64,000 bases of DNA from Armatimonadota bacterium. GTDB taxonomy: Bacteria; Sysuimicrobiota; Sysuimicrobiia; Sysuimicrobiales; Sysuimicrobiaceae. The notes beneath the pieces were generated by a model. It saw only the letters and a program-made list of their open reading frames with translations. It was not told the DNA's origin and made no database searches. Location: positions 62,001 to 126,000 of the forward strand of contig JANXCW010000007.1 of assembly GCA_025059775.1 (NCBI GenBank), given 5' to 3'. Below are positions 1-64,000 of this stretch, one piece after another. A program made the translations under genes and the position numbers. How positions within the stretch are numbered: the first letter of the stretch is position 1; the number at the start of each line of letters is the position of its first letter.

Positions 1-653
1 GCGAGATCTTGGTGACCATGGACGACGACACCCGCGTGGGCAACCCAGATCTCCTCGAGCGTCTTTTGGACGTGTTTCGGACCGACCCCACCGTGGGGAT
101 CGCGGGCGTTTCCAACCTGCCGCCCCCCGACGCGCCGTGGGTGGTGCGCCGGGCCATGCAGGAGCTGCCGCGTCGGTCCTCGCCGCTGGTAGACCGCGTG
201 ACGGACAGTGACATGGCCGAGCACCCCTGCCTTGCCATCCCCCGGGATCTCTTCTACCGGGTCGGAGGCGAGCACGAGTGGATCCCCCGGGGCCTTGACC
301 CGTACCTCCGGCGGGAGGTCCGTCGGCTGGGATACAGGGTGGTGGTCATCCCGAATGCCTGGATCCACCACCTGCTGCCTCCCACCCTTTCCGGGATCCT
401 CCGCCAGTACTTCCGCAACGGCTTGGGCGCCGCCTACGTGCGGAAGTTCTACCCCGAGTTCGTGATCGAACAGGCCACCGCCCATGGCACCCCTGTGGCC
501 GAACGCACCTCCCTTGCCCGCCGGGCCCTCCGGTACGCCCTGAACCTGGTCCTCTCCTTCCTGACCCTCCGCTGGATCCATCTCGGAACCCTCCTCACCT
601 ACGCCGCAGGATACGTCTGGGGAACCCTCACCCTGGGGGAAGACTCCCTGTGA
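1..653 (+). CDS. Family 2 glycosyltransferase, 5-prime truncated by window edge
   Basis: The reading frame is open from the first bases, so the start lies outside the window. The visible C-terminal part of about 215 residues contains the acidic DDD metal/nucleotide-sugar motif within the first ten residues, then a region ending in a hydrophobic stretch (about residues 180-205) that suggests membrane association. GT2 enzymes transfer sugars from NDP-sugars onto lipid-linked or polysaccharide acceptors at the inner face of the membrane. Its stop overlaps the GTG start of the next gene (GTGA), so it is in one operon with the CapK-like ligase and two GT4 enzymes, consistent with exopolysaccharide synthesis. 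The acceptor and sugar cannot be deduced. Confidence 0.8.
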   Translation, partial: EILVTMDDDTRVGNPDLLERLLDVFRTDPTVGIAGVSNLPPPDAPWVVRRAMQELPRRSSPLVDRVTDSDMAEHPCLAIPRDLFYRVGGEHEWIPRGLDPYLRREVRRLGYRVVVIPNAWIHHLLPPTLSGILRQYFRNGLGAAYVRKFYPEFVIEQATAHGTPVAERTSLARRALRYALNLVLSFLTLRWIHLGTLLTYAAGYVWGTLTLGEDSL

Positions 654-1966
654 TCTGGCTCTCCTCCCTCGCCGACATCCTCCGCCGCGCAGGCCAGGGC
701 GCGCTCGGCCGAGAGCTGGATCGAGCGCGGTTTACGGTGTGGGTGGAGCAGTGGTATCCGGGATGGCTGGTGCGGGAAAAGCAGGAGGCGCGGCTTTGGG
801 AGCTGGTGGCCTATGCCCGCGAAGCAAGCCCCTTCTACCGGGAGCGGCTCTCCTCCCTGCCCGCCTCCTTCTCCCGGGAGGAGTACGCCCGGATCCCTCC
901 CCTCACCCGGGCGGAGCTCGCCACCCACGCGTCCCGGATCCGCACGGGCCGGGCATGGTTGGGGCGTGGCTCGGGGGGATCGGGCGGACGCGGCATCGCC
1001 ATCCCTGTGGATCGGTCCGCCTATGCGTGGTACATGGCAGGCACCTGGCGGGGCCTGCAGTGGTGGGGAACGGACTTCACGGAGCGGGGCGTGATCCTGC
1101 TGGGACCAGGCTCCCGCGGCCTGAGGGGCCTCGTCATCCAGGCCAAGGACTGGGTGATGAACTGGCTGCGGCTTCCGGTGGACGGTCGGTTTGAGACACA
1201 CATCCCAACGTTTCTGCACCGCATCCGCGCCCACGAGCCTGCCTTTCTCTACGCCTTCCCCTCCGCGGCCCACGCCCTCGCCCGGGCCATCCTGGAGGGA
1301 AAGGGGAAGGCTCCGTCCGGCCTCAAAGTGGTGGTCCTCACCGGGGAACCCCTCTACGCCTTCCAGCGCCGGGAGATCGAGCAGGCCTTCCAGTGTCCTG
1401 TGGCGCAGGAGTACGGAAGCGGGGAGGTGGGCTGTATGGCCTTCCAGTGCCCTCAGGGGACCCTGCACCTCACCGCGGAAAGCGCGTACCTCGAGGCGCT
1501 CCGGGATCCCGCGCTTCCCGAAGGCGGCCGGATGCTCGTCACCGTCCTCCACAACCGCCGGTTCCCCCTCCTCCGGTATGAGATCGGCGACGTGGGGCAG
1601 ATCGAGGATGCTCCCTGTTCCTGCGGCCGGGCTCTCCCGGCCGTGCGGGTGCTGGGCCGCGCGCAGGAGCTCCTTGCGGCAGACGGCGAAGTCCGGTTCG
1701 CGCACCCCGTACTGGACCGCCTCTTTGAGATTCTCCCGTCGCATCTCCGAGGCCGGGTTCGGATCCGACAACGGGCACCGGCCCGGCTGGCCGTGGAGGC
1801 GGCGGAAGGTTCTGATGCGGATCTCCTCCGGGCACGGGAATTCCTGAAAGACCTGGTGGGGCCCGGGTGGCAGGTGGAGGCCGAGAGGGCGACGATCAGC
1901 CGGCTACCCTCTGGAAAGGTTGCGTACTTCCTGCGGGATGGCGCGGGGGCTCTTTCTCACCAATGA
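650..1966 (+). CDS. PaaK/CapK-like adenylate-forming ligase
   Basis: A 438-residue protein of the phenylacetate-CoA ligase/CapK branch of adenylate-forming enzymes. It shows a glycine/serine-rich nucleotide loop near residues 105-112 (GRGSGGSGGRG), a YGSGEVG-type adenylate-binding segment near residue 255, and a C-terminal lid domain. CapK-type members sit in capsule and exopolysaccharide clusters and are thought to activate small acids for modification of sugars; true PaaK makes phenylacetyl-CoA. The location between glycosyltransferases favours the CapK role, but the substrate is unknown. The GTG start at 650 overlaps the upstream stop by four bases, and the 3-prime end overlaps the next gene by about 29 bases, so translational coupling is likely. 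Confidence 0.8.
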   Translation: MIWLSSLADILRRAGQGALGRELDRARFTVWVEQWYPGWLVREKQEARLWELVAYAREASPFYRERLSSLPASFSREEYARIPPLTRAELATHASRIRTGRAWLGRGSGGSGGRGIAIPVDRSAYAWYMAGTWRGLQWWGTDFTERGVILLGPGSRGLRGLVIQAKDWVMNWLRLPVDGRFETHIPTFLHRIRAHEPAFLYAFPSAAHALARAILEGKGKAPSGLKVVVLTGEPLYAFQRREIEQAFQCPVAQEYGSGEVGCMAFQCPQGTLHLTAESAYLEALRDPALPEGGRMLVTVLHNRRFPLLRYEIGDVGQIEDAPCSCGRALPAVRVLGRAQELLAADGEVRFAHPVLDRLFEILPSHLRGRVRIRQRAPARLAVEAAEGSDADLLRAREFLKDLVGPGWQVEAERATISRLPSGKVAYFLRDGAGALSHQ

Positions 1967-3086
1967 CTTCCCGCCCATGGTGGGTGGCGAGGCCCGGATG
2001 TATGCCCGCATCTGCCGAAGCGTACCACCCGACCGCGTGATGGTGCTGGCCCCTCGCCTCCCGGACGACGTGCTCTTCGACCTCCACGAGCACTACCCCA
2101 TCGTACGGGTGCGGGTACCCATCTCCCCGCATCCCGTGGCCAGGATCCTGCAGATCGCCCGCATGCTCCTGGCGACCCGCCACCTGGTGCACGCTGACGA
2201 CATCCGCGTCCTCCACATCGGACACCTGTACCTGGGAATCGTGGGCCTCATCCTCCGGCGGTGGTATCGCATCCCGTACGTCCTGTACCTGCACGGCGGG
2301 GAGATGGCGCCCTATATGCGCAGCCAGGCGGTGCGGGGCCTGGTGCAGCGGGTGGTGGCGGGTGCCAGCCTCGTGGTCGCCAATAGCCGCTTCACGCTGA
2401 ACCACTACGCCGCTCTGGGCATGCGACCGCGGAGGGCGGAGATCCTCCCGCCTGTTCCCGACACCCGCCGGTTCCGGCCCGACCTGGATCCGCGTCCCGT
2501 GCGGGAGCGGTACGGCCTCGGGGATTGCCGGGTGGTGCTTACCGTGGGTCGGCTCGTGGAGCGCAAGGGGCACGACCTCGTGATCCGGGCCATCGCGGCA
2601 CTGCGGGAGGAGCCCGTCCGGTACGTCATCGCGGGGGCAGGACCCGAGGAACGCCGGCTTCGGGAACTCGCGCAGGCCTTGCACGTGGGCGACCGCGTGG
2701 TCTTCACGGGCTACGTCCCGGACGAGGAGCTGCCGGGGCTGTACGCCGCGTGCGACGTGTTCGTCATGCCCAGCCGTGCCCTAGAGGTGCGGGACGGGGT
2801 CGAGGGCTTTGGCACGACGTTCCTCGAGGCGGGGGCGTGTGGAAAGCCGGTGATCGGAGGTCGGAGCGGTGGAGTAGCCGAGGCCGTGGAGGAGGGGGTC
2901 ACGGGGTTGCTCGTGGATCCGCAGGATGCGGAGGCCCTGGCCGAAGCCCTCCGCCGGCTTTTGCGCGATCCGGAGCTCCGCCGCAGGATGGGTGAAGCCG
3001 GAAGGGCCCGGGCGGAGCGGATGGAGGCCGCGTGGGGGGAAGCGGTGCGCCGGATGTGGTACGGGGCTCTGGAGGCGAAGCCGTGA
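1938..3086 (+). CDS. GT4 family glycosyltransferase
   Basis: A GT-B fold glycosyltransferase of about 382 residues. The N-terminal domain starts with a beta strand (LFLTNDFPP) followed by a GGEAR loop. The C-terminal domain has the VGRLVERKGHD strand-loop typical of GT4, the EGFGTTFLEAGACGKPV donor-binding region (E-x7-E) and an ARAERMEAAW tail. ATG 1938 is chosen over upstream ATG 1920 because homologues begin directly with this first strand; the gene overlaps the CapK-like gene by about 29 bases. It probably adds a hexose in exopolysaccharide assembly; donor and linkage are unknown. Confidence 0.85.
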   Translation: MARGLFLTNDFPPMVGGEARMYARICRSVPPDRVMVLAPRLPDDVLFDLHEHYPIVRVRVPISPHPVARILQIARMLLATRHLVHADDIRVLHIGHLYLGIVGLILRRWYRIPYVLYLHGGEMAPYMRSQAVRGLVQRVVAGASLVVANSRFTLNHYAALGMRPRRAEILPPVPDTRRFRPDLDPRPVRERYGLGDCRVVLTVGRLVERKGHDLVIRAIAALREEPVRYVIAGAGPEERRLRELAQALHVGDRVVFTGYVPDEELPGLYAACDVFVMPSRALEVRDGVEGFGTTFLEAGACGKPVIGGRSGGVAEAVEEGVTGLLVDPQDAEALAEALRRLLRDPELRRRMGEAGRARAERMEAAWGEAVRRMWYGALEAKP

Positions 3087-4249
3087 GCCGGAGGATCCGG
3101 GTACTGCACGTGATCACACGCCTCGTGGTGGGCGGCGCCCAGGAGAACACCCTCCTCACCGTCCGCCATCTGGACCGCACCCGCTACGAGGTGACCCTCG
3201 CAAGCGGCCCGAGCCTCGGCCCGGAGGGCGACCTGGAGGCCGAAGTGCCCGAGGACGTGACGTTCGTGCGCATCCCCGAGCTGGTGCGGCCGCCCCATGC
3301 CCTGAAGGATTCCGTGGCCCTTCGGAAACTGTACCGGTTGATGCGGCGAGGAGGGTATCACCTCGTGCACACCCACACCACCAAGGCCGGCCTCCTCGGC
3401 CGGGTCGCGGCCCGGTGGGCGGGGATGCCCGTGGTGGTGCATACCCCTCATGGCCACGCCTTCCACGGCTACCTCGGATCGCTCGGCTCCTGGGCCCTCC
3501 GAAAGGTGGAAGCAGCCCTCGCCCGATGGACGGACGCCATCGTCTGCCTGACAGAAGCGGAGCGCTTAGACCACCTGAGGCTCAAGGTGGGACGTCCGGA
3601 GCAGTTCGAGGTGATCCACAGCGGGGTGGATCTGGCGCGGTTCCGGACTCCTCTCCCAAATCCCACGGTCAAACGGCGGGAGCTGGGACTTCCGGACTGG
3701 GCCCCGATCGTGGGGTGTGTGGCGCGGCTCGTGCCCGTAAAGGGGGTGCAGGTACTCCTGGAGGCGGTGCCCCACCTCCGGAATCGGGTCCCGGACGCCG
3801 TGGTGGTGTTCGTGGGGGATGGGGAGCTGCGGCCGCAGCTCGAGCGGCGGGCCCGGGAGCTGGGGGTGGAAGGGGCCGTGCGGTTCTTGGGCCTGCGCCG
3901 GGACGTGGCGGAGATCGTGCCGCTGTTCGCGGTGGCGGTGCAGCCCTCCCTCAACGAAGGGATGGGCAAGGCCGCGGTGGAGGCCATGGCCGCGGGCAAG
4001 CCCGTGGTCGCGAGCGCCACGAGCGGATTGGTGGACGTGGTGCGGGATGGCCGGAACGGCGTGCTGGTCCCTCCCGGCGATCCCGAAGCCCTGGCCCGGG
4101 CCGTCTGTGACCTCTTGCACCATCCGGATACAGCCCGCCGGATGGGCGAGGCCGCCCGGCAGGATGCGGAGGCCTATGGCGTGAAAGCCATGATAGCCCG
4201 CCTGGAGATGCTGTACGAGCGCCTGCTCCGGGCAAAGGGTCTGGTCTAG
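3083..4249 (+). CDS. GT4 family glycosyltransferase
   Basis: Second GT4 enzyme of the operon, 388 residues. The N-terminus IRVLHVITRLVVGGAQENT is the classic first strand plus GGA(Q)E acceptor loop. An H-T-H-T-T-K-A segment is typical of the EpsD/CapM-like branch, and the C-terminal domain has CVARLVPVKG, then an NEGMGKAAVEAMAAGKPVV donor site. The GTG start at 3083 overlaps the upstream TGA by four bases; the upstream ATG at 3032 lies deep in the previous gene and is not preferred. It ends on a CTAG shared with the stop of the convergent livM gene. Probable role: sequential sugar addition to a lipid-linked polysaccharide unit. Confidence 0.85.
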   Translation: MSRRIRVLHVITRLVVGGAQENTLLTVRHLDRTRYEVTLASGPSLGPEGDLEAEVPEDVTFVRIPELVRPPHALKDSVALRKLYRLMRRGGYHLVHTHTTKAGLLGRVAARWAGMPVVVHTPHGHAFHGYLGSLGSWALRKVEAALARWTDAIVCLTEAERLDHLRLKVGRPEQFEVIHSGVDLARFRTPLPNPTVKRRELGLPDWAPIVGCVARLVPVKGVQVLLEAVPHLRNRVPDAVVVFVGDGELRPQLERRARELGVEGAVRFLGLRRDVAEIVPLFAVAVQPSLNEGMGKAAVEAMAAGKPVVASATSGLVDVVRDGRNGVLVPPGDPEALARAVCDLLHHPDTARRMGEAARQDAEAYGVKAMIARLEMLYERLLRAKGLV

Positions 4250-5238
4250 GGATCCGGCTCTGCGCCCCACCCGGGCCGCAGCTCGGCCCGCCGCTCCTCT
4301 TCCACGGGGAGCCTGCGGGTCCGCCACTGTCGTATCCGCTCCTCCACCTCCACGAGGCCCCGAGGCCAGAACCGGACCAGGGCGATGAGCAGTAGGCCCA
4401 GCAGGATGAGGTACAGATACCGGAACCGGAGGGAGAGGAACTCGCTGACCAACCCGAGACTCAGAGCACCCACCAGCGGTCCCCACCACCGGGTCGTTCC
4501 GCCCAGCATGGCCATGAGGACCGTCTGGAAGGAGATGAGGGGACTGAAGGCGATGTGCGGATCAATGTAGGTCCAGCGGGGTGCCAGGGCGGCCCCCACC
4601 GCCGCGGAAATCCCCCCGCTCACCGCGAACATGGCCACCTTGAGTCCCGTGGTGCGAAAGCCCAGGGACTCCAAGCGGCCCTCGTCTGCCCCGATGGCAG
4701 CCAGCAGACGACCGTACCGGCTGCCGTACAGCCATTTGCTCAGCCCCACCGCCGCGACGGCCACGGTCAAAACCGCGAGGTACACACCTCCCACGTCCAC
4801 GGGAAGGATGAGAACCCGCCCCACCGTGCGGGAAAACCGCATCTCGTAGCCCAGGACGAGGTACCGGATGAGCTCGCTGAGGCCGAAGGTGAGGATGGCG
4901 AAATAGGGACCCTTGAGCCGGAGGGAAACCCCGCCCACCGCCAGGGCCACGAGCCCTCCCATCACCGTTCCCAGGAAGATGGAGGGGATCCACCCCACCA
5001 CGGGCGTCAGCAGAAAGGCGGCATACGTCCCTACGCCGAAGAAGGCCGCGCTCCCCAGGGAGAAGTACCCGCTGAGCCCACTGAAGAGCGCCCAGGCGCT
5101 CGCGAGGGCTACGTGGCCAAAGATGACCTGGAACAGCCCCACCACGTAACTCGATGCCCACAGGGGAAGCGAGAACAGCACCCCCAGACTTCCGAGAGCG
5201 ACCAGCCAAGCGGGACGGACCCCTTCGCGCGCCGCCAA
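4246..5238 (-). CDS. livM: Branched-chain amino acid/amide ABC transporter permease LivM
   Basis: Inner-membrane permease of the LivM class, about 330 residues with roughly nine hydrophobic segments and the GYFSLGSAAFFGVGTYAA region characteristic of Liv permeases. I place the start at TTG 5238 because a perfect AGGAGGG lies at the right spacing (5244-5250) and the longer upstream reading frame is a shadow of livH. It forms the membrane pore with LivH and is energised by LivG/LivF, with the binding protein encoded upstream. Last gene of the livGFKHM operon. The short hydrophilic tail rich in R and E is unremarkable. Confidence 0.9.
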   Translation of the reverse strand: MAAREGVRPAWLVALGSLGVLFSLPLWASSYVVGLFQVIFGHVALASAWALFSGLSGYFSLGSAAFFGVGTYAAFLLTPVVGWIPSIFLGTVMGGLVALAVGGVSLRLKGPYFAILTFGLSELIRYLVLGYEMRFSRTVGRVLILPVDVGGVYLAVLTVAVAAVGLSKWLYGSRYGRLLAAIGADEGRLESLGFRTTGLKVAMFAVSGGISAAVGAALAPRWTYIDPHIAFSPLISFQTVLMAMLGGTTRWWGPLVGALSLGLVSEFLSLRFRYLYLILLGLLLIALVRFWPRGLVEVEERIRQWRTRRLPVEEERRAELRPGWGAEPDP

Positions 5239-5240
5239 CG

Positions 5241-6182
5241 TTACCCTCCTGCGCTCTGCCCTGGGGAATGGGGCTTGGTCTGGAACAACCCGTAGGGCCG
5301 GAAGAGGAGTACAGCCACCAGGAGAGCATAGGTGAGGGCCGTGCGCAGGTCTGCACCGACCACGTAGGCTCCCAAGGATTCCAGAACGCCCAGCAGCAGT
5401 CCCCCCACTAGGCTCCCCGCCACGCTGCCCAGGCCACCCAGGATGATGACCACCAGGGCTGTAATGGTATATGGCATCCCGATGATGGGGGAGAGGGAGA
5501 ACAGCATACTCACCAGGGATCCCGTGACCCCAGCCAGGGCACACCCTAGGCCGAAGCTGAGCCCGTGGAGGCGAACGAGCGGCAGCCCCACCGCCTCCGC
5601 GCCCTCTGGATCCTGCATCAAGGCCCTCAGAGCGGTCCCTAAGGCGGTCCGGTGGAGGAAGCCGAGGAGGAGACCCGTCAGCAGCAGCGCGACCCCCAGA
5701 GCCACCAAGCGGTTGGCCGGGAACAGCGTTCCGAGCACGGAGACAGAGTGGTACAGGTACTGGTAGCCCCGGATGGTCGGCCCCCAGACGAGGAGCGCCA
5801 GGTTCTCCAGGAGGAAGAGGAGACCGAAGGAGAGGAGCAGGGAGTTGGCCTCCAGCTGCACGGGGCCCCCTCCCTGCTCCAGCATCCCCCGGTACACCAC
5901 GCTGTAGATGCCCCAGCCCAGGAGAAAGAAGAGAGGGACCTGCACGATCAACCCGAGGAGAGGGTCTACCCCCAGGGAGGTATACAGGGTATACGTCACG
6001 TACGCACCCAGCATCACGAACTCCCCATGGGCCACGTTCAGCACCCGCATGAGCCCGTACTGTAGGTTGAGCCCTACCGCGATGAGCGCGTACAGCCCTC
6101 CCAGCAGGATTCCCCCTGCTCCGATCTCCAAAAACAGGCGCATGTCCATGCGAAAAAACAGGCGCATGTCCATGCCGGTCAC
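5241..6182 (-). CDS. livH: Branched-chain amino acid/amide ABC transporter permease LivH
   Basis: Permease of 313 residues with about eight hydrophobic helices and the GLNLQYGLMRVLNVAHGEFVM signature region of LivH, plus ALRALMQDPEGAEAVG, the cytoplasmic loop that contacts the ATPases. GTG 6182 overlaps the stop of the binding-protein gene (GTGA). The first 19 codons carry an in-frame 24-bp tandem duplication, so the protein begins with two near-copies of MDMRLF; ATG 6173 and ATG 6149 are therefore both possible starts. Two bases separate its stop from the livM start, so the two are translationally linked. Substrate class (branched-chain amino acids, amides, or aromatic acids) is not fixed by sequence. 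Confidence 0.9.
   Translation of the reverse strand: MTGMDMRLFFRMDMRLFLEIGAGGILLGGLYALIAVGLNLQYGLMRVLNVAHGEFVMLGAYVTYTLYTSLGVDPLLGLIVQVPLFFLLGWGIYSVVYRGMLEQGGGPVQLEANSLLLSFGLLFLLENLALLVWGPTIRGYQYLYHSVSVLGTLFPANRLVALGVALLLTGLLLGFLHRTALGTALRALMQDPEGAEAVGLPLVRLHGLSFGLGCALAGVTGSLVSMLFSLSPIIGMPYTITALVVIILGGLGSVAGSLVGGLLLGVLESLGAYVVGADLRTALTYALLVAVLLFRPYGLFQTKPHSPGQSAGG
6130..6175. repeat. 24-bp tandem duplication at the livH start
   Basis: A 22-base unit at 6130-6151 is repeated exactly at 6154-6175 with a period of 24 bases, i.e. eight codons, inside the 5-prime end of livH. It duplicates the residues MDMRLF and an ATG codon. The repeat is seen directly; slippage during replication is the likely origin. 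Confidence 0.95.
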
Positions 6183-7414
6183 TTCCAGGCAGGCTTAGGG
6201 ATAATGGGTCGCGCGGTGGCGTACTCCGTGGGCCAGATCACTTCGTACCCTCCTCTCTGCCACTGGCCCAGCCGGTTCGGCCTCCCCACGTAGCTCCCCG
6301 CCCGGTTGACTCCTCTCTCAAACTTCACCGGTCCCCACGGGCCGTTGAACTCCCGGCCCTCGAAGTACTCCTTGATGCGACGCTGGTCTAGCCCTACCTC
6401 CGCCACGGCCTGCTCTAGCATCTTCAGGCTCTGGTACACAAGAGAACTGCCCGCATAGTCAGGATCCCGTCCGAACTTCCTCCGGAAGGCCTCGTAGTAC
6501 TCGCGGGTGCCCGGGAACCGCAGCTTCGGACTCCATGCCGCCTGGTGGCAGATAATCCCTTCCACGTTCCCCCCGAGCTGCTCGGCGAACTCCCGGAAGA
6601 AGGCGCCTACCCCCAGGATGAAAACGGGCGGGCTGAACCCAAGCGCAATGGACTGCCGGACGAGGAGAGGGGAGTCCGCCGGATAGCTGAAGGCCACCAC
6701 GATCTCCGGACGACGCGCCTGGAGCGCGCGGATCACATCCGAGAGGTCCGTGACCACGAGCGGGTAGCTGCGGTCCTCCACGATCTCGAACCGTTCGCGG
6801 CGCAGCAGAGGAAGGATGGCGTTGTGGTGCTCTACCCCATGCAGGTCCGCGATGTGCAGCAGGGCCACCCGGTTCCAGCCGTGGCGCTCCCGTACTTCCC
6901 GCAGGAACTGCACGATGCTGATGGTGACGGAATCCGGCTGGGGCAGCAGGGCGAAGAAGTTCTCCGCCCCTAGTTCCCGGATCCTCAGGGAGCCCACCGT
7001 GACACCCAGGAGGACGTATCCGAGCCGGCTCACCACGGGGGCCACTGCGAAGTGGATGGCCGTCCCGTACGGGGGTAACACTAGGTCCACCCGGTCCTCC
7101 CGGATGAGCCTCTCGTACAGCCGCACACAGGTTCCGACGTCGCTGCGGTCATCGTAGTTCACGAACTCGACCGGGCGACGTCCCTCTCCCCGGACCAATA
7201 GTCCGCCGCGCGCGTTCACCTCGTCTCGCCACAGATAGTAGTTGGGAATCGTGGTGAGCCGCGCGCCGACCCCCAACGGCCCCGTCTCCGAGATGGCGAA
7301 CCCGATCCGCACGGGTCTCGCCTGAGCCCTCGCCCAGGACTGAGGCAGCAGGGCCGTGGCCGTGGCTCCTGCCGCCACCTTGAGGAACTGCCTTCGATCT
7401 ATGCGGTGCGCCAT
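6179..7414 (-). CDS. livK: Periplasmic/exported substrate-binding protein of Liv-type ABC importer
   Basis: An exported receptor of 411 residues. It starts at ATG 7414 behind a GGGGGGAG ribosome site; the longer frame to 8131 is a shadow of livF. The N-terminus carries a twin-arginine-like signal (D-R-R-Q-F-L-K) followed by a hydrophobic stretch and an A-R-A-Q-A cleavage region, so folded export by Tat is possible. The rest is a type I periplasmic-binding fold of the Peripla_BP_6 family (IGFAISETGPLG at the N-terminal strand, PPYGTAIHFAVAPV). Members bind leucine, amides, urea or aromatic acids. It lies between the ATPase and permease genes, so it is the dedicated receptor; the ligand is unknown. 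Confidence 0.88.
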   Translation of the reverse strand: MAHRIDRRQFLKVAAGATATALLPQSWARAQARPVRIGFAISETGPLGVGARLTTIPNYYLWRDEVNARGGLLVRGEGRRPVEFVNYDDRSDVGTCVRLYERLIREDRVDLVLPPYGTAIHFAVAPVVSRLGYVLLGVTVGSLRIRELGAENFFALLPQPDSVTISIVQFLREVRERHGWNRVALLHIADLHGVEHHNAILPLLRRERFEIVEDRSYPLVVTDLSDVIRALQARRPEIVVAFSYPADSPLLVRQSIALGFSPPVFILGVGAFFREFAEQLGGNVEGIICHQAAWSPKLRFPGTREYYEAFRRKFGRDPDYAGSSLVYQSLKMLEQAVAEVGLDQRRIKEYFEGREFNGPWGPVKFERGVNRAGSYVGRPNRLGQWQRGGYEVIWPTEYATARPIIPKPAWK

Positions 7415-7455
7415 GCGTCTCCCCCCTTTTTGGTTTTTTGGAGCACGAGATCCAT

Positions 7456-8187
7456 TCACACGCCCAAAAATGCCCTGCGCACAGCTTCGTCCTCCATCAA
7501 CGCTTCGCGTGACCCCTCGCGCACCACACGCCCGTGGTCCAGCACGTAGGCGCGGCTCGCTAGGCGAAGGGTTTCTCGGACGTTCTGCTCCGCCATGAGC
7601 AGGGTCACCCCTCCCTCTTGGAGGCGGGCGAGGAACTCGTACAGGGCCAGCACCACCTTGGGGGCAAGCCCCTGGGAGGGCTCGTCCAGGATCAGCAGAG
7701 CAGGCCGCTGCATGAGAGCCCGTCCGATGGCCAGCATCTGCTGCTCCCCGCCTGAGAGGGTACCCGCGAGCTGTCGCCGCCGCTCCGCGAGCACCGGCAG
7801 GAGATGGAAGACCTCCTCCATGGCCCGCTGACGCTCCCGGCGGTCCAAGCAGACCGCGCCCGCCAGCTCCAGGTTCTCCTGCACCGTCAATCCGGGAAAT
7901 ACGTGCCTTCCCTCCGGGACGTACGCGATGCCCGCCCGCACCCGATAGTACGCGTCCAGGGGCACCAGGGGCCGATCCCGAACCAGCACCTTTCCGGCGC
8001 TGACCCGGAGGCCGTTCGTCCGCACCCCGGCGAGGGCCCGGAAAAGGGTAGTCTTGCCCGCCCCGTTGGGGCCCAGCACCACCACCCACTCCCCGGGGTG
8101 CACCACCAGGCTCACGTCCCAGACCACGCACAGGAACCCGTAGCCCGCGCGCAGGTGCTCCACGCGGAGGAGGGGAGGCTCGGTCAT
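7456..8187 (-). CDS. livF: ABC transporter ATP-binding protein LivF
   Basis: ATPase subunit of 243 residues. Walker A GPNGAGKTT at residues 39-47, Q-loop region around YVPEGRHVFPGLTVQENL, signature LSGGEQQ at 144-150, Walker B LLILDEP at 164-170. The EGRHVF motif is diagnostic for the LivF branch. ATG 8187 overlaps the livG stop (ATGA). It pairs with LivG as the asymmetric motor of the Liv importer; the 41-base gap to the binding-protein gene contains a run of T/A and the next ribosome site but no convincing terminator. Confidence 0.93.
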   Translation of the reverse strand: MTEPPLLRVEHLRAGYGFLCVVWDVSLVVHPGEWVVVLGPNGAGKTTLFRALAGVRTNGLRVSAGKVLVRDRPLVPLDAYYRVRAGIAYVPEGRHVFPGLTVQENLELAGAVCLDRRERQRAMEEVFHLLPVLAERRRQLAGTLSGGEQQMLAIGRALMQRPALLILDEPSQGLAPKVVLALYEFLARLQEGGVTLLMAEQNVRETLRLASRAYVLDHGRVVREGSREALMEDEAVRRAFLGV

Positions 8188-8909
8188 GCGCTCGCCCCCT
8201 CCCCCAGGTAGACGTCCACCACTCTAGGATCCCGCATGACCTGGTCGGGAGGCCCCTCCGCGATGACCTCGCCCTGGTGCAGGACGATCACGCGGTCCGC
8301 AACCCGGGTGACCGCGTGCATGAGGTGCTCCACCCACACCACGGTGATCCCGCGTTCCTCCCGCAGCCGGCGGATGAGCTCCATGGTCTGCTGGACCTCC
8401 ACGGGCGTCATCCCCGCCATGGGCTCGTCCAGCAGGAGCAGGGAAGGCCCTGTGGCGAGTACGGTGGCGAGCTCCAGGAGCTTGCGGTGCGTGGGATTGA
8501 GATGCGCCGCGGGGAGGTGCTCCGCACCACGCAAACCCACGAAGGAGAGAAGCTCCCGGGGATCCGGGTTTCCGGCCCGCGCCGCGGATCCCGGCCCGTT
8601 GCGGGCATCCACGGCCAGGAGGATGTGGTCGAGGCAGGTGAGGGGCGCAAAGACGCGGGGAACCTGAAAGGTACGCCCCAGGCCCAGCTGGGCCCGCTGC
8701 CATGGGGGACCCACCAGGTCCCTTCCCCGGAAACGGACCCGCCCGCGGTCCGGAGGAAGCATGCCCGTGAGGAGGTTGAAGAGGGTGGTTTTTCCCGCGC
8801 CGTTCGGGCCCACGAGCCCCACGATCTCCCCCTCGCGGACCTCCAAGTTCACCCCCCGGATGGCCGCCACCCCTCCGAACCGTTTGTGCAGTCCTTCCGC
8901 GGCCAACAT
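8184..8909 (-). CDS. livG: ABC transporter ATP-binding protein LivG
   Basis: First gene of the liv operon, 241 residues. Walker A GPNGAGKTT at residues 34-42, the LGRTFQ motif typical of LivG, Walker B LLLLDEP, and a C-terminal extension ending PRVVDVYLGEGASA that is characteristic of LivG rather than LivF. Its ABC signature is NPTHRKLLELA, where most LivG proteins have a Y-G-x-Q-R-x-L-E segment, a slightly degenerate version. ATG 8909 is chosen because AGGGGGATCT precedes it; the frame extends to 9053 but crosses the promoter and palindrome. Confidence 0.92.
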   Translation of the reverse strand: MLAAEGLHKRFGGVAAIRGVNLEVREGEIVGLVGPNGAGKTTLFNLLTGMLPPDRGRVRFRGRDLVGPPWQRAQLGLGRTFQVPRVFAPLTCLDHILLAVDARNGPGSAARAGNPDPRELLSFVGLRGAEHLPAAHLNPTHRKLLELATVLATGPSLLLLDEPMAGMTPVEVQQTMELIRRLREERGITVVWVEHLMHAVTRVADRVIVLHQGEVIAEGPPDQVMRDPRVVDVYLGEGASA

Positions 8910-8920
8910 AGATCCCCCTC

Positions 8921-8938
8921 CCTCGGTCCGGACCGAGG
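8921..8938 (-). promoter_or_regulatory. 18-bp perfect palindrome in livG leader
   Basis: CCTCGGTCC followed by GGACCGAGG forms an uninterrupted 18-bp palindrome between the liv promoter and the livG ribosome site. It could be a dimeric repressor operator, or a 5-prime UTR hairpin. The symmetry is seen directly; function is inference. Confidence 0.55.
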
Positions 8939-8949
8939 CTAAACTCAGT

Positions 8950-8983
8950 CTATTAATCTCATAGCCATGAACGCGGCTGTCAA
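8950..8983 (-). promoter_or_regulatory. Candidate promoter of livGFKHM
   Basis: On the minus strand a perfect TTGACA (8978-8983) is followed about 17 bases later by the AT-rich segment GAGATTAATAG, which could hold the -10 element. It overlaps the 3-prime end of the upstream membrane-protein gene. The -35 is strong, the -10 only partial. Confidence 0.45.
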
Positions 8984-9417
8984 GTCGGAAGGACGTGTCT
9001 TGCCTTCCGCCACCCCCTCCACGCGAGCCATAGCGCCAGTCCCACCACCGCAACTTGGGTCAGGAGCCCCCACGGCGGCGGGATTTCATTCTGCTGCAGG
9101 GAGAAGGGCGGCCGTTGGAAGAGGTCTTTCGCGTGTCCTCTCAGGACTCGCTCCACGTCCGGGAACCCAGCGCCCCCAGCACCCATTAGGGCCCCGAGAG
9201 GGGAGGGACTCAGGCGAGCGATGAGGAGGCTCAGCCCCACGGCCACCACCACGTCCACCACCATGGCGGGGGAGACGGGCCGCCACCCTGTGTAATTGGC
9301 GTGCGGGAGGAAGTCGAGAAGCGCGTGGCTCGCCACGCCCACCGCGAAGGCCAGGAGGGGGTTGCGCATCCGCATGCCCAGGGCCGCGCCGAACGCAAGG
9401 TGTGGGATGGCGTCCAT
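8980..9417 (-). CDS. Conserved integral membrane protein, function unknown
   Basis: About 145 residues from ATG 9417 (an ATG at 9462 is also possible). The N-terminus IPHLAFGAALG and the following SHALLDFLPH, with regularly placed H and D residues in hydrophobic segments, resemble small membrane proteins distantly related to the YdjM/DUF457 metal-hydrolase-like group. Three or four hydrophobic helices are visible, the last ending in a basic tail (LAWRGWRKARH). The stop lies within the TTGACA of the liv promoter. No catalytic assignment can be supported. A TATCCT nine bases upstream of ATG 9417 could serve a leaderless transcript, as there is no clear ribosome site. Confidence 0.6.
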   Translation of the reverse strand: MDAIPHLAFGAALGMRMRNPLLAFAVGVASHALLDFLPHANYTGWRPVSPAMVVDVVVAVGLSLLIARLSPSPLGALMGAGGAGFPDVERVLRGHAKDLFQRPPFSLQQNEIPPPWGLLTQVAVVGLALWLAWRGWRKARHVLPT

Positions 9418-9554
9418 GGCCCGACCAGGATACCGCACCCGACGGAGCCGCGCATCCTCCATCCGATCCGGCTTCTTCCTGCATCCGGGGGATGAAGCAC
9501 TCCCTGGAGGGCCCTGTATCCTGGCCTTTGAGACGCCGCAGCCGAGGAGGGCGG

Positions 9555-10562
9555 ATGCGTGTTCTCGTCACGGGAGGAGCTGGGTTCATTGGATCACACC
9601 TGGTGGATCGGCTGCTCGATCGGGGGGACGAGGTGGTGGTCCTCGACAACCTCTCCACGGGCCGCATTGCGAACATCCGCCACCGCCTGGGCCACCCCCG
9701 TTTCCGGTTCGTGAACGACTCCATCCTGAACGGGGAGGTGGTGGACGGGCTCGTGGAGGATTGCGACGTGGTGTTCCACCTGGCGGCCGCGGTAGGCGTG
9801 TGGCACATCGTCCAGAACCCTCTCTGGGCCATCCGGGTGAACGTGGAGGGAACAGAGGTCGTGCTGCGGGCCGCCTTCCGGCACTGGAAGAAGGTGGTGC
9901 TGGCGAGCTCCAGCGAGGTCTACGGGAAGTCCACCAAGGTGCCGCTGCGGGAGGAGGACGACCGGGTGCTGGGGCCCACCACCGTGAGCCGGTGGTCCTA
10001 CAGCAGTTCCAAGGCCATCGACGAGCACTTCGCCTGGGCCTATGCGGCGCAGGGCCTGCCTGTGGTCATCCTGCGGTTCTTCAACGTGTACGGCCCCCGC
10101 ATCCACGAAAACGGCTACGGTACCGTGGTGGCCCGATTCCTCCGGCAGGCCCTCCGGGGCGAGGACCTCACCGTGCACGGGGACGGAACCCAGACCCGGT
10201 GCTTCTGCTACGTGGACGATCTCGTCACCGGCATCCTCCTGGCCTCCGAGGTCCCGGAGGCCGAGGGGCAGGTCTTTAACCTCGGGAACGATGAGGAGAT
10301 CCGGATCCTGGATCTCGCGGAGCGCGTCCGGGCATTGAGCGGGAGTTCTTCCCGCATCGTGTTCGTGCCCTACGAGGATTACTACGGCCAGCGGTTCGAG
10401 GACACGCCCCGGCGCGTACCTGACCTCACCCGGGCCCGGAGGGTGCTGGGCTACCGGCCTACGGTGGACCTGGAGGAAGGGCTGCGCCGGACCATCGGGT
10501 GGTGTCGGGAAAACGGGTTCCTCCAGCACGCGCCGCCCCAGCCCGTGGGATTGCGGGAATGA
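9555..10562 (+). CDS. NAD-dependent NDP-sugar epimerase/dehydratase (extended SDR)
   Basis: An extended short-chain dehydrogenase of 335 residues. The Rossmann glycine motif GGAGFIGS lies at residues 7-14, an acidic residue (D31) ends the second strand for NAD binding, and the catalytic YxxxK is Y149-S-S-S-K153 with S120 upstream. FFNVYGPR and the C-terminal DLTRARRVLGYRP region are typical of UDP-glucose 4-epimerase/GDP-mannose dehydratase-like enzymes. ATG 9555 is preceded by GAGGAGGG. Its stop overlaps the WbqC-like gene start (ATGA). The pair likely makes an activated sugar for the surface polysaccharide; the exact substrate is not resolved. Confidence 0.88.
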   Translation: MRVLVTGGAGFIGSHLVDRLLDRGDEVVVLDNLSTGRIANIRHRLGHPRFRFVNDSILNGEVVDGLVEDCDVVFHLAAAVGVWHIVQNPLWAIRVNVEGTEVVLRAAFRHWKKVVLASSSEVYGKSTKVPLREEDDRVLGPTTVSRWSYSSSKAIDEHFAWAYAAQGLPVVILRFFNVYGPRIHENGYGTVVARFLRQALRGEDLTVHGDGTQTRCFCYVDDLVTGILLASEVPEAEGQVFNLGNDEEIRILDLAERVRALSGSSSRIVFVPYEDYYGQRFEDTPRRVPDLTRARRVLGYRPTVDLEEGLRRTIGWCRENGFLQHAPPQPVGLRE

Positions 10563-11290
10563 TCGTCGCCATCCACCAGCCCCATTACCTCCCCTGGCTG
10601 CGCTACGTGGATAAGGCAGCCCGAGCTGATGTGTTCGTCCTGCTGGACGACGCCCAGTACACCAAGAACGGCTGGCAGAACCGCAACCGCATCAAGACCG
10701 CGCAGGGCTGGACCTACCTCACCGTGCCCGTGGAGGACCCCTTCGGCAAGACCATCCTGGAAGTCCGCATCTGCAACCGGGAGAACTGGCGGAAAAAACA
10801 CTGGAACGCCCTCCGTACCCATTACGGACGGGCCCCTTCCTTCCGCCGGTACGCGGATCTCTTCGAGGCCGTATACGTCCGGGAGTGGGAGCGTCTGTGC
10901 GACCTGAACCTGCACCTGCTGACAGCCCTCTTCGAGGCGATGGGGGTGCGGACGCGGATCGTGCAGAGCTCCCGGCTAGGAATTCCGGGCCGGGCCACGG
11001 AGCGGCTCGTGGCCATCTGCCGGGCCTTAAAGGCGGATGTGTACCTCACGGGTGACTACGCGGCCGGGAACCACCTGGAGGCGGAACTGTTCGAGGAGGC
11101 GGGGATCCAGGTGTGGCGGCAGAACTGGAGCTGTCCCGTTTACCGCCAGCTCTTCCCGCAGGCGGGATTTCTGCCGGACCTCTCCATCGTGGATCTGCTC
11201 TTCACCGAGGGGGAGCGCGCCCTGGACGTACTGCTCGGGCGACCCCACCGGCCCCTCCCCCTCGTGACCTCCAAAAGCCCGGTCCGCTAG
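10559..11290 (+). CDS. WbqC-like family protein
   Basis: A 243-residue protein beginning IVAIHQPHYLPWLRYVDKA, the invariant opening of the WbqC family (PF08889), with the conserved FVLLDDAQY and NRNRIKTAQGW segments and a later YLTGDYAAGNHL block. WbqC-like proteins occur in O-antigen and capsule gene clusters, where they are suspected of acting on a nucleotide sugar or amino-sugar intermediate; the reaction is not established. It starts at ATG 10559 overlapping the epimerase stop, so the two form an operon. Confidence 0.88.
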   Translation: MIVAIHQPHYLPWLRYVDKAARADVFVLLDDAQYTKNGWQNRNRIKTAQGWTYLTVPVEDPFGKTILEVRICNRENWRKKHWNALRTHYGRAPSFRRYADLFEAVYVREWERLCDLNLHLLTALFEAMGVRTRIVQSSRLGIPGRATERLVAICRALKADVYLTGDYAAGNHLEAELFEEAGIQVWRQNWSCPVYRQLFPQAGFLPDLSIVDLLFTEGERALDVLLGRPHRPLPLVTSKSPVR

Positions 11291-11362
11291 GCGGATCCGC
11301 AGGAAAGCGGAACAGAAAGCTCGTACCCTTCCACCGTTGACATCCGAACGGAGGTCTGCGGG

Positions 11363-12959
11363 ATGAGAGACCGGATCCGTGGACGCGGCAGGTGGATGGT
11401 CGGCGTGCTCCTGGGCCTGCTCCTCCTGGGGGTCTTCCCCTGACAGCCGCGGAGCGGGCCACGGACCGGCTGCACGGGTTCGCGGCTACCATGCCGGACG
11501 AGTGGCGGGTCCGGATCAAGCCTTACGGGCTGCTGCTGAGCGACTTCGAGGGCTTCCTGCTGGTGCGCGGGGCCCCGAAGGCAGCGCCGGCGCAGGTGGT
11601 AGCTCCCTTCGTGGCGGAGGCCCGTGGCTGTCCGGGGGCGCAGCCCGCCTGTACTTCAAGGAGGTCCCGGGCGGCCTGCTGCTGGTGGCCCAGGGGCTGA
11701 GCTACCCCCTGCTGCTCGCCCAGGGCATAGGAGAGCACACCTCGGCCCTGTTCTCTGCACGGGCCCGGGAACGCCTCGCGGCCTTCTCCTACGACGCGGC
11801 GCACCTGCTGGTGCCCGGCCAGAATGCGGTGCTGGCGGTCAGCGCCTACCTCCCCCGGGACGCGTCCCGGGCTACCCGTCGGGCAGCGCTCCTGGCCCTG
11901 CGCTCCCTCACCTTCCTGCCCCCACACGAGCGGGTAGCTTACCGCATACAACCGGTCTATGACCCGCTCCTGGGCATGGTGGCGATGCAGGTCCCGGTCC
12001 CCGAGGGGTATGCGTTCCAAGGCGGGGTTGTGCCGCAGGCCAACCTGCGCTGGCCCGCGCTCTTCCTCTCGCGCGGCCGCCGCGTCCTGCGTCAGGACGT
12101 GGTGTACGTGAACTCCGGAGGCGTTCAGTCCCAGTTCGGGGCCAACGCCCAGACCCGCCTCACCTGAAACGGCAACACCGCCGCGCAGCCCGGGGCCTTC
12201 TGCCTGACCCGGGAGGACCAGGTTCCGCGGTTCCTCCTCAAGCTGTGGCGGATGGAGACCGGCGCCGCGTGGGCGCCGAAAGAGGTCACCGCCTTGGTGG
12301 AACGGAGCAGGGTCGGCCGCCTCCTGGAGCAGGTGGAAGAAGCCATGAGGCCCAAGTCCACAGCCCTGCCGCAGATGCGGGGCACCCAGCTCTTCGACCT
12401 CTCCACCCGGTTCGTCGTATCCGCGACCTCCGGAGGGTTGGTACGCAAGGCCTGGGCGGACGCCCGGAGTTTGGGCTACCGGATGCAGAGCTTCGCCGCG
12501 AGGTCCTTCAACTGCGAGGTTTACCTGCGGGCCACGGTGGCCCAGGCGGAGACGGGCGGCTTCGAGCAGGCCATGGGCACGTTCCTGGGGGTGCTGCTGG
12601 GGGTGCAGACCAACCCCGAGTGGCCGCTGCGGGAGGCGGAGCGGTCGCGGGCCGCCAGCCGCGAGCAGACCCGCATGGTGCTCGAGATGATCCGCCAAAG
12701 CCAGGAGTTCAACACGTGGATGAGCCGATCGTGGACCAACCTTCTCAGCGACCAGACCTACGTACGGGACCCCGCCACCGGTGAGGTGTTCCGCGCGTAC
12801 AAGCAGTCGTTCGACACGGGTACGTTCTGGCGGGATCCCGTGTTCGGCGGGATCCTGGGCGGGGTGGAGCCCGGCGGGCGACTGGAGGAGCTCCTGCGCA
12901 CGGAGGGCTGGCGCAGGCTCGAGGAGTCCCTGAGCGGGTTATCGGGAACCTGGCGTTAA
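11363..12959 (+). pseudogene. Broken gene for a secreted protein (two frameshifts, one nonsense codon)
   Basis: A coding stretch of about 530 codons is distributed over three frames. It opens with a signal peptide from ATG 11363 (MRDRIRGRGRWM then a leucine-rich core) that hits a stop at 11441-11443; one extra C in the adjacent C-run would restore VFPLTAAERATD. The second segment (to about 11620) shifts by one base near 11615-11650 into the frame starting GGAARLYFKEV. A single in-frame TGA at 12165-12167 (between RLT and NGNTAAQ) interrupts that frame, which then runs on to TAA 12957. I do not recognise the family: the mature protein is helical, without known motifs. All three lesions are single-base, so decay is recent or the assembly has errors. 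Confidence 0.75.
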
Positions 12960-12989
12960 ACCGTTCGGCTCTTTGACCCCCGGAGGGTC

Positions 12990-13029
12990 TTGACAACAGG
13001 CGAATACCATGCAAAGTACTCTGTAGTAC
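12990..13029 (+). promoter_or_regulatory. Promoter -35 and 5-4-5 inverted-repeat operator before membrane protein/HTH pair
   Basis: TTGACA at 12990-12995 begins a likely promoter; the -10 lies in the A/T-rich CAAAGTAC region. The inverted repeat GTACT-CTGT-AGTAC occupies 13016-13029, at or just after the presumed -10. The position and symmetry fit autoregulation by the winged-helix protein encoded by the second gene downstream. Confidence 0.55.
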
Positions 13030-13053
13030 AAATTTATTTGGGAGGTGATCAAG

Positions 13054-13623
13054 ATGGTGGCCGAGGAAGGGCTGGAGCGGGAAGTCCAGAAGGTGCGGGA
13101 CGTGGTGGACCGGGCCCGGCGGTGGGCCGTGGCTGGTCTGTGGGGCCCCTACTTCCTCCTGTGGGGACTCGTGCTCCTCGGAGGAGGACTGAGCGAGCTC
13201 GTGGGCGCATGGGAGGTCAGGAGGGTAGCCTGGCCGGTCCTGGTGGGCCTCGGGGCCGTGGGGAGCGGGATCCTGGGAGCGGTATTGGGGCCCCGGGCCC
13301 GGGTACAGGATCCCCTCTGGTGGCGGCACCCCCTTCACTGGGGCCTGGTAACGGCCGTGGCCCTGGGTCTTCCGTACCTTACCGGCCTGGGCTGGTCGGC
13401 GGCAGGAGGGCTTGCGGTTCACCTGGTGTTCGCGCTGGGCTATGTGCTGTACGGGATGTGGTGGTTCCCGGTGGCGGCCGCAGTCGGGGCCGGAGCAGGG
13501 GTTGCCGTGCTATTGGGCTACCTCCTGGCCCCCACCTCCCTGGGAGCCATCGGTGCCCTCGCATGGGCAGCTGCCCTGCTGGCGAGCGGGCTTCTCACGG
13601 GGGTTCGGTGGGGGTGGCGGTAG
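13054..13623 (+). CDS. Integral membrane protein paired with HTH regulator
   Basis: A 189-residue protein starting at ATG 13054 behind GGAGG (13041-13045). A short helical, charged N-terminus (about 25 residues) is followed by about five or six hydrophobic segments rich in G, L, V and W. No transporter motif is recognisable. The downstream regulator starts one base after its stop. Such two-gene units (membrane protein plus PF13601-type winged helix) are widespread and probably sense or counter membrane or drug stress, but no substrate is known. The promoter carries a compact inverted repeat. Confidence 0.75.
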   Translation: MVAEEGLEREVQKVRDVVDRARRWAVAGLWGPYFLLWGLVLLGGGLSELVGAWEVRRVAWPVLVGLGAVGSGILGAVLGPRARVQDPLWWRHPLHWGLVTAVALGLPYLTGLGWSAAGGLAVHLVFALGYVLYGMWWFPVAAAVGAGAGVAVLLGYLLAPTSLGAIGALAWAAALLASGLLTGVRWGWR

Positions 13624-13914
13624 ATGGGCCGGGATGCGCTCGCCCAGGGGACCCGTCTGCGCATCATGGCGGCCCTCTCCTCCCTGCCGGAGGGAAGCGC
13701 CCTGGAGTTCGAGGCGCTCCGGGAGCTGCTGGACTTGACTCCGGGAAACCTCTCGGCCCACCTCCGGGTGCTGGAGGAAGCGGGCTACATCGCGGTGGAC
13801 AAGGGATACGTGGGTCGAAGGCCCCGCACCTGGATCCGGGCCACCCCTAAAGGTCGGGAGGCCTTCCGGGAGGAGCTGGAGACCCTGCTGGAGTTGAGCC
13901 GGAAAAAGAACTAG
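13624..13914 (+). CDS. Winged helix-turn-helix transcriptional regulator (HTH_34-like)
   Basis: A 96-residue single-domain DNA-binding protein. TRLRIMAALSSLPEG is helix 1, FEALRELLDLTPGNLSAHLRVLEEAGYI is the turn and recognition helix, and VGRRPRTWIRATPKGREAF is the wing with following helix. This pattern matches the PF13601 MarR/PadR-like family, which lacks a separate ligand domain. It begins directly after the stop of the membrane-protein gene and has no own leader, so it is co-translated. Most likely a repressor of its own operon through the GTACT/AGTAC repeat. Confidence 0.85.
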   Translation: MGRDALAQGTRLRIMAALSSLPEGSALEFEALRELLDLTPGNLSAHLRVLEEAGYIAVDKGYVGRRPRTWIRATPKGREAFREELETLLELSRKKN

Positions 13915-13941
13915 AACCTTCCCCCCATCCGATCCGTCCAA

Positions 13942-13960
13942 AATCCTTCCGATGGAGGAG
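13942..13960 (+). promoter_or_regulatory. AATCCTTCCGATGGAGGAG motif upstream of PEP-CTERM gene
   Basis: Imperfect palindrome about 57 bases before the ATG of the PEP-CTERM protein gene. It resembles sequences at 14858, 19433, 20345, 24147 and 25121, all near exosortase-island genes. A common regulator site is inferred. Confidence 0.4.
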
Positions 13961-14016
13961 GGACAGGCTCCTGTGTCCGGCCTATAAGGAAGGCAGGTCT
14001 ACTAAGGGGAGGCGTC

Positions 14017-14748
14017 ATGGGTAGGAAGGGGCTTGGCGCGTGTTGGGTATCGGGTCGAAGGCGGCTGGCGATCCTGCTGGCCGGACTGTTTGTCCTCGCC
14101 GTCCCCCTCGTGGCGGCGGCGGTGTCTGTCCGGCTGTCGACCGACGGCGGGGCAACGTGGGTCCAGTGCGACGACGGAAATCTGAGTTGTGATGCAAACC
14201 CCGCCCCCGGGGTTGTGACCTTCATCGGCGCGGTCGGCCCCTTCACCGTGAACGTGACGACCGCGATCACGGAGCCGGTCCTGGGAAGTTTGAGCTTCGC
14301 CATCCTGGACTTGAACTCTGTGAACGTCTCGGGCGGACCCGGCACGCTCCTGATCCAGGCCAGCCACACTGGGTACACGGGGCCGCTTCCGGGCGGGATC
14401 TATCCTGCGGCCCTGGCGGTGGGCGGCACTGCCCCTCCGGGCGGCACCGCCCAGTTCTGGGCCTACCTGGATGACGCTAACACGTTGTTCGGCAAAGGTA
14501 GCCTCCTCGCGTCCTTCGGGCCTTTCGGGCCTGGTGGGTACAGCGGAAACGCAACAGGAGCGGCTTCTGCCACCGCGCCGTTCGCCCTCACCCTGGAGGC
14601 GAAGATCGCCCACTCGAGGGCTGGGAACTCCAGCTTTGACTTCGAGGTCCGGCCCCGGGTGGCAGAGCCGGGGATGCTGTCGCTGTTCGGCATCGGACTC
14701 GGTTCGGTGCTGGTGGGCGGCCGGCGCAGGGCCAGCCGGGTCGGGTAG
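14017..14748 (+). CDS. PEP-CTERM sorting-domain secreted protein
   Basis: An exported protein of 243 residues. N-terminal signal peptide of about 35 residues (basic RRR then LAILLAGLFVLAVPLVAAA). The mature part is rich in G, T, N and S, resembling a beta-sandwich coat protein, with three cysteines. The C-terminus has the full tripartite sorting signal: the A-E-P-G variant of the PEP motif, a hydrophobic segment (MLSLFGIGLGSVLV) and an arginine cluster (GGRRRAS). Exosortase is expected to cut at this motif and attach the protein to an acceptor at the surface. The ATG follows GGGGAGGCGTC; a GC-rich terminator follows at 14775. The mature domain has no recognised function. Confidence 0.85.
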   Translation: MGRKGLGACWVSGRRRLAILLAGLFVLAVPLVAAAVSVRLSTDGGATWVQCDDGNLSCDANPAPGVVTFIGAVGPFTVNVTTAITEPVLGSLSFAILDLNSVNVSGGPGTLLIQASHTGYTGPLPGGIYPAALAVGGTAPPGGTAQFWAYLDDANTLFGKGSLLASFGPFGPGGYSGNATGAASATAPFALTLEAKIAHSRAGNSSFDFEVRPRVAEPGMLSLFGIGLGSVLVGGRRRASRVG

Positions 14749-14774
14749 CGCCGGCTAACCCCTCCCGAAAGCGC

Positions 14775-14800
14775 GAGGGCCCCGCCCGGGCGGGGCCCTC
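14775..14800 (+). terminator. GC-rich hairpin terminator after PEP-CTERM gene
   Basis: GAGGGCCCCGCC and GGCGGGGCCCTC form a perfect 12-bp stem with a two-base loop, 26 bases after the stop, followed by AGGTTT. The T-run is short, so efficiency is uncertain, but the position suits a terminator. Confidence 0.7.
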
Positions 14801-14857
14801 AGGTTTGGCCGCAGAGCGATCCGGAGCCCAGGCCAATTCAACCATCTGATCCACGCA

Positions 14858-14876
14858 AATCCTCCGGTTGGATGAG
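14858..14876 (+). promoter_or_regulatory. AATCCTCCGGTTGGATGAG motif
   Basis: Another instance of the exosortase-island motif, 185 bases before the coiled-coil nuclease-like gene and downstream of the PEP-CTERM terminator. What it controls here is unclear. Confidence 0.35.
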
Positions 14877-15027
14877 TACGTGACCATCCAGGGGTGGCCG
14901 GCCGCGAACCTGTTCCGCACCAGTTAGGTCGACTCTACCTCTCCTGGCGCAAGCCCGACCAGGTGAGGCGTTCTTCTGCGTCACGGCACCGCCCCGCCGT
15001 GCGACATCGAGATCCAGCAGCGCTGCC

Positions 15028-15049
15028 GGCCAAGGCCTCGGCCTTGGCC
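15028..15049. repeat. Inverted repeat, 9-bp stem with CTCG loop
   Basis: GGCCAAGGC (15028-15036) and GCCTTGGCC (15041-15049) are perfectly complementary. It ends six bases before a TACAAT sequence that abuts the next gene, so it could be an operator upstream of the -10 or a hairpin ending upstream transcription. Confidence 0.5.
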
Positions 15050-15060
15050 TGAGGTACAAT

Positions 15061-15717
15061 ATGCTTGAGATGCCCTTCACGGTGAAGGACTTCCAGGACC
15101 TGCTGAAGCTGCTCAGGGAGCGCCCCGAGTGGCGGGAGGAGCTCCGCCGGGTGCTGCTCACCGATGAGCTCCTGGAGCTACCGAGGGTGGTGCGGGAGCT
15201 CGGGGAGGAGGCCGTCGCACGCCTCGCGGAAGCCCAACTCAGAACCGAGGAACGGGTGAGCCGCCTCGAGGAGGCCGTCGCACGCCTGGAAGATGCCCAG
15301 GCCCGTACCGAGTTAGCCTTGCAGCAGCTCGCCCAACAAGTAGGCCGGCTCTCGGACGCCGTGGGGTTCACCCTGGAGGAGCTGGCCCGGGAATTGGGCC
15401 CTTCCTACCTCGCCCAGCGCTTCGGCATCCGGGTGGAGAGCCTGGAGCGCCGCTTCTTCACCGTGGACGGTGAGGAAGTGGAGGTGGACTTCTTCGGAGA
15501 GGGGACCCGGGACGGCGAGCGGATCGTGGTGGTGGGCGAAGTCCGGAGCCGGATCTACGGCCGGGATGTGGAAGTCCTGGCGCGCCGAGTCCGCAGCCTC
15601 GCGCCTCAGCTTACAGGGACTCCCGTACCAGCCCTGTTCGGATTCGTGATCCACCCCTCGGCCCAGCAAGCCGCCGACCGCACCGGAGTCCTCCTGATCG
15701 CCGCGGTGGGGAAATAG
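15061..15717 (+). CDS. Coiled-coil protein with PD-(D/E)XK nuclease-like C-terminal domain
   Basis: 218 residues. The first half (about residues 10-115) is a charged helical region with heptad-like repeats (VARLAEAQLRTEERVSRLEE and similar). The second half has EVEVDFFGEG, then IVVVGEVRSRIYGRDVEVLARRV, which matches the D...(E)xK-type core of the restriction-endonuclease-like fold, although R replaces the usual K in GEVRS. Such proteins are often annotated DUF3782 or, misleadingly, chordopoxvirus fusion protein, and occur in several copies in thermophiles. Start ATG 15061 directly follows TACAAT; ATG 15070 is an alternative. Role unknown. Confidence 0.65.
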   Translation: MLEMPFTVKDFQDLLKLLRERPEWREELRRVLLTDELLELPRVVRELGEEAVARLAEAQLRTEERVSRLEEAVARLEDAQARTELALQQLAQQVGRLSDAVGFTLEELARELGPSYLAQRFGIRVESLERRFFTVDGEEVEVDFFGEGTRDGERIVVVGEVRSRIYGRDVEVLARRVRSLAPQLTGTPVPALFGFVIHPSAQQAADRTGVLLIAAVGK

Positions 15718-15748
15718 CCGCGGCCCTCGGACGGCCACCGACCCGAGT

Positions 15749-17986
15749 CTACCGCGCCGAGGCCCCCAGCTCCCCCAGAACCCGCTGGGCCTCCCCGGAC
15801 TCCCGGAACTCCCCTTTCCCGGCCAGGGCGGCCCGTAGTTCCCGTACGGCCTCCTGGCGGTTGCCGAGCCGGTAGTGGGCCATGCCCAGGTGGTAGCGCA
15901 CGGTGGGGTTGTCGGGTAGCCCCCGCGCCGCTTCCTGCAGCAGCGGCAAAGCCTCTTGGAATTGCCCTCGTCTGTAGTAGACCCACCCCAGCGTGTCGGC
16001 CACGTTGGGGTCCTGCGGCAGGCGCTCTCTGGCCATCTTCGCGAGCTCCAGGGCGCGGTCCAGGTTCGTTCCCCGGTCCGCCAGGAGGTAAGCGAGGTTG
16101 TTGGCGGCGAGCGCGTAGTTGGGATCCACCCGCAAGGCCCGCTCGTAGTAGCTCATGGCCAGGTCCACGTTGCCCTGCTGCTCGTGCAGGTTGCCGATGA
16201 GGGTGTAGAGGTTTGGGTTGCGGGGATCGAGCCGCAGCGCCTCCTCGTACTTCCGGGTCGCCAGTTCGAACTTCCCCTGCCGTGCGTACAGCCGGCCCAG
16301 CATGAGGTAGGCCCGGGGGAGTCGAGGGTTGGCCACAGTCCCCCGGATGTACGCCTGCTCCGCCCGCACCAGGTCTCCCATCTCCTCGTAGACCATCCCC
16401 AGCACCACGTAGGCGTTCGAGTGCTCGGGGTACTTCCGGATCTCCTGCTGCACGCGGGCGATGGCTAAGTCGAACCGCCTGCGCTGGACGTGCACCCGGG
16501 CGATCTCCGCGAGGGCATCGGCGGCATCGGGCCGGATGCCCAGGGCCTCCTCGAACTCCCGCAACGCCGCATCGAGCACTCCCAGGAGCCGGAGGGTGAT
16601 CCCCGCACGGATGCGGGCGGCCACGTTCCTGGGCTCCACCTCCGCGGCCTTCCGGTAGGCCCCCAGAGCCCGATCGAGCCGCTGCCGGCGGGCGTAGAAG
16701 TCGCCTAAGGCGATGTATGCCGCGGCCCTCTTCGGAAAGAGGGCTACGAGCTTCTGGAGCTCCCGTTCCCCGCGGTCGAACAGGCCCATGGCCGCATACA
16801 CGTTCGCGAGGGTCACCCGGGCCAGGACGAAGTGGGGCGCGCGCTTCGTGGCTTCCTCCAGCTGCTCCCGGGCCCGCTCAGGCTTTCCCTGCACGAGGTA
16901 GGCCTGAGCCAGCAGAAACCGGGCCTGCACCAGGTGCGGAGCCAGCAGCACCGTGGCCCGCAGTGCCTCCACCCCCTTGTCGAGCTTCCCCTCCCCCAGC
17001 CGGGCCCGGCCCAGGAGGTAGTGAGCAAGGGGGTCGTTGGCGTTGGCGAGGAGGAGCTTGCGGGCCACCTCCGCGGCCTCCTCCCACCGTTCCTGCACGA
17101 GCAACAGTTCCCCGAGTTTGAGAGGGGCCGCGTTGGCGTGCGGCGCCAGATCCCACGCCCGGCGGTAGTGGTCCATGGCTTCCGTCAGCTTGCGCCGGGA
17201 CGCATAGAAGTCCCCCAGGGCCACGAGCGGCTCGGGCCGGAGGCGCAGGTCCTCCGCGGCCTGCTTGAGGACCCGTTCCGCCTCCTGCCCACGATCCGTG
17301 CGGGCCAACAGTGCCGCGAGGGAGACCCGGGGATCCGGATCCTGCGGCGCCCGCCGTACCCCTTCCCGCAGCACCCGCTCGGCATCTTCCACCCGCTTTC
17401 CGGCCAGGAGCAGGGTGGCCTTCCACACGTACGCCCGGCCTAGCTTCGGATCCAGGCGCAGCGCCGCATCCACCAGCTCCAGGGCCTGCCCGGCGTTTCC
17501 CCGGGAGCCCACGGCCTGACTCAGCAGAAGGTGCGCCCTCGCGTCCTGGGGTCTTCGGAAGAGTACCGCCCGGGCCTCCTCCTCGGCTCGGGCAGGCTCG
17601 CGGGCCGCCAGGTACAGCTCCGCGAGGGCGAGGCGAGGATCCAGGTACCCGGGATCGAGCTCCAGGCTCTTCCGGAGGGAACCGTGTGCGCGGGGAAGGT
17701 CCCCGAGCCGCAGGTAAGAGAAGCCCAGCCGGTAGTGAGCCCGGGCGTCCTCCGGCCGGATTCGCAGGATGTTGCGGTAGGCGATGACCGCCTCCCGGTA
17801 GCGCTCCGCGGCGAAGAAGGCCTCGGCCTGCCTCCAGTTGCGGGCAAGGCGCACCTGCGGGCTGCGCCACACGGCAAGGCCCGCGGTGGCCAGCAGCACC
17901 ACGCCGAGCAGCGACAGCCCCAGGATCCACAGCCGCCGAGGCCGCCCCGATCGGATCTTCGGCGCGTGCAAGGCGTCCACCGTCAT
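15749..17986 (-). CDS. Membrane-anchored TPR protein of the exosortase (PEP-CTERM) system
   Basis: 745 residues with an N-terminal transmembrane anchor (about residues 18-40, LWILGLSLLGVVLLATAGLAV) and then some twenty tetratricopeptide units to the end, e.g. AHYRLGFSYLRLGDLPRAHGSL and NLYTLIGNLHEQQGNVDLAM. It corresponds to the PEP-CTERM-system TPR protein (PrsT-like) that accompanies exosortase in many exopolysaccharide loci; the usual form is a lipoprotein, whereas this one has a TM anchor and no lipobox. It lies ten bases after epsI in an exosortase-EpsI-TPR operon. Likely a periplasmic or outer-face scaffold for secretion or polysaccharide export. Confidence 0.85.
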   Translation of the reverse strand: MTVDALHAPKIRSGRPRRLWILGLSLLGVVLLATAGLAVWRSPQVRLARNWRQAEAFFAAERYREAVIAYRNILRIRPEDARAHYRLGFSYLRLGDLPRAHGSLRKSLELDPGYLDPRLALAELYLAAREPARAEEEARAVLFRRPQDARAHLLLSQAVGSRGNAGQALELVDAALRLDPKLGRAYVWKATLLLAGKRVEDAERVLREGVRRAPQDPDPRVSLAALLARTDRGQEAERVLKQAAEDLRLRPEPLVALGDFYASRRKLTEAMDHYRRAWDLAPHANAAPLKLGELLLVQERWEEAAEVARKLLLANANDPLAHYLLGRARLGEGKLDKGVEALRATVLLAPHLVQARFLLAQAYLVQGKPERAREQLEEATKRAPHFVLARVTLANVYAAMGLFDRGERELQKLVALFPKRAAAYIALGDFYARRQRLDRALGAYRKAAEVEPRNVAARIRAGITLRLLGVLDAALREFEEALGIRPDAADALAEIARVHVQRRRFDLAIARVQQEIRKYPEHSNAYVVLGMVYEEMGDLVRAEQAYIRGTVANPRLPRAYLMLGRLYARQGKFELATRKYEEALRLDPRNPNLYTLIGNLHEQQGNVDLAMSYYERALRVDPNYALAANNLAYLLADRGTNLDRALELAKMARERLPQDPNVADTLGWVYYRRGQFQEALPLLQEAARGLPDNPTVRYHLGMAHYRLGNRQEAVRELRAALAGKGEFRESGEAQRVLGELGASAR

Positions 17987-17996
17987 CCCCGCCTCC

Positions 17997-18605
17997 TCAC
18001 TCCGGCAGGCGCCGCAGGATTTCGGGCAGGGCCGCCCGCAGGAAGGCCTCCGCTCGACGCAGGGCTTCTTCCTGGTCCGACTGCACAGGAGCCGAGACCC
18101 GCACCAGGGCCCCGTCCGACCTGCGTTCCACGAGCGCCCGCCGGACCTGATCCAGTTTTGCCCGGTACGGATCCCGCACCGCGCGGCGCCCCAGCTGGTA
18201 CCAGTACAGGACCACCGCGGGCTCGCCGTGCTGCACCACCAGCGCCCGGTTCACCTCCACGCCCAGACGGCGCACCCGATGGGGACCCACCTCCCGCACC
18301 TGGCAATCCCCCCAGCAGGCGGCCTGGACCTGGGCCCGAGAGAAATCCCGGGCGAAGTATGCGATGTAGAGGAGCACGGGCCTGCCCTGCGAATCCGTAT
18401 AGCGCCGGCTGAGCCAGGCCCCCGGCCGGGTGCGGGCGAGGGCATCGGGGTCGGGCGCCTCCTGGCTACCGGTCCACCCCTCCATCCGGCGGGGCAGCGT
18501 CTCCAACCCCTCCGGGAGCGGGGTGGCCTGCCCGAGGCCGGCCTGCAGCACCGCAGCGCTCAAGAGAAGGCTACCAAGCGCGGCCAGGACCTTCGGCCCG
18601 CTCAT
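17997..18605 (-). CDS. EpsI-domain protein, exosortase partner
   Basis: 202 residues from ATG 18605, overlapping the exosortase stop (ATGA). An N-terminal hydrophobic signal/anchor (VLAALGSLLLSAAVLQAG) precedes an EpsI domain, seen in the segments LPRRMEGWTG, LLYIAYFARDFSRAQVQAACWGD and the VVLYWYQLGRR strand. EpsI domains occur alone next to, or fused to, exosortases in EpsH-type systems and are thought to assist the sortase or its acceptor. The frame extending to 19361 is a shadow of the exosortase gene. Second gene of the exosortase operon. Confidence 0.85.
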   Translation of the reverse strand: MSGPKVLAALGSLLLSAAVLQAGLGQATPLPEGLETLPRRMEGWTGSQEAPDPDALARTRPGAWLSRRYTDSQGRPVLLYIAYFARDFSRAQVQAACWGDCQVREVGPHRVRRLGVEVNRALVVQHGEPAVVLYWYQLGRRAVRDPYRAKLDQVRRALVERRSDGALVRVSAPVQSDQEEALRRAEAFLRAALPEILRRLPE

Positions 18606-19426
18606 GCCGTCCTCGAGCCGCGGCCCAGGGCCGAGGAGACCCCGACCAGCATGGCGGTGGCCACCACGAACACCATCCAGCCGGAGACCGTGTGGTAGGT
18701 GCCCTCGTAGATGCCCAGGGCGATGTTGCTGGTCACCCGCACGGCGTTGGCGAGGACGGCGATGGGGACCACGGAGGCCACGAGCACCACCCGCTCCCGC
18801 CACCGCTCCTGGGTCAGGTGCGCGAGGAGGACCCCCGTGGCCGTGAGGGCCACCAGCGACCGGAACCCGCTGCAGGCCTCCGCCACCTCCAGCTGCACGT
18901 TGGGGAGGTCGATGTAGATGCCCTCCACGTACACGGGGTAGCCCAGCAGCTGCAGCACCTCCGCGCTGAACTGGGCCGTGAAGATCTGCAGGGGCCAGGT
19001 GAGCCGCTGGAGCAGGCCCTGGGGGAGGGGGATCATCAGCCCCAAAAACAGCACCGGAAACGCCACCAGCCGCACCACGCTCCAGCCACCCAGGAGCAGC
19101 ACAAGGCCCAAGAGCACCGGGATCAGGGAGGCGCGGGCCAGGATCGCGATCCCGCCGGTCCGGCCCAGGACCAGGGCGGCAAGTCCCCAAAAAAGCACGG
19201 GAAGCCCAAGCCACGTCCCCCCCGGACGGCAGGCCCGCAGGGTCCGGCGCCGCTCCCAGACCAGGTAGGCGGCCACGGGCGGGATGTAGTAGCCGTAGCC
19301 GTAGGTGGTGTCCACCGCCCACTGGGCGGCCATGTCCCGGACCACGGGGGCGTACAGCCACCCCAGGAGGGCCGCGATCCCTCCGAGTCCTGCCGCGGTG
19401 GCGTAACGGCGCAGGTTGCCCTCCAC
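18602..19426 (-). CDS. Exosortase (EpsH/XrtA-like transpeptidase)
   Basis: Polytopic membrane enzyme of 274 residues with about eight hydrophobic segments. The catalytic triad of the family is visible: Cys185 in EACSGFRSL, Arg230 in NAVRVTSNI and His245 in YHTVSGW. It cleaves PEP-CTERM proteins at the membrane and transfers them to a surface acceptor. GTG 19426 follows GAGGAG at proper spacing. First gene of the operon with epsI and the TPR gene. Its likely substrates in this window are the proteins at 14017 and the frameshifted one at 24237, plus the 57-residue peptide at 20107. A decayed second copy of part of this gene lies at 23924. Confidence 0.93.
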   Translation of the reverse strand: MEGNLRRYATAAGLGGIAALLGWLYAPVVRDMAAQWAVDTTYGYGYYIPPVAAYLVWERRRTLRACRPGGTWLGLPVLFWGLAALVLGRTGGIAILARASLIPVLLGLVLLLGGWSVVRLVAFPVLFLGLMIPLPQGLLQRLTWPLQIFTAQFSAEVLQLLGYPVYVEGIYIDLPNVQLEVAEACSGFRSLVALTATGVLLAHLTQERWRERVVLVASVVPIAVLANAVRVTSNIALGIYEGTYHTVSGWMVFVVATAMLVGVSSALGRGSRTA

Positions 19427-19432
19427 GAGTCG

Positions 19433-19451
19433 CTCCTCACTTCGGAGGATT
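19433..19451 (-). promoter_or_regulatory. AATCCTCCGAAGTGAGGAG motif before exosortase
   Basis: Minus-strand motif ending in the ribosome site of the exosortase gene. It shares AATCCTCCG with 14858 and with the minus strand at 24147, which lies in the equivalent place of the duplicated locus. Confidence 0.4.
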
Positions 19452-19530
19452 GCGCTTTGGGCGCTGAGGCGCCTTCATCCGGGGGGAGGATCGGGAGGGA
19501 TCGTTCGGAGGAGGGACCTCGAGCCGATGC

Positions 19531-20110
19531 CTACGCGGGCCGCCTGCGGCGCGCGAGCCCTGCCGCGGCCACCACCCCCACCAGGGCCGTCCCCATCAGG
19601 GCCAGGGAGGCGGGCTCCGAGGCCGCAACGCGAGGGCACCGAGGGTCCGGCCCCGCGCACAGGAAGTAGCCGCTGCTCCCGAACTCCACCCACCAGGTGG
19701 CGTTCTGCAGGGCTGTGAGATCCGCAGAACTGAGGTCGGCGCTGAAGTTCACGAAAAACTCCAGGGTGTCCTGGACGAAACCCAGCCCTCCGGCACCGGT
19801 GAAGGCCGTGCTCAACAGGCCACCCTGCGGGCCGTCAAGCCCCCGAGGCCCGTCGCGGTTGGGGCCTGAAGCGAACTGCCGGGTAGGTGGTGGCCGGAGG
19901 TGGCCCCGCAGGATCACCAGAACCCGTGGATCCGCTTGCGATCTTTGCCGACCCGCCCGTGATGCTCTGCGCGATGGCATTGGGGGTCCACCCGAAACTC
20001 GTGAGCAGCCGGCAGGCGGCGTCCAAACCAGCCGTCACCAGCTGAGGGCACGACCCACTCACTCCCGTCGGCAGGGGGACCGACAGTTCGAAGGTGGTCA
20101 GGTTCGTCAC
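19531..20110 (-). pseudogene. Remnant of a PEP-CTERM protein gene (copy 1)
   Basis: Homologous to the gene at 24237-25077 but lacking its signal-peptide region, lacking an internal stretch equal to 34 codons after TTYPA, and with the 3-prime part one frame off. The N-terminal remnant (VTNLTTFELSVPLPTG to about 19835) ends in frame at a stop; the C-terminal part, in the other frame, encodes GAGGLGFVQDTLEFFVNF and a complete sorting signal (ASEPASLALMGT, hydrophobic stretch, ARRRRPA). About 220 bases of the 3-prime part match the second copy almost exactly. Its 5-prime end is joined directly to the 57-residue PEP-CTERM ORF. Unlikely to make a sorted protein. Confidence 0.8.
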
Positions 20111-20280
20111 CAACTCGCAAGCCCCAGGGCCGTCAGGGCTCCGAACAGAGCGGTCCCCATCAGCACAATCCCGCCGGGTTCAGGCACCTCCCCGGGCCGC
20201 TCCTGTGCCCAGGCGGGCAAGGCTCCGGCGAGCAAGAGCAACGCAACCCCAAACACCAGCCCCCTTCCTACCTTCCGCAT
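20107..20280 (-). CDS. 57-residue peptide: signal peptide plus PEP-CTERM motif only
   Basis: ATG 20280, preceded by GAGGGGAAG, opens a 57-codon frame. Residues 1-25 form a signal peptide (MRKVGRGLVFGVALLLLAGA then LPAWA), followed by only about seven residues before a canonical V-P-E-P-G-G motif and a hydrophobic helix (IVLMGTALFGALTALGLAS). It stops at TGG-TGA without the usual final arginine cluster, at the very point where the pseudogene copy begins, so the 3-prime end was probably cut off by a rearrangement. If expressed, it could be a minimal exosortase substrate or a membrane peptide. Confidence 0.6.
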   Translation of the reverse strand: MRKVGRGLVFGVALLLLAGALPAWAQERPGEVPEPGGIVLMGTALFGALTALGLASW

Positions 20281-20344
20281 CTTCCCCTCATTAGCCTGAG
20301 AACTGCTTGCCTAAAAACTGGCGCCTCCCCCGACCCCTTGTCCG

Positions 20345-20360
20345 TCCTCCATTCGGAGGA
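20345..20360. promoter_or_regulatory. Perfect inverted repeat TCCTCC-ATTC-GGAGGA
   Basis: A 6-4-6 inverted repeat in the divergent region between the 57-residue PEP-CTERM ORF (-) and the PIG-L gene (+), about 65 bases from the former. It belongs to the island motif family; a weaker AATCCTTCG copy lies near 20395. Candidate shared operator. Confidence 0.45.
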
Positions 20361-20474
20361 AAGCTCGGGATCAAAGGGTTCCCTCCCTCCCACAATCCTT
20401 CGCTTGATTAGGTCAAACCGTTCATTCGGATAGAAGCCACTGAGCGGGGATCCGTCTAGGATGGATCGAGACCG

Positions 20475-21182
20475 ATGGACGGGTTCTGGGTGGGCCAGCG
20501 GGTTTTGGTGGTCGCCCCGCACCCTGATGACGAAGTCTACGGGTGCGGGGGAACCGTGGCCAAGGTGAAGGCTTCAGGTGGGGAGGTGTTCGTGATCGTG
20601 GGGTCGGTGGGCGACCTCCGACACTACTCCGCCGAGCACCCGCTGGTGCGGGGCGCCCAGCGTCTGGAGGAGCTGCGGGCGGCCATGGAGGTCCTGGGGG
20701 TGGACGGGTACGAGGTCCTCTTCGAGGACACCCACCGGCACATGCGTCTGGACGCAGTCCCCCGTCGGGACCTGGTGACGCTGCTGGAGCGGGAGGCCCG
20801 CTACAGCATCGACCGGATCCGGCCCACGGCGGTGATCCTGCCCCACCCCAGCTACAACCAGGACCACGAGGCCCTCTTCTGGGCCGGGTTTGCCGCCTGC
20901 CGGCCGCACCTCCCGGAGGACAAGCCCTTCGTGCGGCTGGTGCTGTCGTGTGACGCCCCGCAGCTGTGCTGGAGCCCTGCTCCCTTCCACCCCAACTTCT
21001 ACGTGGACATCTCGGAGTTCCTCGAGGTGAAGCTGCGGGCCCTTCGCTGTCACGCCTCCCAGCTGCGTCCCGACCCCCACCACGGGAGCGTGGCGAACGT
21101 GGAGCGGCTTGCGCGGCTGCGGGGTTCTGAGATCTCCGTACAGGCCGCGGAGGCGTTCACGTGCCACCGCATGGTGCTGTAG
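20475..21182 (+). CDS. PIG-L/LmbE-family N-deacetylase
   Basis: 235 residues of the LmbE/PIG-L zinc hydrolase family. The metal-binding PHPDDE motif lies at residues 15-20, the second part of the site is HPSYNQDH around residue 137, and strand VLVVAP precedes the motif. These enzymes remove acetyl groups from N-acetylglucosamine units of lipid-linked or small-molecule glycosides. It is followed by the DegT aminotransferase (22-bp overlap) and the WecA-like transferase, suggesting modification of a polyprenyl-linked amino sugar. A fragment of a second copy is present near 25171. Start ATG 20475 has only a weak ribosome site. Confidence 0.88.
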   Translation: MDGFWVGQRVLVVAPHPDDEVYGCGGTVAKVKASGGEVFVIVGSVGDLRHYSAEHPLVRGAQRLEELRAAMEVLGVDGYEVLFEDTHRHMRLDAVPRRDLVTLLEREARYSIDRIRPTAVILPHPSYNQDHEALFWAGFAACRPHLPEDKPFVRLVLSCDAPQLCWSPAPFHPNFYVDISEFLEVKLRALRCHASQLRPDPHHGSVANVERLARLRGSEISVQAAEAFTCHRMVL

Positions 21183-22267
21183 TCCCCCACTCCCGCCCCA
21201 CCCTGGATGAGGTGGACATCCAGGCGGTGGCTGAGGTCCTGCGCTCGGGACGGATCAGCCAAGGCCAGGTCACCCGCCGGTTCGAGCAGGCGGTGGCCCG
21301 GTTCCTGGGCCTTCGGGACGGGGTAGCCACCAGCTCCGGGACCGCGGCGCTGCACCTGGCGCTTGTGGCCCTGGGAGTCGGAAGCGGGGACGAGGTGATC
21401 CTACCGAGCTACACCTGCGTGGCATTGCTCCAGGCGGTGCGCTACGTGGGCGCGGTCCCGAAACTGGTGGACCTGGAACCCGAAGGCTACAACCTCTCGG
21501 TGGAAGAAGTCCGGCAGACGATCACCCGGCGCACCCGGGCCGTGCTGGTCCCCCATATGTTCGGGACTCCCGCGGCAATCGAAGCCCTGTGTGGGTTGGG
21601 GATTCCCGTGATCGAGGACATCGCCCAGGCCCTGGGGGCCGCGGTGGACGGAAGACCCGTGGGCTCCTTCGGGGATGTGGCCGTCTGCTCCTTCTACGCC
21701 ACAAAGGTGCTGACCACGGGGGAAGGCGGGATGGTGCTCTCGGACTCGGAGCTCCTGCTGCGCCGGGTTCGGGATCTCCGGGACTACGACGGTCGTCGCC
21801 GCCTGCGAACCCGGTTTAACTACAAGCTCACGGATTTCCAGGCCGCCCTGGGGTTCTCGCAGCTCCGCAGGCTGCCGGAGATGTTGGACCGTCGGCGGAG
21901 CCTCGCGGCCCGGTACGCGGAGCGGGTTCAGGTCCTGGGATTGCGGCCCCCGGCCGTGCGGCCCGGTTCGGCCCCCATCTACTACCGGTACGTGGTTTCC
22001 GTGCCCGATGCGGCAAAGGTCCGAGAGGCCCTGCAGGCGTACGGCGTGGAGAGCCCTCCGCCCGTATTCTGGCCCCTCCACCGGTACCTAAGCCTATCGG
22101 GATTTCCCCGTACGGAGCGGGCGTACCGCACCGCGCTCTCGCTCCCCCTGTATCCATCGCTCCAAGAGGAGGAGGTGGACCGGATCTTTCTGGCCCTGGA
22201 AGCCGCGCTAGTGGCACAGGAGAGAACAAGGTGGCGGGTGTCCTCCTCGCCTTCCTCTGCGCGCTAG
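21161..22267 (+). CDS. DegT/DnrJ/EryC1/StrS-family sugar aminotransferase
   Basis: A PLP-dependent sugar aminotransferase of 368 residues. Visible are the TSSGTAALHLAL cofactor-phosphate loop, VIEDIAQALGA with the aspartate that pairs with the PLP nitrogen, and the Schiff-base lysine in SFYATKVLTTGEGGM around residue 184. DegT enzymes install amino groups on keto-sugar nucleotides for surface glycans. The GTG start at 21161 overlaps the PIG-L gene by 22 bases, and the 3-prime end overlaps the WecA-like gene by 37 bases, so the three are coupled. Which keto sugar is used cannot be told. Confidence 0.88.
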   Translation: MPPHGAVVPHSRPTLDEVDIQAVAEVLRSGRISQGQVTRRFEQAVARFLGLRDGVATSSGTAALHLALVALGVGSGDEVILPSYTCVALLQAVRYVGAVPKLVDLEPEGYNLSVEEVRQTITRRTRAVLVPHMFGTPAAIEALCGLGIPVIEDIAQALGAAVDGRPVGSFGDVAVCSFYATKVLTTGEGGMVLSDSELLLRRVRDLRDYDGRRRLRTRFNYKLTDFQAALGFSQLRRLPEMLDRRRSLAARYAERVQVLGLRPPAVRPGSAPIYYRYVVSVPDAAKVREALQAYGVESPPPVFWPLHRYLSLSGFPRTERAYRTALSLPLYPSLQEEEVDRIFLALEAALVAQERTRWRVSSSPSSAR

Positions 22268-23298
22268 CGCTGGCCCTCCTGACCACCCCCGCGGCCGCGT
22301 GGGCGGCCCGGAGGCTCGGGATTTTGGACCTGCCCGCTCCCCGCAAGCTCCACCGGGTGCCCACTCCGCTTCTGGGCGGGGCGGCGGTCTACCTGGCCTT
22401 CAGCTCCGCGACCCTGCTGTGGGCCCGGCCGGTGAACGATCTGCACGTGATCCTGCTGCTTGCGGGCGCTGCGGCCTTCGCCCTGATCGGGATCGTGGAC
22501 GACGTGCGGGGAGTAGGGGCTGCGAAGCTGGCGGTAGAGGCGGGCGTGGTGGTGCTCATCGTGTGGCTGGGGGATTTCCGGCTGGGGCTTCCCTGGCCTT
22601 ACGCGGGCTATCTCGTGGCCGCGGGGTGGATCGTGGGGCTCGCGAACGCCCTCAACTGTCTGGACTGCGCGGACGGGACGGCTTCGGGCGCCGCGGCGGT
22701 GAGCGCGGGGGCGCTGGCCCTCCTCGCCATCCTGGCCCAGCGATGGGCGGTGGCCACAACGGCCGCGGCCCTGGCAGGGGCGTCCTTAGGGTTTTTGCGC
22801 TATAACTTCCCGCCCGCCCGCATCTTCCTGGGGGATTCTGGAAGCCTCATGCTGGGGTTCCTGCTGGCGGCGTTGAGCGCCGCTTTGGCCCTCAGCCTGG
22901 ACTCCGCCTGGGAGATCGCCGCTCTCGGCGTGATCCTCGGGCTTCCGGCCTGGGACTTCCTGCTGGTGCACTGGCGGCGCTACCGGAACGGGCTGCGCAA
23001 CCCCATCCAGATCATGGTCTCCACGGGAAAGGATCACCTGCCCCATCGGCTGCTGGAATCGGGGCTGCGGCCGGGTGAGGTGGTGATGCGGATCTGCGGG
23101 CTCAGCGCGGTGCTGGGGGCGAGCGGGATCGGAATGGCGCTTTGGGGGGTGGTGGGCACCGCGATCTCCGCGGGGATCCTGAGCGGGGGTGTGGTATTCC
23201 TGAACCTCGTTCGGACGGAACGCGTAGGGAGGAACGGATCCCGGCAGGCCCGGGAGGAACGACCGGACGCCTCCCTGCGCGGAGCACGGGGGATCTAG
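22231..23298 (+). CDS. WecA/MraY-family polyprenyl-phosphate sugar-1-phosphate transferase
   Basis: Polytopic membrane protein of 355 residues with about ten helices. The family motifs are present: RKLHRVPTPLLGG (N-terminal cytoplasmic loop), GIVDDV, the NALNCLDCADG catalytic Asp/Mg site and RIFLGDSGSLMLG. It transfers HexNAc-1-phosphate (or similar) from a UDP-sugar to undecaprenyl phosphate, initiating glycan synthesis. GTG 22231 has GAGAGAAC upstream and overlaps the aminotransferase gene. The last 40 residues are polar and unusual. A truncated, frameshifted copy of its second half lies at 25230-25545. Confidence 0.9.
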   Translation: MAGVLLAFLCALALALLTTPAAAWAARRLGILDLPAPRKLHRVPTPLLGGAAVYLAFSSATLLWARPVNDLHVILLLAGAAAFALIGIVDDVRGVGAAKLAVEAGVVVLIVWLGDFRLGLPWPYAGYLVAAGWIVGLANALNCLDCADGTASGAAAVSAGALALLAILAQRWAVATTAAALAGASLGFLRYNFPPARIFLGDSGSLMLGFLLAALSAALALSLDSAWEIAALGVILGLPAWDFLLVHWRRYRNGLRNPIQIMVSTGKDHLPHRLLESGLRPGEVVMRICGLSAVLGASGIGMALWGVVGTAISAGILSGGVVFLNLVRTERVGRNGSRQAREERPDASLRGARGI

Positions 23299-23361
23299 GT
23301 CAGGCTTTTCCGGACAACAGGGGAGCGGAGAGGGCCCGAGCGGAGCGCGGGAGGGGAGTCC

Positions 23362-23871
23362 ATGAATGCGCCGAGACGCGTGACCAAGCTCCAGCATCCT
23401 CCGAATCCCGGCCTCGCCCGCACCCTCACGGAGCTGGTGCACGGTCTGCGGCTCATAGAGGGGCGCCTTCTGCGCGCCATCCGGCAGGCCGCGCGGGGCG
23501 ACACGACCCCGGAGGCCCTCATCCAGGATCTGCGGGACCTCCTGGTAGACCTCCAACGTTCCTACCGGCGGGCCGAAGAGCTCCTGGACCGCCGGGACCT
23601 CCTGTTCAGCCACGAGCAGAAGCTGCGACAGATCCTCCAGCACCACGTGTGGCTCTACCGGCGCATCCACCTGGAGCAGTTTTTCCTGAGCAAGCTGCGC
23701 CTGGAGGCGCAGCTGCGGAGCATGATCTCGGAAGAGGCCTTCGAGCTCTACCAGGACCTCCAGGGGATTGACGAGCTGGAGCGGGCGTTCCTGCTGAAAA
23801 CGGATCAGGAAGTGCAGCTCTCCCTCCGGGAGAGCTCCCAGGGTGATCTCTGGATACCCCCTCACCGGTAA
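23362..23871 (+). CDS. Hypothetical alpha-helical protein
   Basis: 169 residues, starting at ATG 23362 after GGGAGGGGAGTCC, a good ribosome site. The sequence is almost wholly charged amphipathic helix (RTLTELVHGLRLIEGRLLRA, DLLVDLQRSYRRAEELLDRR, EAFELYQDLQGIDELERAF) without signal peptide or membrane segment. I do not recognise the family. It sits between the intact WecA-like gene and the collapsed second copy of the exosortase locus, at the junction of the duplication. Confidence 0.6.
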   Translation: MNAPRRVTKLQHPPNPGLARTLTELVHGLRLIEGRLLRAIRQAARGDTTPEALIQDLRDLLVDLQRSYRRAEELLDRRDLLFSHEQKLRQILQHHVWLYRRIHLEQFFLSKLRLEAQLRSMISEEAFELYQDLQGIDELERAFLLKTDQEVQLSLRESSQGDLWIPPHR

Positions 23872-23923
23872 TCCCCCCAGACAACGTGGGATACCACTTG
23901 TGAGTACGCGGGCTTGCAGGAGT

Positions 23924-24043
23924 GGGGACCAGCGGGGGAAACGCCAGGAGCCGCGCCTGCCGGCGGCCGCCCAGGAGCAGGACGAGCCCGAACAGGACTG
24001 GGACGAGGGACAGGCGGGCCAGCCGGGCGACGCCCCCGAGTCT
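23924..24043 (-). pseudogene. Exosortase gene fragment (second copy)
   Basis: About 40 codons on the minus strand read RLGGVARLARLSLVPVLFGL then VLLLGG and ARLLAFP. They align with residues 89-128 of the intact exosortase (RTGGIAILARASLIPVLLGL, VLLLGG, VRLVAFP). The catalytic Cys, Arg and His regions are absent. It occupies the same relative place to the downstream PEP-CTERM gene as exosortase does in the intact locus, and is therefore a remnant of a duplicated locus. Confidence 0.8.
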
Positions 24044-24146
24044 ATCTGCGACCAGTGGGAGGCAACAAGTTGACTGCACGGGCCTCCTGCCACGGGCACC
24101 CTCCCAGGGCATCATCTACCCGCGTGCCCAACTGCTTTCCTCTTTC

Positions 24147-24166
24147 CTCCCTCCGACCGGAGGATT
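24147..24166 (-). promoter_or_regulatory. AATCCTCCGGTCGGAGGGAG motif (second locus)
   Basis: Minus-strand motif located between the PEP-CTERM copy and the exosortase fragment, the same place as the motif at 19433 in the intact locus. The core CTCCG-AC-CGGAG is a perfect inverted repeat. Confidence 0.4.
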
Positions 24167-24236
24167 GGCCGGCATCGGTCGGCGGAGGACTTCCGGAGAC
24201 TTGAAACGTCTGCACCCGGCCTGGGGAGGGCCCGCG

Positions 24237-25077
24237 CTACGCGACGCGCTTGCGGCGCTTCAGGCCGCTCGCGGTCAGTGCCCCCGCGAGGGCCATGCCC
24301 ATGAGCGCCACAGCCGCTGGCTCGGAAGCCCGAACTGATGGCCCGCAGCGAGGGTCAGGACCTGCGCACAGGAAGTAGCCGCTGCTCCCGAACTCCACCC
24401 ACCAGGTGGCGTTCTGCAGGGCTGTGAGATCCGCAGAACTGAGGTCGGCGCTGAAGTTCACGAAAAACTCCAGGGTGTCCTGGACGAAACCCAGCCCTCC
24501 GGCACCGGTGAAGGCCTTGCTCAACAGGCCACCCTGCGGGCCGTTAAGCCCCTGAGGCCCGTCGCGGTTGGGGTCTGAAGCGAACTGCGTCATGTGGGGA
24601 TACATTGGTCGAGATGAAGTCAAGCTTCCCGGTGCCGTCCATGGGCTCGTTGTTCCCGTAGCCCCACTCCGCGCTCCAGTCCGTACCCGCCGGGTACGTA
24701 GTATTTGGCGCTGGCTTATCCCCTAACCCAGTGGATCCGGCCGCGATCTTCGCAGACCCTCCCGTGATGCTCTGCGGGATCGCATTGTGGGTCCAGCCGA
24801 AGCTAGTGAGCAGGCGGCAGGCCGCATCGAGCCCGCTTCCGACCAGGTACGGACACGTTGCGCTCACTCCGGTCGGGAGCGGGACCGACGACCCGAACGT
24901 CGTCAGGTTGGTGACGAGGATCTTCAGTTGGTTCGGCGCCGTTTGCATCACTTCGATCCTCGCCCTGTAACCGGTGGATCCTCCGAGTTGGATCACGAAC
25001 CCGTAGGCCGCCGCGGATAGCACCAGTACCCCAGCCAGGGCTAGAGTTGCGGAGACATAGCGAGTGCGCCTACACAC
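24237..25077 (-). pseudogene. PEP-CTERM protein gene (copy 2), interrupted by a +1 frame change
   Basis: Starts at GTG 25077 behind AAGAGGTG. Signal peptide (VCRRTRYVSATLALAGVLVL SAAAYG region), then a mature domain with TGYRARIEV, ILVTNLTTFGSSVPLPTGVS and GWTHNAIPQSITGGSAKIA. This frame ends at 24544; the continuation TQFASDPNRDGPQG, GAGGLGFVQDTLEFFVNFSA and a complete sorting signal (ASEPAAVALMGMAL, helix, KRRKR) lies one frame off, readable from about 24623 to 24237. One base removed near 24590-24610 would join them. Without a frame change it yields a secreted protein lacking its anchor. Copy 1 at 19531 is out of frame at the same site. Confidence 0.75.
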
Positions 25078-25120
25078 CTCGACACCTCTTGGAGCTTGCC
25101 CGCTAGCGGGGGCCTCTGCC

Positions 25121-25138
25121 ATCCTCCGAACGGATGAT
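25121..25138. promoter_or_regulatory. ATCCTCCGAACGGATGAT motif (second locus)
   Basis: Lies about 45 bases upstream of the copy-2 PEP-CTERM start, between it and the PIG-L/WecA remnant, like the repeat at 20345 in the intact locus. A perfect 12-bp palindrome CCCGCTAGCGGG at 25099-25110 sits between it and the GTG. Confidence 0.4.
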
Positions 25139-25170
25139 TTGTGGGGATCTGTTAGGGGAGAACGCCGGCA

Positions 25171-25545
25171 ATCCTCGAGCGGGAGGTCCGCTCCAGCATG
25201 GACCGGGTGCGGCCCGCGGTGGTGGCTACTACGGCCGCGGCCTTGGCTGGAGCCTCCTTGGGATTTCTCTGCGCTACAACTTCCCGCCCGCCCGCATCTT
25301 CCTGGGCGACTCCGGGAGTCTCATGCTGGGATTCCTGCTGGCAGCCCTGAGCGCGGCCCTCGCCCTTAGCCTGGAGTCCACCTGGGAGCTTGTGGCCTTG
25401 GGGGTGATCCTCGCGCTCCCTGCTTGGGACTTCCTCCTGGTACACTGGCGACGCTACCGGCAGGGCCTGCGTACCCCCCTCCAGATCATGGTCTCCACGG
25501 GAAAGAACTCCCTTCACCGGCTGTTGAGCTCAGGGTTGCGTCCCT
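25171..25545 (+). pseudogene. PIG-L/WecA fusion remnant
   Basis: The first 55 bases read LEREVRSSMDRVRPAVV and match the PIG-L deacetylase (LEREARYSIDRIRPTAV). They run straight into ATTAAALAGASLGFL, which matches the WecA-like transferase around residue 175, so a deletion removed everything between, including any DegT copy. A two-base insertion then shifts the frame (GGATTTCTCTGCGC versus GGGTTTTTGCGC), after which RYNFPPARIFLGDSGSLMLG and WDFLLVHWRRYRQGLR are readable up to SGLRPS. The last 15 bases overlap the 3-prime end of the convergent aminotransferase gene. Non-functional relic of the duplicated locus. Confidence 0.85.
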
Positions 25546-26819
25546 CCAGCGTGGAGGCTCTCCAGCATCTCCCGCACAGCCCCAAGGGCCATGTCCAGAC
25601 GCTTTAGAGCGAGTGCGATCTGCTCCCGGGTGATCACAAGAGGCGGGGCGATGCGGATCACCTCGGGCCGGTTCAGGGCGAAGTAGAAGATCACCCCGCG
25701 CTGCAGGGCCTCCGCGGCGCACAGCAGCGCCACTTCCGGATCCGTGAACTCCAGGCCGATCAACAGGCCCTTCCCACGCACCTCCCGCACGAGGTCCGGA
25801 TAACGGGCAGCCAAGGAACGCAGGCCGTCGAGCAGGAACGCGCCGAGGGTCACGGCCCGCTCCCACAGCCGCTCCTCCAGGAGGACCCGGATGGTGGCGA
25901 TGGCGGCCGCGCACGCTGCGGGGTTCCCGCCGAAGGTGGAGGAATGCAGATAGGGGTCGGAGACGAAGGCTGTCCACAGGTGCGGGCGGGCCACGAAGGC
26001 CCCGATGGGCATCACGCCGCCGCCGAGCCCCTTGGCTAGGGTGAGGATGTCCGGGGTGATCCTCGCGTGCTCGCACGCGAACATCCGGCCCGTCCGCCCC
26101 ATGCCCGTCTGCACCTCGTCCACGATGAGAAGGATGCCCTTGCGATCGCAGATCTCCCGGACCCGGGCCAGGTAATCCTCCGGGGGGATCCGTACCCCAC
26201 CCTCCGCCTGGATGGGCTCCACCAGGAAGGCCGCGGTGTCTGCGTCGATGGCCTCCTCCAGGGCTCCGGGATCCCCGAAGGGGATGTGCCGGAATCCCGG
26301 CACGAGGGGCTCAAAGGGCTTGCGGTACTTCTCCCGGCCCGTGGCCGAGAGGGCTCCCAGGGTCTTTCCGTGGAATGCTCCCTCCGTGGCCAGGATCCCC
26401 GGTTTGCCGGTGGCAACGCGGGCGAGCTTGATGGCTCCTTCTACCGCCTCGGCCCCGCTGTTGCAGAAGAAGGCGTAGCGGAGATCACCGGGCGTGATCT
26501 CGGCCAGCAGCGCCGCCAGTTCCGCCTCCGGCCGCCGGGGCAGGGCCCGTACGGACATGGGCATACGCTGGATCTGCTCGATGACCGCCTGGATTACCCG
26601 CGGATGTCGGTGGCCCAGGACGAAGACCGCGGGACCGCCGGAGAAGTCCAGGTATTCCCGACCGTGAACGTCCCGCACCACCGCGCCCTCGGCCTCCCAC
26701 TCCACGGTCTCGATCCCCGCAAACCGCCAGAGCTTCACGAGCCCCGGGTTCACGTGCTCCGCGTACTTCCGGAAGGTATCCTCCACGAAGTGCATGATTC
26801 CGGTGGCAGGTTCCCTCAC
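25530..26819 (-). CDS. Class III PLP-dependent aminotransferase
   Basis: 429 residues of the ornithine/acetylornithine/4-aminobutyrate aminotransferase group. Key parts: FCNSGAEAVEGAIKLAR (phosphate loop), GAFHGKTLGALSATG, LLIVDEVQTGMGRTG with the PLP-nitrogen aspartate, and LTLAKGLGGGVMPIGAF with the Schiff-base lysine. STFGGNPAACAAA follows. GTG 26819 overlaps the NUDIX stop (GTGA) and is preferred; ATG 26795 is an alternative. The exact amino donor (ornithine, 4-aminobutyrate, putrescine) is not determined; the gene is not in an arginine operon, so a polyamine or GABA role is as likely as ArgD. The 3-prime end abuts the WecA relic. Confidence 0.88.
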   Translation of the reverse strand: MREPATGIMHFVEDTFRKYAEHVNPGLVKLWRFAGIETVEWEAEGAVVRDVHGREYLDFSGGPAVFVLGHRHPRVIQAVIEQIQRMPMSVRALPRRPEAELAALLAEITPGDLRYAFFCNSGAEAVEGAIKLARVATGKPGILATEGAFHGKTLGALSATGREKYRKPFEPLVPGFRHIPFGDPGALEEAIDADTAAFLVEPIQAEGGVRIPPEDYLARVREICDRKGILLIVDEVQTGMGRTGRMFACEHARITPDILTLAKGLGGGVMPIGAFVARPHLWTAFVSDPYLHSSTFGGNPAACAAAIATIRVLLEERLWERAVTLGAFLLDGLRSLAARYPDLVREVRGKGLLIGLEFTDPEVALLCAAEALQRGVIFYFALNRPEVIRIAPPLVITREQIALALKRLDMALGAVREMLESLHAGGTQP

Positions 26820-27304
26820 GTCCCCGCCTCCTCCCGTGCTCTCAGGATCTCCCGGGCTCGAAGCAGGATCTCGCGCGTCTCCCGGTACCGCACCCATCGC
26901 ACCGCCTCGTCCAACGGTACCCACCGGGCCTCCACAAACCCCTCCTCCGCCTGCGGACGAGGCTCCTCCCCTCCCAGCCACTCCAGGAGATAGTAGCGCA
27001 CGGTCTTGTCGTAGAAGGTCTTCTCCGGAGGCCAGTAGAACCGGTAGCGCTCCTCGCCGAGGTCCGCCACCAGCCGGAGGTTGTGCACTCCCGCCTCCTC
27101 CCCCACCTCCCGGCGGGCAACCTCCTCCTCCGTCTCCCCTGCCTCCACGGTCCCCTTGGGGAGCATCCACCTGCCGTTGCGGTGGAGCAGCAACAGAACT
27201 TCAGGCCCGGAGGGGCTCGAACGGAACACCACACCGCCCGCACTCATCGCCCGCTTCCAGGTCCGCGCTTGAGGGGTCGATCGCCGGGAGCGCTTCCTGG
27301 CCAT
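26816..27304 (-). CDS. NUDIX hydrolase
   Basis: 162 residues with a complete Nudix box at residues 51-73 (G-x5-E-x7-REVGEEAG-V), preceded by GGRWMLPKG-type entry (NGRWMLPKG). The short basic N-terminus (MARKRSRRST) is typical of diadenosine/nucleoside polyphosphate hydrolases of the MutT/Ap4A branch. It probably cleaves a nucleoside diphosphate derivative for housekeeping. It lies six bases after yqeY and overlaps the aminotransferase start, forming an operon yqeY-nudix-aminotransferase. Confidence 0.88.
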   Translation of the reverse strand: MARKRSRRSTPQARTWKRAMSAGGVVFRSSPSGPEVLLLLHRNGRWMLPKGTVEAGETEEEVARREVGEEAGVHNLRLVADLGEERYRFYWPPEKTFYDKTVRYYLLEWLGGEEPRPQAEEGFVEARWVPLDEAVRWVRYRETREILLRAREILRAREEAGT

Positions 27305-27310
27305 CCTCGG

Positions 27311-27763
27311 CTACGGCCCGGAAGCCAGGGCCTCCCGCACCAGCCGCTCCACGTCCCGCCCCTCGGCCCTGCCCCGGATCTCCCGCATCACCGCCCCCAC
27401 CACCCGGCCCGCGTCCCGCTCCGTGGTGGCTCCGAGCTTCCGGATCGTCTCGTGCACGATCTTCCGGAGCTCCTCTTCGGAAAGGAGCGTTGGGAGGTAC
27501 TCCAGGAGCACCGCGAGCTCCAGCTCCTCCCGATGGGCCAGCTCCTCCCGTCCGGCCCGGCGGAAGGCTTCGATGGCCTCTCTCCGGCGCCGGGCCTCGA
27601 GCCGCAGGATCTCCTGGGCCTCCTCCTCCGTGAGGGAGCGGCCCTGCTGGATCTCCGCGTTGTGGAGCGCGGCCCGGGCAAGTCTCAGGGTGGAGACCCG
27701 GACGGCGTCCCTGGCCTTCAGGGCCTGTTTGAGATCCTCTCCCAGCCGCTCCAGAAGCGTCAT
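27311..27763 (-). CDS. yqeY: GatB/YqeY domain protein
   Basis: 150 residues matching the YqeY family: N-terminal LLERLGEDLKQALKARDAVRVSTLRL with the A-x-K-x-x-D pattern, EEEAQEILRLEARRRREAIEAF and the C-terminal GRVVGAVMREIRGRAEG. YqeY resembles the C-terminal tail of GatB and may affect aminoacyl-tRNA amidation, though its role is not settled. The rpsU-yqeY order is common. There is no ribosome site: the T-run of the rpsU terminator ends five bases before ATG 27763, so translation must be from readthrough, a leaderless transcript or an internal promoter. TTG 27769 is an alternative start. Confidence 0.88.
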   Translation of the reverse strand: MTLLERLGEDLKQALKARDAVRVSTLRLARAALHNAEIQQGRSLTEEEAQEILRLEARRRREAIEAFRRAGREELAHREELELAVLLEYLPTLLSEEELRKIVHETIRKLGATTERDAGRVVGAVMREIRGRAEGRDVERLVREALASGP

Positions 27764-27767
27764 GGCC

Positions 27768-27802
27768 AAAAAAACCGGGCCCCGAACAAGTTCGGAGCCC
27801 GG
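27768..27802 (-). terminator. Intrinsic terminator after rpsU
   Basis: Minus strand: CCGGGCTCCGAAC-TT-GTTCGGGGCCCGG forms a 13-bp stem with one mismatch, followed by TTTTTTT. Textbook rho-independent signal 25 bases downstream of the rpsU stop and directly before the yqeY start. Confidence 0.93.
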
Positions 27803-27826
27803 AAGCTGTCCGATCGGGAAAGGGAG

Positions 27827-28012
27827 CTACCGGGACTTCGCCTTCTGTTTGCGGGCCCGCTTGGCAAGCTTGCGGCGACGCCGGTCACTGGGCTTCTCGT
27901 AGTGCTCATGCCGCTTGGCCTCCACCAGAATGCCCGACCGCTGCACCTCCCGGCGGAACCGCTTGAGGGCGCTGTCCAGGGACTCATCCTTCCCCACGCG
28001 AACCGTGGCCAA
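27827..28012 (-). CDS. rpsU: 30S ribosomal protein bS21
   Basis: 61 residues: ATVRVGKDESLDSALKRFRR, then a basic C-terminus (KPSDRRRRKLAKRARKQKAK), the standard bS21 pattern and length. TTG 28012 is chosen as start because a full AAGGAGGTG lies seven bases upstream; the in-frame GTG at 28018 is too close to it. bS21 binds the 30S platform near the anti-Shine-Dalgarno and aids initiation. A strong terminator follows, so most rpsU message is probably monocistronic. Confidence 0.95.
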   Translation of the reverse strand: MATVRVGKDESLDSALKRFRREVQRSGILVEAKRHEHYEKPSDRRRRKLAKRARKQKAKSR

Positions 28013-28101
28013 CCTCACACCTCCTTCCGGGAACCGAACTCCTGGGGCGCTCTCGCCGACGGCCCATTTTAGCATCGGGCGGGAGGGGCCGTAAAGGGGT
28101 C

Positions 28102-29541
28102 CTATCCGTCCCGTCCGCGTCCGGAGCGCATGGCGGCTCGGTACTCCCGGGCGGCCTGGCTGATGGGGACCGGTGCCACCGTGGCCCGGATCTCCACGGG
28201 CACGTGCGGCTCCACCCATGGGCCGCTGCGGCTGCCTCCCCCGTCCTCCCCCCACACCACCACCACCTCCGTTCCGGGCTGGCTATGACCTTCCTCCACC
28301 ACCGCCAGGGCCACCACGGCGCGCTCGTTGGACGTGTAGCCAGCATACAGGGCGATCCCCACCAGCTCCCCTCTCGGGCCCAGGACCCTGTCGTATTGCC
28401 AGGTGGCGTAGTGCAACCAGGGGATCTCCATGTACTTCGCCATCGGCCCCGGCTGCAGGAGAGAGCCAAAGGCCCGGGCGGTGTCCTCCGGGTGCCAGAC
28501 GAGGGTCACTTTCCTCCGGTGCCGGTCCTGCACCCGCTCCGCCAGGGCCCGCCGTCCCACGAAGTCGTGATCGAACTTGAGGATGTGCTCGAATCCCAGT
28601 TCCCAGGGGGTGAGGTAGTAATCCTCGATGCGGGAGGAATAGAAGCTCCCTCCGAGGGATCCCATGGCCTCCTGCCCCGAGGCGGGAAGCCATTCCCGGT
28701 AGGCGCGCAGGTCAGGGCTGGTGTAGATGGCGGGGAGCGGGTTCGGGACCCATCCCGACTCCAATCCGCCGCTGGAGAGGTACGCGAGGGAACCCACCCC
28801 TCGGAGGCCGAACTCCCTGCCGGCCTCCACGAGGGCCGCCCGCACCACCTCCCGGTCCTCCCAGGGGCCCGAGAGCTCCATCCCCGGGACTCCGGCCATG
28901 CTGTGCCGCAACGCCCGGACTTTTCGCCCTCCGATGCGAAGCCACGTCCAGTGGAAGAACCGCACGTCCGGCAGGGGCCCTCCCGTGGCTTTCTCCAGCA
29001 GGGCAAAGGCCTTCGGGCCCTCCACCTGGAATCGGGATGCGGTCCGCCGTCCGGTGGGGTTCGCAAACCATGCGGGGTCCCGCTCCGTGTGAACCTTGTA
29101 TCTGCCGGTCTCCGCGTGGTACGTCACCCAGTTCTGGACCACCTCGGAACCGACCAGGACGAAGGCGTCCTCCTCCAGTCCGTAGAGGATGTTGTCCCCG
29201 ATTACGTACCCTTCTGGGGAGCACACCACGAACTGCTTCGCACGCCCCGGGCCGAAGTTCCGGAAGCTGTTGATGGCCAGGCTCTCCAGCAGCCGCAGGG
29301 CGTCCGGTCCCCTCAGATACAGGTTGCTCATGTGGAACGACTGATCCAGCAACGCTGCGGACTCCCGCCGGGCCCGCTGTTCGTCCCGCCAGTTGGTGAA
29401 CTCCGGGGGGAGGACCGTGGGCGGGAACAACTGGAAGATGGCCCGCAGCGCCCCCTTGGGATTCCGATAGAGATGCTCCACCACGTTCGGCACACGATCC
29501 AGGAGCGCCTGCAGGCTCCCGGTGGGCACCGACGTATCCAT
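28102..29541 (-). CDS. LigM-like tetrahydrofolate-dependent aromatic O-demethylase (GcvT family)
   Basis: 479 residues of the aminomethyltransferase fold, with segments typical of the vanillate/3-O-methylgallate O-demethylase LigM: FTNWRDEQRARRESAALLDQ, INSFRNFGPGRAKQFVVCSP, GYVIGDNILYGLEED, GLESGWVPNPLPAIYT and SLGGSFYSSRIEDYYLTPWE. Length is near that of LigM (about 470). LigM moves the methyl of a methoxy-aromatic to tetrahydrofolate. ATG 29541 is chosen after GGGAGGGAGGGG; the longer frame to 29634 lacks a site. With a tannase-family esterase at 36.8 kb, use of lignin- or plant-derived methoxyphenols is a reasonable inference, but a different demethylated substrate (e.g. DMSP-like or syringate) cannot be excluded. 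Confidence 0.8.
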   Translation of the reverse strand: MDTSVPTGSLQALLDRVPNVVEHLYRNPKGALRAIFQLFPPTVLPPEFTNWRDEQRARRESAALLDQSFHMSNLYLRGPDALRLLESLAINSFRNFGPGRAKQFVVCSPEGYVIGDNILYGLEEDAFVLVGSEVVQNWVTYHAETGRYKVHTERDPAWFANPTGRRTASRFQVEGPKAFALLEKATGGPLPDVRFFHWTWLRIGGRKVRALRHSMAGVPGMELSGPWEDREVVRAALVEAGREFGLRGVGSLAYLSSGGLESGWVPNPLPAIYTSPDLRAYREWLPASGQEAMGSLGGSFYSSRIEDYYLTPWELGFEHILKFDHDFVGRRALAERVQDRHRRKVTLVWHPEDTARAFGSLLQPGPMAKYMEIPWLHYATWQYDRVLGPRGELVGIALYAGYTSNERAVVALAVVEEGHSQPGTEVVVVWGEDGGGSRSGPWVEPHVPVEIRATVAPVPISQAAREYRAAMRSGRGRDG

Positions 29542-29635
29542 CCCCTCCCTCCCGCAAGCAGGATGCCGTGGTTCGGATGGTTTTGACGCTCTGAGCTGGA
29601 TTTCCTGCTCCTCCCCTGCGATGCAGACACCCACG

Positions 29636-31351
29636 CTACTGCCGCACCAGGTGGTACCGGTTCCCGTTCAACCAACCCCGATGCGCCATCCCGTCACTCC
29701 ACTGGATGGTCACGTAAGGCCGGTCCTGGCAGCTTCCTAGCCCCACGTGGATCGCCCGGGTGTTCTGGGCCAGGTGGTGGGTGTCAGCCCGTACCTCGCG
29801 GTAGTGAGTGATTCCGCAGGCCTGTACGGTAACCCTGGCACCCAGGGCAAGCTGCCCCTGCACCAGGATACCGATCCAGTTCCCGGGGTTCGGAGTTACG
29901 TTACGGTACAGCCGGACCTGTTCCACCCCTCCAGCAGGCTTGAACCACGGCGTATAACTCACCACGAGGTCCATCCTGCCGTCCCGGTCGAAGTCCACGA
30001 CGGCCGCCCCACCTCCTCCCGCACAATGGTCCGCAGGCCTCCGATCGGCCCGCTTTCCCACGCACACGCCGCCATCTACCCCGGCACTCCTGGCGATCTC
30101 GGTGAACGTGACCCCGGTCTCAGAACGGTCGGTACGGAAGAGCTGGTCCGGGGCCTTCGTGGGGAATCCATCCGGAGTCTTCGGACCGCTCCCCTCCACG
30201 GTCACGAACAGGTCCGAATCCCCGTCGTTGTCAAAATCCGCCACCGCCACCGACCGCCACCGCAGCCTCTGGCCGACGTCTATCCTGGCGAGGTCCCGAA
30301 TTCCATCGTTGAGGGTGGTGGATCCGTTGTTCGCGCCGCCCCGGATCACTCGGGTCAGGCCCGCGTCCGCAAAATCCACCCTGCCGTCCCCGTTGAAGTC
30401 TCCCCACACCGCGTCGTTGCTGTAGGCGTTGCGATCCATCATGGGCCGATATACGCCCGTGTTCACCTCGAAGAACCCGCCCCCTTTATTGAGAATCCAA
30501 CGACCCAAATTCCCTCCAGCCGAAGCACAGTCTACCCCACGAACGCCATCGAAATCCACGCAACCGATCCCCCAGGGATCAATATTGCTGGTCCTGTACT
30601 CCACGTCCTTGAATCCACGCTCGGCTGCAGCTTCACGATAACGGAGACCACCCTGATTCAAATACAGGCGGAATATCGGAGTACCACCGCTCTCCCCGTA
30701 CACTTCAGGAGCGTACTTGTTCAGCACCAGAATATCCGGCCACCCGTTTCCGTCCACGTCCGCGCAGGTGTACCCGTGAAACACCTTGCTGTGCCGGGTG
30801 TCATATCCCTCAACCGTGACCTGTCGGCTCACGTCGGTGAAATATGCCCCGTCGTTCCGGAGCCACACGTCCAGATTCCCCACCATCCGTTCCGGGTGGC
30901 CGAGGGGATATTCGTCGTCCATCCCGGTTCCCAGAAGCAGGTCCTCATCTCCGTCCCGATCAAAATCGCACCAGACCGCCACGTGCCGGTGCTCCGTGTC
31001 CTCGTCGACGATCGGGAGCTTCGTAGTCTCATCCACGAACCGCCCCTGGGCGTTCCGGAGCAGATACCCGGACTGGGGACGTCCGTGGACATTCTGATGC
31101 TCTGCGGTGTGCACCATGCTCATCTCGTTGATGTAGAGGTCGTCCCACCCATCCCCGTCGTAGTCACCGACCGCGATGAATCCCCAGGACTGTCCATGAC
31201 TCTGCCCGTAGAGGGGACGGATCGGATAGGGGAAAACCTGGTCCGTGACATCCTGGAACTGAATGGTGCTCTGGGAGTACACAGGAGTAAAACCCTGAGC
31301 CCCCAGAAGCCCCACCACGAGGACAACGCACAGGACCTGCAGAGGACGCAT
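29636..31351 (-). CDS. Secreted FG-GAP/VCBS repeat protein with ASPIC/UnbV domain
   Basis: 571 residues. Signal peptide in the first 27 residues (VLCVVLVVGLLGAQGF ... VYSQ). The body holds at least six calcium-binding-like loops of the D-x-D-x-D-G-x-x-D type (DYDGDGWDD, DFDRDGDED, DVDGNGWPD, DFNGDGRVD, DFDNDGDSD, DFDRDGRMD), consistent with a beta-propeller. The C-terminus (NWIGILVQGQ to YHLVRQ) matches the ASPIC/UnbV domain. ATG 31351 follows GAAAGGAGGAG. Expression is probably under the c-di-GMP-I riboswitch and terminator immediately upstream. Likely a cell-surface or extracellular adhesion/matrix protein; the exact function is unknown. Confidence 0.88.
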   Translation of the reverse strand: MRPLQVLCVVLVVGLLGAQGFTPVYSQSTIQFQDVTDQVFPYPIRPLYGQSHGQSWGFIAVGDYDGDGWDDLYINEMSMVHTAEHQNVHGRPQSGYLLRNAQGRFVDETTKLPIVDEDTEHRHVAVWCDFDRDGDEDLLLGTGMDDEYPLGHPERMVGNLDVWLRNDGAYFTDVSRQVTVEGYDTRHSKVFHGYTCADVDGNGWPDILVLNKYAPEVYGESGGTPIFRLYLNQGGLRYREAAAERGFKDVEYRTSNIDPWGIGCVDFDGVRGVDCASAGGNLGRWILNKGGGFFEVNTGVYRPMMDRNAYSNDAVWGDFNGDGRVDFADAGLTRVIRGGANNGSTTLNDGIRDLARIDVGQRLRWRSVAVADFDNDGDSDLFVTVEGSGPKTPDGFPTKAPDQLFRTDRSETGVTFTEIARSAGVDGGVCVGKRADRRPADHCAGGGGAAVVDFDRDGRMDLVVSYTPWFKPAGGVEQVRLYRNVTPNPGNWIGILVQGQLALGARVTVQACGITHYREVRADTHHLAQNTRAIHVGLGSCQDRPYVTIQWSDGMAHRGWLNGNRYHLVRQ

Positions 31352-31417
31352 ACTACTCCTCCTTTCTCGGAAGCCCGCTGGGGACCTAGGGAAGCCGGTG
31401 GGGCGGAGAAGGCAAAG

Positions 31418-31455
31418 CAAAAACAGATGCCGGGGTCTATCTCAAAAACCCCGGC
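31418..31455 (-). terminator. Intrinsic terminator/expression platform of c-di-GMP riboswitch
   Basis: GCCGGGGT...ACCCCGGC (8-bp stem, about 11-base loop) followed on the minus strand by ATCTGTTTTTG. It lies ten bases after the aptamer and about 70 bases before the ATG, so it can act as the regulated terminator. Confidence 0.85.
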
Positions 31456-31465
31456 CTCCTCCGTG

Positions 31466-31550
31466 CCTCCTTCGGCAGCCCGGCCAACCGAATCCACGGC
31501 CCCGTCAGCTTTGCGCCCCCGCATTGCTGCGGGTTTGCCCTTTCGGGAGG
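31466..31550 (-). ncRNA. Cyclic di-GMP-I (GEMM) riboswitch
   Basis: Minus-strand leader. P1 is CCTCC (31546-31550) pairing with GGAGG (31466-31470). Within lie the hallmarks of GEMM-I: GGGCAAACC, a stem-loop, the GCGCAAAGC segment, CGGGGCC, and GGCCGGGCTGCCGA closing the second helix with its receptor. It precedes the FG-GAP/ASPIC gene and a terminator. c-di-GMP binding to such leaders switches transcription; whether binding turns this one on or off would have to be measured. Confidence 0.9.
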
Positions 31551-31574
31551 CCCGTTTACTTTTTTCAGTTTGCT

Positions 31575-32933
31575 TTATTTCAGGGGAACTCTGAAGCAAC
31601 TGTCAAGGCATCTGGAGTTAGGAGGGGGGGGATCTTCCAGGTTTGCCCGGAGCCGCTCGCGGAGAGCGGCCAGGCTCACCCCGGGGACGGGGACGGCGCT
31701 TCTCAGGCAGAGGTCCGTGACGTGGGCAGCCGCAGCCCCCATGGCGATGCAGGGACCCATCACGCGCACGCTGGACAGGGCGAGAGGGTCCGCGTCGATG
31801 CACCGTCCCACCGCCAGGAGGTTCTCCACCCCCTCCGGGATCAGGCTCCGCAGAGGCACGTAGTGGACGTGGCCCTCCTCGAAAGGCTCCCAGGAATATC
31901 CCTCCACGCGATCGTGGAGCTCGATGGGCCATGCGGTGCGGGCAATCGCATCCTCGAACCTTCTGCCCGTCCGGACATCCTCCGCGGACAGCTGGTATCG
32001 CCCCACGATCCACCGGGTCTGTCGAATTCCCAGCTGCCCGTACACCCGCACCCGTGCCTTCCCGAACGCCTCCGGGAACTCCTCCCGGAGCAACCGGATT
32101 GCCCGATCCACCTGATCTTTCCCTTCCAGGCTCCCGCGGGTGAAGGCCTCCGGATCCAGGGGAGTCTGCACGTGGGTCATGTTCACGATGGCCATGCCCC
32201 GCCCGGGGAACAGGAAGACGAGCCCGTCCCTGCGCTCCAACCCGTACCGATCGCCCTTCTCCTGCAGGACGGACTGAAGCCGGGCGAAGAAAGCGGCTTC
32301 GGGCAGGAGCACCTCATCCTGCACGCCTTCCAGGATCGCCATCTGCGACCCGTAAATGGGACGGTCTGGTTCCCGGCAGGGAAGCCCCGCGAACCAAGCC
32401 ACCGCGGCGTCCCCCGAGGCGTCGATGTACATGGGAGCCGTCACCTCGAGCTCTCCGAACCGGGTGAGGAAAAAGAGGGATCGGATCCTCGTCCCCTCCC
32501 GCCGCACCTCCCGTAGAAGCGCTCCCGTCACCGCCCGAATTCCGCGCCGCTGCACCTCCCGCTCGATCCAGCGCCCTAGCACCACCTCGTCGTATACGAG
32601 GACGACGGTGCGGGCCAGCTTCGAGTAGCGACGGTACACGGCGTTCTCCCGTTCCAGGGCAGCCAGGAGCTCGTCTGCCACGAGATGGGTCAGCTGGTGC
32701 GGATGCTGACCGCAGGAAAACAGCCCCGCGATGGTGCCGATGGGTGCTCCTACTGCCTGGCCCCCGATGAAGGGAGCCCCCTCCACGAGGACCACCTCCC
32801 GGCCCAGTCGGGCGGCCTCCAGGGCCGCGGAGATCCCCGCGATCCCGGACCCCACCACGCAGACCTCCCCCTCCAGCCGCCAGTTGGTTCCGGGCTCCCG
32901 GCGCCTCACGCGGGTCTGTACGGAAGGGGTCAT
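31575..32933 (-). CDS. FAD-dependent oxidoreductase (FAD_oxidored family)
   Basis: 452 residues. N-terminal dinucleotide-binding VVGSGIAGISAALEAARLGREVVLVE (GxGxxG plus terminal E), then FIGGQAVGAPIGTIAGLF, ASGDAAVAWFAG in the second FAD-contact segment and VENLLAVGRCIDADPLALSSVRVMG at the C-terminal FAD motif. This pattern fits the PF12831 group of FAD-dependent dehydrogenases or putative tricarballylate/hydroxy-acid reductases; the substrate is unknown. ATG 32933 follows a GGAGGCG. The gene lies 31 bases after a substrate-binding-protein gene, hinting that the pair handles the imported ligand. Confidence 0.82.
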   Translation of the reverse strand: MTPSVQTRVRRREPGTNWRLEGEVCVVGSGIAGISAALEAARLGREVVLVEGAPFIGGQAVGAPIGTIAGLFSCGQHPHQLTHLVADELLAALERENAVYRRYSKLARTVVLVYDEVVLGRWIEREVQRRGIRAVTGALLREVRREGTRIRSLFFLTRFGELEVTAPMYIDASGDAAVAWFAGLPCREPDRPIYGSQMAILEGVQDEVLLPEAAFFARLQSVLQEKGDRYGLERRDGLVFLFPGRGMAIVNMTHVQTPLDPEAFTRGSLEGKDQVDRAIRLLREEFPEAFGKARVRVYGQLGIRQTRWIVGRYQLSAEDVRTGRRFEDAIARTAWPIELHDRVEGYSWEPFEEGHVHYVPLRSLIPEGVENLLAVGRCIDADPLALSSVRVMGPCIAMGAAAAHVTDLCLRSAVPVPGVSLAALRERLRANLEDPPPPNSRCLDSCFRVPLK

Positions 32934-32964
32934 GGCCTGGATCGCCTCCTCTGCGGATCGGGCC

Positions 32965-34010
32965 TTACCGGTAGATCTCCGAGGCAAGCCGAAGGAGTTC
33001 CTCCCCCCTCGGGGGATCCGATGTCTCCCACAAGGGGACCCCCAGGAGGGTTCGCTGTTCAGACGGCGCCTGGCGGATGAAGCCAGCCACGGCGGGGAGG
33101 ACGAAATTCTCGTAGAGGTTCCGCTGGACGGCATCCGAGAGAAGCAGCTCCGCAAACAACCGGGCAGCGTTGGGGTGCCGGACCTCCTTGGGTATCGAGA
33201 CCCCCTGCAGCACGTAGGGCGCGCCTTCCCGGGGGATCACCACCTTCACGTTGGGGAGATCCCGGACCCTGGGATGCAATCCCAGGGCAAAGGGGTACAT
33301 CAGGGCGAACTCGCCCCGGGCTACCCGGTTCGCGGCTTCCGCGATGGCCCTGGTGAGGAAGGGGCGCTGTGCCGCCAGTTGCTCGTGGTATCCCCGCCCG
33401 AGGCGCTTGTAGGTGGCCGCGAAGAACACGGACCCTCCCCCGAAGGCCCTGGGGTCGTCCGCAATCATCCTGCCCCTCCACCTGGAATCCAGGAGATCCA
33501 TCCAGCTCCGGGGCTCCTCTCCGGACGGGACCAGCCGGGTGTTGATCAGGATGCCGTAGAGCTGCACGGCTTCCACCAGCATGACGTCGTCGATCTCCCA
33601 CTCCTGTAGCTTCAACCGGATCTGCGCGGCCACCCGTCTCCCGCTGGGGAGCTCCCCAAGGGGTTGCACGGTCTGCTGGAGCTTCTTCATCTGCCAGGCC
33701 TGGCTCGGGCCTACGGTGACGAGATCCGCGAGCGGGCGGCCCGCCCGTTGCTCGATCCGCACCCGTTCCTGGGCCTCGCTGGCTCGCATCACGCTCAGCT
33801 CCACGCGGATGCCGTACATTCGCTGAAACAGCTCCGCGGCGAACGGGATGGTGGGAAGAGCGCCCCCGTGGCCGTCGTACAGGACCAGGGTCCTCTCCCT
33901 CCGGGCCGCGGCCACCACCTGGGCCCACGAGCTCCCGGCCCCCCTGCCACCCCCTGGCTAGACCAGACCACCGCGAGGATCAGAATCGCGGCGAGAAGTA
34001 TCCGCTGCAT
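32965..34010 (-). pseudogene. Iron-type ABC transporter substrate-binding protein, frameshifted at a G-run
   Basis: The mature protein from about 33918 (VVAAARRERTLVLYDGHGG) has the FbpA/PotD-like fold: two strands, LITVGP-type ligand loop (LADLVTVGPSQAW), MYPFALGLHPRV, EIYR end. Its signal peptide (MQRILLAAILILAVVW, ATG 34010) lies in a different frame. One base missing from the run of six C on the plus strand (33939-33944) separates them: seven would read AGGAGSSWAQ into the mature frame with a normal cleavage site. So either the gene is a recent pseudogene, the run varies by slippage (phase variation), or the assembly is wrong. It has a full-length paralogue just upstream. Confidence 0.75.
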
Positions 34011-34025
34011 GCCCAGATCCCTCCA

Positions 34026-35093
34026 CTACCGATAGATTTCGCTCGCCCTCCGGAGATACTCGGGCTCCACCCGGGGATCCACCACGGTGTCCCAGAGTCG
34101 GACGCGCAGGAAGGGCCGGACGTCCTCCGGCGCCTGCTGGTCATACCCACGCAGCACCGGCAGGATGAAATCCTGCATCAGCCGGACCTGTACCTCCCGG
34201 GAGAGCAGGAACTCGCTGAAGGCCACCGCCGCATTCGGATGGTCGCTGCGCCGGGGCAGGGAGACGCCCAGGGGGACGTAGGGAGCTCCTTCCCGGGGGA
34301 TAATGAGCTTCACGGGGCCCCCGCGAACCCGCGGATACAGCCCCAGGGCGAAGGGAGCCATCGCCGCGAATTCCCCCCGGGCCACCCGGCTGGCCGCATC
34401 CGCGATTCCCCGTGTGAGGAAGGGTCGCTGGGCCGCGAGATCCTCCTGGAATCTCCGTCCCAGCGCCCGGTAGGTCACCTGGAACAGGACCTGGCCGCCC
34501 CCTGGAGCCCTGGGGTCGTCCATGATGAGCCTGCCCCGCCATCGGGGATCCGCAAGATCGCTCCAGCTCTTCGGTTCCTCTTCAGGCCGCACCAGGTTCG
34601 TGTTGATCAGGATCCCGTACAGCTGGATCAGGAACGGTAGGAGGTAGCGCTGCAGATCCCACTCCTGAACCTTCAACCGGACCTGCGGCGCGATCCGGGG
34701 AGCGCTGGGAAGTTCCTCGAAGGGGCGCAGGACTCCCTCGTCCAGCATGGGGCGGGTGGTCCCGGACCCCGCGGTCACGAGATCCGCGATGGCGCGGCCG
34801 GCCCGCTGCTCCACCCGGATGCGCTCGATGGACTCGCTGGCCCGCATGACGGCCACCTCGACCTTCACCCCGTGCGTGGCCTCGAACCGCTCCGCGGCGT
34901 ACTGTACGGTGGGAACCGCGCCTCCGAAGGCATCGTACACCACCAGACGGCCCTCCCGCCTCGCGGCCTGGAGGATCTGGTTCCATTCCCGGGCCGGTGC
35001 GGTTCCCCCCGCGGGAGTCAGCAACCAACCGATCAGGAGCAATCCCACCGCAACCCGCAACACCTTTCCAGTCCACCTTTCGCCTCGTCCCAT
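34026..35093 (-). CDS. Iron(III)-type ABC transporter substrate-binding protein
   Basis: 355 residues from ATG 35093 (35108 is an alternative). Signal peptide LRVAVGLLLIGWLLTPAGG, then REWNQILQAARREGRLVVYDAFGG as the first strand, the ADLVTAGSGTTRP ligand loop, GILINTNLV and DHPNAAVAFSEFLLS typical of type II binding proteins (SBP_bac_6/8 group, ferric ion or polyamine). It is clearly paralogous to the next gene (LRVRLWDTVVDPR versus GVPLWETSDPPR; both end EIYR). No permease or ATPase gene lies beside the pair, so partners must be encoded elsewhere. The ligand is not fixed; iron, polyamine and small organic anions are possible. Confidence 0.82.
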   Translation of the reverse strand: MGRGERWTGKVLRVAVGLLLIGWLLTPAGGTAPAREWNQILQAARREGRLVVYDAFGGAVPTVQYAAERFEATHGVKVEVAVMRASESIERIRVEQRAGRAIADLVTAGSGTTRPMLDEGVLRPFEELPSAPRIAPQVRLKVQEWDLQRYLLPFLIQLYGILINTNLVRPEEEPKSWSDLADPRWRGRLIMDDPRAPGGGQVLFQVTYRALGRRFQEDLAAQRPFLTRGIADAASRVARGEFAAMAPFALGLYPRVRGGPVKLIIPREGAPYVPLGVSLPRRSDHPNAAVAFSEFLLSREVQVRLMQDFILPVLRGYDQQAPEDVRPFLRVRLWDTVVDPRVEPEYLRRASEIYR

Positions 35094-35158
35094 TTCTGCC
35101 ACCCCCATCCGGATGTACCCGAGGAAAGCGACGTCCACCCTCCCGGTGGTTCCTGACA

Positions 35159-35227
35159 CTAGCCCGAGCCCTGGAAGAACACCAGGTAGAGGAGCAGGGC
35201 GATGAGCACCCACAGCAGGACATCCAC
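35159..35227 (-). CDS. Possible 22-residue single-span membrane peptide
   Basis: GTG 35227 follows GGAGGTGGCGCG, a good ribosome site, and encodes VDVLLWVLIALLLYLVFF then QGSG and TAG. It lies 66 bases upstream of the binding-protein start. The fully hydrophobic helix plus ribosome site argue for a real small protein; its size makes chance occurrence possible. Confidence 0.3.
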   Translation of the reverse strand: MDVLLWVLIALLLYLVFFQGSG

Positions 35228-35300
35228 CGCGCCACCTCCGTGCGGCGTTCTGGAAAAGGCATTCGCCCCGTGGCCGCACTTCTCCTACCTTGTCCTGCGC

Positions 35301-35316
35301 TATACTACGGTCTGTG
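35301..35316 (+). promoter_or_regulatory. -10 box TATACT seven bases before GTG (leaderless start)
   Basis: TATACT at 35301-35306 puts the expected transcription start on or next to GTG 35314. No ribosome site precedes that codon. A matching arrangement is found at 51031 before the DUF881 gene. No good -35 is seen. Confidence 0.5.
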
Positions 35317-36486
35317 CGCGGGGTCCCTTCACTGCGGCCACGGGCCCGTCTGGCGTTCCTGTGGGACCTCACTGGGGCTTTGCTGTTCGGCTTCTTCAGC
35401 GGGATGGTGGTACCCTTCCTCGGGGTCACCGCCCGGCGGATGGGCGCTTCCCCGCTCCTGGTTTCCCTGGTGGTAGCTGGTCCCGCGGTAGGGTTGCTGC
35501 TCACCGCCTACTGGAGCGTGGTGGTCACGGGCCGCAATCCCGTTCCGTATCTCGTGTGGCCGGGCCTGCTGGCCCGGGGCCTCTTCCTGCTCACCCCCGC
35601 CCTCGTACATCCCGTCGCCTTCGTGATCCTTGTGCTCGTCTACCACGCGGTGAACGGCATCACCACCCCCGCCTACATGGCCGCGGTGCAGCTCCTCTTC
35701 CCACCGGAGCACCGGGGCACCCTGCTGGGCCTGGTCCGCACCGGGCTCAGCTGCGCCTCCATCCTGGGCTCCCTCCTCGCGGGGCATTTCCTCGAAGGGC
35801 TCGGACCCGGCTGGGTCTTCCCGATGGCGGCCCTGTTCGGCATGGCAGGAGCCCTGGCCCACAGTCGCATCCGGCCTCCCCGTCTTGTTGCTCGCCCCGC
35901 ACGCCCCTCCCTGCGGGAGGTGTGGCGTGCCGCGTGGGAGGACGGGCGGTTTCGGTGGGTGCTCGTGGCCACCTTCGCCTTCGGGGTCGGCGGGTGGACC
36001 GCGGCGCCCGCGCTTCCCCTGTTGCTCGTGGATGTCCTCCGGGCCAGCCACACCCAGGTGGGAGTGCTGGCGGCCGCCTCCAACGCGGCCTCTATGGTGG
36101 GCTTCTTTCTGTGGGAGAGGATCATCGATCGGTCCGGCGGGCTTATAACCCTGCGCCGGGCGCTGATGCTCTCCCCCCTCACCCCGCTGCTCTACGCCCT
36201 CGCGCCCTCCGCGTGGGTGGCGCTCGTGCCTGCGGCCGTAGACGGGCTCCTCATCGCAGCAGTGGAGCTCGCCTGGATGACTGCGGTGATGGATCTAGCT
36301 CCCCCACACCGGGTGGTGCACTATGCGGGAGCCTACACCTCTCTCATCGGCGTACGCGGTATCCTCGCTCCCCTGCTTGCCGGGGCACTCCTGGAACGTC
36401 TCGGCCCGCGGCCGGTGTTTCTTGTGGCCGCCACCTGGATGGCGGCGGCCGGCGCGGTGGCCTGGCTGCGGCTGCGTCCCCGATAA
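35314..36486 (+). CDS. Major facilitator superfamily transporter
   Basis: About 390 residues with twelve predicted hydrophobic segments in two halves, separated by a polar loop near residue 200 (RPSLREVWRAAWEDGR). Family cues include GVTARRMGASPLLVSL after helix 1 and FPPEHRGTLLGLVRTG after helix 4. Typical 12-span MFS of 390-400 residues, probably an exporter or proton-coupled carrier. GTG 35314 is chosen because a TATACT -10 lies seven bases upstream, suggesting leaderless translation; TTG 35290 in the same frame lies upstream of that -10. Substrate unknown; the neighbouring esterase, demethylase and binding proteins suggest a small organic acid or phenol, but this is a guess. Confidence 0.8.
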   Translation: MRGVPSLRPRARLAFLWDLTGALLFGFFSGMVVPFLGVTARRMGASPLLVSLVVAGPAVGLLLTAYWSVVVTGRNPVPYLVWPGLLARGLFLLTPALVHPVAFVILVLVYHAVNGITTPAYMAAVQLLFPPEHRGTLLGLVRTGLSCASILGSLLAGHFLEGLGPGWVFPMAALFGMAGALAHSRIRPPRLVARPARPSLREVWRAAWEDGRFRWVLVATFAFGVGGWTAAPALPLLLVDVLRASHTQVGVLAAASNAASMVGFFLWERIIDRSGGLITLRRALMLSPLTPLLYALAPSAWVALVPAAVDGLLIAAVELAWMTAVMDLAPPHRVVHYAGAYTSLIGVRGILAPLLAGALLERLGPRPVFLVAATWMAAAGAVAWLRLRPR

Positions 36487-36501
36487 GGTACGTGTGCACC
36501 C

Positions 36502-36711
36502 TCAGGGAGCGGGCGCCCGGACCTGGGACTGAAACCCGACCCGGGCGTGGGTGCCGTCGCAGAAGGGCTTGTTACTGCTGCCACCACACCGGCACAGGGC
36601 GATGACCTCGCGGTCGAGGTTCCATTCACGCCCCTCCGCGTCCACCAACCGGACCGGCCCCCGCACCAGGTACGGGCCGTTGTCCCGAGGGGTGATGGTT
36701 ACCTCCGCCAT
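36502..36711 (-). CDS. CDGSH-type iron-sulfur protein
   Basis: 69 residues with C40-x-C42-x2-S-x3-P-x-C51-D-G-x2-H55, exactly the CDGSH signature that binds a 2Fe-2S cluster through three Cys and one His. The N-terminal half forms a strand pair (NGPYLVRGPVRLVDAEG). Bacterial stand-alone CDGSH proteins are small soluble electron-transfer or redox-sensing proteins of unsettled role. ATG 36711 has only AGGTCGG as ribosome site. Confidence 0.9.
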   Translation of the reverse strand: MAEVTITPRDNGPYLVRGPVRLVDAEGREWNLDREVIALCRCGGSSNKPFCDGTHARVGFQSQVRAPAP

Positions 36712-36762
36712 TTTCCGACCTCCACGGGGTTTGGTTCCGATCAACCAAGGTACCAGAGGGGC

Positions 36763-36776
36763 CTGACAGATGTCAG
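36763..36776. repeat. Inverted repeat CTGACA-GA-TGTCAG
   Basis: A perfect 6-2-6 inverted repeat in the 94-base gap between the CDGSH gene and the tannase stop. Could be an operator for the CDGSH gene, which is transcribed away from it on the minus strand; no regulator is nearby. Confidence 0.35.
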
Positions 36777-36805
36777 CTACCCGATCCACCACGAGGCGGC
36801 GGGCA

Positions 36806-38335
36806 TTACCGGATGCACCGGAAACTGGACGCCTCCTGGGGTGCTCCACCCTCGTACCGGGCAACGGTGGGATAGGGACAGAGGGGCCTTTGAAAGGCCA
36901 CCCTCCCACCTTCCCGCTGGACGGCCACGGCCGCCCGCTCCGGCGGAACTCCCCGCTCGACCCAGTCCACGATGGCCCCCAGCCAGTCCACCTCATCCGC
37001 CCCGGGTCCTCCCCTGCAGTGCTCCACACCCGGAAGCAAAAAGAGGCGCAGGAACCCGTTCCCCTGTTCCGGCCCCATCACCTGGAGGACCTCCTCGTAG
37101 TAGCGCAGAGTACCGCCGGGGGGAATTCCTGGATCGTTCCATCCGTGCCACAGGATGATCTTGCCGCCTCGCTCCGCGTACGGACGGAGGTCCGGATCCC
37201 GGGTGTCGAGAAGGGTCCCAATCCGGAGCTGCGCGGCAAGCAGATCCCGCTCCGGATCCAGGTCCCGCCAGCTCCAATCCGGGTTCCCGTAGACCATGTA
37301 CCGGAAGACTTCCTGACCGATGGGGAACGGGCGATTCGGATCCCCGAACAGAAGCCCCCACGCGTACTCGCTCCCCGGGGCGAAGCCGGGGTGAAGCGGC
37401 TGACCGCGGCGATCCACGGGGCCGGTGTGGATCCGGCGGAGGACCTCCACCTGTTGGGGCCGGAGGGACAGATCCCGGGCTAAGGCCTGGTAGTCCACCT
37501 CGACGTCCAGAGGGTTCCCGAGAAGGCCGTCCCGGACACCGTCCGCAGCATCCCACCTTTCCAGGATCCAGCGGGTCACGGCGGCGAGCTCCCGAGGGGA
37601 GAGGTAGCTCTCCGGGGTGGCCAGGGCGGAGCGGATGGCCCACAACTGCGCCACGTGAAAGGCCGTGAAGGAGATGGCAGGGGCTCCCGCCACGATCCCG
37701 TCGAAGTCCCAGGGGTACCGCTGCGCCTCCATGAGCCCTTGGCGCCCCCCGGTGGAGCACCCCAGGAAGTAGCTGTGCCTGGGTCCCCGTCCGTAAAAGG
37801 CCCGGGTCAAGCGTTTCGCCGCCTGGGCGGTCAGGTGAACGGCCCGGTGGGCATAGTCCGCGACCAGGTCCCGCCGCCCCAGGGCCCACGATCCATCTAC
37901 CGAAAGCCCCCGGTGGCCGGTATCCGTGGCCGCCACCGCGTAGCCCTGACGGAGGGCCAGGGCCATCTGGGGATACCCGCTGATCTGCCCTGCCAACCCC
38001 CCATTCCCCACCACCAGCACCCGGCCGTTCCATCCGGCGAGCGGGAGCCAGACCTCGAAGTACACCCGCGGGGGGAAGATGCCCACCACCCGGCAGAACG
38101 CAGGAGCCCCCTGGAACACCGCGGGATCCACTTGGCCCGGCAGGTACGGCCGCATGTGCTCAGGAATCCGGAACCGGCCCCGCTCCACCACGTGCGCCGC
38201 CAGCAGACGCTCTCCGGATCGGCTTCCCGCTAGCGCCGCGCAGGACTCCACGCTGCCCTGGGCCCGGGCCTTCACGGCAAAGAACGAGGGAATTCCAAGG
38301 AGTAAGGCAAGCAGCAAAGCCCACAATCCCCGCAT
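36806..38335 (-). CDS. Secreted tannase/feruloyl esterase family hydrolase
   Basis: 509 residues. Signal peptide of about 26 residues (LWALLLALLLGIPSFFAV ... RAQ). The catalytic serine is in GCSTGGRQG near residue 194; downstream are KIILWHGWNDPGIPPGG with the likely catalytic Asp region, and the acid/base histidine in GVEHCRGGPG. CSTGG plus GVEHC is the PF07519 tannase/feruloyl-esterase signature. Paired cysteines are typical. These exported enzymes split gallate, ferulate or related esters. Together with the LigM-like demethylase this suggests degradation of plant phenolic esters. ATG 38335 follows GGGAGATCC. Confidence 0.9.
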   Translation of the reverse strand: MRGLWALLLALLLGIPSFFAVKARAQGSVESCAALAGSRSGERLLAAHVVERGRFRIPEHMRPYLPGQVDPAVFQGAPAFCRVVGIFPPRVYFEVWLPLAGWNGRVLVVGNGGLAGQISGYPQMALALRQGYAVAATDTGHRGLSVDGSWALGRRDLVADYAHRAVHLTAQAAKRLTRAFYGRGPRHSYFLGCSTGGRQGLMEAQRYPWDFDGIVAGAPAISFTAFHVAQLWAIRSALATPESYLSPRELAAVTRWILERWDAADGVRDGLLGNPLDVEVDYQALARDLSLRPQQVEVLRRIHTGPVDRRGQPLHPGFAPGSEYAWGLLFGDPNRPFPIGQEVFRYMVYGNPDWSWRDLDPERDLLAAQLRIGTLLDTRDPDLRPYAERGGKIILWHGWNDPGIPPGGTLRYYEEVLQVMGPEQGNGFLRLFLLPGVEHCRGGPGADEVDWLGAIVDWVERGVPPERAAVAVQREGGRVAFQRPLCPYPTVARYEGGAPQEASSFRCIR

Positions 38336-38370
38336 GGATCTCCCAGGTTCAGGAACACTGGGACAGGCCC

Positions 38371-38446
38371 TGGCGCGCCCGGCAGGATTCGAACCTGCGA
38401 CCTTTGGCTCCGGAGGCCAACGCTCTGTCCTCTGAGCTACGGGCGC
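38371..38446 (-). tRNA. tRNA-Arg (anticodon CCG)
   Basis: 76 nt on the minus strand including an encoded CCA. Acceptor GCGCCCG/CGGGCGC, D-arm TAGCTCAGAGGACAGAGC, anticodon stem TTGGC/GCCAA with loop CTCCGGA (CCG reads CGG), T-arm CGCAGGTTCGAATCCTGCC. All stems pair cleanly. Confidence 0.95.
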
Positions 38447-38505
38447 GTCTAAATCTTATCATACGTTAGGGAAGGCTCCGGTTGCAACGGGGCCTGAGGA
38501 AGTCC

Positions 38506-39576
38506 TCAACCTCCTAGAGCCCGGCGCCGCCGGTCCTCCGTGATCACCCGTCGTAGAGCCGCGGCATACTCCTGCGCGAGATCCCGCCGGGTCCGGCCCA
38601 AAAGGCGCTCATCCTGATCCGTGATGACCACCACGAGCTGGCCCGCGATGCGAACCGTCCACTCGTTCAGGACGCCTACTGCCTCCACCTCCAGGGGCGA
38701 GGGGTCCTCGTTGAAGATGCGGTCCAGCTGGGCGGCCACCGCCTCGGCCCGCTCCCTCCCGCCCGCAAGCCGCATCACCACTTCTCCGTTCACCCGCACC
38801 TCCCCCACAGACCCCCCCTCCCCCGCCTCCACCCGTAGAAACCCCATGGAGATCCGGCGGTGGAGGGGAATCCCCCGACGCACGAGCTCCTCCTCCACCG
38901 CCCGGATGCGTTCTGCCCAGACGGGGTGCGTGCGGAAGGCCCCGGGATCCGGGGTCACGGAGAGCTGCTCCTCCCAGGCGAGCCGCTCCAGCAGGGTGAG
39001 CACGCCCACGGGATGCCACGAGGTGCGCTGCACATAACCCACCGCGGACAGGTCCGCCTCCCGCTCCAGCTCCCGGGAGAAGGCGCTGAGGATCCCGCCG
39101 CCCACCAGCTGCGCGCCCGTGGCGATCCTGGGATCCCGCACCAGCACCGCCACCAGCATCACGAGAAGATTGGTGCGCAACGCCTCCTGGGCCATGCGGC
39201 GGTGGTGGCGCCGGGCCACGTGGGCGGCTTCATGGGCCAGCAACCCCGCCAGTTCGTGATCCGTGCGCACCCGTTGCAGCATGGCGCTCGTAACGTACAC
39301 GAAGCCGCCCGGCAGGGCCACCGCGTTGGGGAACCGGTGCTCCACCACCCGGAAGGTCCAAGGTAGCTGCGGCCGTTCCGTCTGAGCCGCCACGGCCTTT
39401 CCGATCCGCTCCACCCGGTCCGCCACCGCAGGATCCGTGACCACCCGCAGGGCGCGTTCCACCTGCTGGGCGGCCTGGCGCCCCTGCTCCACTTCCGACC
39501 GATCCTCCGTGGACCGTGGGGCCGCGGGAGCCGCGAGGAGCAGGAGGCCCAGGATGGCGGCTACAGGTCGAAGCAT
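38506..39576 (-). CDS. M48-family zinc metalloprotease, exported
   Basis: 356 residues. A signal peptide (LRPVAAILGLLLLAAPAAP) precedes the protease domain with the zinc motif HEAAH at residues 115-119 and the third ligand in SRELEREADLSAVGYV. FPNAVALPGGFVYV upstream is typical of BepA/YfgC-like M48 peptidases. A polar C-terminal region follows (about residues 235-356), with no TPRs recognisable. It would work on envelope proteins outside the cytoplasm. ATG 39576 lies 16 bases inside the tatD 3-prime end, so the two are coupled. Confidence 0.87.
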   Translation of the reverse strand: MLRPVAAILGLLLLAAPAAPRSTEDRSEVEQGRQAAQQVERALRVVTDPAVADRVERIGKAVAAQTERPQLPWTFRVVEHRFPNAVALPGGFVYVTSAMLQRVRTDHELAGLLAHEAAHVARRHHRRMAQEALRTNLLVMLVAVLVRDPRIATGAQLVGGGILSAFSRELEREADLSAVGYVQRTSWHPVGVLTLLERLAWEEQLSVTPDPGAFRTHPVWAERIRAVEEELVRRGIPLHRRISMGFLRVEAGEGGSVGEVRVNGEVVMRLAGGRERAEAVAAQLDRIFNEDPSPLEVEAVGVLNEWTVRIAGQLVVVITDQDERLLGRTRRDLAQEYAAALRRVITEDRRRRALGG

Positions 39577-40316
39577 ACCCGTGCGTTGTGGTCTACGAGG
39601 GATGCCAGCACTCCCGTTCTCTGTCCTCGGATCGCCGCGAGGGCTTCCACGATGCGGGGGAGGTAGGCGGGCTCGTTGCGCCTGCCGCGATCCGGGTGCG
39701 GGGTGAGGTAAGGAGCATCCGTCTCCACCAGAAGCCGCTCGTCGGGAATGTGGCGCACCGACTCCCGGACTCCGTGGGCGTTCGGATACGTGGCCACCCC
39801 ACCCACCCCCATCCAGTATCCTCTCCGGGCGCACTCCTGAGCGTGCCCTACGGGCCCCGTGAACATGTGCATCACCACCCGCACCGCGCCTTCCTCCTCC
39901 AGGATGCGCAGCACGTCCGCGTGGGCCTCGCGGTTGTGGATCACCAGGGGTTTTGCGAGTGCGTTTGCCAAACGCACGTGGCGGCGCAAGTTCTCCTGCT
40001 GAACCTCCCGGGGACACCAATCCCGGTAGTAGTCGAGGCCGCACTCGCCGATGGCCACCACCCGGGGATGGTGCGCCAGCTCCCTGATGGCATCGAAATC
40101 CTCGGGCATGGCACGATGCGCGTGGTTGGGGTGGATTCCCACCGCCGCGTATACCACGGGGTAACGCTCCGAGAGGGCCACGGCCCGGCGGCTGCTCTCC
40201 AGATCCACTCCCATGGTGATCAGAGCCCGCACCCCGGCCTCGATCGCCCGCTCCACCACCGCATCCCGATCCGGATCGAACCGGGGATCGTCCAGGTGGA
40301 GGTGGGCGTCGATCAC
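39561..40316 (-). CDS. tatD: TatD family deoxyribonuclease/hydrolase
   Basis: 251 residues with the family metal-site motifs: DAHLHLDDPRF at the N-terminus, AIGECGLDYYRDW, VIHNREAHADVL and LLVETDAPYLTPHPDRG. A metal-dependent TIM-barrel hydrolase with DNase activity. GTG 40316 overlaps the metG stop (GTGA). The metG-tatD order is conserved in many bacteria. Confidence 0.93.
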   Translation of the reverse strand: MIDAHLHLDDPRFDPDRDAVVERAIEAGVRALITMGVDLESSRRAVALSERYPVVYAAVGIHPNHAHRAMPEDFDAIRELAHHPRVVAIGECGLDYYRDWCPREVQQENLRRHVRLANALAKPLVIHNREAHADVLRILEEEGAVRVVMHMFTGPVGHAQECARRGYWMGVGGVATYPNAHGVRESVRHIPDERLLVETDAPYLTPHPDRGRRNEPAYLPRIVEALAAIRGQRTGVLASLVDHNARVCFDL

Positions 40317-42283
40317 GTCACCCGGGCTCCTGGTGGAACGTCCCGGTCAAGGGTCACCAACGCAAGCTGCCCTTTCCACTCCGCGGCGAGCAACATTCCC
40401 TGCGAGTCCACGCCCCGCACCCGGCGCGGCTCCAGGTTCGCCACCACCACGATGGTCTTCCCCACCAGGTCCTCGGGCGTGTAGTGCGGCAGCAGCCCCG
40501 TAACGATGGTGCGGACTTCCCCCCCCAGGTCCACCTTGGCCCGGATCAGCTTGTCCGTGCCGGGTACCCGCTCAGCCTCCAACACTTTGGCCACCCGCAG
40601 GTCCAGCTTCCGGAACTCCTCGATGGAAACCACCTCCGCCATCCTCGGTTCCTCCGAGGGGGCAGGAGTCTGGAGACGGACCTCGATGCGGGGAAAGACG
40701 GGAGGGCCTAGCCGTACCCGGGTGCCGGGCCGCAGCCACCACCAATTCCGGGCATCCTCCAGGCGCAACCCGGTTCCCCGATACGGCTCTCCCCGCGCCC
40801 GGATCTCCCGGGCCCGCTGCTCGAACTCGGGATACCCCAGCTGCGACCACACCTTCAGGGTGGCGGAGGGCATGACGGGCTCCAGGAGTACGGTGGCCAC
40901 CCGCAGGGCCTCCAGGGCGTTCCGCAGAACCGCGGCCACCCGCTCTCTCCGGCCTGCCCGGTACAAGGTCCAGGGTGCCTCCTGGTCCAGGTACCGGTTG
41001 GCGGCGCCCAACAGCTGCCAGATCGCACCCAGGACCCGCGGGAAATCGTATCGACGTACGTGCGCGAGGACGGTATCCACCAGGCCCTGCGCGGTCTGCC
41101 GCAGGACCGCGTCCGTTCCCTCCTCCGGCCCGGCTTCCGGCACCGCCCCCTCGCAGTAGCGTTCCACGAGAGGCAGGGTACGGTTGAGGAGGTTCCCGTA
41201 GTCGTTCGCGAGATCCGCGTTGAACCGGTGCACCAGCTGCGCGCGGCTGAAGTCCCCGTCCTCCCCGAAGGGGATCTCCCGGAGGAGGAAGTAGCGCAGC
41301 GCATCCACGCACACGTCCACCTCTGCCCCGCTCTGGGCCGCCAGATCGCGGGCCACCGCCAGGGGGTCGATGACGTTGCCTAAGGTCTTGCTGATCTTTT
41401 GCCCCTCCACGGTGAGGAACCCATGCACCAGAACCTGCCGCGGCGGTTCCACGCCTGCACTGAGCAGCATGGCGGGCCACAGGAGGGAGTGGAACCGGTT
41501 GATGTCCTTGCCGATGAGGTGGTGGGCGGGCCACCACATCCGAAAGTGCTCTTCGTCCCGGGCGAACCCGATGGCGCTCAGGTAGTTCGTGAGGGCATCG
41601 AACCACACGTAGATCACATGACCGGGATCATCCGGCACGGGAATCCCCCACCGCAGCTTCTCCACGGGCCGGGAGACGGAGATGTCCTCCAAGCTTTCGA
41701 TGAGGTTCTGCACCTCCGCGGCCCGGGAAGGAGGGAGGACGAAGTCCGGCCGCTCCACAAACAGGCGGCGCAGCTCCGCCCGGTAACGGGAGAGCCGGAA
41801 GAAGTAGTTCTCCTCCTCGATCACCTGTGGCTCGATGAGGTGCCGGGGACAACGGCCATCTTCCAGCTCGCTCAGGGTCACGAAGGCCTCGCACTGCACA
41901 CAGTACAGGGCCCGGTAGTGCTTCCTGTAGAGATCTCCCCGGGCGGCCACCCGGCGCCAGAGCTCGTGGACCGCGGGCCAGTGGCGCGCGCGGTCCGTGG
42001 TGCGGATGAAGTCGTCGTTGGAGAGGTTGAGGGCCGCACAGAGGGCCCGGAACTGGGCCGCGTTCTCATCCACGAACTCCTGCACGGCCCTCCCCGCCTC
42101 CGCGGCCGCGGTGGCGATCTTCTGGCCGTGCTCGTCCGTTCCCGTCAGGAAGTAGACCTCCTCGCCCATGAGCCGATGGTAGCGGGCGAGCACATCCGCC
42201 AGGATCTTCTCGTACGCGTGTCCGATGTGCGGGCTCGCGTTGACATAGTCAATGGCGGTGGTGATGTAGAACCGTTCCGGCAT
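40313..42283 (-). CDS. metG: Methionyl-tRNA synthetase
   Basis: 656 residues. HIGH-equivalent HIGH in ASPHIGHAYEK (about residue 20), an insertion with a single zinc-knuckle-like pair (CVQC...CPRHL), KMSKS-equivalent KISKTLG near residue 298, and a C-terminal tRNA-binding (EMAP-like) domain from about residue 545 (EEFRKLDLRVAKVLEAERVP). ATG 42283 follows GAGGAGGTGA. Transcription is controlled by a T-box leader with an ATG specifier upstream. Charges tRNA-Met and initiator tRNA. Confidence 0.97.
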   Translation of the reverse strand: MPERFYITTAIDYVNASPHIGHAYEKILADVLARYHRLMGEEVYFLTGTDEHGQKIATAAAEAGRAVQEFVDENAAQFRALCAALNLSNDDFIRTTDRARHWPAVHELWRRVAARGDLYRKHYRALYCVQCEAFVTLSELEDGRCPRHLIEPQVIEEENYFFRLSRYRAELRRLFVERPDFVLPPSRAAEVQNLIESLEDISVSRPVEKLRWGIPVPDDPGHVIYVWFDALTNYLSAIGFARDEEHFRMWWPAHHLIGKDINRFHSLLWPAMLLSAGVEPPRQVLVHGFLTVEGQKISKTLGNVIDPLAVARDLAAQSGAEVDVCVDALRYFLLREIPFGEDGDFSRAQLVHRFNADLANDYGNLLNRTLPLVERYCEGAVPEAGPEEGTDAVLRQTAQGLVDTVLAHVRRYDFPRVLGAIWQLLGAANRYLDQEAPWTLYRAGRRERVAAVLRNALEALRVATVLLEPVMPSATLKVWSQLGYPEFEQRAREIRARGEPYRGTGLRLEDARNWWWLRPGTRVRLGPPVFPRIEVRLQTPAPSEEPRMAEVVSIEEFRKLDLRVAKVLEAERVPGTDKLIRAKVDLGGEVRTIVTGLLPHYTPEDLVGKTIVVVANLEPRRVRGVDSQGMLLAAEWKGQLALVTLDRDVPPGARVT

Positions 42284-42299
42284 GCTCCCGTCACCTCCT

Positions 42300-42570
42300 C
42301 AAAAAGCAAGCCCCTCCGCCCGTGCGGACGGAAGGGCCCTTCCGCGGTACCACCCCACTTCCGCCGGTCGAAGCACACTACCGGCGGCGCTTTCCCGGCG
42401 CTCACGGGCCGGCCCGGCGTGGACTACTGGCGACAACCGCCGCGTTCGCCCCGCGGCTCCGGAGCCATGTTCCACGCGGCCCGGGCACCGGCTCGCACCA
42501 CCTCCGGCTCGCTCAGACCCTCCGGCCGCGCCTACTCCCGCTCCCTCCTCGCCCCCTCGTGGCGCCCAGC
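42300..42570 (-). promoter_or_regulatory. T-box leader riboswitch (Met) of metG
   Basis: Minus-strand leader. The T-box sequence GGGGTGGTACCGCGG is at 42342-42356. A GC-rich hairpin (GCCCTTCCGTCCG with its complement, 42310-42337) and the T-run at 42301-42305 form the terminator. The specifier in Stem I is ATG (complement of 42466-42468) within GTGGAAC-ATG-GCTCC, matching methionine. Uncharged tRNA-Met should promote antitermination. The 5-prime boundary is approximate. Confidence 0.95.
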
Positions 42571-42688
42571 ATAGGCACCCGCGGCTTCCCTGTCAAGCCG
42601 CACCGTTCCCCGGGCCCTGGGGGTTGTGTTCGGGGAAATTCTGCGGAACGCTAGTAGAGGGCACGGAAGACGCATGGGGAGGTGGATC

Positions 42689-43102
42689 ATGGCCGATATC
42701 GTCCAGCGGGTGGAGTACCAGTACGTGGTGATCCCCGACCGGCCCGGGGAGGGGGTGAGGATACTGGGAGCTCTGCAGCAGGCAGGGGTCAACCTGCGGG
42801 CGGTTCTCGGCTTCCCCCTGGGGAACGGGAATTCCCAGCTCGACCTGGTGGCGGAGGATCCCGAGGCCCTCCGCCGGGCCGCGGCGGCCGCGGGGCTGCA
42901 GCTGAGCGCCCCGAAACAGGCTTTCCTCATCCAGGGGGACGACCGGGTAGGGGCTGCCGCGGAACACCTGCGGAAGCTGGCGGAGGCCGGAGTGAACGTG
43001 ACCGCCACGGCCGCGGTCTCCGGAGGCCAGGGCCGCTACGGTATGATCCTCTGGGTGAAGCCAGAGGACTACGACCGGGCGGCGCGGGCGCTAGGAGCTT
43101 AG
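42689..43102 (+). CDS. ACT-domain-like small protein
   Basis: 137 residues from ATG 42689 after GGGGAGGTGGATC. Two ACT-like repeats can be traced: YVVIPDRPGEGVRILGALQQAGVNLRAV (strand, helix with G-x-N-L) and QAFLIQGDDRVGAAAEHLRKLAEAGVNVTATA. ACT domains bind small ligands, typically amino acids, to regulate enzymes. No catalytic domain is attached. It abuts korB tail to tail with no spacer between the two stop codons. Confidence 0.72.
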   Translation: MADIVQRVEYQYVVIPDRPGEGVRILGALQQAGVNLRAVLGFPLGNGNSQLDLVAEDPEALRRAAAAAGLQLSAPKQAFLIQGDDRVGAAAEHLRKLAEAGVNVTATAAVSGGQGRYGMILWVKPEDYDRAARALGA

Positions 43103-43963
43103 CTACCGGAAGGTCGCCAGGATCGGCTCCACATCCACGTCCCGGAGTTCCTCCTCCCAGACGGGGAGGCGGCGGGCCTCCGTGCGCGGCCGCGGGTTCC
43201 GGTAGATGACGCCCAGCGGGAGCTTGCCACGGCGGGCGAAGTCCCGCACGAGCCGCCAGGCTGCGTCCTTATCGGAAGGGTCGTGGTCTTCGGGAACGTA
43301 CTCCACGTGCTCCCGGAACCACTCGTAGGTGTTGAACTTGTTGTACGTAACGCAGGGGGAGAAGTCGTTGATGAAGGCGAACCCTGGATGCTGAAAGGCC
43401 TCCACGATCATCCGAGCCGTGTGTTTCACGTCCCCGCTGAAGGACTGCGCCACGAAGGTGGCCTCGCTGGCCAGGGCCAGGAGCACGGGATCTACCATGG
43501 GCGGGTGCTCCTCGCTCCACACCTCCACGGTCTGGCCCAGCCCCGCGGTAGGGGAGTCCTGGCCTTTGGTGAGACCGTACACCCCGTTGTTCATCACCAG
43601 AAGCACCATGTCCGGATCCCGGCGACAGGTGTGCACGAAGTTCTCCACGCCGATGGCGAAGGTATCCCCGTCCCCCGCAAGGCAGATCACCTTGAGGTCC
43701 GGGTTCGCCATCTTCATGCCGAGCGCGTAGGCGAGGGGCCCTCCGTGGGTTCCGTGGAAGGCATTGCCGTTGAGGTAGTTGCGGATGTTTCCGCTGCAGC
43801 CGATCCCGCCCACGAGCACCAATTCGTGCGGCATGATCTCCAGCTCCACCAGGGCCTGCTTGAGGGCCGCCAGCACCCCGAAGTCCCCACATCCCGGGCA
43901 CCACTGAATGCGGTGCTTGGGAACCGCGTTCTCCTCCCAGAGCTTAATTCCCTTCGGCTTCAT
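43103..43963 (-). CDS. korB: 2-oxoacid:ferredoxin oxidoreductase, beta subunit
   Basis: 286 residues. WCPGCGDFG supplies cysteines typical of this subunit and GDGDTFAIG ... NNGVYGLTKGQDSPT is the TPP/Mg motif (GDG-...-NN). No separate 4Fe-4S ferredoxin domain is visible. It oxidatively decarboxylates a 2-oxoacid to the acyl-CoA with reduction of ferredoxin. The family includes 2-oxoglutarate, pyruvate and branched-chain oxoacid enzymes; the KorB assignment (2-oxoglutarate) is tentative. Its start overlaps korA by 20 bases. Confidence 0.87.
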   Translation of the reverse strand: MKPKGIKLWEENAVPKHRIQWCPGCGDFGVLAALKQALVELEIMPHELVLVGGIGCSGNIRNYLNGNAFHGTHGGPLAYALGMKMANPDLKVICLAGDGDTFAIGVENFVHTCRRDPDMVLLVMNNGVYGLTKGQDSPTAGLGQTVEVWSEEHPPMVDPVLLALASEATFVAQSFSGDVKHTARMIVEAFQHPGFAFINDFSPCVTYNKFNTYEWFREHVEYVPEDHDPSDKDAAWRLVRDFARRGKLPLGVIYRNPRPRTEARRLPVWEEELRDVDVEPILATFR

Positions 43964-45833
43964 CCCAGCCCACCTCCACCTTCACGGGCACCTCGCTCCC
44001 AATCCGCACCACCGCACCCTCCTGCTGGAGCGCCCTCTGCACCCCGTCCGCCACCTCCGTGGGATAGAGGGGGAGTCCGTTGTACTTCAGCACCCGCCGC
44101 GTCCGGATCAGGAGCTCCCGCTGCAACAGATCCGCGAACTGCCCGCTGTAGTTCTGCTCCACCACCACCACGGGCCCCGCGTCCGCGAACAGGGGTTCCA
44201 CCAGGTGCTTCGGCAGGGGATAGACGTAGGTGAAGTGTACCAGGGCGACGGTGATCCCACGCCGGAGCAGGATCTCCCGGGCCTCTTGGAGCACGGGCCG
44301 CGTGTGGCCCCACCCTACCATCACGGGATTTCCACGGATCTCTCCGAAGACGTAGGGAGGCTTTGCTTCCTCCCGCAGGTAGGTCTCCAGTTTCCGCATG
44401 CGCTTGTCCATCTGCGCCGCGCGCTTGCGCGGGTCAATGGTGACGAACCCGAACTCATCGTGCTCCACCCCCGAGGACTTGAAGACGGCCCCCGGAGTGC
44501 CAGGAAGGACCCGGGGTGAGATCCCGGAGGGCGTCACCGCATATCGCCGGTAGGGCCTCTCGCGCGCCTCCTGCTCCCGCAGCACCCCGTGCCGCCGGAT
44601 GGAGGGGCGCCGGGCGAACAGATCTTCCGGAACCGTCTTCCGGCCCTCCGAAAGGTTTAGATCCGTAAGGAAAAAGACCGGGCATTGGTATTTGTCCGCG
44701 AGTTCCGTAGCCTCCAGCATGAGGGTATAGCACTCCTCCACCGTGGAGGGGGCGAGCACGATGCGCGGGATGTCCCCATGGGTACCCCCGATCACCAGGT
44801 TGAGATCTCCCTGCTCGGGCCGGGTGGGCATGCCCGTGGATGGTCCTGCCCGCTGTGCGTCCACGATGATCACGGGCGTCTCCGTGGCACCGATCACCCC
44901 GAATTCCTCCACCTTCAGGGAGATGCCGGGCCCGGAGCTCCCCACCATGGCACGTACCCCCGCCAGGGAGGCGCCAATGGCCGCGCGGATGGATTCTCGC
45001 TCGTTCTGGCCCTGCAAGGTACGGCCCCCATAGCGGGGCAGCCACCGCTCCATGAACTCCAGGATGCCGCTCGCGGGTGTGATGGGGTACCCCGCGTAGA
45101 ACCGCACGCCTCCCTGGATGGCGCCGATCCCCAGGCAGTCGTTGCCGGAGATGTACACCGCCCGGTGTCTGCGGGGTCTTGGCTCCAGCCGGACATCCAG
45201 GGTGTAGTTCCGATCCGCCAGCACCCGCTCCACCGCCTCCCCACCACGTTGGGCGGCCCGCAGGTTGAGCTCTACCACCTCCCGTCCCTTTCGTCCGAAC
45301 CGCTCCTCGATGAGCTGCCGCAGATAGGCAAAATCCCCATCGAAGCCCAGCAGGCGGAACAGGGCACCCGTCATGACGATGTTCTTTACGATCTCCCGCT
45401 TCAGCTCCGTCAGGGCGATCTTGCGGGCAGGGACAGGAAAGATCCTCACCCCGCGCGCCTGAAGGGATTCCGTGGGGATCTCTCCCGTGGAGGAATCGTA
45501 CAGGAGGATCCCTCCGTCCCGCAGGTGCGCGCCGTGCCGCAATACCGTGTCCCGGTTCGGCTGCTCAGGCGCGTCCGGGTTGCTGTCGTAGTCCAGGGCT
45601 ACCAAGATGTCGTAGACCGGATCTCCGTACGAGAGAGGAGGCTCCTCCGCAACCAGCATGGGGTCGTACTGGTGGGCCCCGTAGATGGTGGAGGCGTACC
45701 CCCGCTCCATGGCCACCGCAAACAGCCCCGCGCGGGTGAAGATACGGCCGAGGATCTCCGTAACCGTGGACACGCCGTCCCGCAGCTGAACCCCACCCAC
45801 CAGGATCTTCACCCGGTTCATCTGCCCGCTCAT
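43944..45833 (-). CDS. korA: 2-oxoacid:ferredoxin oxidoreductase, alpha subunit fused to gamma domain
   Basis: 629 residues from ATG 45833 (GAGGGATC before it). The N-terminal part to about residue 190 is the gamma domain (GGVQLRDGVSTVTEILGR, YDILVALD), and the rest is the alpha domain with GNDCLGIGAIQGGVRFYAGYPITPAS, NERESIRAAIGASLAG and FFLTDLNLSEG. The gamma-alpha fusion is the usual KorA architecture of many bacteria and archaea. No delta (ferredoxin) gene is adjacent, so an external ferredoxin is expected. With korB it may serve the TCA cycle or a reductive pathway. Confidence 0.9.
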   Translation of the reverse strand: MSGQMNRVKILVGGVQLRDGVSTVTEILGRIFTRAGLFAVAMERGYASTIYGAHQYDPMLVAEEPPLSYGDPVYDILVALDYDSNPDAPEQPNRDTVLRHGAHLRDGGILLYDSSTGEIPTESLQARGVRIFPVPARKIALTELKREIVKNIVMTGALFRLLGFDGDFAYLRQLIEERFGRKGREVVELNLRAAQRGGEAVERVLADRNYTLDVRLEPRPRRHRAVYISGNDCLGIGAIQGGVRFYAGYPITPASGILEFMERWLPRYGGRTLQGQNERESIRAAIGASLAGVRAMVGSSGPGISLKVEEFGVIGATETPVIIVDAQRAGPSTGMPTRPEQGDLNLVIGGTHGDIPRIVLAPSTVEECYTLMLEATELADKYQCPVFFLTDLNLSEGRKTVPEDLFARRPSIRRHGVLREQEARERPYRRYAVTPSGISPRVLPGTPGAVFKSSGVEHDEFGFVTIDPRKRAAQMDKRMRKLETYLREEAKPPYVFGEIRGNPVMVGWGHTRPVLQEAREILLRRGITVALVHFTYVYPLPKHLVEPLFADAGPVVVVEQNYSGQFADLLQRELLIRTRRVLKYNGLPLYPTEVADGVQRALQQEGAVVRIGSEVPVKVEVGWDEAEGN

Positions 45834-46091
45834 GATCCCTCCACACCCTTCCTCTGCTTCCGCGGCGAGTACCGCACGTTTCCTGCACCCCGCGCCAGAC
45901 TCAGCGTAGCACGGGGGCCGCGGTCTCGAAAAATCAAACACCGCTATCCTACAGATCGAATGGGTCTATCCGGAGGGCGTTCCACCCAGGAATCCGCGTG
46001 GGTTCCCACAGCCCGGATCGTTCCCTGGATGACCGGGGCAATGGCCTCCAGATGGCTGGGTGGGCGCCAGGAGGACGGTGGGCCCTGGGCC

Positions 46092-46442
46092 TCAGGCCCT
46101 CACCTCCCGGTACGCGGCGTCCGTCTTCGCGGCCATGATGAAGTCGTTGCGGTGCAGCCCCCGGATCTTATGGGTCCACCAGCTGACGGTGACCTTCCCC
46201 CACTCCACCAGGAGGGCAGGGTGATGACCTTGCTCCTCCGCGAGCTCCCCCACGCGGTTCGCGAACGCCAAGGCCTCCTGGAAGTTCCGGAACCGGAAGG
46301 TTCGCTCCAGCCGCTTCACTCCTCCCTGCTCCACCACCTGCCAGTCGGGGACCTGGGGCTGGAGCTGTGCGATCTCCTCGTCCGTGAGGGGAGGCTCATC
46401 TCCCCGGCAGGCAGTGCACTTCAGCTCCGCGAGTGCACTCAT
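46092..46442 (-). CDS. Pterin-4a-carbinolamine dehydratase
   Basis: 116 residues matching the PCD/DCoH family: [42 protein letters not shown] contains the H-H-P-x8-V-x4-T-H core. It dehydrates 4a-hydroxytetrahydrobiopterin, or acts as a small dehydratase in other pterin/molybdopterin contexts. ATG 46442 gives better spacing to CGAGGGGG than ATG 46448. No aromatic hydroxylase lies nearby, so the pterin partner is unknown. The N-terminus with C-x2-C is unusual. Confidence 0.9.
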
Positions 46443-46497
46443 TCCCATCCCCCCTCGCGAGATCGGCTCACGCCTCCATTGTACTTTAGGGAAACCA

Positions 46498-46582
46498 TGG
46501 TGCCCGGAGGGGGATTCGAACCCCCACGGGTTTCCCCACACGCCCCTCAAACGTGCGCGTCTGCCAGTTCCGCCATCCGGGC
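46498..46582 (-). tRNA. tRNA-Leu (anticodon GAG)
   Basis: 85 nt on the minus strand including encoded CCA. Acceptor GCCCGGA/TCCGGGC with discriminator A, D-arm TGGCGGAACTGGCAGACGC, anticodon loop TTGAGGG (GAG reads CTC) on stem CACGT/GCGTG, a long variable arm (TGGGGAAACCCG) as in class II tRNAs, and T-arm GGGGGTTCGAATCCCCC. Confidence 0.95.
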
Positions 46583-46626
46583 ACGCGGACCCGATGAAGG
46601 AGAACCGCACCGTTTCCCATTATAGC

Positions 46627-46845
46627 CTACCGGACGAAGGCAAGGTAGACGGAGCTCAGGGCGAACAGGACGGAGACGATGGCCGTGGTGCGGGTGAAGA
46701 AGGTCTCCCGCGGCCTGGGGCCGTGGAACAGGCGGGCGGATCCCCCGATGGCCCCCAGGCCCTCGCCCTTCGGTCCCTGCAGGAGCACGAGCCCCACGGC
46801 TAGGGCCGCCAGGAGGAAGTGCAGGATCAGGATCACGGTGTGCAT
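46627..46845 (-). CDS. secG: Preprotein translocase subunit SecG
   Basis: 72 residues with two membrane spans (VILILHFLLAALAVGLVLLQ and TAIVSVLFALSSVYLAFV) joined by the conserved GPKGEGLGAIGGSARLF loop, as in SecG. It assists SecYE-driven export. It follows tpiA in the same orientation, an order found in many bacteria (gap-pgk-tpi-secG). Confidence 0.93.
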   Translation of the reverse strand: MHTVILILHFLLAALAVGLVLLQGPKGEGLGAIGGSARLFHGPRPRETFFTRTTAIVSVLFALSSVYLAFVR

Positions 46846-46887
46846 GCCCTTGGACCTCCGTCCGCCATCCTAACAGGTTTGCCCGCC

Positions 46888-47670
46888 CTAGAGAATCCCC
46901 TGCCCGGAGCGGGCGGAGGAGGCCATCCGCACGATCCCCACGAACTCCGTGGGATCCAGGCTCGCACCGCCCACGAGGGCTCCGTCGATCTCCGGCTGAT
47001 CCAGGAATTCCGCGGCGTTGCTCGCCCGCACGCTGCCCCCGTACTGGATCCGGGTCCGCCAGGCGGCTTCCCCGAAACGGCGCTCAAGATATCCACGGAT
47101 CAGCCCGATGACCCGGTTCGCCTCCTCTCCGGTAGCCGCATGCCCGGTGCCGATGGCCCAGACGGGCTCGTAGGCCAGCACCAGCCTCCCCACCTCCTCC
47201 GGGGAGAGGTCCGCCACGGCCTCCGTGACCTGCTCCAGCACCCGGGACTCCGTCTGGCCTGCCTGCCGCTCCTCCAGGGTCTCCCCCACGCACACGATGG
47301 GTATAAGGCCGACATCGAAGGCCGCCCGTACCTTCCGCCGCACCCGTTCGTCCGTCTCCCCAAACCACCGTCGTCTCTCGGAGTGCCCCACGATCACATA
47401 GGTACACCCGAGCTCCACGAGCATGAGGGGAGAGATCTCGCCCGTGAAGGCACCCTGCCGCTCCCAGTGCATGTTCTGGGCCCCCAGCCGCACGGAGGTC
47501 CCCGCGAGCAGGCGCCTCACGGTCTCCAGGGCGGTGAACGGCGGGCAGAGGACTACCTCCACCCCTTCCACCACCGCCAGGGCCGGGAGCGCGGCCTGCA
47601 GGAACTCGGCCGCCTCCCCCCGTGTCTTGTACATCTTCCAGTTGGCGGCCACCAATGGTGTGCGGCTCAT
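46888..47670 (-). CDS. tpiA: Triosephosphate isomerase
   Basis: 260 residues of the (beta/alpha)8 enzyme. N-terminal ANWKMYKT supplies the active-site Asn/Lys, the electrophilic His lies in IVGHSERR, and the catalytic Glu in LAYEPVWAIGTG. IQYGGSVRASNAAE is the phosphate-binding segment. ATG 47670 overlaps the pgk stop (ATGA); the upstream frame is a shadow of pgk. Interconverts dihydroxyacetone phosphate and glyceraldehyde-3-phosphate. Confidence 0.97.
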   Translation of the reverse strand: MSRTPLVAANWKMYKTRGEAAEFLQAALPALAVVEGVEVVLCPPFTALETVRRLLAGTSVRLGAQNMHWERQGAFTGEISPLMLVELGCTYVIVGHSERRRWFGETDERVRRKVRAAFDVGLIPIVCVGETLEERQAGQTESRVLEQVTEAVADLSPEEVGRLVLAYEPVWAIGTGHAATGEEANRVIGLIRGYLERRFGEAAWRTRIQYGGSVRASNAAEFLDQPEIDGALVGGASLDPTEFVGIVRMASSARSGQGIL

Positions 47671-48851
47671 GGATCTAGGAGGACGGCGACGCCCGGGAGC
47701 TCTCTCCCTTCCAGGAATTCCAGGGAGGCCCCGCCGCCCGTGCTCACGTGGTCCACCCGGTCCGCGAGTCCGAAGCGTTCCAGGGCAGCCGCGGTATCGC
47801 CACCGCCTACGACGGTGGTCCCCGGGCATGCGGCCACCGCCTCCGCCACCGCCCGGGTGCCCGCGGCGAAGGGGGGAATCTCGAACACCCCCATGGGTCC
47901 GTTCCACACCACGGTACGGCTCTGCCGGATCACCTCCGCATACCTTTCGGCTGTGCTCGGTCCGATGTCCACCCCGATCCACCCTTCGGGAATTCCCCGC
48001 GCAGGGACCACCTCTGTCCGCGCGTCCTCCGAAAGCCGGTCTGCCACCACCACATCCGTGGGAAGCAGGAACTCCACAGAGGTACGGCGCACCTCCTCCA
48101 GCACCTTCCGGGCGAGGTCCAGCTTCTCCTCCTCCACAAAGGAGGCCCCTGTGGCGTATCCCTGGGCCCGCAGGAAGGTGTAGGCCATGGCTCCCCCGAT
48201 GAGGAGGGCGTCCGCCCGGGCAAGCAGGTTCCGGACGACCCCGATCTTGTCCGAGACCTTCTTCCCGCCCAGAACGGCCACGAACGGATGCTCCGGACGC
48301 TCCAGGACCTGACCGAGGTACCGGAGTTCCTTCTCCAGCAGGAACCCGGCTACGGCCGGGAGGTAGCGGGCCACGCCCACCGTGGAGGCGTGGGAACGGT
48401 GTGCGGTGCCGAAGGCGTCGAGTACGAATACCTCCGCAAGGCGCGCGAGGGAACGGGCGAATTCCGGATCGTTTGCTTCCTCTCCGGGGTGGAACCGAAG
48501 GTTCTCCAGGAGAAGCACACTGCCTGGAGGCGCGTTCTGAACCGCCGCCTCCACCTCGGGGCCCACACAATCCTCCAGCACCCGCACCTCCCGGCCCAGC
48601 AGTTCCCTGAGGCGCTCCCCCACGGGCCGCATGCGCAAGGAGGGGACCACCCTTCCACCGGGGCGGCCCAGATGGGAGGCCAGGACGACGATGGCATCCT
48701 GGTCTAGGAGGTAGTGGAGGGTAGGGAGAACCTCCCGGATGCGGCGGTCGTCCGTGATCCGTCCTCCCTCGTCCAGGGGCACATTGAAGTCCACCCGCAC
48801 CAGCACCCGTTTGCCCCGAACCTCGATGTCCCGAACCGTCTTCTTCCGCAC
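47667..48851 (-). CDS. pgk: Phosphoglycerate kinase
   Basis: 394 residues. RVDFNVPLDEGG (substrate strand), LASHLGRPGG, LLENLRFHPGEEAND, VAVLGGKKVSDKI and GGGDTAAALE give the complete PGK pattern. GTG 48851 shares one base with the gap stop, so this start keeps gap-pgk tightly coupled; the earlier ATG at 48911 is inside gap. Transfers phosphate from 1,3-bisphosphoglycerate to ADP. Confidence 0.96.
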   Translation of the reverse strand: MRKKTVRDIEVRGKRVLVRVDFNVPLDEGGRITDDRRIREVLPTLHYLLDQDAIVVLASHLGRPGGRVVPSLRMRPVGERLRELLGREVRVLEDCVGPEVEAAVQNAPPGSVLLLENLRFHPGEEANDPEFARSLARLAEVFVLDAFGTAHRSHASTVGVARYLPAVAGFLLEKELRYLGQVLERPEHPFVAVLGGKKVSDKIGVVRNLLARADALLIGGAMAYTFLRAQGYATGASFVEEEKLDLARKVLEEVRRTSVEFLLPTDVVVADRLSEDARTEVVPARGIPEGWIGVDIGPSTAERYAEVIRQSRTVVWNGPMGVFEIPPFAAGTRAVAEAVAACPGTTVVGGGDTAAALERFGLADRVDHVSTGGGASLEFLEGRELPGVAVLLDP

Positions 48852-49861
48852 TAGATCCCCCGCTGGGCCATGAGCTTCGCCAGATCCGCGCACCGGCAGG
48901 CATACCCCCACTCGTTGTCGTACCAGGAGACCACCTTCGCGAGGTTTCCGCCCACCACCAGGGTGTCCGGGGCGCTGAAGATGGAGGACCGGGAGTCGCC
49001 CTTGAGGTCGCTGCTGACCAGCAGCTCTTCTGTATAGCCGAGGATCTCCGGCATGCGTTCCTCGCTCCAGCGCTTCATGACCGCGTTGATCTCCTCCCGG
49101 CTCACATCCCGCCGCAGCAGGACGGTGAAGTCGATGACGGAGACGGTGCTCGTGGGGACGCGGAAGGCCATCCCCGTAAACTTCCCCTGCAGTTCGGGAA
49201 TCACGAGCCCCACGGCACGGGCTGCGCCCGTCTCGCTGGGCACGATGTTCAGGGCCGCGGCCCGGGCGTCCCGCATCTCCCGGGCAGCCACGTCCAAAAG
49301 GCGCTGGGTGTTGGTGTAGGCGTGCACGGTGGTGAGAATCCCTTTCTCGATGCCGAACTCCTCATGCAGCACCCGGGCCACGGGCGCGAGCCCGTTCGTG
49401 GTACAGGAGGCATTGGAGACAATGCGATGCCGGGCAGGATCGTATCGGTCCTCGTTCACGCCGAGCACGATGGTGATGTCCTCGTTCTTGGCGGGTGCGG
49501 AGATGATCACCCGCTTGGCTCCCGCCTCCAGATGGGCGGCCGCCTTCTTCGCGTCCGTAAACAGCCCGGTGCTCTCCAGTACCAGCTCCACCCCCACCTC
49601 CCGCCAGGGGATAGCACCAGGTTCTCGTTCCCGGAACACCCGGATCTCCCGGCCATCGATCACCAGGTTCCCGTCGCGGACGGCGACGGTACCGGGGTAG
49701 ACCCCGTAGTTGGAATCGTATTTGAAGAGATAGGCATTCATCTCCGCGTCCACGAGGTCGTTGATGGCCACCACCTCCAGCACATCACCCGCCCGCTGGA
49801 GCATGGCTTTCAGGGCCTGGCGCCCGATCCGCCCGAACCCATTGATCCCCACACGAACCAT
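48851..49861 (-). CDS. gap: Glyceraldehyde-3-phosphate dehydrogenase
   Basis: 336 residues. The NAD-binding GINGFGRIGRQAL opens the protein, D33-equivalent acid ends the second strand (INDLVDAE), and the catalytic Cys is in SNASCTTNGLAPV (about residue 151). ATG 49861 follows GGGGGTGACC at good spacing. Heads the gap-pgk-tpiA glycolytic operon. Confidence 0.97.
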   Translation of the reverse strand: MVRVGINGFGRIGRQALKAMLQRAGDVLEVVAINDLVDAEMNAYLFKYDSNYGVYPGTVAVRDGNLVIDGREIRVFREREPGAIPWREVGVELVLESTGLFTDAKKAAAHLEAGAKRVIISAPAKNEDITIVLGVNEDRYDPARHRIVSNASCTTNGLAPVARVLHEEFGIEKGILTTVHAYTNTQRLLDVAAREMRDARAAALNIVPSETGAARAVGLVIPELQGKFTGMAFRVPTSTVSVIDFTVLLRRDVSREEINAVMKRWSEERMPEILGYTEELLVSSDLKGDSRSSIFSAPDTLVVGGNLAKVVSWYDNEWGYACRCADLAKLMAQRGI

Positions 49862-49873
49862 GGTGGTCACCCC

Positions 49874-50290
49874 CTATCCCGATTCACCTCGTTGTGTCGG
49901 ATCCTGGGGAACCCACTGCGGGCCCTCGGAGACCCAGGGCGATCCTTCCCGCACGAAGGGCCGCAGCAGGTCCCGCCGGATCAGGCTCACATTCTGCAGG
50001 ATCCGCATACTGAACACGATCACGGCTCCCAGGTAGATATCCACGCCCAGCAGGTCTCCGATGGCCGCCAGGAGGGCAGCCACAAGGGCGTTGACCAGGA
50101 ACCCGCTCGTGAACACCACCAGATCAAACCGCCCCTCCAGCTGCGCCCGGAACCCGCCCAGGAGGGTGTCCAGGGCCGCCAGGACCGCGATGGCCGTGTA
50201 CTTCACGAATCCCAGGGGGATCTCCACCCGGAGCACCAGCCCCAGGAGCACCCCCAGCAGCAGGCCGGCCAAGGGAAACCACACCCTCAT
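49874..50290 (-). CDS. DUF1290 small basic membrane protein (Sbp-like)
   Basis: 138 residues with three or four hydrophobic segments: MRVWFPLAGLLLGVLLGLVL, YTAIAVLAALDTLLGGFRAQ and a third near DLLGVDIYLGAVIVF. This is the Sbp/YlxX (DUF1290) family, usually encoded with a DUF881 protein in cell-division/sporulation neighbourhoods; function unknown. ATG 50290 overlaps the DUF881 stop (ATGA). The C-terminal 25 residues are polar and longer than in typical Sbp. Confidence 0.87.
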   Translation of the reverse strand: MRVWFPLAGLLLGVLLGLVLRVEIPLGFVKYTAIAVLAALDTLLGGFRAQLEGRFDLVVFTSGFLVNALVAALLAAIGDLLGVDIYLGAVIVFSMRILQNVSLIRRDLLRPFVREGSPWVSEGPQWVPQDPTQRGESG

Positions 50291-51024
50291 CGTCCCCCCT
50301 CCCTCTCCGGCTTCGCGAACCGGAACTGGAAGCTCCCCCGGTAGGCGGGCAGCTCCAGTTCGTTCACCGCTTTCACCGTCACCGGGAACTCGAAGGCCAG
50401 CAACAACCCAAGCGGACCGTCGGGGGCCCGGAGGGCACCGAGGAGACGGCTGGGCTCTCCGATGGCGGCGATAACGTAGGGGGGTGCGAGCCGCTTCGTG
50501 TTGCAGAGGATGGTGGTCCCGACACAGCTCAGCCCCGTGGTGGGCGTCATCCGCTCGCCGTTCAGGGCCATGGCTTCCGCTCCGGCTGCCCACAGGGCTG
50601 CCATCACGGCATGGAGGTCCGTGTAGTGGATGAGGGCCAGATTCGGATCGTCTCCAGGCTGGAGAGCGCGAAGACTGTCCCGCAGCTCCACCACCACCCC
50701 GGGGCCCCGGACCGCCCGCACGCCGCTCAGGGCCTGCAGCTCTACCAGCCGCTGACGCATGGCCGCCAGCATGGCCCGGTCCCTGGCCGCGGCATCCGCG
50801 TAGCGCTCCAGCTGCTTGCGCAGCTGGACGATCTCCGTCTCCAGACGCTCCCGGTGGCGGGCCTGTTCCTGCAGGAGGAAGGCGAGCTCCTCCAGCCGCT
50901 GGGAGGGAATCCGTAGCCGCTGCCGGATGGTGTACTCCGCCCGCAGCTGCCAGGTGAACAGGAACCCCACGGCCAGAAGCACAACCCCTAGGGCGGCTTG
51001 GAGGGTTCCACCGGACGCACGCAC
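50287..51024 (-). CDS. DUF881 (YlxW-like) membrane-anchored protein
   Basis: 245 residues from GTG 51024: one N-terminal membrane span (LQAALGVVLLAVGFLFTWQL), a charged coiled-coil of about 55 residues, and the DUF881 domain (GVRAVRGPGVVVELRDS, LIHYTDLHAVMAALWAAGAEAMALNGERM, PPYVIAAIGEPSRLLGAL). The DUF1290-DUF881 pair is a hallmark of Firmicute-like division loci. GTG 51024 is favoured over GTG 51057 because TATACT lies six bases ahead, implying a leaderless start. Confidence 0.85.
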   Translation of the reverse strand: MRASGGTLQAALGVVLLAVGFLFTWQLRAEYTIRQRLRIPSQRLEELAFLLQEQARHRERLETEIVQLRKQLERYADAAARDRAMLAAMRQRLVELQALSGVRAVRGPGVVVELRDSLRALQPGDDPNLALIHYTDLHAVMAALWAAGAEAMALNGERMTPTTGLSCVGTTILCNTKRLAPPYVIAAIGEPSRLLGALRAPDGPLGLLLAFEFPVTVKAVNELELPAYRGSFQFRFAKPEREGGR

Positions 51025-51036
51025 ACTTCTAGTATA
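51025..51036 (-). promoter_or_regulatory. -10 box TATACT six bases before GTG (DUF881 operon)
   Basis: Minus-strand TATACT (51031-51036) followed by AGAAGT then GTG 51024. Same layout as 35301. No usable ribosome site, no clear -35. A leaderless mRNA is likely. Confidence 0.5.
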
Positions 51037-51069
51037 CGTCCGGCCGCCGGGTTCCACGAGGGGATTCGT

Positions 51070-51705
51070 TCAAGCCTGCCTTCCCTCCAGCTTCTTCTTG
51101 ATCCGCTTGAGCCGGAACACATCCTCCCGGGCCCGCTGCTCCAGCACTTCGTTGATGTACCGGATCTCGGCCCGGATGCGGGGGATTACCACCTGCTCCA
51201 GGGCGTTCACCCGACGCGTGGTCTTCTTGATCTCCTCCCCGATCTTACGCAACCGCAGCTCCGTAGTGGCCACCTCCAGGATGGCGTCCAGGACCCGCTC
51301 GAAAGCCTCCGTACTCTCCAGGGTCCGCATGCTCACCGCGGTGGGGCTGAGCCCTCGTTCCAGGAAGGACCGGTGAACCCGCTGCACCCGAACCTCCGGC
51401 ACCTTGATGCCCCAGATGTTCCGGATCTCGATGTCCACCAACGTCGGGCTGCGTTCCACCAGGGCCGCGGCCTCCAAGGCCTGACGCCCCTCCACCGCCT
51501 TCGCCAGGCTCAGGATGATGTATGCCTTCTCGCACGCGGCGTTCAGGCGATCCCGGGCCTCCAGGGCTTGCCGGACCACCCGGAAGAACTCCGCTACTAA
51601 TGCATCCCGCTTGCGCTTGAGGAGGTCTACTCCCTGCAGGGCCACCCGCAGCTGATTCTTGCGCTGCAGGAGGTTCATCCGGGTAGGGCTTACGAGTTCC
51701 GGCAT
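51070..51705 (-). CDS. atpD: V/A-type ATPase subunit D
   Basis: 211 residues, nearly all coiled-coil. The N-terminus PTRMNLLQRKNQLRVALQGVDLLKRKRDAL and the C-terminal helix (KKTTRRVNALEQVVIPRIRAEIRYI) are the two long antiparallel helices of the central rotor stalk. Subunit D turns inside the A3B3 head. Last gene of the operon, 46 bases after atpB. Confidence 0.95.
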   Translation of the reverse strand: MPELVSPTRMNLLQRKNQLRVALQGVDLLKRKRDALVAEFFRVVRQALEARDRLNAACEKAYIILSLAKAVEGRQALEAAALVERSPTLVDIEIRNIWGIKVPEVRVQRVHRSFLERGLSPTAVSMRTLESTEAFERVLDAILEVATTELRLRKIGEEIKKTTRRVNALEQVVIPRIRAEIRYINEVLEQRAREDVFRLKRIKKKLEGRQA

Positions 51706-51751
51706 ACTCTGCGCTCCTTTTGCTCAGCTCCCGCACTCCCGGGGTCCTGTG

Positions 51752-53167
51752 CTACAGCCGTTCCTCTTCCTCCCACAGCTGCCGAATCACCTCTCCGAAG
51801 TAGTACTTCTCCACGTGATCCTGCTTCACCCGCTTCAGTTCCTCCCGCGGGAACATGGAGAGGAGCTTCCAGCCCAGGTTAAGGGTCTCTGTGATGGATC
51901 GCTCCGTGTTGCCCTGGTTGAGGAACTCCCGCTCGAAGGCCTCCGCGAACCGCAGGTAGAGCCGATCCCGCTCCGTGAGGGCCTCCTCCCCGATGATGGC
52001 CACCAGGCGTCGCAGGTCCACGCCGTTCGCGTACACGGAGAAGAGCTGGTCCTTGAGTCCCGCGTGGTCCTCCCGGGTGCGGCCGGGGCCGATGCCGTCG
52101 TTCATCAGCCGCGAGAGGCTCGGCAGGGGGTTGATGGGGGGGTAGATCCCCTGGCGGTGCAGGGCCCGGCTCAAGACGATCTGCCCCTCCGTGATGTATC
52201 CCGTGAGGTCCGGAATGGGGTGCGTGATGTCGTCGTCCGGCATGGTGAGGATGGGGATCTGGGTCACGGATCCCTTGCGGCCCTGGATGCGGCCCGCGCG
52301 CTCGTAGATGGTGGCGAGGTCCGTGTACATATAGCCCGGATATCCGCGTCGGCCCGGGATCTCCTCCCGCGCGGCCCCGATCTCCCTGAGGCTCTCGCAG
52401 TAGTTCGTCATGTCCGTGAGGATAACGAGCACGTGCTTGTCCAGCTCGAAGGCAAGGTACTCCGCGGTGGTCAGCGCCAGCCGAGGGGTCATGAGGCGCT
52501 CGATGGTGGGGTCATCCGCCAGGTTCAGGAACACCACACTGCGGGACAACGCTCCCGTGGCCTCGAACTGCTCGATGAAGAAAGCGGCCTCCCGCTGGGT
52601 GATCCCCATGGCCGCGAACACCACCGCGAACTCCTCCGCCTCTCCCAGCACCTTGGCCTGCCGGGCGATCTGGGCCGCCAGCTCGTTGTGGGGCAGCCCC
52701 GCGCCGGAGAAGATGGGGAGCTTCTGGCCGCGCACCAAGGTGTTGAGGCCATCGATGCTGCTGATCCCCGTCTGGATGAACTCTTGAGGCCGCTGCCGGG
52801 CCGCGGGGTTGATGGGGGAGCCGATGATGGGCAGCCGCTTCTCCGGAATAATGGGCGGCAGCCCGTCGATGGGCTCCCCCCGGCCGTTAAACCGTCGGCC
52901 GATGATCTCCGGGCTCACCCCGAACCGGGCGACGTCCTCCCGGAGGCTCACGGAGGTGCGGGCCACGTCGAGGCCCGTGGTCTCCTCGAACACCTGGATC
53001 ACCGCGTGCTGCTCGCTGACCTCGATCACCTGTCCCCCGCGGATGCGGCCGTCTGGCAGGTGGATGTTCACGATGGCCCCGTAGGCCAGGTCGCGGGCCC
53101 CCTCCACGAACAACAGAGGCCCGGAGATGTAGGAGATGGACTGATAGCGTTTGGTAGCCAGTTCCAT
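51752..53167 (-). CDS. atpB: V/A-type ATPase non-catalytic subunit B
   Basis: 471 residues of the B subunit: [12 protein letters not shown] near the N-terminus, [35 protein letters not shown] with a degenerate P-loop (SGAGLPHN instead of a GKT loop), [14 protein letters not shown] and [23 protein letters not shown]. It alternates with A in the hexameric head and binds nucleotide without catalysis. ATG 53167 follows AGGAGGGGGGAGG. Confidence 0.97.
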
Positions 53168-53179
53168 GCCTCCCCCCTC

Positions 53180-54934
53180 CTAACTGGCCCGTACCGCGGC
53201 CCGCAGATCCTCCCGCAGCCGGCGCAGGAAGTCCTCGGTATAGGCGGGGAACCGATCGGCAGGCACCTCCTTCATCCGGGCGATCTCCTGAATGTGCGGG
53301 AGGTTCAGGATGTCGTCCATGGGCATGCCCCGGTGTAGGGCCGCGAGCGCCTCGTCGTAGAAGCTCAGGATCGCCTTCAGGATGCCGTACGACTTGATGG
53401 GCGGGCAGTAGGCGTCCACCTCGGAGAAGGCGGACTGCTGCAGGAAGTCCTCCCGCAGCATCTTGCCCGCCTCGATCACCAGCCGCTGGTCATCCTGCAG
53501 GGCGTCGGGGCCCACCAGCTGCACGATCTCCTGCAGCTCCGCCTCCTGCTGCAGGAGGGCGCTGGCGCGGTTGCGCAGCTCCCCGAAGTCCTCCGGAAGG
53601 TTGTGTCGGTACCACTCCCGGAACAGGGGGGTGTAGAGGCTGTAGGACCGCAGCCAGTGGATGGCGGGGAAGTGCCGCCGGTGGGCGAGGGAGGCATCGA
53701 GAGACCAGAAGGTCCCCACGATGCGCAGGGTGGCCTGGGTCACGGGCTCGGAGAGGTCGCCGCCCGGCGGGGAGACGGCACCGACCACGGTGATGGCCCC
53801 CCACCGTTCTGGACGGCCCAGACACACCACCCGGCCCGCCCGCTCGTAGAAGGCCGCAAGCCGGCTCGAAAGGTAGGGCGGGTACCCCTCCTCCGCGGGC
53901 ATCTCTTCCAGGCGGCTGGAGATCTCCCGCATGGCTTCGGCCCAGCGGCTGGTGGAGTCTGCCATCAACGCCACCTTGTAGCCCTGGTCCCGCCAGTACT
54001 CCGCCATGGTGATGCCCGTGTACACGCTGGCCTCCCGGGCGGCCACGGGCATGTTGCTGGTGTTCGCGATGATGATGGTGCGCTCCATGAGGGGCCGGCC
54101 CGTGCGGGGGTCTTCCAGCTCCGGGAACTCGTCCAGCACATGGGTCATCTCGTTGCCCCGCTCCCCGCAGCCCACGTAGATGATCACATCCGCGTCCGCC
54201 CACTTGGCCAGGGTCTGCTGCATCACGGTCTTGCCGCTCCCAAATGGCCCCGGGATGGCCGCGGTCCCGCCCATGGCCACGGGGAACAGCACATCGATGA
54301 TCCGCTGTCCGGTCACCAAGGGCTCCCGGGGATCCAGACGGCGCGCGACTGGACGGGCTAGGCGCACGGGCCAGGTGTGCATAAGACGCACTTCCAGACC
54401 GTTCTCCAGACGTGCCACCGCATCCATCACCGTGAACTCGCCCTCACGGATCTCCGCCACCCGGGAGGGCTTCGCATCCGGGGGCACCAGAATTCGATGT
54501 ACCAGTCCGAACTCCTGGACCTCCCCGATCACGTCTCCCGGCCCCACCTCCTCCCCCACGGAGACCCGGGGACGGAAGGACCAGCGGCGGTTCCGGTCGA
54601 GGGCGGGAGCCACCGCCCCGCGCCGGATGAAGTCCCCCTGCTGCCGCCGGACCTCCGGGAGAGGCCGTTGGATCCCATCGTAGATGTTGCTCAGGAGCCC
54701 CGGCCCCAGCTCCACCGTCAGCGGCAGCCCCGTGCTCTCCACGGGCTCGCCCACATACAGGCCGCTGGTGTCCTCGTACACCTGGATGAAGGCGGTGTCC
54801 CCGCTGAGACGGATGATCTCTCCCACCAGCCTCTCCTTCCCAACCCGGACGATGTCGTACATCCGGGTCCCCCGCATACCCCGGGCGATCACCGCGGGTC
54901 CCGCGATTCGGATGATCTCTCCCTGGATGGCCAC
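53180..54934 (-). CDS. atpA: V/A-type ATPase catalytic subunit A
   Basis: 584 residues. Walker A is GPFGSGKTV around residue 233, preceded by [12 protein letters not shown], and followed by [12 protein letters not shown] with the catalytic-glutamate region, [28 protein letters not shown] and [17 protein letters not shown]. The insert of about 90 residues ahead of the P-loop (the non-homologous region typical of A subunits) is present. Catalyses ATP synthesis or hydrolysis coupled to ion flow. Twelve bases separate it from atpB. Confidence 0.97.
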
Positions 54935-54946
54935 GGCTCTCCCTCC

Positions 54947-55267
54947 CTACCGCAACTTCACATAGAACCCGATGTGCTCCTTCACCAGGCGCGCGATGTA
55001 CTCCTCCCCGGACTCCAGTCGCGCCCGGGGAGCCGGAAAGGGCACGAGCACGGGGAGGTCCCTCCCCCGCAGGGCCCGCCGGATCTCCTCCTCCGCTCCC
55101 TCGAGCAGGGCCTCGTTCACCGCCACGAGGCCGTAGTCCCCCCGGAGCACCTCCCGGAGGCCCCCCACCACCCCTTCAGGGGTTTCGGCCTCGAAGACCT
55201 CAGCCCCTGCCAGTCGGAAACCCGTGGCGGTCTCCGAGTCCGTGATCACAGCCACCCGGTACCGCAT
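54947..55267 (-). CDS. atpF: V/A-type ATPase subunit F
   Basis: 106 residues. VAVITDSETATGFRLAGAEVF is the family N-terminal strand-helix, with YGLVAVNEALLEG in the second half. F joins D in the central stalk. It lies between atpC and atpA in the same operon (6 and 12 base gaps). Confidence 0.93.
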   Translation of the reverse strand: MRYRVAVITDSETATGFRLAGAEVFEAETPEGVVGGLREVLRGDYGLVAVNEALLEGAEEEIRRALRGRDLPVLVPFPAPRARLESGEEYIARLVKEHIGFYVKLR

Positions 55268-55273
55268 CTCCGG

Positions 55274-56302
55274 CTACACCAGGGCCATCTCCCGGCGGAC
55301 CAGATCCCGGGGAATCCCCAGGGCCTTGCTCCGGGCGATGAGGCGCAGATTTCGGATCTCACTACTCAGCATGGTGAGGAATCCGATCACCACGTCAATT
55401 CCGAGCGGATCCCCCAGATAGAGCATGGCGAGCCGGCGGGTGCTCTCCTCCTCCAAGGAGCGCTCCACCTCACCCGCCGTCTGGCCCTCCGGGTGGATCC
55501 CCCGCCCGCGCAGCTCCCGCAGACCGAACTCCGCGGTCTGCGGATCCGCCAGGTTCAGGAACACCTCCCGGCTCACCACGCTTCCCCCGGGGAGGAAAAA
55601 GCGCTCCCGCTCCTCCCGGGAGAGTTCCCCAAGCTGCTGGAGCTTAAACGCGGTCTTCACGTTCGTGTAGTCGATCTGCATCCGGATCACATCCCGGACC
55701 AGCGTCTCATTGTGCCCCATGCCCCGGGCCGTGCGAAGGGCCCACTCGAAGTACCCCCGGTCCAGGTTCAGCTCCAGGCTCAGCAGATCCCGCGTGGACT
55801 CGTACTGCCGGATCGCCGCAAGCAGCGTCTCCGCCAGCGGGTGCTCCCAGGTGGCCAGGGTACCGGCCAGGGCCGCGAGGTCCGGCTGCGCCAGCAGTTC
55901 CCGGAGCCGGACCTCCGTGAGCTCCCCCGCGGGGATCAGGTTCTGTTCCGTCTCCTCCGGAGAATACCCCGCGTGCTTTGCCCGGAGGATGGTGCGCAGG
56001 TTGTGGAGATCCCACTGGATCAAAAACACCCGGATCAGGGCCCTGGCCCTCCCCTCTGAAAACCCCAGGATCTTCTGGGCAGTTTTCTGGAAGTTCCGCA
56101 TCAAGGCCTCGTCCACCGCCCGCAAGCCCTGGTACCGGGTGAGGGCCTCCTGTAACTCAGGCCCGTAGGGCGTGTTGCTCAGAGCATGGATGAAGCTCTC
56201 CAGGTCCGCAAGCCCCAACAACTCCTCCAGGCGGCCGGGCGGCAGCAGCCGGGATCGCATGCCCTTCACCCGGGCGTTGATGTAGCCGAAGTCCTCCGGC
56301 AC
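55274..56302 (-). CDS. atpC: V/A-type ATPase subunit C
   Basis: 342 residues. DFGYINARVKGMRSRLLPPGRLEEL is the conserved opening of the AtpC/NtpC family, and the three-domain helical repeat pattern (e.g. WDLHNLRTILRAKHAGYS) follows. It links the rotor stalk to the membrane ring. ATG 56302 lies 6 bases after the atpE stop. Confidence 0.93.
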   Translation of the reverse strand: MPEDFGYINARVKGMRSRLLPPGRLEELLGLADLESFIHALSNTPYGPELQEALTRYQGLRAVDEALMRNFQKTAQKILGFSEGRARALIRVFLIQWDLHNLRTILRAKHAGYSPEETEQNLIPAGELTEVRLRELLAQPDLAALAGTLATWEHPLAETLLAAIRQYESTRDLLSLELNLDRGYFEWALRTARGMGHNETLVRDVIRMQIDYTNVKTAFKLQQLGELSREERERFFLPGGSVVSREVFLNLADPQTAEFGLRELRGRGIHPEGQTAGEVERSLEEESTRRLAMLYLGDPLGIDVVIGFLTMLSSEIRNLRLIARSKALGIPRDLVRREMALV

Positions 56303-56308
56303 CCGTCC

Positions 56309-56890
56309 CTACCCTCCCCAGAGGATGTCCGCCACCTCCGAGAGCAGCAGCTGGCGTGCCCGCTCCAGGCGCGAAAGAAGGGTGTTCTCCACCACGAAGC
56401 GGCCGTCCGTGCTGCGGACCCGCACACCTCCCCATAGCTCCGGACTCGGCCGCACTTCCGCCTCCAGGCCCAGGGTCTGTACCGCGGCCTGGACGAGGGG
56501 GAGGTCCCGCTCCGCGCACTCCACCACCACCCGGTCCCGGAACCCTGCCACCGCCTCCTGGAGGAGCCCCCGGAGGACCGGCTCGTAGCGAGCGGGATCC
56601 TGGCTCAGACGCTCCAACTCCTGCCGGGCCCGCCGGAAGACCTCCTCGATCTGCTCGTCCTTTGCCGCGAGCACCAGGGACGTGGCCTGCAACTGTGCCA
56701 CGCCCCGCGCCCGGGTGCGGGCTGCCTCCAGCTCCGCGTCCACCCGTCGGCGATGGGCCTCCAGGAGGTTCGCAGCTTCTGCCTCCGCCTGCTGGAGGAG
56801 ATCCCGCGCTCGCTGGCGCGCCTCCTCCAGCAGGCGTTCCCGTTCCGCCTGGGCCTCCCGCTCGAGCAGGCTGATGAGCTCCGAGCTCAT
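56309..56890 (-). CDS. atpE: V/A-type ATPase subunit E
   Basis: 193 residues: a long helical N-terminal half (LLEREAQAERERLLEEARQR and following heptads) and a globular C-terminal part (VVECAERDLPLVQAAVQTLG, WGGVRVRSTDGRFVVENTLLSRLE). It pairs with G in the peripheral stators. It starts at ATG 56890, one base after the atpK stop. Confidence 0.93.
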   Translation of the reverse strand: MSSELISLLEREAQAERERLLEEARQRARDLLQQAEAEAANLLEAHRRRVDAELEAARTRARGVAQLQATSLVLAAKDEQIEEVFRRARQELERLSQDPARYEPVLRGLLQEAVAGFRDRVVVECAERDLPLVQAAVQTLGLEAEVRPSPELWGGVRVRSTDGRFVVENTLLSRLERARQLLLSEVADILWGG

Positions 56891-56891
56891 C

Positions 56892-57218
56892 TTAGATGCG
56901 CCCGATGAGGAAGAAGGCCACCAGGAACCCGAGGATGATCATGGTCTCCGGCAGGGCTAGGAACACCAGCATGAGGCCTCCGATCTCCGGACGCTCCGCC
57001 ATCGCTCCGGCCGCGGCGGCACCGATGCGGGATTGCGCCCACGCGGTGCCCAGCGCCCCGAAGGCCACCGCGAGGGCGGCCGCAATCCCCAGCAGCCCTG
57101 CACGGGCCCCGTCTCCAGCAGGTCGGGCCTCCGGTGCCTCCGCGGCGAGGGCGGGCATGGCCACCGCCCCGATCAGGGCGAGACCGAGGAGAAGCCAGAG
57201 TACAGCGCGCATGCGCAT
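56892..57218 (-). CDS. atpK: V/A-type ATPase proteolipid (c-ring) subunit K
   Basis: 108 residues. An N-terminal signal-like helix (LWLLLGLALIGAVAMPALA), then two ring helices: GLLGIAAALAVAFGALGTAWAQ and MLVFLALPETMIILGFLVAFF, with the ion-carrying glutamate in LPET. A single hairpin with one carboxylate, plus a cleavable-looking leader, resembles the Thermus c-subunit. ATG 57218 (codon 1) follows GGGAGGTGAGT; ATG 57212 is an alternative. No sodium-specific motif is evident, so coupling ion is undecided. Confidence 0.92.
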   Translation of the reverse strand: MRMRAVLWLLLGLALIGAVAMPALAAEAPEARPAGDGARAGLLGIAAALAVAFGALGTAWAQSRIGAAAAGAMAERPEIGGLMLVFLALPETMIILGFLVAFFLIGRI

Positions 57219-57220
57219 AC

Positions 57221-59191
57221 TCACCTCCCTGTGCGTTGAAATGGCCGGTAGGGTTCCCCGGCTTCCTCGTGGTACTTCACCTTCGTGAAGAACTCCACCC
57301 AGTGCAGACGCGCGGGCTGAATCACGTGCCCCACAATGGTAAACACGAAGAACAGGACTTGGGCAAGAGCGGAAATCAACGAGCCCACCACGACACCCAC
57401 AACCCCCCGCGCTCCGAAGGTCTCCGCCATGCTGGGCCCCAGCTCGTTGGCGGCGCTCGCGAGAGCCGCCGCCGCGAGACCGAAGGCCATGAGCCGGGCA
57501 TGGGAGAGGATGTGCCCGAAAGCGGTGGCAGACTCCAGGAACCACATGGGGTTCGCGGCCCGGAAGGCCAGTCCCAGCGCGAAGACCACCAGCCCCGCCC
57601 AGAGGAAGTACCAACTGAGGGAGATCACGGCCGCGGGCAGCATCCCCGACATACCGCCCAGGAGCAACAGCACCCACGTGAGGACCAGGATCATCACCGC
57701 GCTCTCGAAAATACCCCGGAGGTGGCGGTGTCGGACGGCCATCCCCAGGTGTCCCAAGAGACCCCCGTAGATCATGAGCATCCCCAGGAGCACGATGAGC
57801 TGGAAGTAGAGGTCCCGATGCGCGTGGACCCGATCGAAAATGGGGCGCAGGTGAAACAGCAGCTCCGGAAGGTTGCCGAACACCTCCGCGTACAGGACCC
57901 CGAAGACCATGACCCAGAAGGCCACCACCCGCACGATCCAGGAGACCGCCCCTAGGATCTCCGGATGCATCCGGATGTTCAGAAGGGGGATCTCCAGGCC
58001 TTCCCCCCGGCGTGCCCGGTTACGCAGTGTCCAGCCGAGCAGGAAAAACAAAGCCCCGTATCCCACATCTCCGATCACCAAGCCTACGAACAGGGGGAAT
58101 GTCAGGGCCAGCAGGGGCGTGGGATCCCAGGTTCCATACCTGGGAGGCCGGAAAATGGAGAGCAGCAGCTGGAAGGGCCGGATGGGCGCGGGGTTCTCCA
58201 GCGCCACCGGGATGTGGGCTGCCTCCTCCTCGTCGTGGGGGTCCGCGGGCGTGTCGTAGACCACCACCTGGTCCCCGAAAGCCCGGCGCACGGCGGCCCG
58301 CAGCCTCGGGACCTCTCGGGTGGGCACCCACCCCTGCACGATGAAGGTGTAGCGGGACTGAGCGAAGGCGGGTAGAACCTGAAGCTTGGCAAGCTCGTCC
58401 CGGAGGTAGGCCGCGATGGCCTGCACCGTTCCCCGGTGCTCCCGGCTCAGGGCTTCCAGCTGACCCTTCAGGTTCTCGATCTCCCGGGGCAATTCCTCCC
58501 GCCGCCGTTCCATCTCCTGGACCGCCTCCAGAGCAGGACGATCCGCGAACCGGGCGGGCAGGCGCAACTCCGTGATGCCCGCCCGCTGGAGTAGGGATCG
58601 CACCCCATCCCCATCCCGCCGGTGGAAGGCCACCACCACCCCCGTGGTCTGCTCGTCGATCTGACGGGCCACCACCTCCACCCGCCCTTCGGTGAGCCGT
58701 CGCAGCTCCTGCTGGAGCCCCGCGACCACGGGGGTCGCCTTCCCCTTCAGGACAAACCCGTAGGTCTCGAAGTGCCGGCTCCCCTGCAGGGCCCCGAGAA
58801 GCGGGGAGAGGACCCGAAGCGCGTTCTCATAGGCCCGGATGAGCTCCAGCTCCTCCTCCGCCTCCAGACGCTTCCGGACCAGCTCCCGGGCCGGCTGCTC
58901 GATAGACTCCAGGATGGCCGCCAGCTCCTCCAGGGAGCGCGTTCCCAGGTCCGGAATGGGGGTGGGCCCGGTCCGGGGGAGGAGGTTCAACAGACCCGTG
59001 GTGCGGGCGAGCAGGGCTTCCAACCGGCGCTGTTCCTCCTCGCTTCCGGGCTCCACGGGGCGGACCGCGGGGACCTCCTCTGCCTCCACCCGGTCCACAT
59101 GTACCACCCCGAGGCGCTGCACCACATCCGTGACTTCCCCGAGCAGCCGCTTAGGGCCCAGGAGGAGCACCCGGCTCATTTCCACGATCAT
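57221..59191 (-). CDS. atpI: V/A-type ATPase subunit I (a-like)
   Basis: 656 residues: a soluble N-terminal half (about 1-330) with coiled-coils (KLEAEEELELIRAYENALRVL) and a C-terminal half with about seven to eight membrane spans (YGTWDPTPLLALTFPLFVGL, VFTIVGHVIQPARLHWVEFF). The conserved arginine region RLHWVEFF lies near the C-terminus. It provides the ion half-channels of the stator. It precedes atpK by two bases. Length and layout match the Thermus I subunit. Confidence 0.95.
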   Translation of the reverse strand: MIVEMSRVLLLGPKRLLGEVTDVVQRLGVVHVDRVEAEEVPAVRPVEPGSEEEQRRLEALLARTTGLLNLLPRTGPTPIPDLGTRSLEELAAILESIEQPARELVRKRLEAEEELELIRAYENALRVLSPLLGALQGSRHFETYGFVLKGKATPVVAGLQQELRRLTEGRVEVVARQIDEQTTGVVVAFHRRDGDGVRSLLQRAGITELRLPARFADRPALEAVQEMERRREELPREIENLKGQLEALSREHRGTVQAIAAYLRDELAKLQVLPAFAQSRYTFIVQGWVPTREVPRLRAAVRRAFGDQVVVYDTPADPHDEEEAAHIPVALENPAPIRPFQLLLSIFRPPRYGTWDPTPLLALTFPLFVGLVIGDVGYGALFFLLGWTLRNRARRGEGLEIPLLNIRMHPEILGAVSWIVRVVAFWVMVFGVLYAEVFGNLPELLFHLRPIFDRVHAHRDLYFQLIVLLGMLMIYGGLLGHLGMAVRHRHLRGIFESAVMILVLTWVLLLLGGMSGMLPAAVISLSWYFLWAGLVVFALGLAFRAANPMWFLESATAFGHILSHARLMAFGLAAAALASAANELGPSMAETFGARGVVGVVVGSLISALAQVLFFVFTIVGHVIQPARLHWVEFFTKVKYHEEAGEPYRPFQRTGR

Positions 59192-59197
59192 CGGTCC

Positions 59198-59533
59198 TTA
59201 CCCCCGGAGGACCGCCTCCACCACGCGTCGAACGGCCTCGTCCATCCGCTGCTGGGCCTGGACGCGGAGGCGCTCCGCTTCCTCCCGGGCCCGCTCCAGG
59301 GCCCACTCCCGGGCGGCCCGGCCCTCCGCCTCCGCCCGTTCCCGGGCCTCCCGCTCCAACCGGGCGATCTCCTGCTGGGCCCGCTCCCGAATGCGGGCTG
59401 CCTCCGCTTCCGCCTCCACCACCATGCGCTCCGCCTCCGCCCTGGCCTCCGCGACCAGGCGCTCCAGTTCCTGCTCCTTTTTCGCGATCACGAGCAGGAT
59501 GTTGTCCTGTTTGGCGTCCCGTTCGTGCGCCAT
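59198..59533 (-). CDS. atpG: V/A-type ATPase peripheral stalk subunit G
   Basis: 111 residues from ATG 59533. Almost entirely heptad coiled-coil of E, A and R (EQELERLVAEARAEAERMVV, EREARERAEAEGRAAREWAL). This is the G/H stator helix that pairs with E. First gene of the operon G-I-K-E-C-F-A-B-D, six bases ahead of atpI. Assignment rests on context and composition, as low-complexity coiled-coils are not specific. Confidence 0.8.
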   Translation of the reverse strand: MAHERDAKQDNILLVIAKKEQELERLVAEARAEAERMVVEAEAEAARIRERAQQEIARLEREARERAEAEGRAAREWALERAREEAERLRVQAQQRMDEAVRRVVEAVLRG

Positions 59534-59667
59534 TCTCGGACCCCGAACCCGAACTTCTAGACGAGAAGCGGGGCCCGCATCCCCACCAAGGACGCGAACC
59601 ACCGCTTCGCCTCCCTCATGCTAGCACACCCTGCGCCTGCGGCACGCAAGAATTCCCTTCCCGGGGT

Positions 59668-61122
59668 TTAAAATCCCGCCAGCAGACGCTGAGCGGATTG
59701 GATGAGGGTGACGAACGGCTGGGGGACCACCCCGAGCGCCAGGGTCCCCAGGGCGGTGAGGGCCAGGGCCCAGCCTGTGCCCGCGGGAACCGGGACGGAG
59801 ACCTCCCGGACAGGGGGCATCAGATACAGGGCCCGGATCACGCCCACGTAGTAGTACAAGGAGACCACGCTGTTGAGCACGCCGACCCCCGCGAGCCACA
59901 ACAGACCCGCGTCCACGGCCGCGGAGAAGAGGTAGTACTTGCCGAAAAATCCCGCGGTGGGAGGAATACCGGTAAGGGAGAGCATAAAGAGGGCCATGGC
60001 CAGGGCCACCCCGGGCGCCCGCTGGCTGAGCCCCGCGAAGTCCGGAATCTCGTCCGAGCCCGTACTCCAGGAGGCCACCATGGCCGCGAAGAAGGCCCCC
60101 AGGTTCGTGAAGAGGTAGGCACCCACGTATACGAGCAGGGCCGGACGCGCCCACGCGGACGGCGCGGCCGCCACCGCCATGAGCATGAACCCCGCGTGGG
60201 AGATGCTGGAGTATGCCAGCATCCGCTTAATGTTCCGCTGGGGCAGGGCGAGGAGGTTGCCCACCGTCATGCTCAGAGCGCTCAGCACCGCGATCAGCAG
60301 TCTCCAGTCGATGGTCTCAGGCGGTACCGCCACCAGCAGGGTACGCAACAGTGCCGCGAATCCCGCGGCCTTGGGGCCCACGGAGAGGTACGCGCTGATC
60401 GGGGTGGGAGCTCCCTCGTACACGTCCGGTGTCCATTGGTGGAAGGGAACCATGGAGATCTTGAACCCGAACCCCGCCAAGGCCATTCCCATGCCCAGGA
60501 TGCCCACGGGACCCATCTGTCCGACCTTGCCCGCGATGTCGTGGAGGACCGTGGTGCCTGTGGCCCCGTACAGCAGGGAAAAACCGTAGGCCATGATCCC
60601 CGTGGTGGCCGCGCCATACAGGAAGTACTTCACCCCTGCCTCATTGCTCTTCGGGCTGCCCTTGAGGTAGCCCGCCAGGAGGTAACTGGTGAGGGAGACG
60701 AACTCGATACTCAGCAGCAGGGTGATCAGCTCGCTGCTGGAGGCCATGAGCATGAGGCCCAGGCAGGTGAAGACCAACATCACGGTTGCCTCGCCCGTGT
60801 ACGCCGTATAGCGGGGGAAGAAATCCATCCCCACCAGGATCACCAGGGCCGTGGCCAGCACGGCCACCAGCTTGAAGTAAACCCCGAAGTGATCCACCGT
60901 GTACGTGTCCGAGAGGATCCGGACGCCGGCCTCGCCAAGGCCTTCCAGGTCCCGCAGCAGAAGGGCCAGGTTCACGCCGGCCACCCCCAGCCCCAGGATC
61001 CCGAGGCCGCCCACCACGGACTTGCGCTCCTGCGGAAGGAAAAGGTCCACCACCAGCAACAAGAGGGCCAAGCCCCCAACGAGGGTCTCCGGCAGCAGCC
61101 AGCGCAGGTCCGCCACGTTCAT
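59668..61122 (-). CDS. nuoN: NADH-quinone oxidoreductase subunit N
   Basis: 484 residues with about fourteen hydrophobic segments. Antiporter-like signature VKYFLYGAATTGIMAYGFSL, the MVPFHQWTPDVYEGAPTPIS loop with the conserved lysine/proline region, and NIKRMLAYSSISHAGFML. It is one of the three ion-pumping antiporter-like subunits of complex I. Start ATG 61122 overlaps the nuoM stop (ATGA). The gene is the last of the cluster and lies upstream of the ATPase operon. Confidence 0.95.
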   Translation of the reverse strand: MNVADLRWLLPETLVGGLALLLLVVDLFLPQERKSVVGGLGILGLGVAGVNLALLLRDLEGLGEAGVRILSDTYTVDHFGVYFKLVAVLATALVILVGMDFFPRYTAYTGEATVMLVFTCLGLMLMASSSELITLLLSIEFVSLTSYLLAGYLKGSPKSNEAGVKYFLYGAATTGIMAYGFSLLYGATGTTVLHDIAGKVGQMGPVGILGMGMALAGFGFKISMVPFHQWTPDVYEGAPTPISAYLSVGPKAAGFAALLRTLLVAVPPETIDWRLLIAVLSALSMTVGNLLALPQRNIKRMLAYSSISHAGFMLMAVAAAPSAWARPALLVYVGAYLFTNLGAFFAAMVASWSTGSDEIPDFAGLSQRAPGVALAMALFMLSLTGIPPTAGFFGKYYLFSAAVDAGLLWLAGVGVLNSVVSLYYYVGVIRALYLMPPVREVSVPVPAGTGWALALTALGTLALGVVPQPFVTLIQSAQRLLAGF

Positions 61123-62636
61123 CTCACCAACCCCACCAGCTGCATCACCTGCGTGGTGCTGAGGTTGATGAATTCCACAAGCGGCCTAGGGTATACTCCG
61201 AACACGATCATGAGGACCACCAGGGGCACCAGGGCCCAGGCTTCCCGGCGGTCCAGGTCCGGCAGGTTTCCCCACCGGGGGTTCGGGGGGCCCAGGAAGA
61301 TGCGCTGAATGGTCCACAGGAAGAAGGCGGCGGTGACGATGATGCCCACCGCCGCAATGGCGGTGTGCACGGGCAGGATGGCAAAGGAACCCACAAAGAT
61401 CAAGAACTCCGCCACGAACCCCATGAGCCCCGGGAGCCCCAGGGAGGCGAACATGGCGGTGATGGTCACCGCTCCGTACTTCGGCAGCACCGCCCACAGC
61501 CCGCCGAAATCCTCCACCCCACGGGTGTGGGTCCGATAGTCGTAGAGGACACCGACGATGAGGAACAGAGCCCCTGTGATAACCCCGTGGGCCAGCATCT
61601 CCAGCACCGCGCCGTTCAGGGCCGTGGCCGCGGGCCCCGCCAGCTCCGGCTTCCCTCGCGCCGCGGCCGCGGCGGCCACCGCCAGCATCACGTATCCCAT
61701 GTGGTTCACGGAGGAGTAGGCCACCAGCTTCTTGAGGTCCTGCTGTGCCATGGCCACCAGCGCCCCGTAGATGATCCCGATGAGGGCCAGGACCGCGATG
61801 AGGGAGGCGTGCTGCTGGAAGACCTCCGGGAAGAGGGGGAGGCTGAAGCGTACGAATCCGTAGGTTCCCAGCTTCAGCAGGATGGCGGCCAGGATCACGG
61901 ATCCCGCCGTAGGCGCCTCCACATGGGCATCCGGCAGCCAGGTGTGGAAGGGCCACATGGGCACCTTGATTGCGAAGGACAGAAAGAACCCCCAGAAGGC
62001 GAGCTGCGTCACCAGGCCCGTTCCCGAAAGCGGCCGGATCTCCAGGATCCGCAGCACGTCGAAGGTCCGTTCCCCGGGCGGCAGGTGGAAGTACAGGAGC
62101 AGGATGGCCAGCAGCATGGCGAGGGAGCCCACCAGGGTGTACAGGAAGAACTTGATGGCCGCGTACTCCCGGCGGGGTCCCCCCCAGATCCCGATGAGGA
62201 AGTACATGGGCACCAGGGTGAGTTCCCAGAACACATAGAACAGGAAGAAATCCAGGGCAAAGAACACGCCCAACATGCCCGTTTCCAGCAGCAGGAACAG
62301 CAGGTTGTACTCCTTCACCCGCTCCTCCACCCGCAGGGAGTAGACCACGGAGAGAAGGGTGAGGAGGGTGGTGAGGATGGCCAGGGCGAGGCTCATGCTG
62401 TCCACCCCCACCTTGTACTGGACGCCGATGGCGGGGATCCAGGCCGCCTGCTCGAGGAGCTGGATCTCCCGCCGTCCGAAGTCGAAATACGACAGGATGG
62501 CCAGAGAGCTCAGGAACGTGAGCCCCGCGAACCCTAGCGTCACCCTCCGGATGCGGTGCGGGTCATGCGGAGGCAGGAACAGCACCACGAGGGTTCCCAG
62601 GAGCGGCAGAAAAAGGGTCACGGTGAGAATCGGCAT
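61119..62636 (-). CDS. nuoM: NADH-quinone oxidoreductase subunit M
   Basis: 505 residues with about fourteen spans. FFLFYVFWELTLVPMYFLIGIWG is the NuoM-specific stretch with the essential Glu, AIKVPMWPFHTWLPDAHVEAPTAGSV the conserved loop, and LKKLVAYSSVNHMGYVML the second antiporter motif. ATG 62636 lies one base after the nuoL stop. Proton-pumping subunit of complex I. Confidence 0.96.
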   Translation of the reverse strand: MPILTVTLFLPLLGTLVVLFLPPHDPHRIRRVTLGFAGLTFLSSLAILSYFDFGRREIQLLEQAAWIPAIGVQYKVGVDSMSLALAILTTLLTLLSVVYSLRVEERVKEYNLLFLLLETGMLGVFFALDFFLFYVFWELTLVPMYFLIGIWGGPRREYAAIKFFLYTLVGSLAMLLAILLLYFHLPPGERTFDVLRILEIRPLSGTGLVTQLAFWGFFLSFAIKVPMWPFHTWLPDAHVEAPTAGSVILAAILLKLGTYGFVRFSLPLFPEVFQQHASLIAVLALIGIIYGALVAMAQQDLKKLVAYSSVNHMGYVMLAVAAAAAARGKPELAGPAATALNGAVLEMLAHGVITGALFLIVGVLYDYRTHTRGVEDFGGLWAVLPKYGAVTITAMFASLGLPGLMGFVAEFLIFVGSFAILPVHTAIAAVGIIVTAAFFLWTIQRIFLGPPNPRWGNLPDLDRREAWALVPLVVLMIVFGVYPRPLVEFINLSTTQVMQLVGLVR

Positions 62637-62637
62637 G

Positions 62638-64000
62638 TCACAACCTCCACAGGGTCCATACCACGATGAGCACCACCCCCAGGGTGGCCAGGAGGATGTA
62701 GTTGTAGGCTCGCCCCGTCTGGATGTAGCGCAGGACCGAGCCCAGCCATCGGGTCACAATCCCCACGAGGTTGACGAGGCCGTCTACCACGTACGTGTCG
62801 ATCACCCGGTCGACCCGAGCGATCAGCACCGTGAGGTAGCCCACCGCGTTGACGATCCCGTCCACCACGTAGGTATCGAAGGCACGCAGCAGCCGGGCCA
62901 GGGCCAGCCCCCCCTGCACGAACAGCCAGCCGTAGAACGCGTCGAAGTACATCCGATCCCGCAGGAAGGCAACCAGCCACGGCATCCAGTCCCGTACCTG
63001 TTCGCTGTACCTCCTCCGCCCCCCATACATCCCCCAGGCCACCAGGATGCCCGCCAGGGCCACGCCCAGCCCCCGCAGGGCCACGGCCCAGGAGAAACCC
63101 GGTGCGTGGATCTCCGCCTCCCGGAACCCTTCGAACTCGATGAAGCGATGGAACCAGGACCCGCCCTCCGGTCCCGTGCCGGGAGCTCCCACAAACCCCA
63201 CCCCCGCAGAGAAGGCCGCGAGCACCACGAGGGGCACGGTCATCACGGGCGGGCTCTCGTGCGGGACGGTGGCGTGCGAACCATGCCCGTGGTGAGGACC
63301 CCGCACTCCGGCCCGGACGTAGTCCTCCTCCAGCCAGGGATCCGGCTCCGGGTGCGCGGGGCCCCGGAAGGAACCGAAGAAGGCGTAGGCCACCAGCCGC
63401 GTCATGTAGAAGGCGGTGAGGAAGGAGGCCACGGTGAGCACCCAGTACACCGCGGGGTTGTGGTGGTACGCTTCCAGCAGGATCTCATCCTTGCTCCAGA
63501 ATCCCGCGAACGGAAAGATTCCAGCCAGCGCCAGGTATCCGATGAGGAAGGTCCCGAAGGTGACGGGCATCTTCCGCCACAGTCCACCCATCTCCTTGAT
63601 GTTGTTCGTACGCACCGCGTGGATCACGCTTCCTGCCCCCAGGAACAGCAACGCCTTGAAGAAGGCATGGGTGAGGAGATGGAAGAAGCCCGCGGTGTAC
63701 CCCAAGACCCCCAGTCCCGCCATCATGAAGCCCAGCTGGCTGATGGTGGAGTACGCGAGGATACGCTTGATGTCGTCCTGGGCCACCGCCATGAGGGCAG
63801 CCAGAAGGGCCGTGATCGCCCCAACCCACGCCACCGCCTCCAGAGCCACGTGGCCCGGGGTGTAGAAGAACAGGGGGTAGGTGCGGGCCACCAGGTATAC
63901 CCCCGCGGCCACCATGGTGGCCGCGTGGATGAGGGCGGAAACGGGAGTGGGCCCCTCCATGGCGTCCGGCAGCCACACGTGCAGGGGCACCTGGCCGCTC
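62638..64000 (-). CDS. nuoL: NADH-quinone oxidoreductase subunit L, 5-prime truncated by window edge
   Basis: About 454 visible residues. The frame is open to the edge and begins with [21 protein letters not shown], the conserved loop in the middle of NuoL, so roughly a third is missing upstream. [22 protein letters not shown] and the horizontal-helix region at the C-terminus ([14 protein letters not shown]-type, [18 protein letters not shown]) are visible. Unusually, the C-terminal part contains repeated VDG(I/L)VN segments. Complex I antiporter-like subunit. Confidence 0.95.
   Translation of the reverse strand, partial: [453 protein letters not shown]

Follow-up and report, generated by a model that had tools for sequence, protein, structure and literature searches.

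Two surface-protein genes lie 4.7 kb apart in the stretch of DNA analyzed here, a 64,000-nucleotide window on one contig of an Armatimonadota genome, and they share an internal segment that is nearly identical while the sequence on either side of it is not. How does one segment stay, or become, so much alike in two otherwise divergent genes? The original prediction was that a sorting-domain cassette had been recombined into place, a means of supplying one and the same anchor to new mature domains. The recombination is borne out, strongly, by a three-way comparison and by synonymous sites. The cassette is not. The tract is an ordinary recombination scar, very probably left by a recent ectopic gene conversion between old, decaying paralogs.

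The shared tract and the genes around it

Copy 1 spans about positions 19531-20110 on the minus strand, beside an intact exosortase gene (18602-19426, minus strand; PF09721 match at 3.4e-70, best NCBIfam matches XrtW and XrtA, 85% amino acid identity to the exosortase of a same-genus genome, G001). Copy 2 occupies 24237-25122, also on the minus strand. The tract proper, at 19655-19879 in copy 1 and 24364-24588 in copy 2 (both minus strand), is 225 nt long with 4 substitutions, just the count that had been judged by eye; the edges first proposed, 19651-19875, were off by 4 nt. In copy 1 coordinates the substitutions are at 19865, 19844, 19836, and 19808. The other 153 nt (19655-19807) hold no difference at all, an exact identity known from the assembly alone, which is a draft in 59 contigs.

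Identity between the copies is 98.2% within the tract (222 scored columns) and falls at once on either side, to 74.2% in the upstream coding part (19895-20109), 69.4% in the PEP-CTERM end (19531-19654), and 58.9% in the 3' flank. The edges are therefore sharp, and identity is anything but uniform along the copies, which speaks against a simple recent duplication. The upstream halves had been called much more divergent, which they are, but the downstream end with the sorting signal is equally divergent and had been overlooked. Tract and flanks differ at P = 3e-18 (Fisher test), and in a GENECONV-like permutation of the polymorphic sites, the observed identical run was reached in 0 of 20,000 shuffles.

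One edge of the tract, at GCAGTTCGC, had been said to coincide with the end of a gap in copy 1. It does: the gap falls between 19879 and 19880, where the junction shows a 2-bp GC microhomology, and the alignments place there a 102-nt segment of copy 2 (24589-24690, minus strand) that abuts the tract and is absent from copy 1. What remains of the upstream half of copy 1 (19880-20110, minus strand; 74.2% identical to copy 2) has lost its start and signal peptide to a second lesion, a deletion that joins the middle of the surface gene to a neighboring mini PEP-CTERM gene. Copy 2 is damaged in another way. Its upstream half (24589-25122, minus strand) keeps a signal peptide, but one extra base just upstream of the tract, in a GGGG run at 24596-24599 (CCCC in gene sense) that is one base longer than in the G001 ortholog, costs it the frame. 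As the alignment and stop codons show, the open frame enters the tract out of frame. The upstream open reading frame (ORF) matches the XDD4 exosortase-dependent surface protein model NF045504 weakly (23.9 bits, short of the cut-off of 40), and the matches listed for the intact protein of G001 do not include that model. Judged by their reading frames, both copies are pseudogenes.

The mini gene deserves a word of its own. It encodes about 60 amino acids (20107-20280, minus strand; also at locus L014, 9566-9751, plus strand), in which a PEP-CTERM signal comes nearly straight after the signal peptide, leaving next to no mature domain. In G001 it is intact, at 61 amino acids, and has its own upstream inverted repeat; in the window its 3' end is cut off by the deletion that fuses it to copy 1.

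Where, then, is the sorting signal? A PEP-CTERM-type end was taken as a TIGR02595 match of at least 16 bits followed by a helix and a basic tail. Such ends are found on the copies, outside the tract, and the tract itself has no such signal. The end of copy 1 (19531-19654, minus strand; SEPASLALMG...ARRRRPA; 69.4% identical to copy 2) scores 17.5 bits as an ORF and 17.0 bits in the genome search. The end of copy 2 (24237-24363, minus strand; SEPAAVALMG...KRRKRVA) scores 14.6 and 17.4 bits, respectively. The tract encodes instead the C-terminal part of the exported domain (QFAS.PNRDGP...WWVEFGSSGYFLC) and stops about 18 nt ahead of the SEP codons. Signal, membrane helix, and basic tail are all encoded 3' of it in gene sense, in a segment of 69% identity that is among the most divergent parts of the pair. 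The half of the gene that lies outside the tract belongs to the same family in both copies, so there is no new mature domain to which an anchor could have been supplied.

Conversion and its rivals

The third sequence in the comparison is the only homolog in G001, an intact 287-amino-acid gene in the syntenic position beside the exosortase of that genome. In the coding flanks, copy 1, copy 2, and this ortholog stand at roughly similar mutual distances. In the tract, and only there, the two copies are closer to each other (98.2%) than to the ortholog (82.0% for copy 1 and 81.1% for copy 2), synonymous sites included. Codon by codon, the two copies show 0.59 synonymous differences per site upstream, 0 in the tract, and 0.54 downstream; from tract to ortholog the figure is 0.49-0.50.

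How do other explanations fare against these figures? The least improbable, though still unlikely, holds that copy 2 works, through programmed frameshifting or with the extra base a sequencing error, and that the conversion was a repair event in which one partner was functional and the other a relic. Copy 2 does retain its signal peptide, sorting signal, and upstream inverted repeat, and the frameshift lies at a short CCCC run. The G001 ortholog, however, lacks such a run and reads straight through, and every one of the four later changes is nonsynonymous.

A somewhat smaller chance attaches to an assembly artifact in which both copies were built from the short reads of just one. The genome is a 59-contig draft, and 153 exactly identical nucleotides come close to a read length. 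Against this, the 4 differences in the first 72 nt demand two distinct copies there, copy 1 is syntenic with G001 on both flanks, and the 2 bp shared at the deletion junction are too few to make a k-mer path or to let an assembler invent the join.

Could purifying selection on protein or DNA keep the segment alike with no recombination at all? Between species the tract is somewhat better conserved (82%) than the flanks (66-73%), and with pN/pS at about 0.16 against the ortholog, the sequence had evolved under protein constraint before the conversion. Yet none of the roughly 52 synonymous sites in the tract differs between the copies. Since synonymous divergence is 0 between them and 0.49-0.50 to G001, constraint at the protein level cannot explain the identity. 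All 4 differences are nonsynonymous and both genes are broken, which leaves this explanation highly improbable. The 4 changes since the conversion are consistent with drift, but they are few.

There is almost no chance that the tract is a PEP-CTERM sorting cassette, mobile or shuffled, by which new mature domains acquire a common anchor. Its sharp edges, and its position within the 3' half of its gene, suit such a cassette, but the sorting signal falls outside it, at the poorly matching end, both copies are broken and of one family, no flanking terminal repeats are common to the two, plasmids and phages gave no match, and the search for more copies, recommended at the outset, found only the pair in the 2.35-Mb genome and, in the protein search of 60 relatives, only the single ortholog in the sister species G001. 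Neither terminal repeats nor copies in other contexts, by which a mobile cassette would be recognized, were thus found. The corrective value of the comparison is that it removes a tempting portable-anchor story.

An old duplicate, probably converted recently

Conversion between paralogs presupposes a duplication, and its remains are visible around copy 2. Self-comparison of the window pairs an exosortase block (19056-19141) with 23937-24022 at 74%, a glycosyltransferase block (22746-23031) with 25218-25505 at 83%, and the upstream halves of the two surface genes at 78%. The remnants are an exosortase piece (23937-24038, minus strand) similar to that of the first unit, an LmbE-type deacetylase piece (25174-25224, plus strand; 84% to 20784-20834), and a GT4 glycosyltransferase piece (25218-25543, plus strand; 80-83% to the first unit and to G001). 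These paralogous blocks flank copy 2 on either side and keep their order, which argues that copy 2 belongs to a second, decayed version of a unit that would have read exosortase, surface protein, deacetylase, aminotransferase, glycosyltransferase.

How old is the second unit? Its glycosyltransferase is 83-85% identical to that of either the first unit or G001, while those two are 89% identical to each other. By this glycosyltransferase, and likewise by the exosortase fragment and 3' flank, the unit of copy 2 falls outside the pair formed by the window and G001. It follows that the flanks predate the species split and that the duplicate is either old or derived from another lineage; the tract was homogenized much later.

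The pathway and the order of events can be proposed as follows. A block running from exosortase to glycosyltransferase would have been duplicated long ago, in tandem or by import from a related lineage, and the second unit would then have mostly decayed. Long afterward, homologous recombination between the surface-protein copies, acting as direct repeats, would have replaced 225 bp of one with the sequence of the other, which would account for the sharp edges. The edge at the gap may have arisen in either of two ways. (i) The 102-nt deletion came first, and the conversion stopped where homology stopped. (ii) A single repair event, homologous at one end, copied the tract, and microhomology closed its far end, making tract and gap together. 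Transfer from copy 2 to copy 1 is slightly favored because copy 1 carries the join; the distances to G001 (82.0% versus 81.1%) do not separate donor from recipient, and a third, unsampled donor is possible. The conversion was seen once, in one genome, and from such data it can be neither dated nor polarized.

The case has clear relatives. Interlocus (ectopic) gene conversion between duplicated genes has been reviewed (PMC3924818), with examples from M. tuberculosis (PMC12046097). As far as those accounts were available, the present case resembles theirs in its short, sharp-edged tract with identity well above the flanks, in paralogs located on one chromosome, and in homogenized synonymous sites; it departs from them in that both partners are pseudogenes and one edge falls at a deletion junction. 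The setting is that of the PEP-CTERM/exosortase (EpsH) sorting system described by Haft in 2006 (PMC1569441): the exosortase adjoins a substrate gene, the substrate has a signal peptide and a C-terminal signal, helix, and basic tail, and polysaccharide-type genes are adjacent. The present case departs from that system in its signal, which reads SEP instead of PEP in this protein, in the broken state of the local substrates, and in the small number of substrates in the genome. No paper was found in a literature search that combined exosortase, PEP-CTERM, and gene conversion. The tract is best regarded as an ordinary, if well-resolved, gene conversion, one between duplicates in the process of being lost.

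Surface proteins are also varied from silent cassettes. In the pilin system pilE/pilS, for example, a fuller copy trades an internal segment with a partial one that lacks a promoter. The present pair may likewise be read as a partial, promoterless copy and a fuller one with an internal segment exchanged; it differs in having no intact expressed partner in the assembly, in comprising two copies only, and in being made alike rather than varied. That partial copies of exosortase substrates serve as silent donors, repeatedly rewriting the exported domain by segmental conversion where one copy is intact and expressed, is very doubtful.

The window contains one other tandem pair, at 33197-33907 and 34261-34968, which is 69% identical over 721 columns.

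Substrates and an upstream inverted repeat

With both neighboring substrates broken, does the exosortase have anything left to sort? An exosortase bereft of every substrate was considered and rejected: an unlinked PEP-CTERM gene in the same genome (G000:C8:90526-91359) keeps a 271-amino-acid frame with the signal.

A further candidate came from an inverted repeat, ATCCTYC-N4-GRAGGAT, that many PEP-CTERM genes of this order carry upstream. Sites at 20344-20361, 24148-24165, and 25121-25138 are near both surface-gene copies, and a fourth in the window is at 13943-13960. The repeat also stands upstream of an unlinked PEP-CTERM gene in the own genome (G000:C8:91396) and in G001, whose sites are at C6:93490, C6:93830, and C1:466182. 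PEP-CTERM genes preceded by it occur in two species of the genus and, within the same order, in several genomes from another family. At five scored loci of the own genome and G001, 12 or 13 of its 14 positions match. Among 27 stretches around PEP-CTERM genes in other genomes of the order, 8 match at 13 or 14 of 14 positions, with shuffles as good in at most 1 of 100, and the remaining stretches gave no good match. Sites with at most one mismatch number 7-14 in genomes with an exosortase or several PEP-CTERM genes and 1-3 in four others; the reversed pattern has no sites anywhere in the same genomes. Many single sites fall inside long open frames and are probably due to chance. In reading these scores, it should be kept in mind that deriving the pattern had drawn in part on the very genes then scored, and the site at 13943-13960, unused in defining it, is the sole independent check.

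That site lies 56 nt ahead of an ORF at 14017-14748 (plus strand), located through the repeat, which encodes 243 amino acids with a signal-peptide-like start and a C terminus reading VAEPGMLSLFGIGLGSVLVGGRRRASRVG / AEPGMLSLFGIGLGSVLVGGRRRASRVG. Although the TIGR02595 genome search does not list it, its product is likely a previously unrecognized exosortase substrate. Haft (PMC1569441) described a shared upstream motif of sigma-54 type in Proteobacteria only and expected other motifs to be discovered. The inverted repeat may be such a motif outside Proteobacteria, a regulatory site common to exosortase substrates; as a possible mark of these substrates in a nonproteobacterial group, it is a more useful lead than the tract.

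Two loci elsewhere invite a closer look. At L103, a copy of the repeat (G039:C67:31781-31798) is 59 nt upstream of a gene that, by eye, resembles a NarL/LuxR-type response regulator, and it is possible that this gene's product regulates the repeat. At L056 (G041:C170:6000-9954), five PEP-CTERM genes stand in a row with near-identical signals (VPEPSTGLLLGAALPALLG...), and this array is a better place than the present pair for seeking recombination between substrates.
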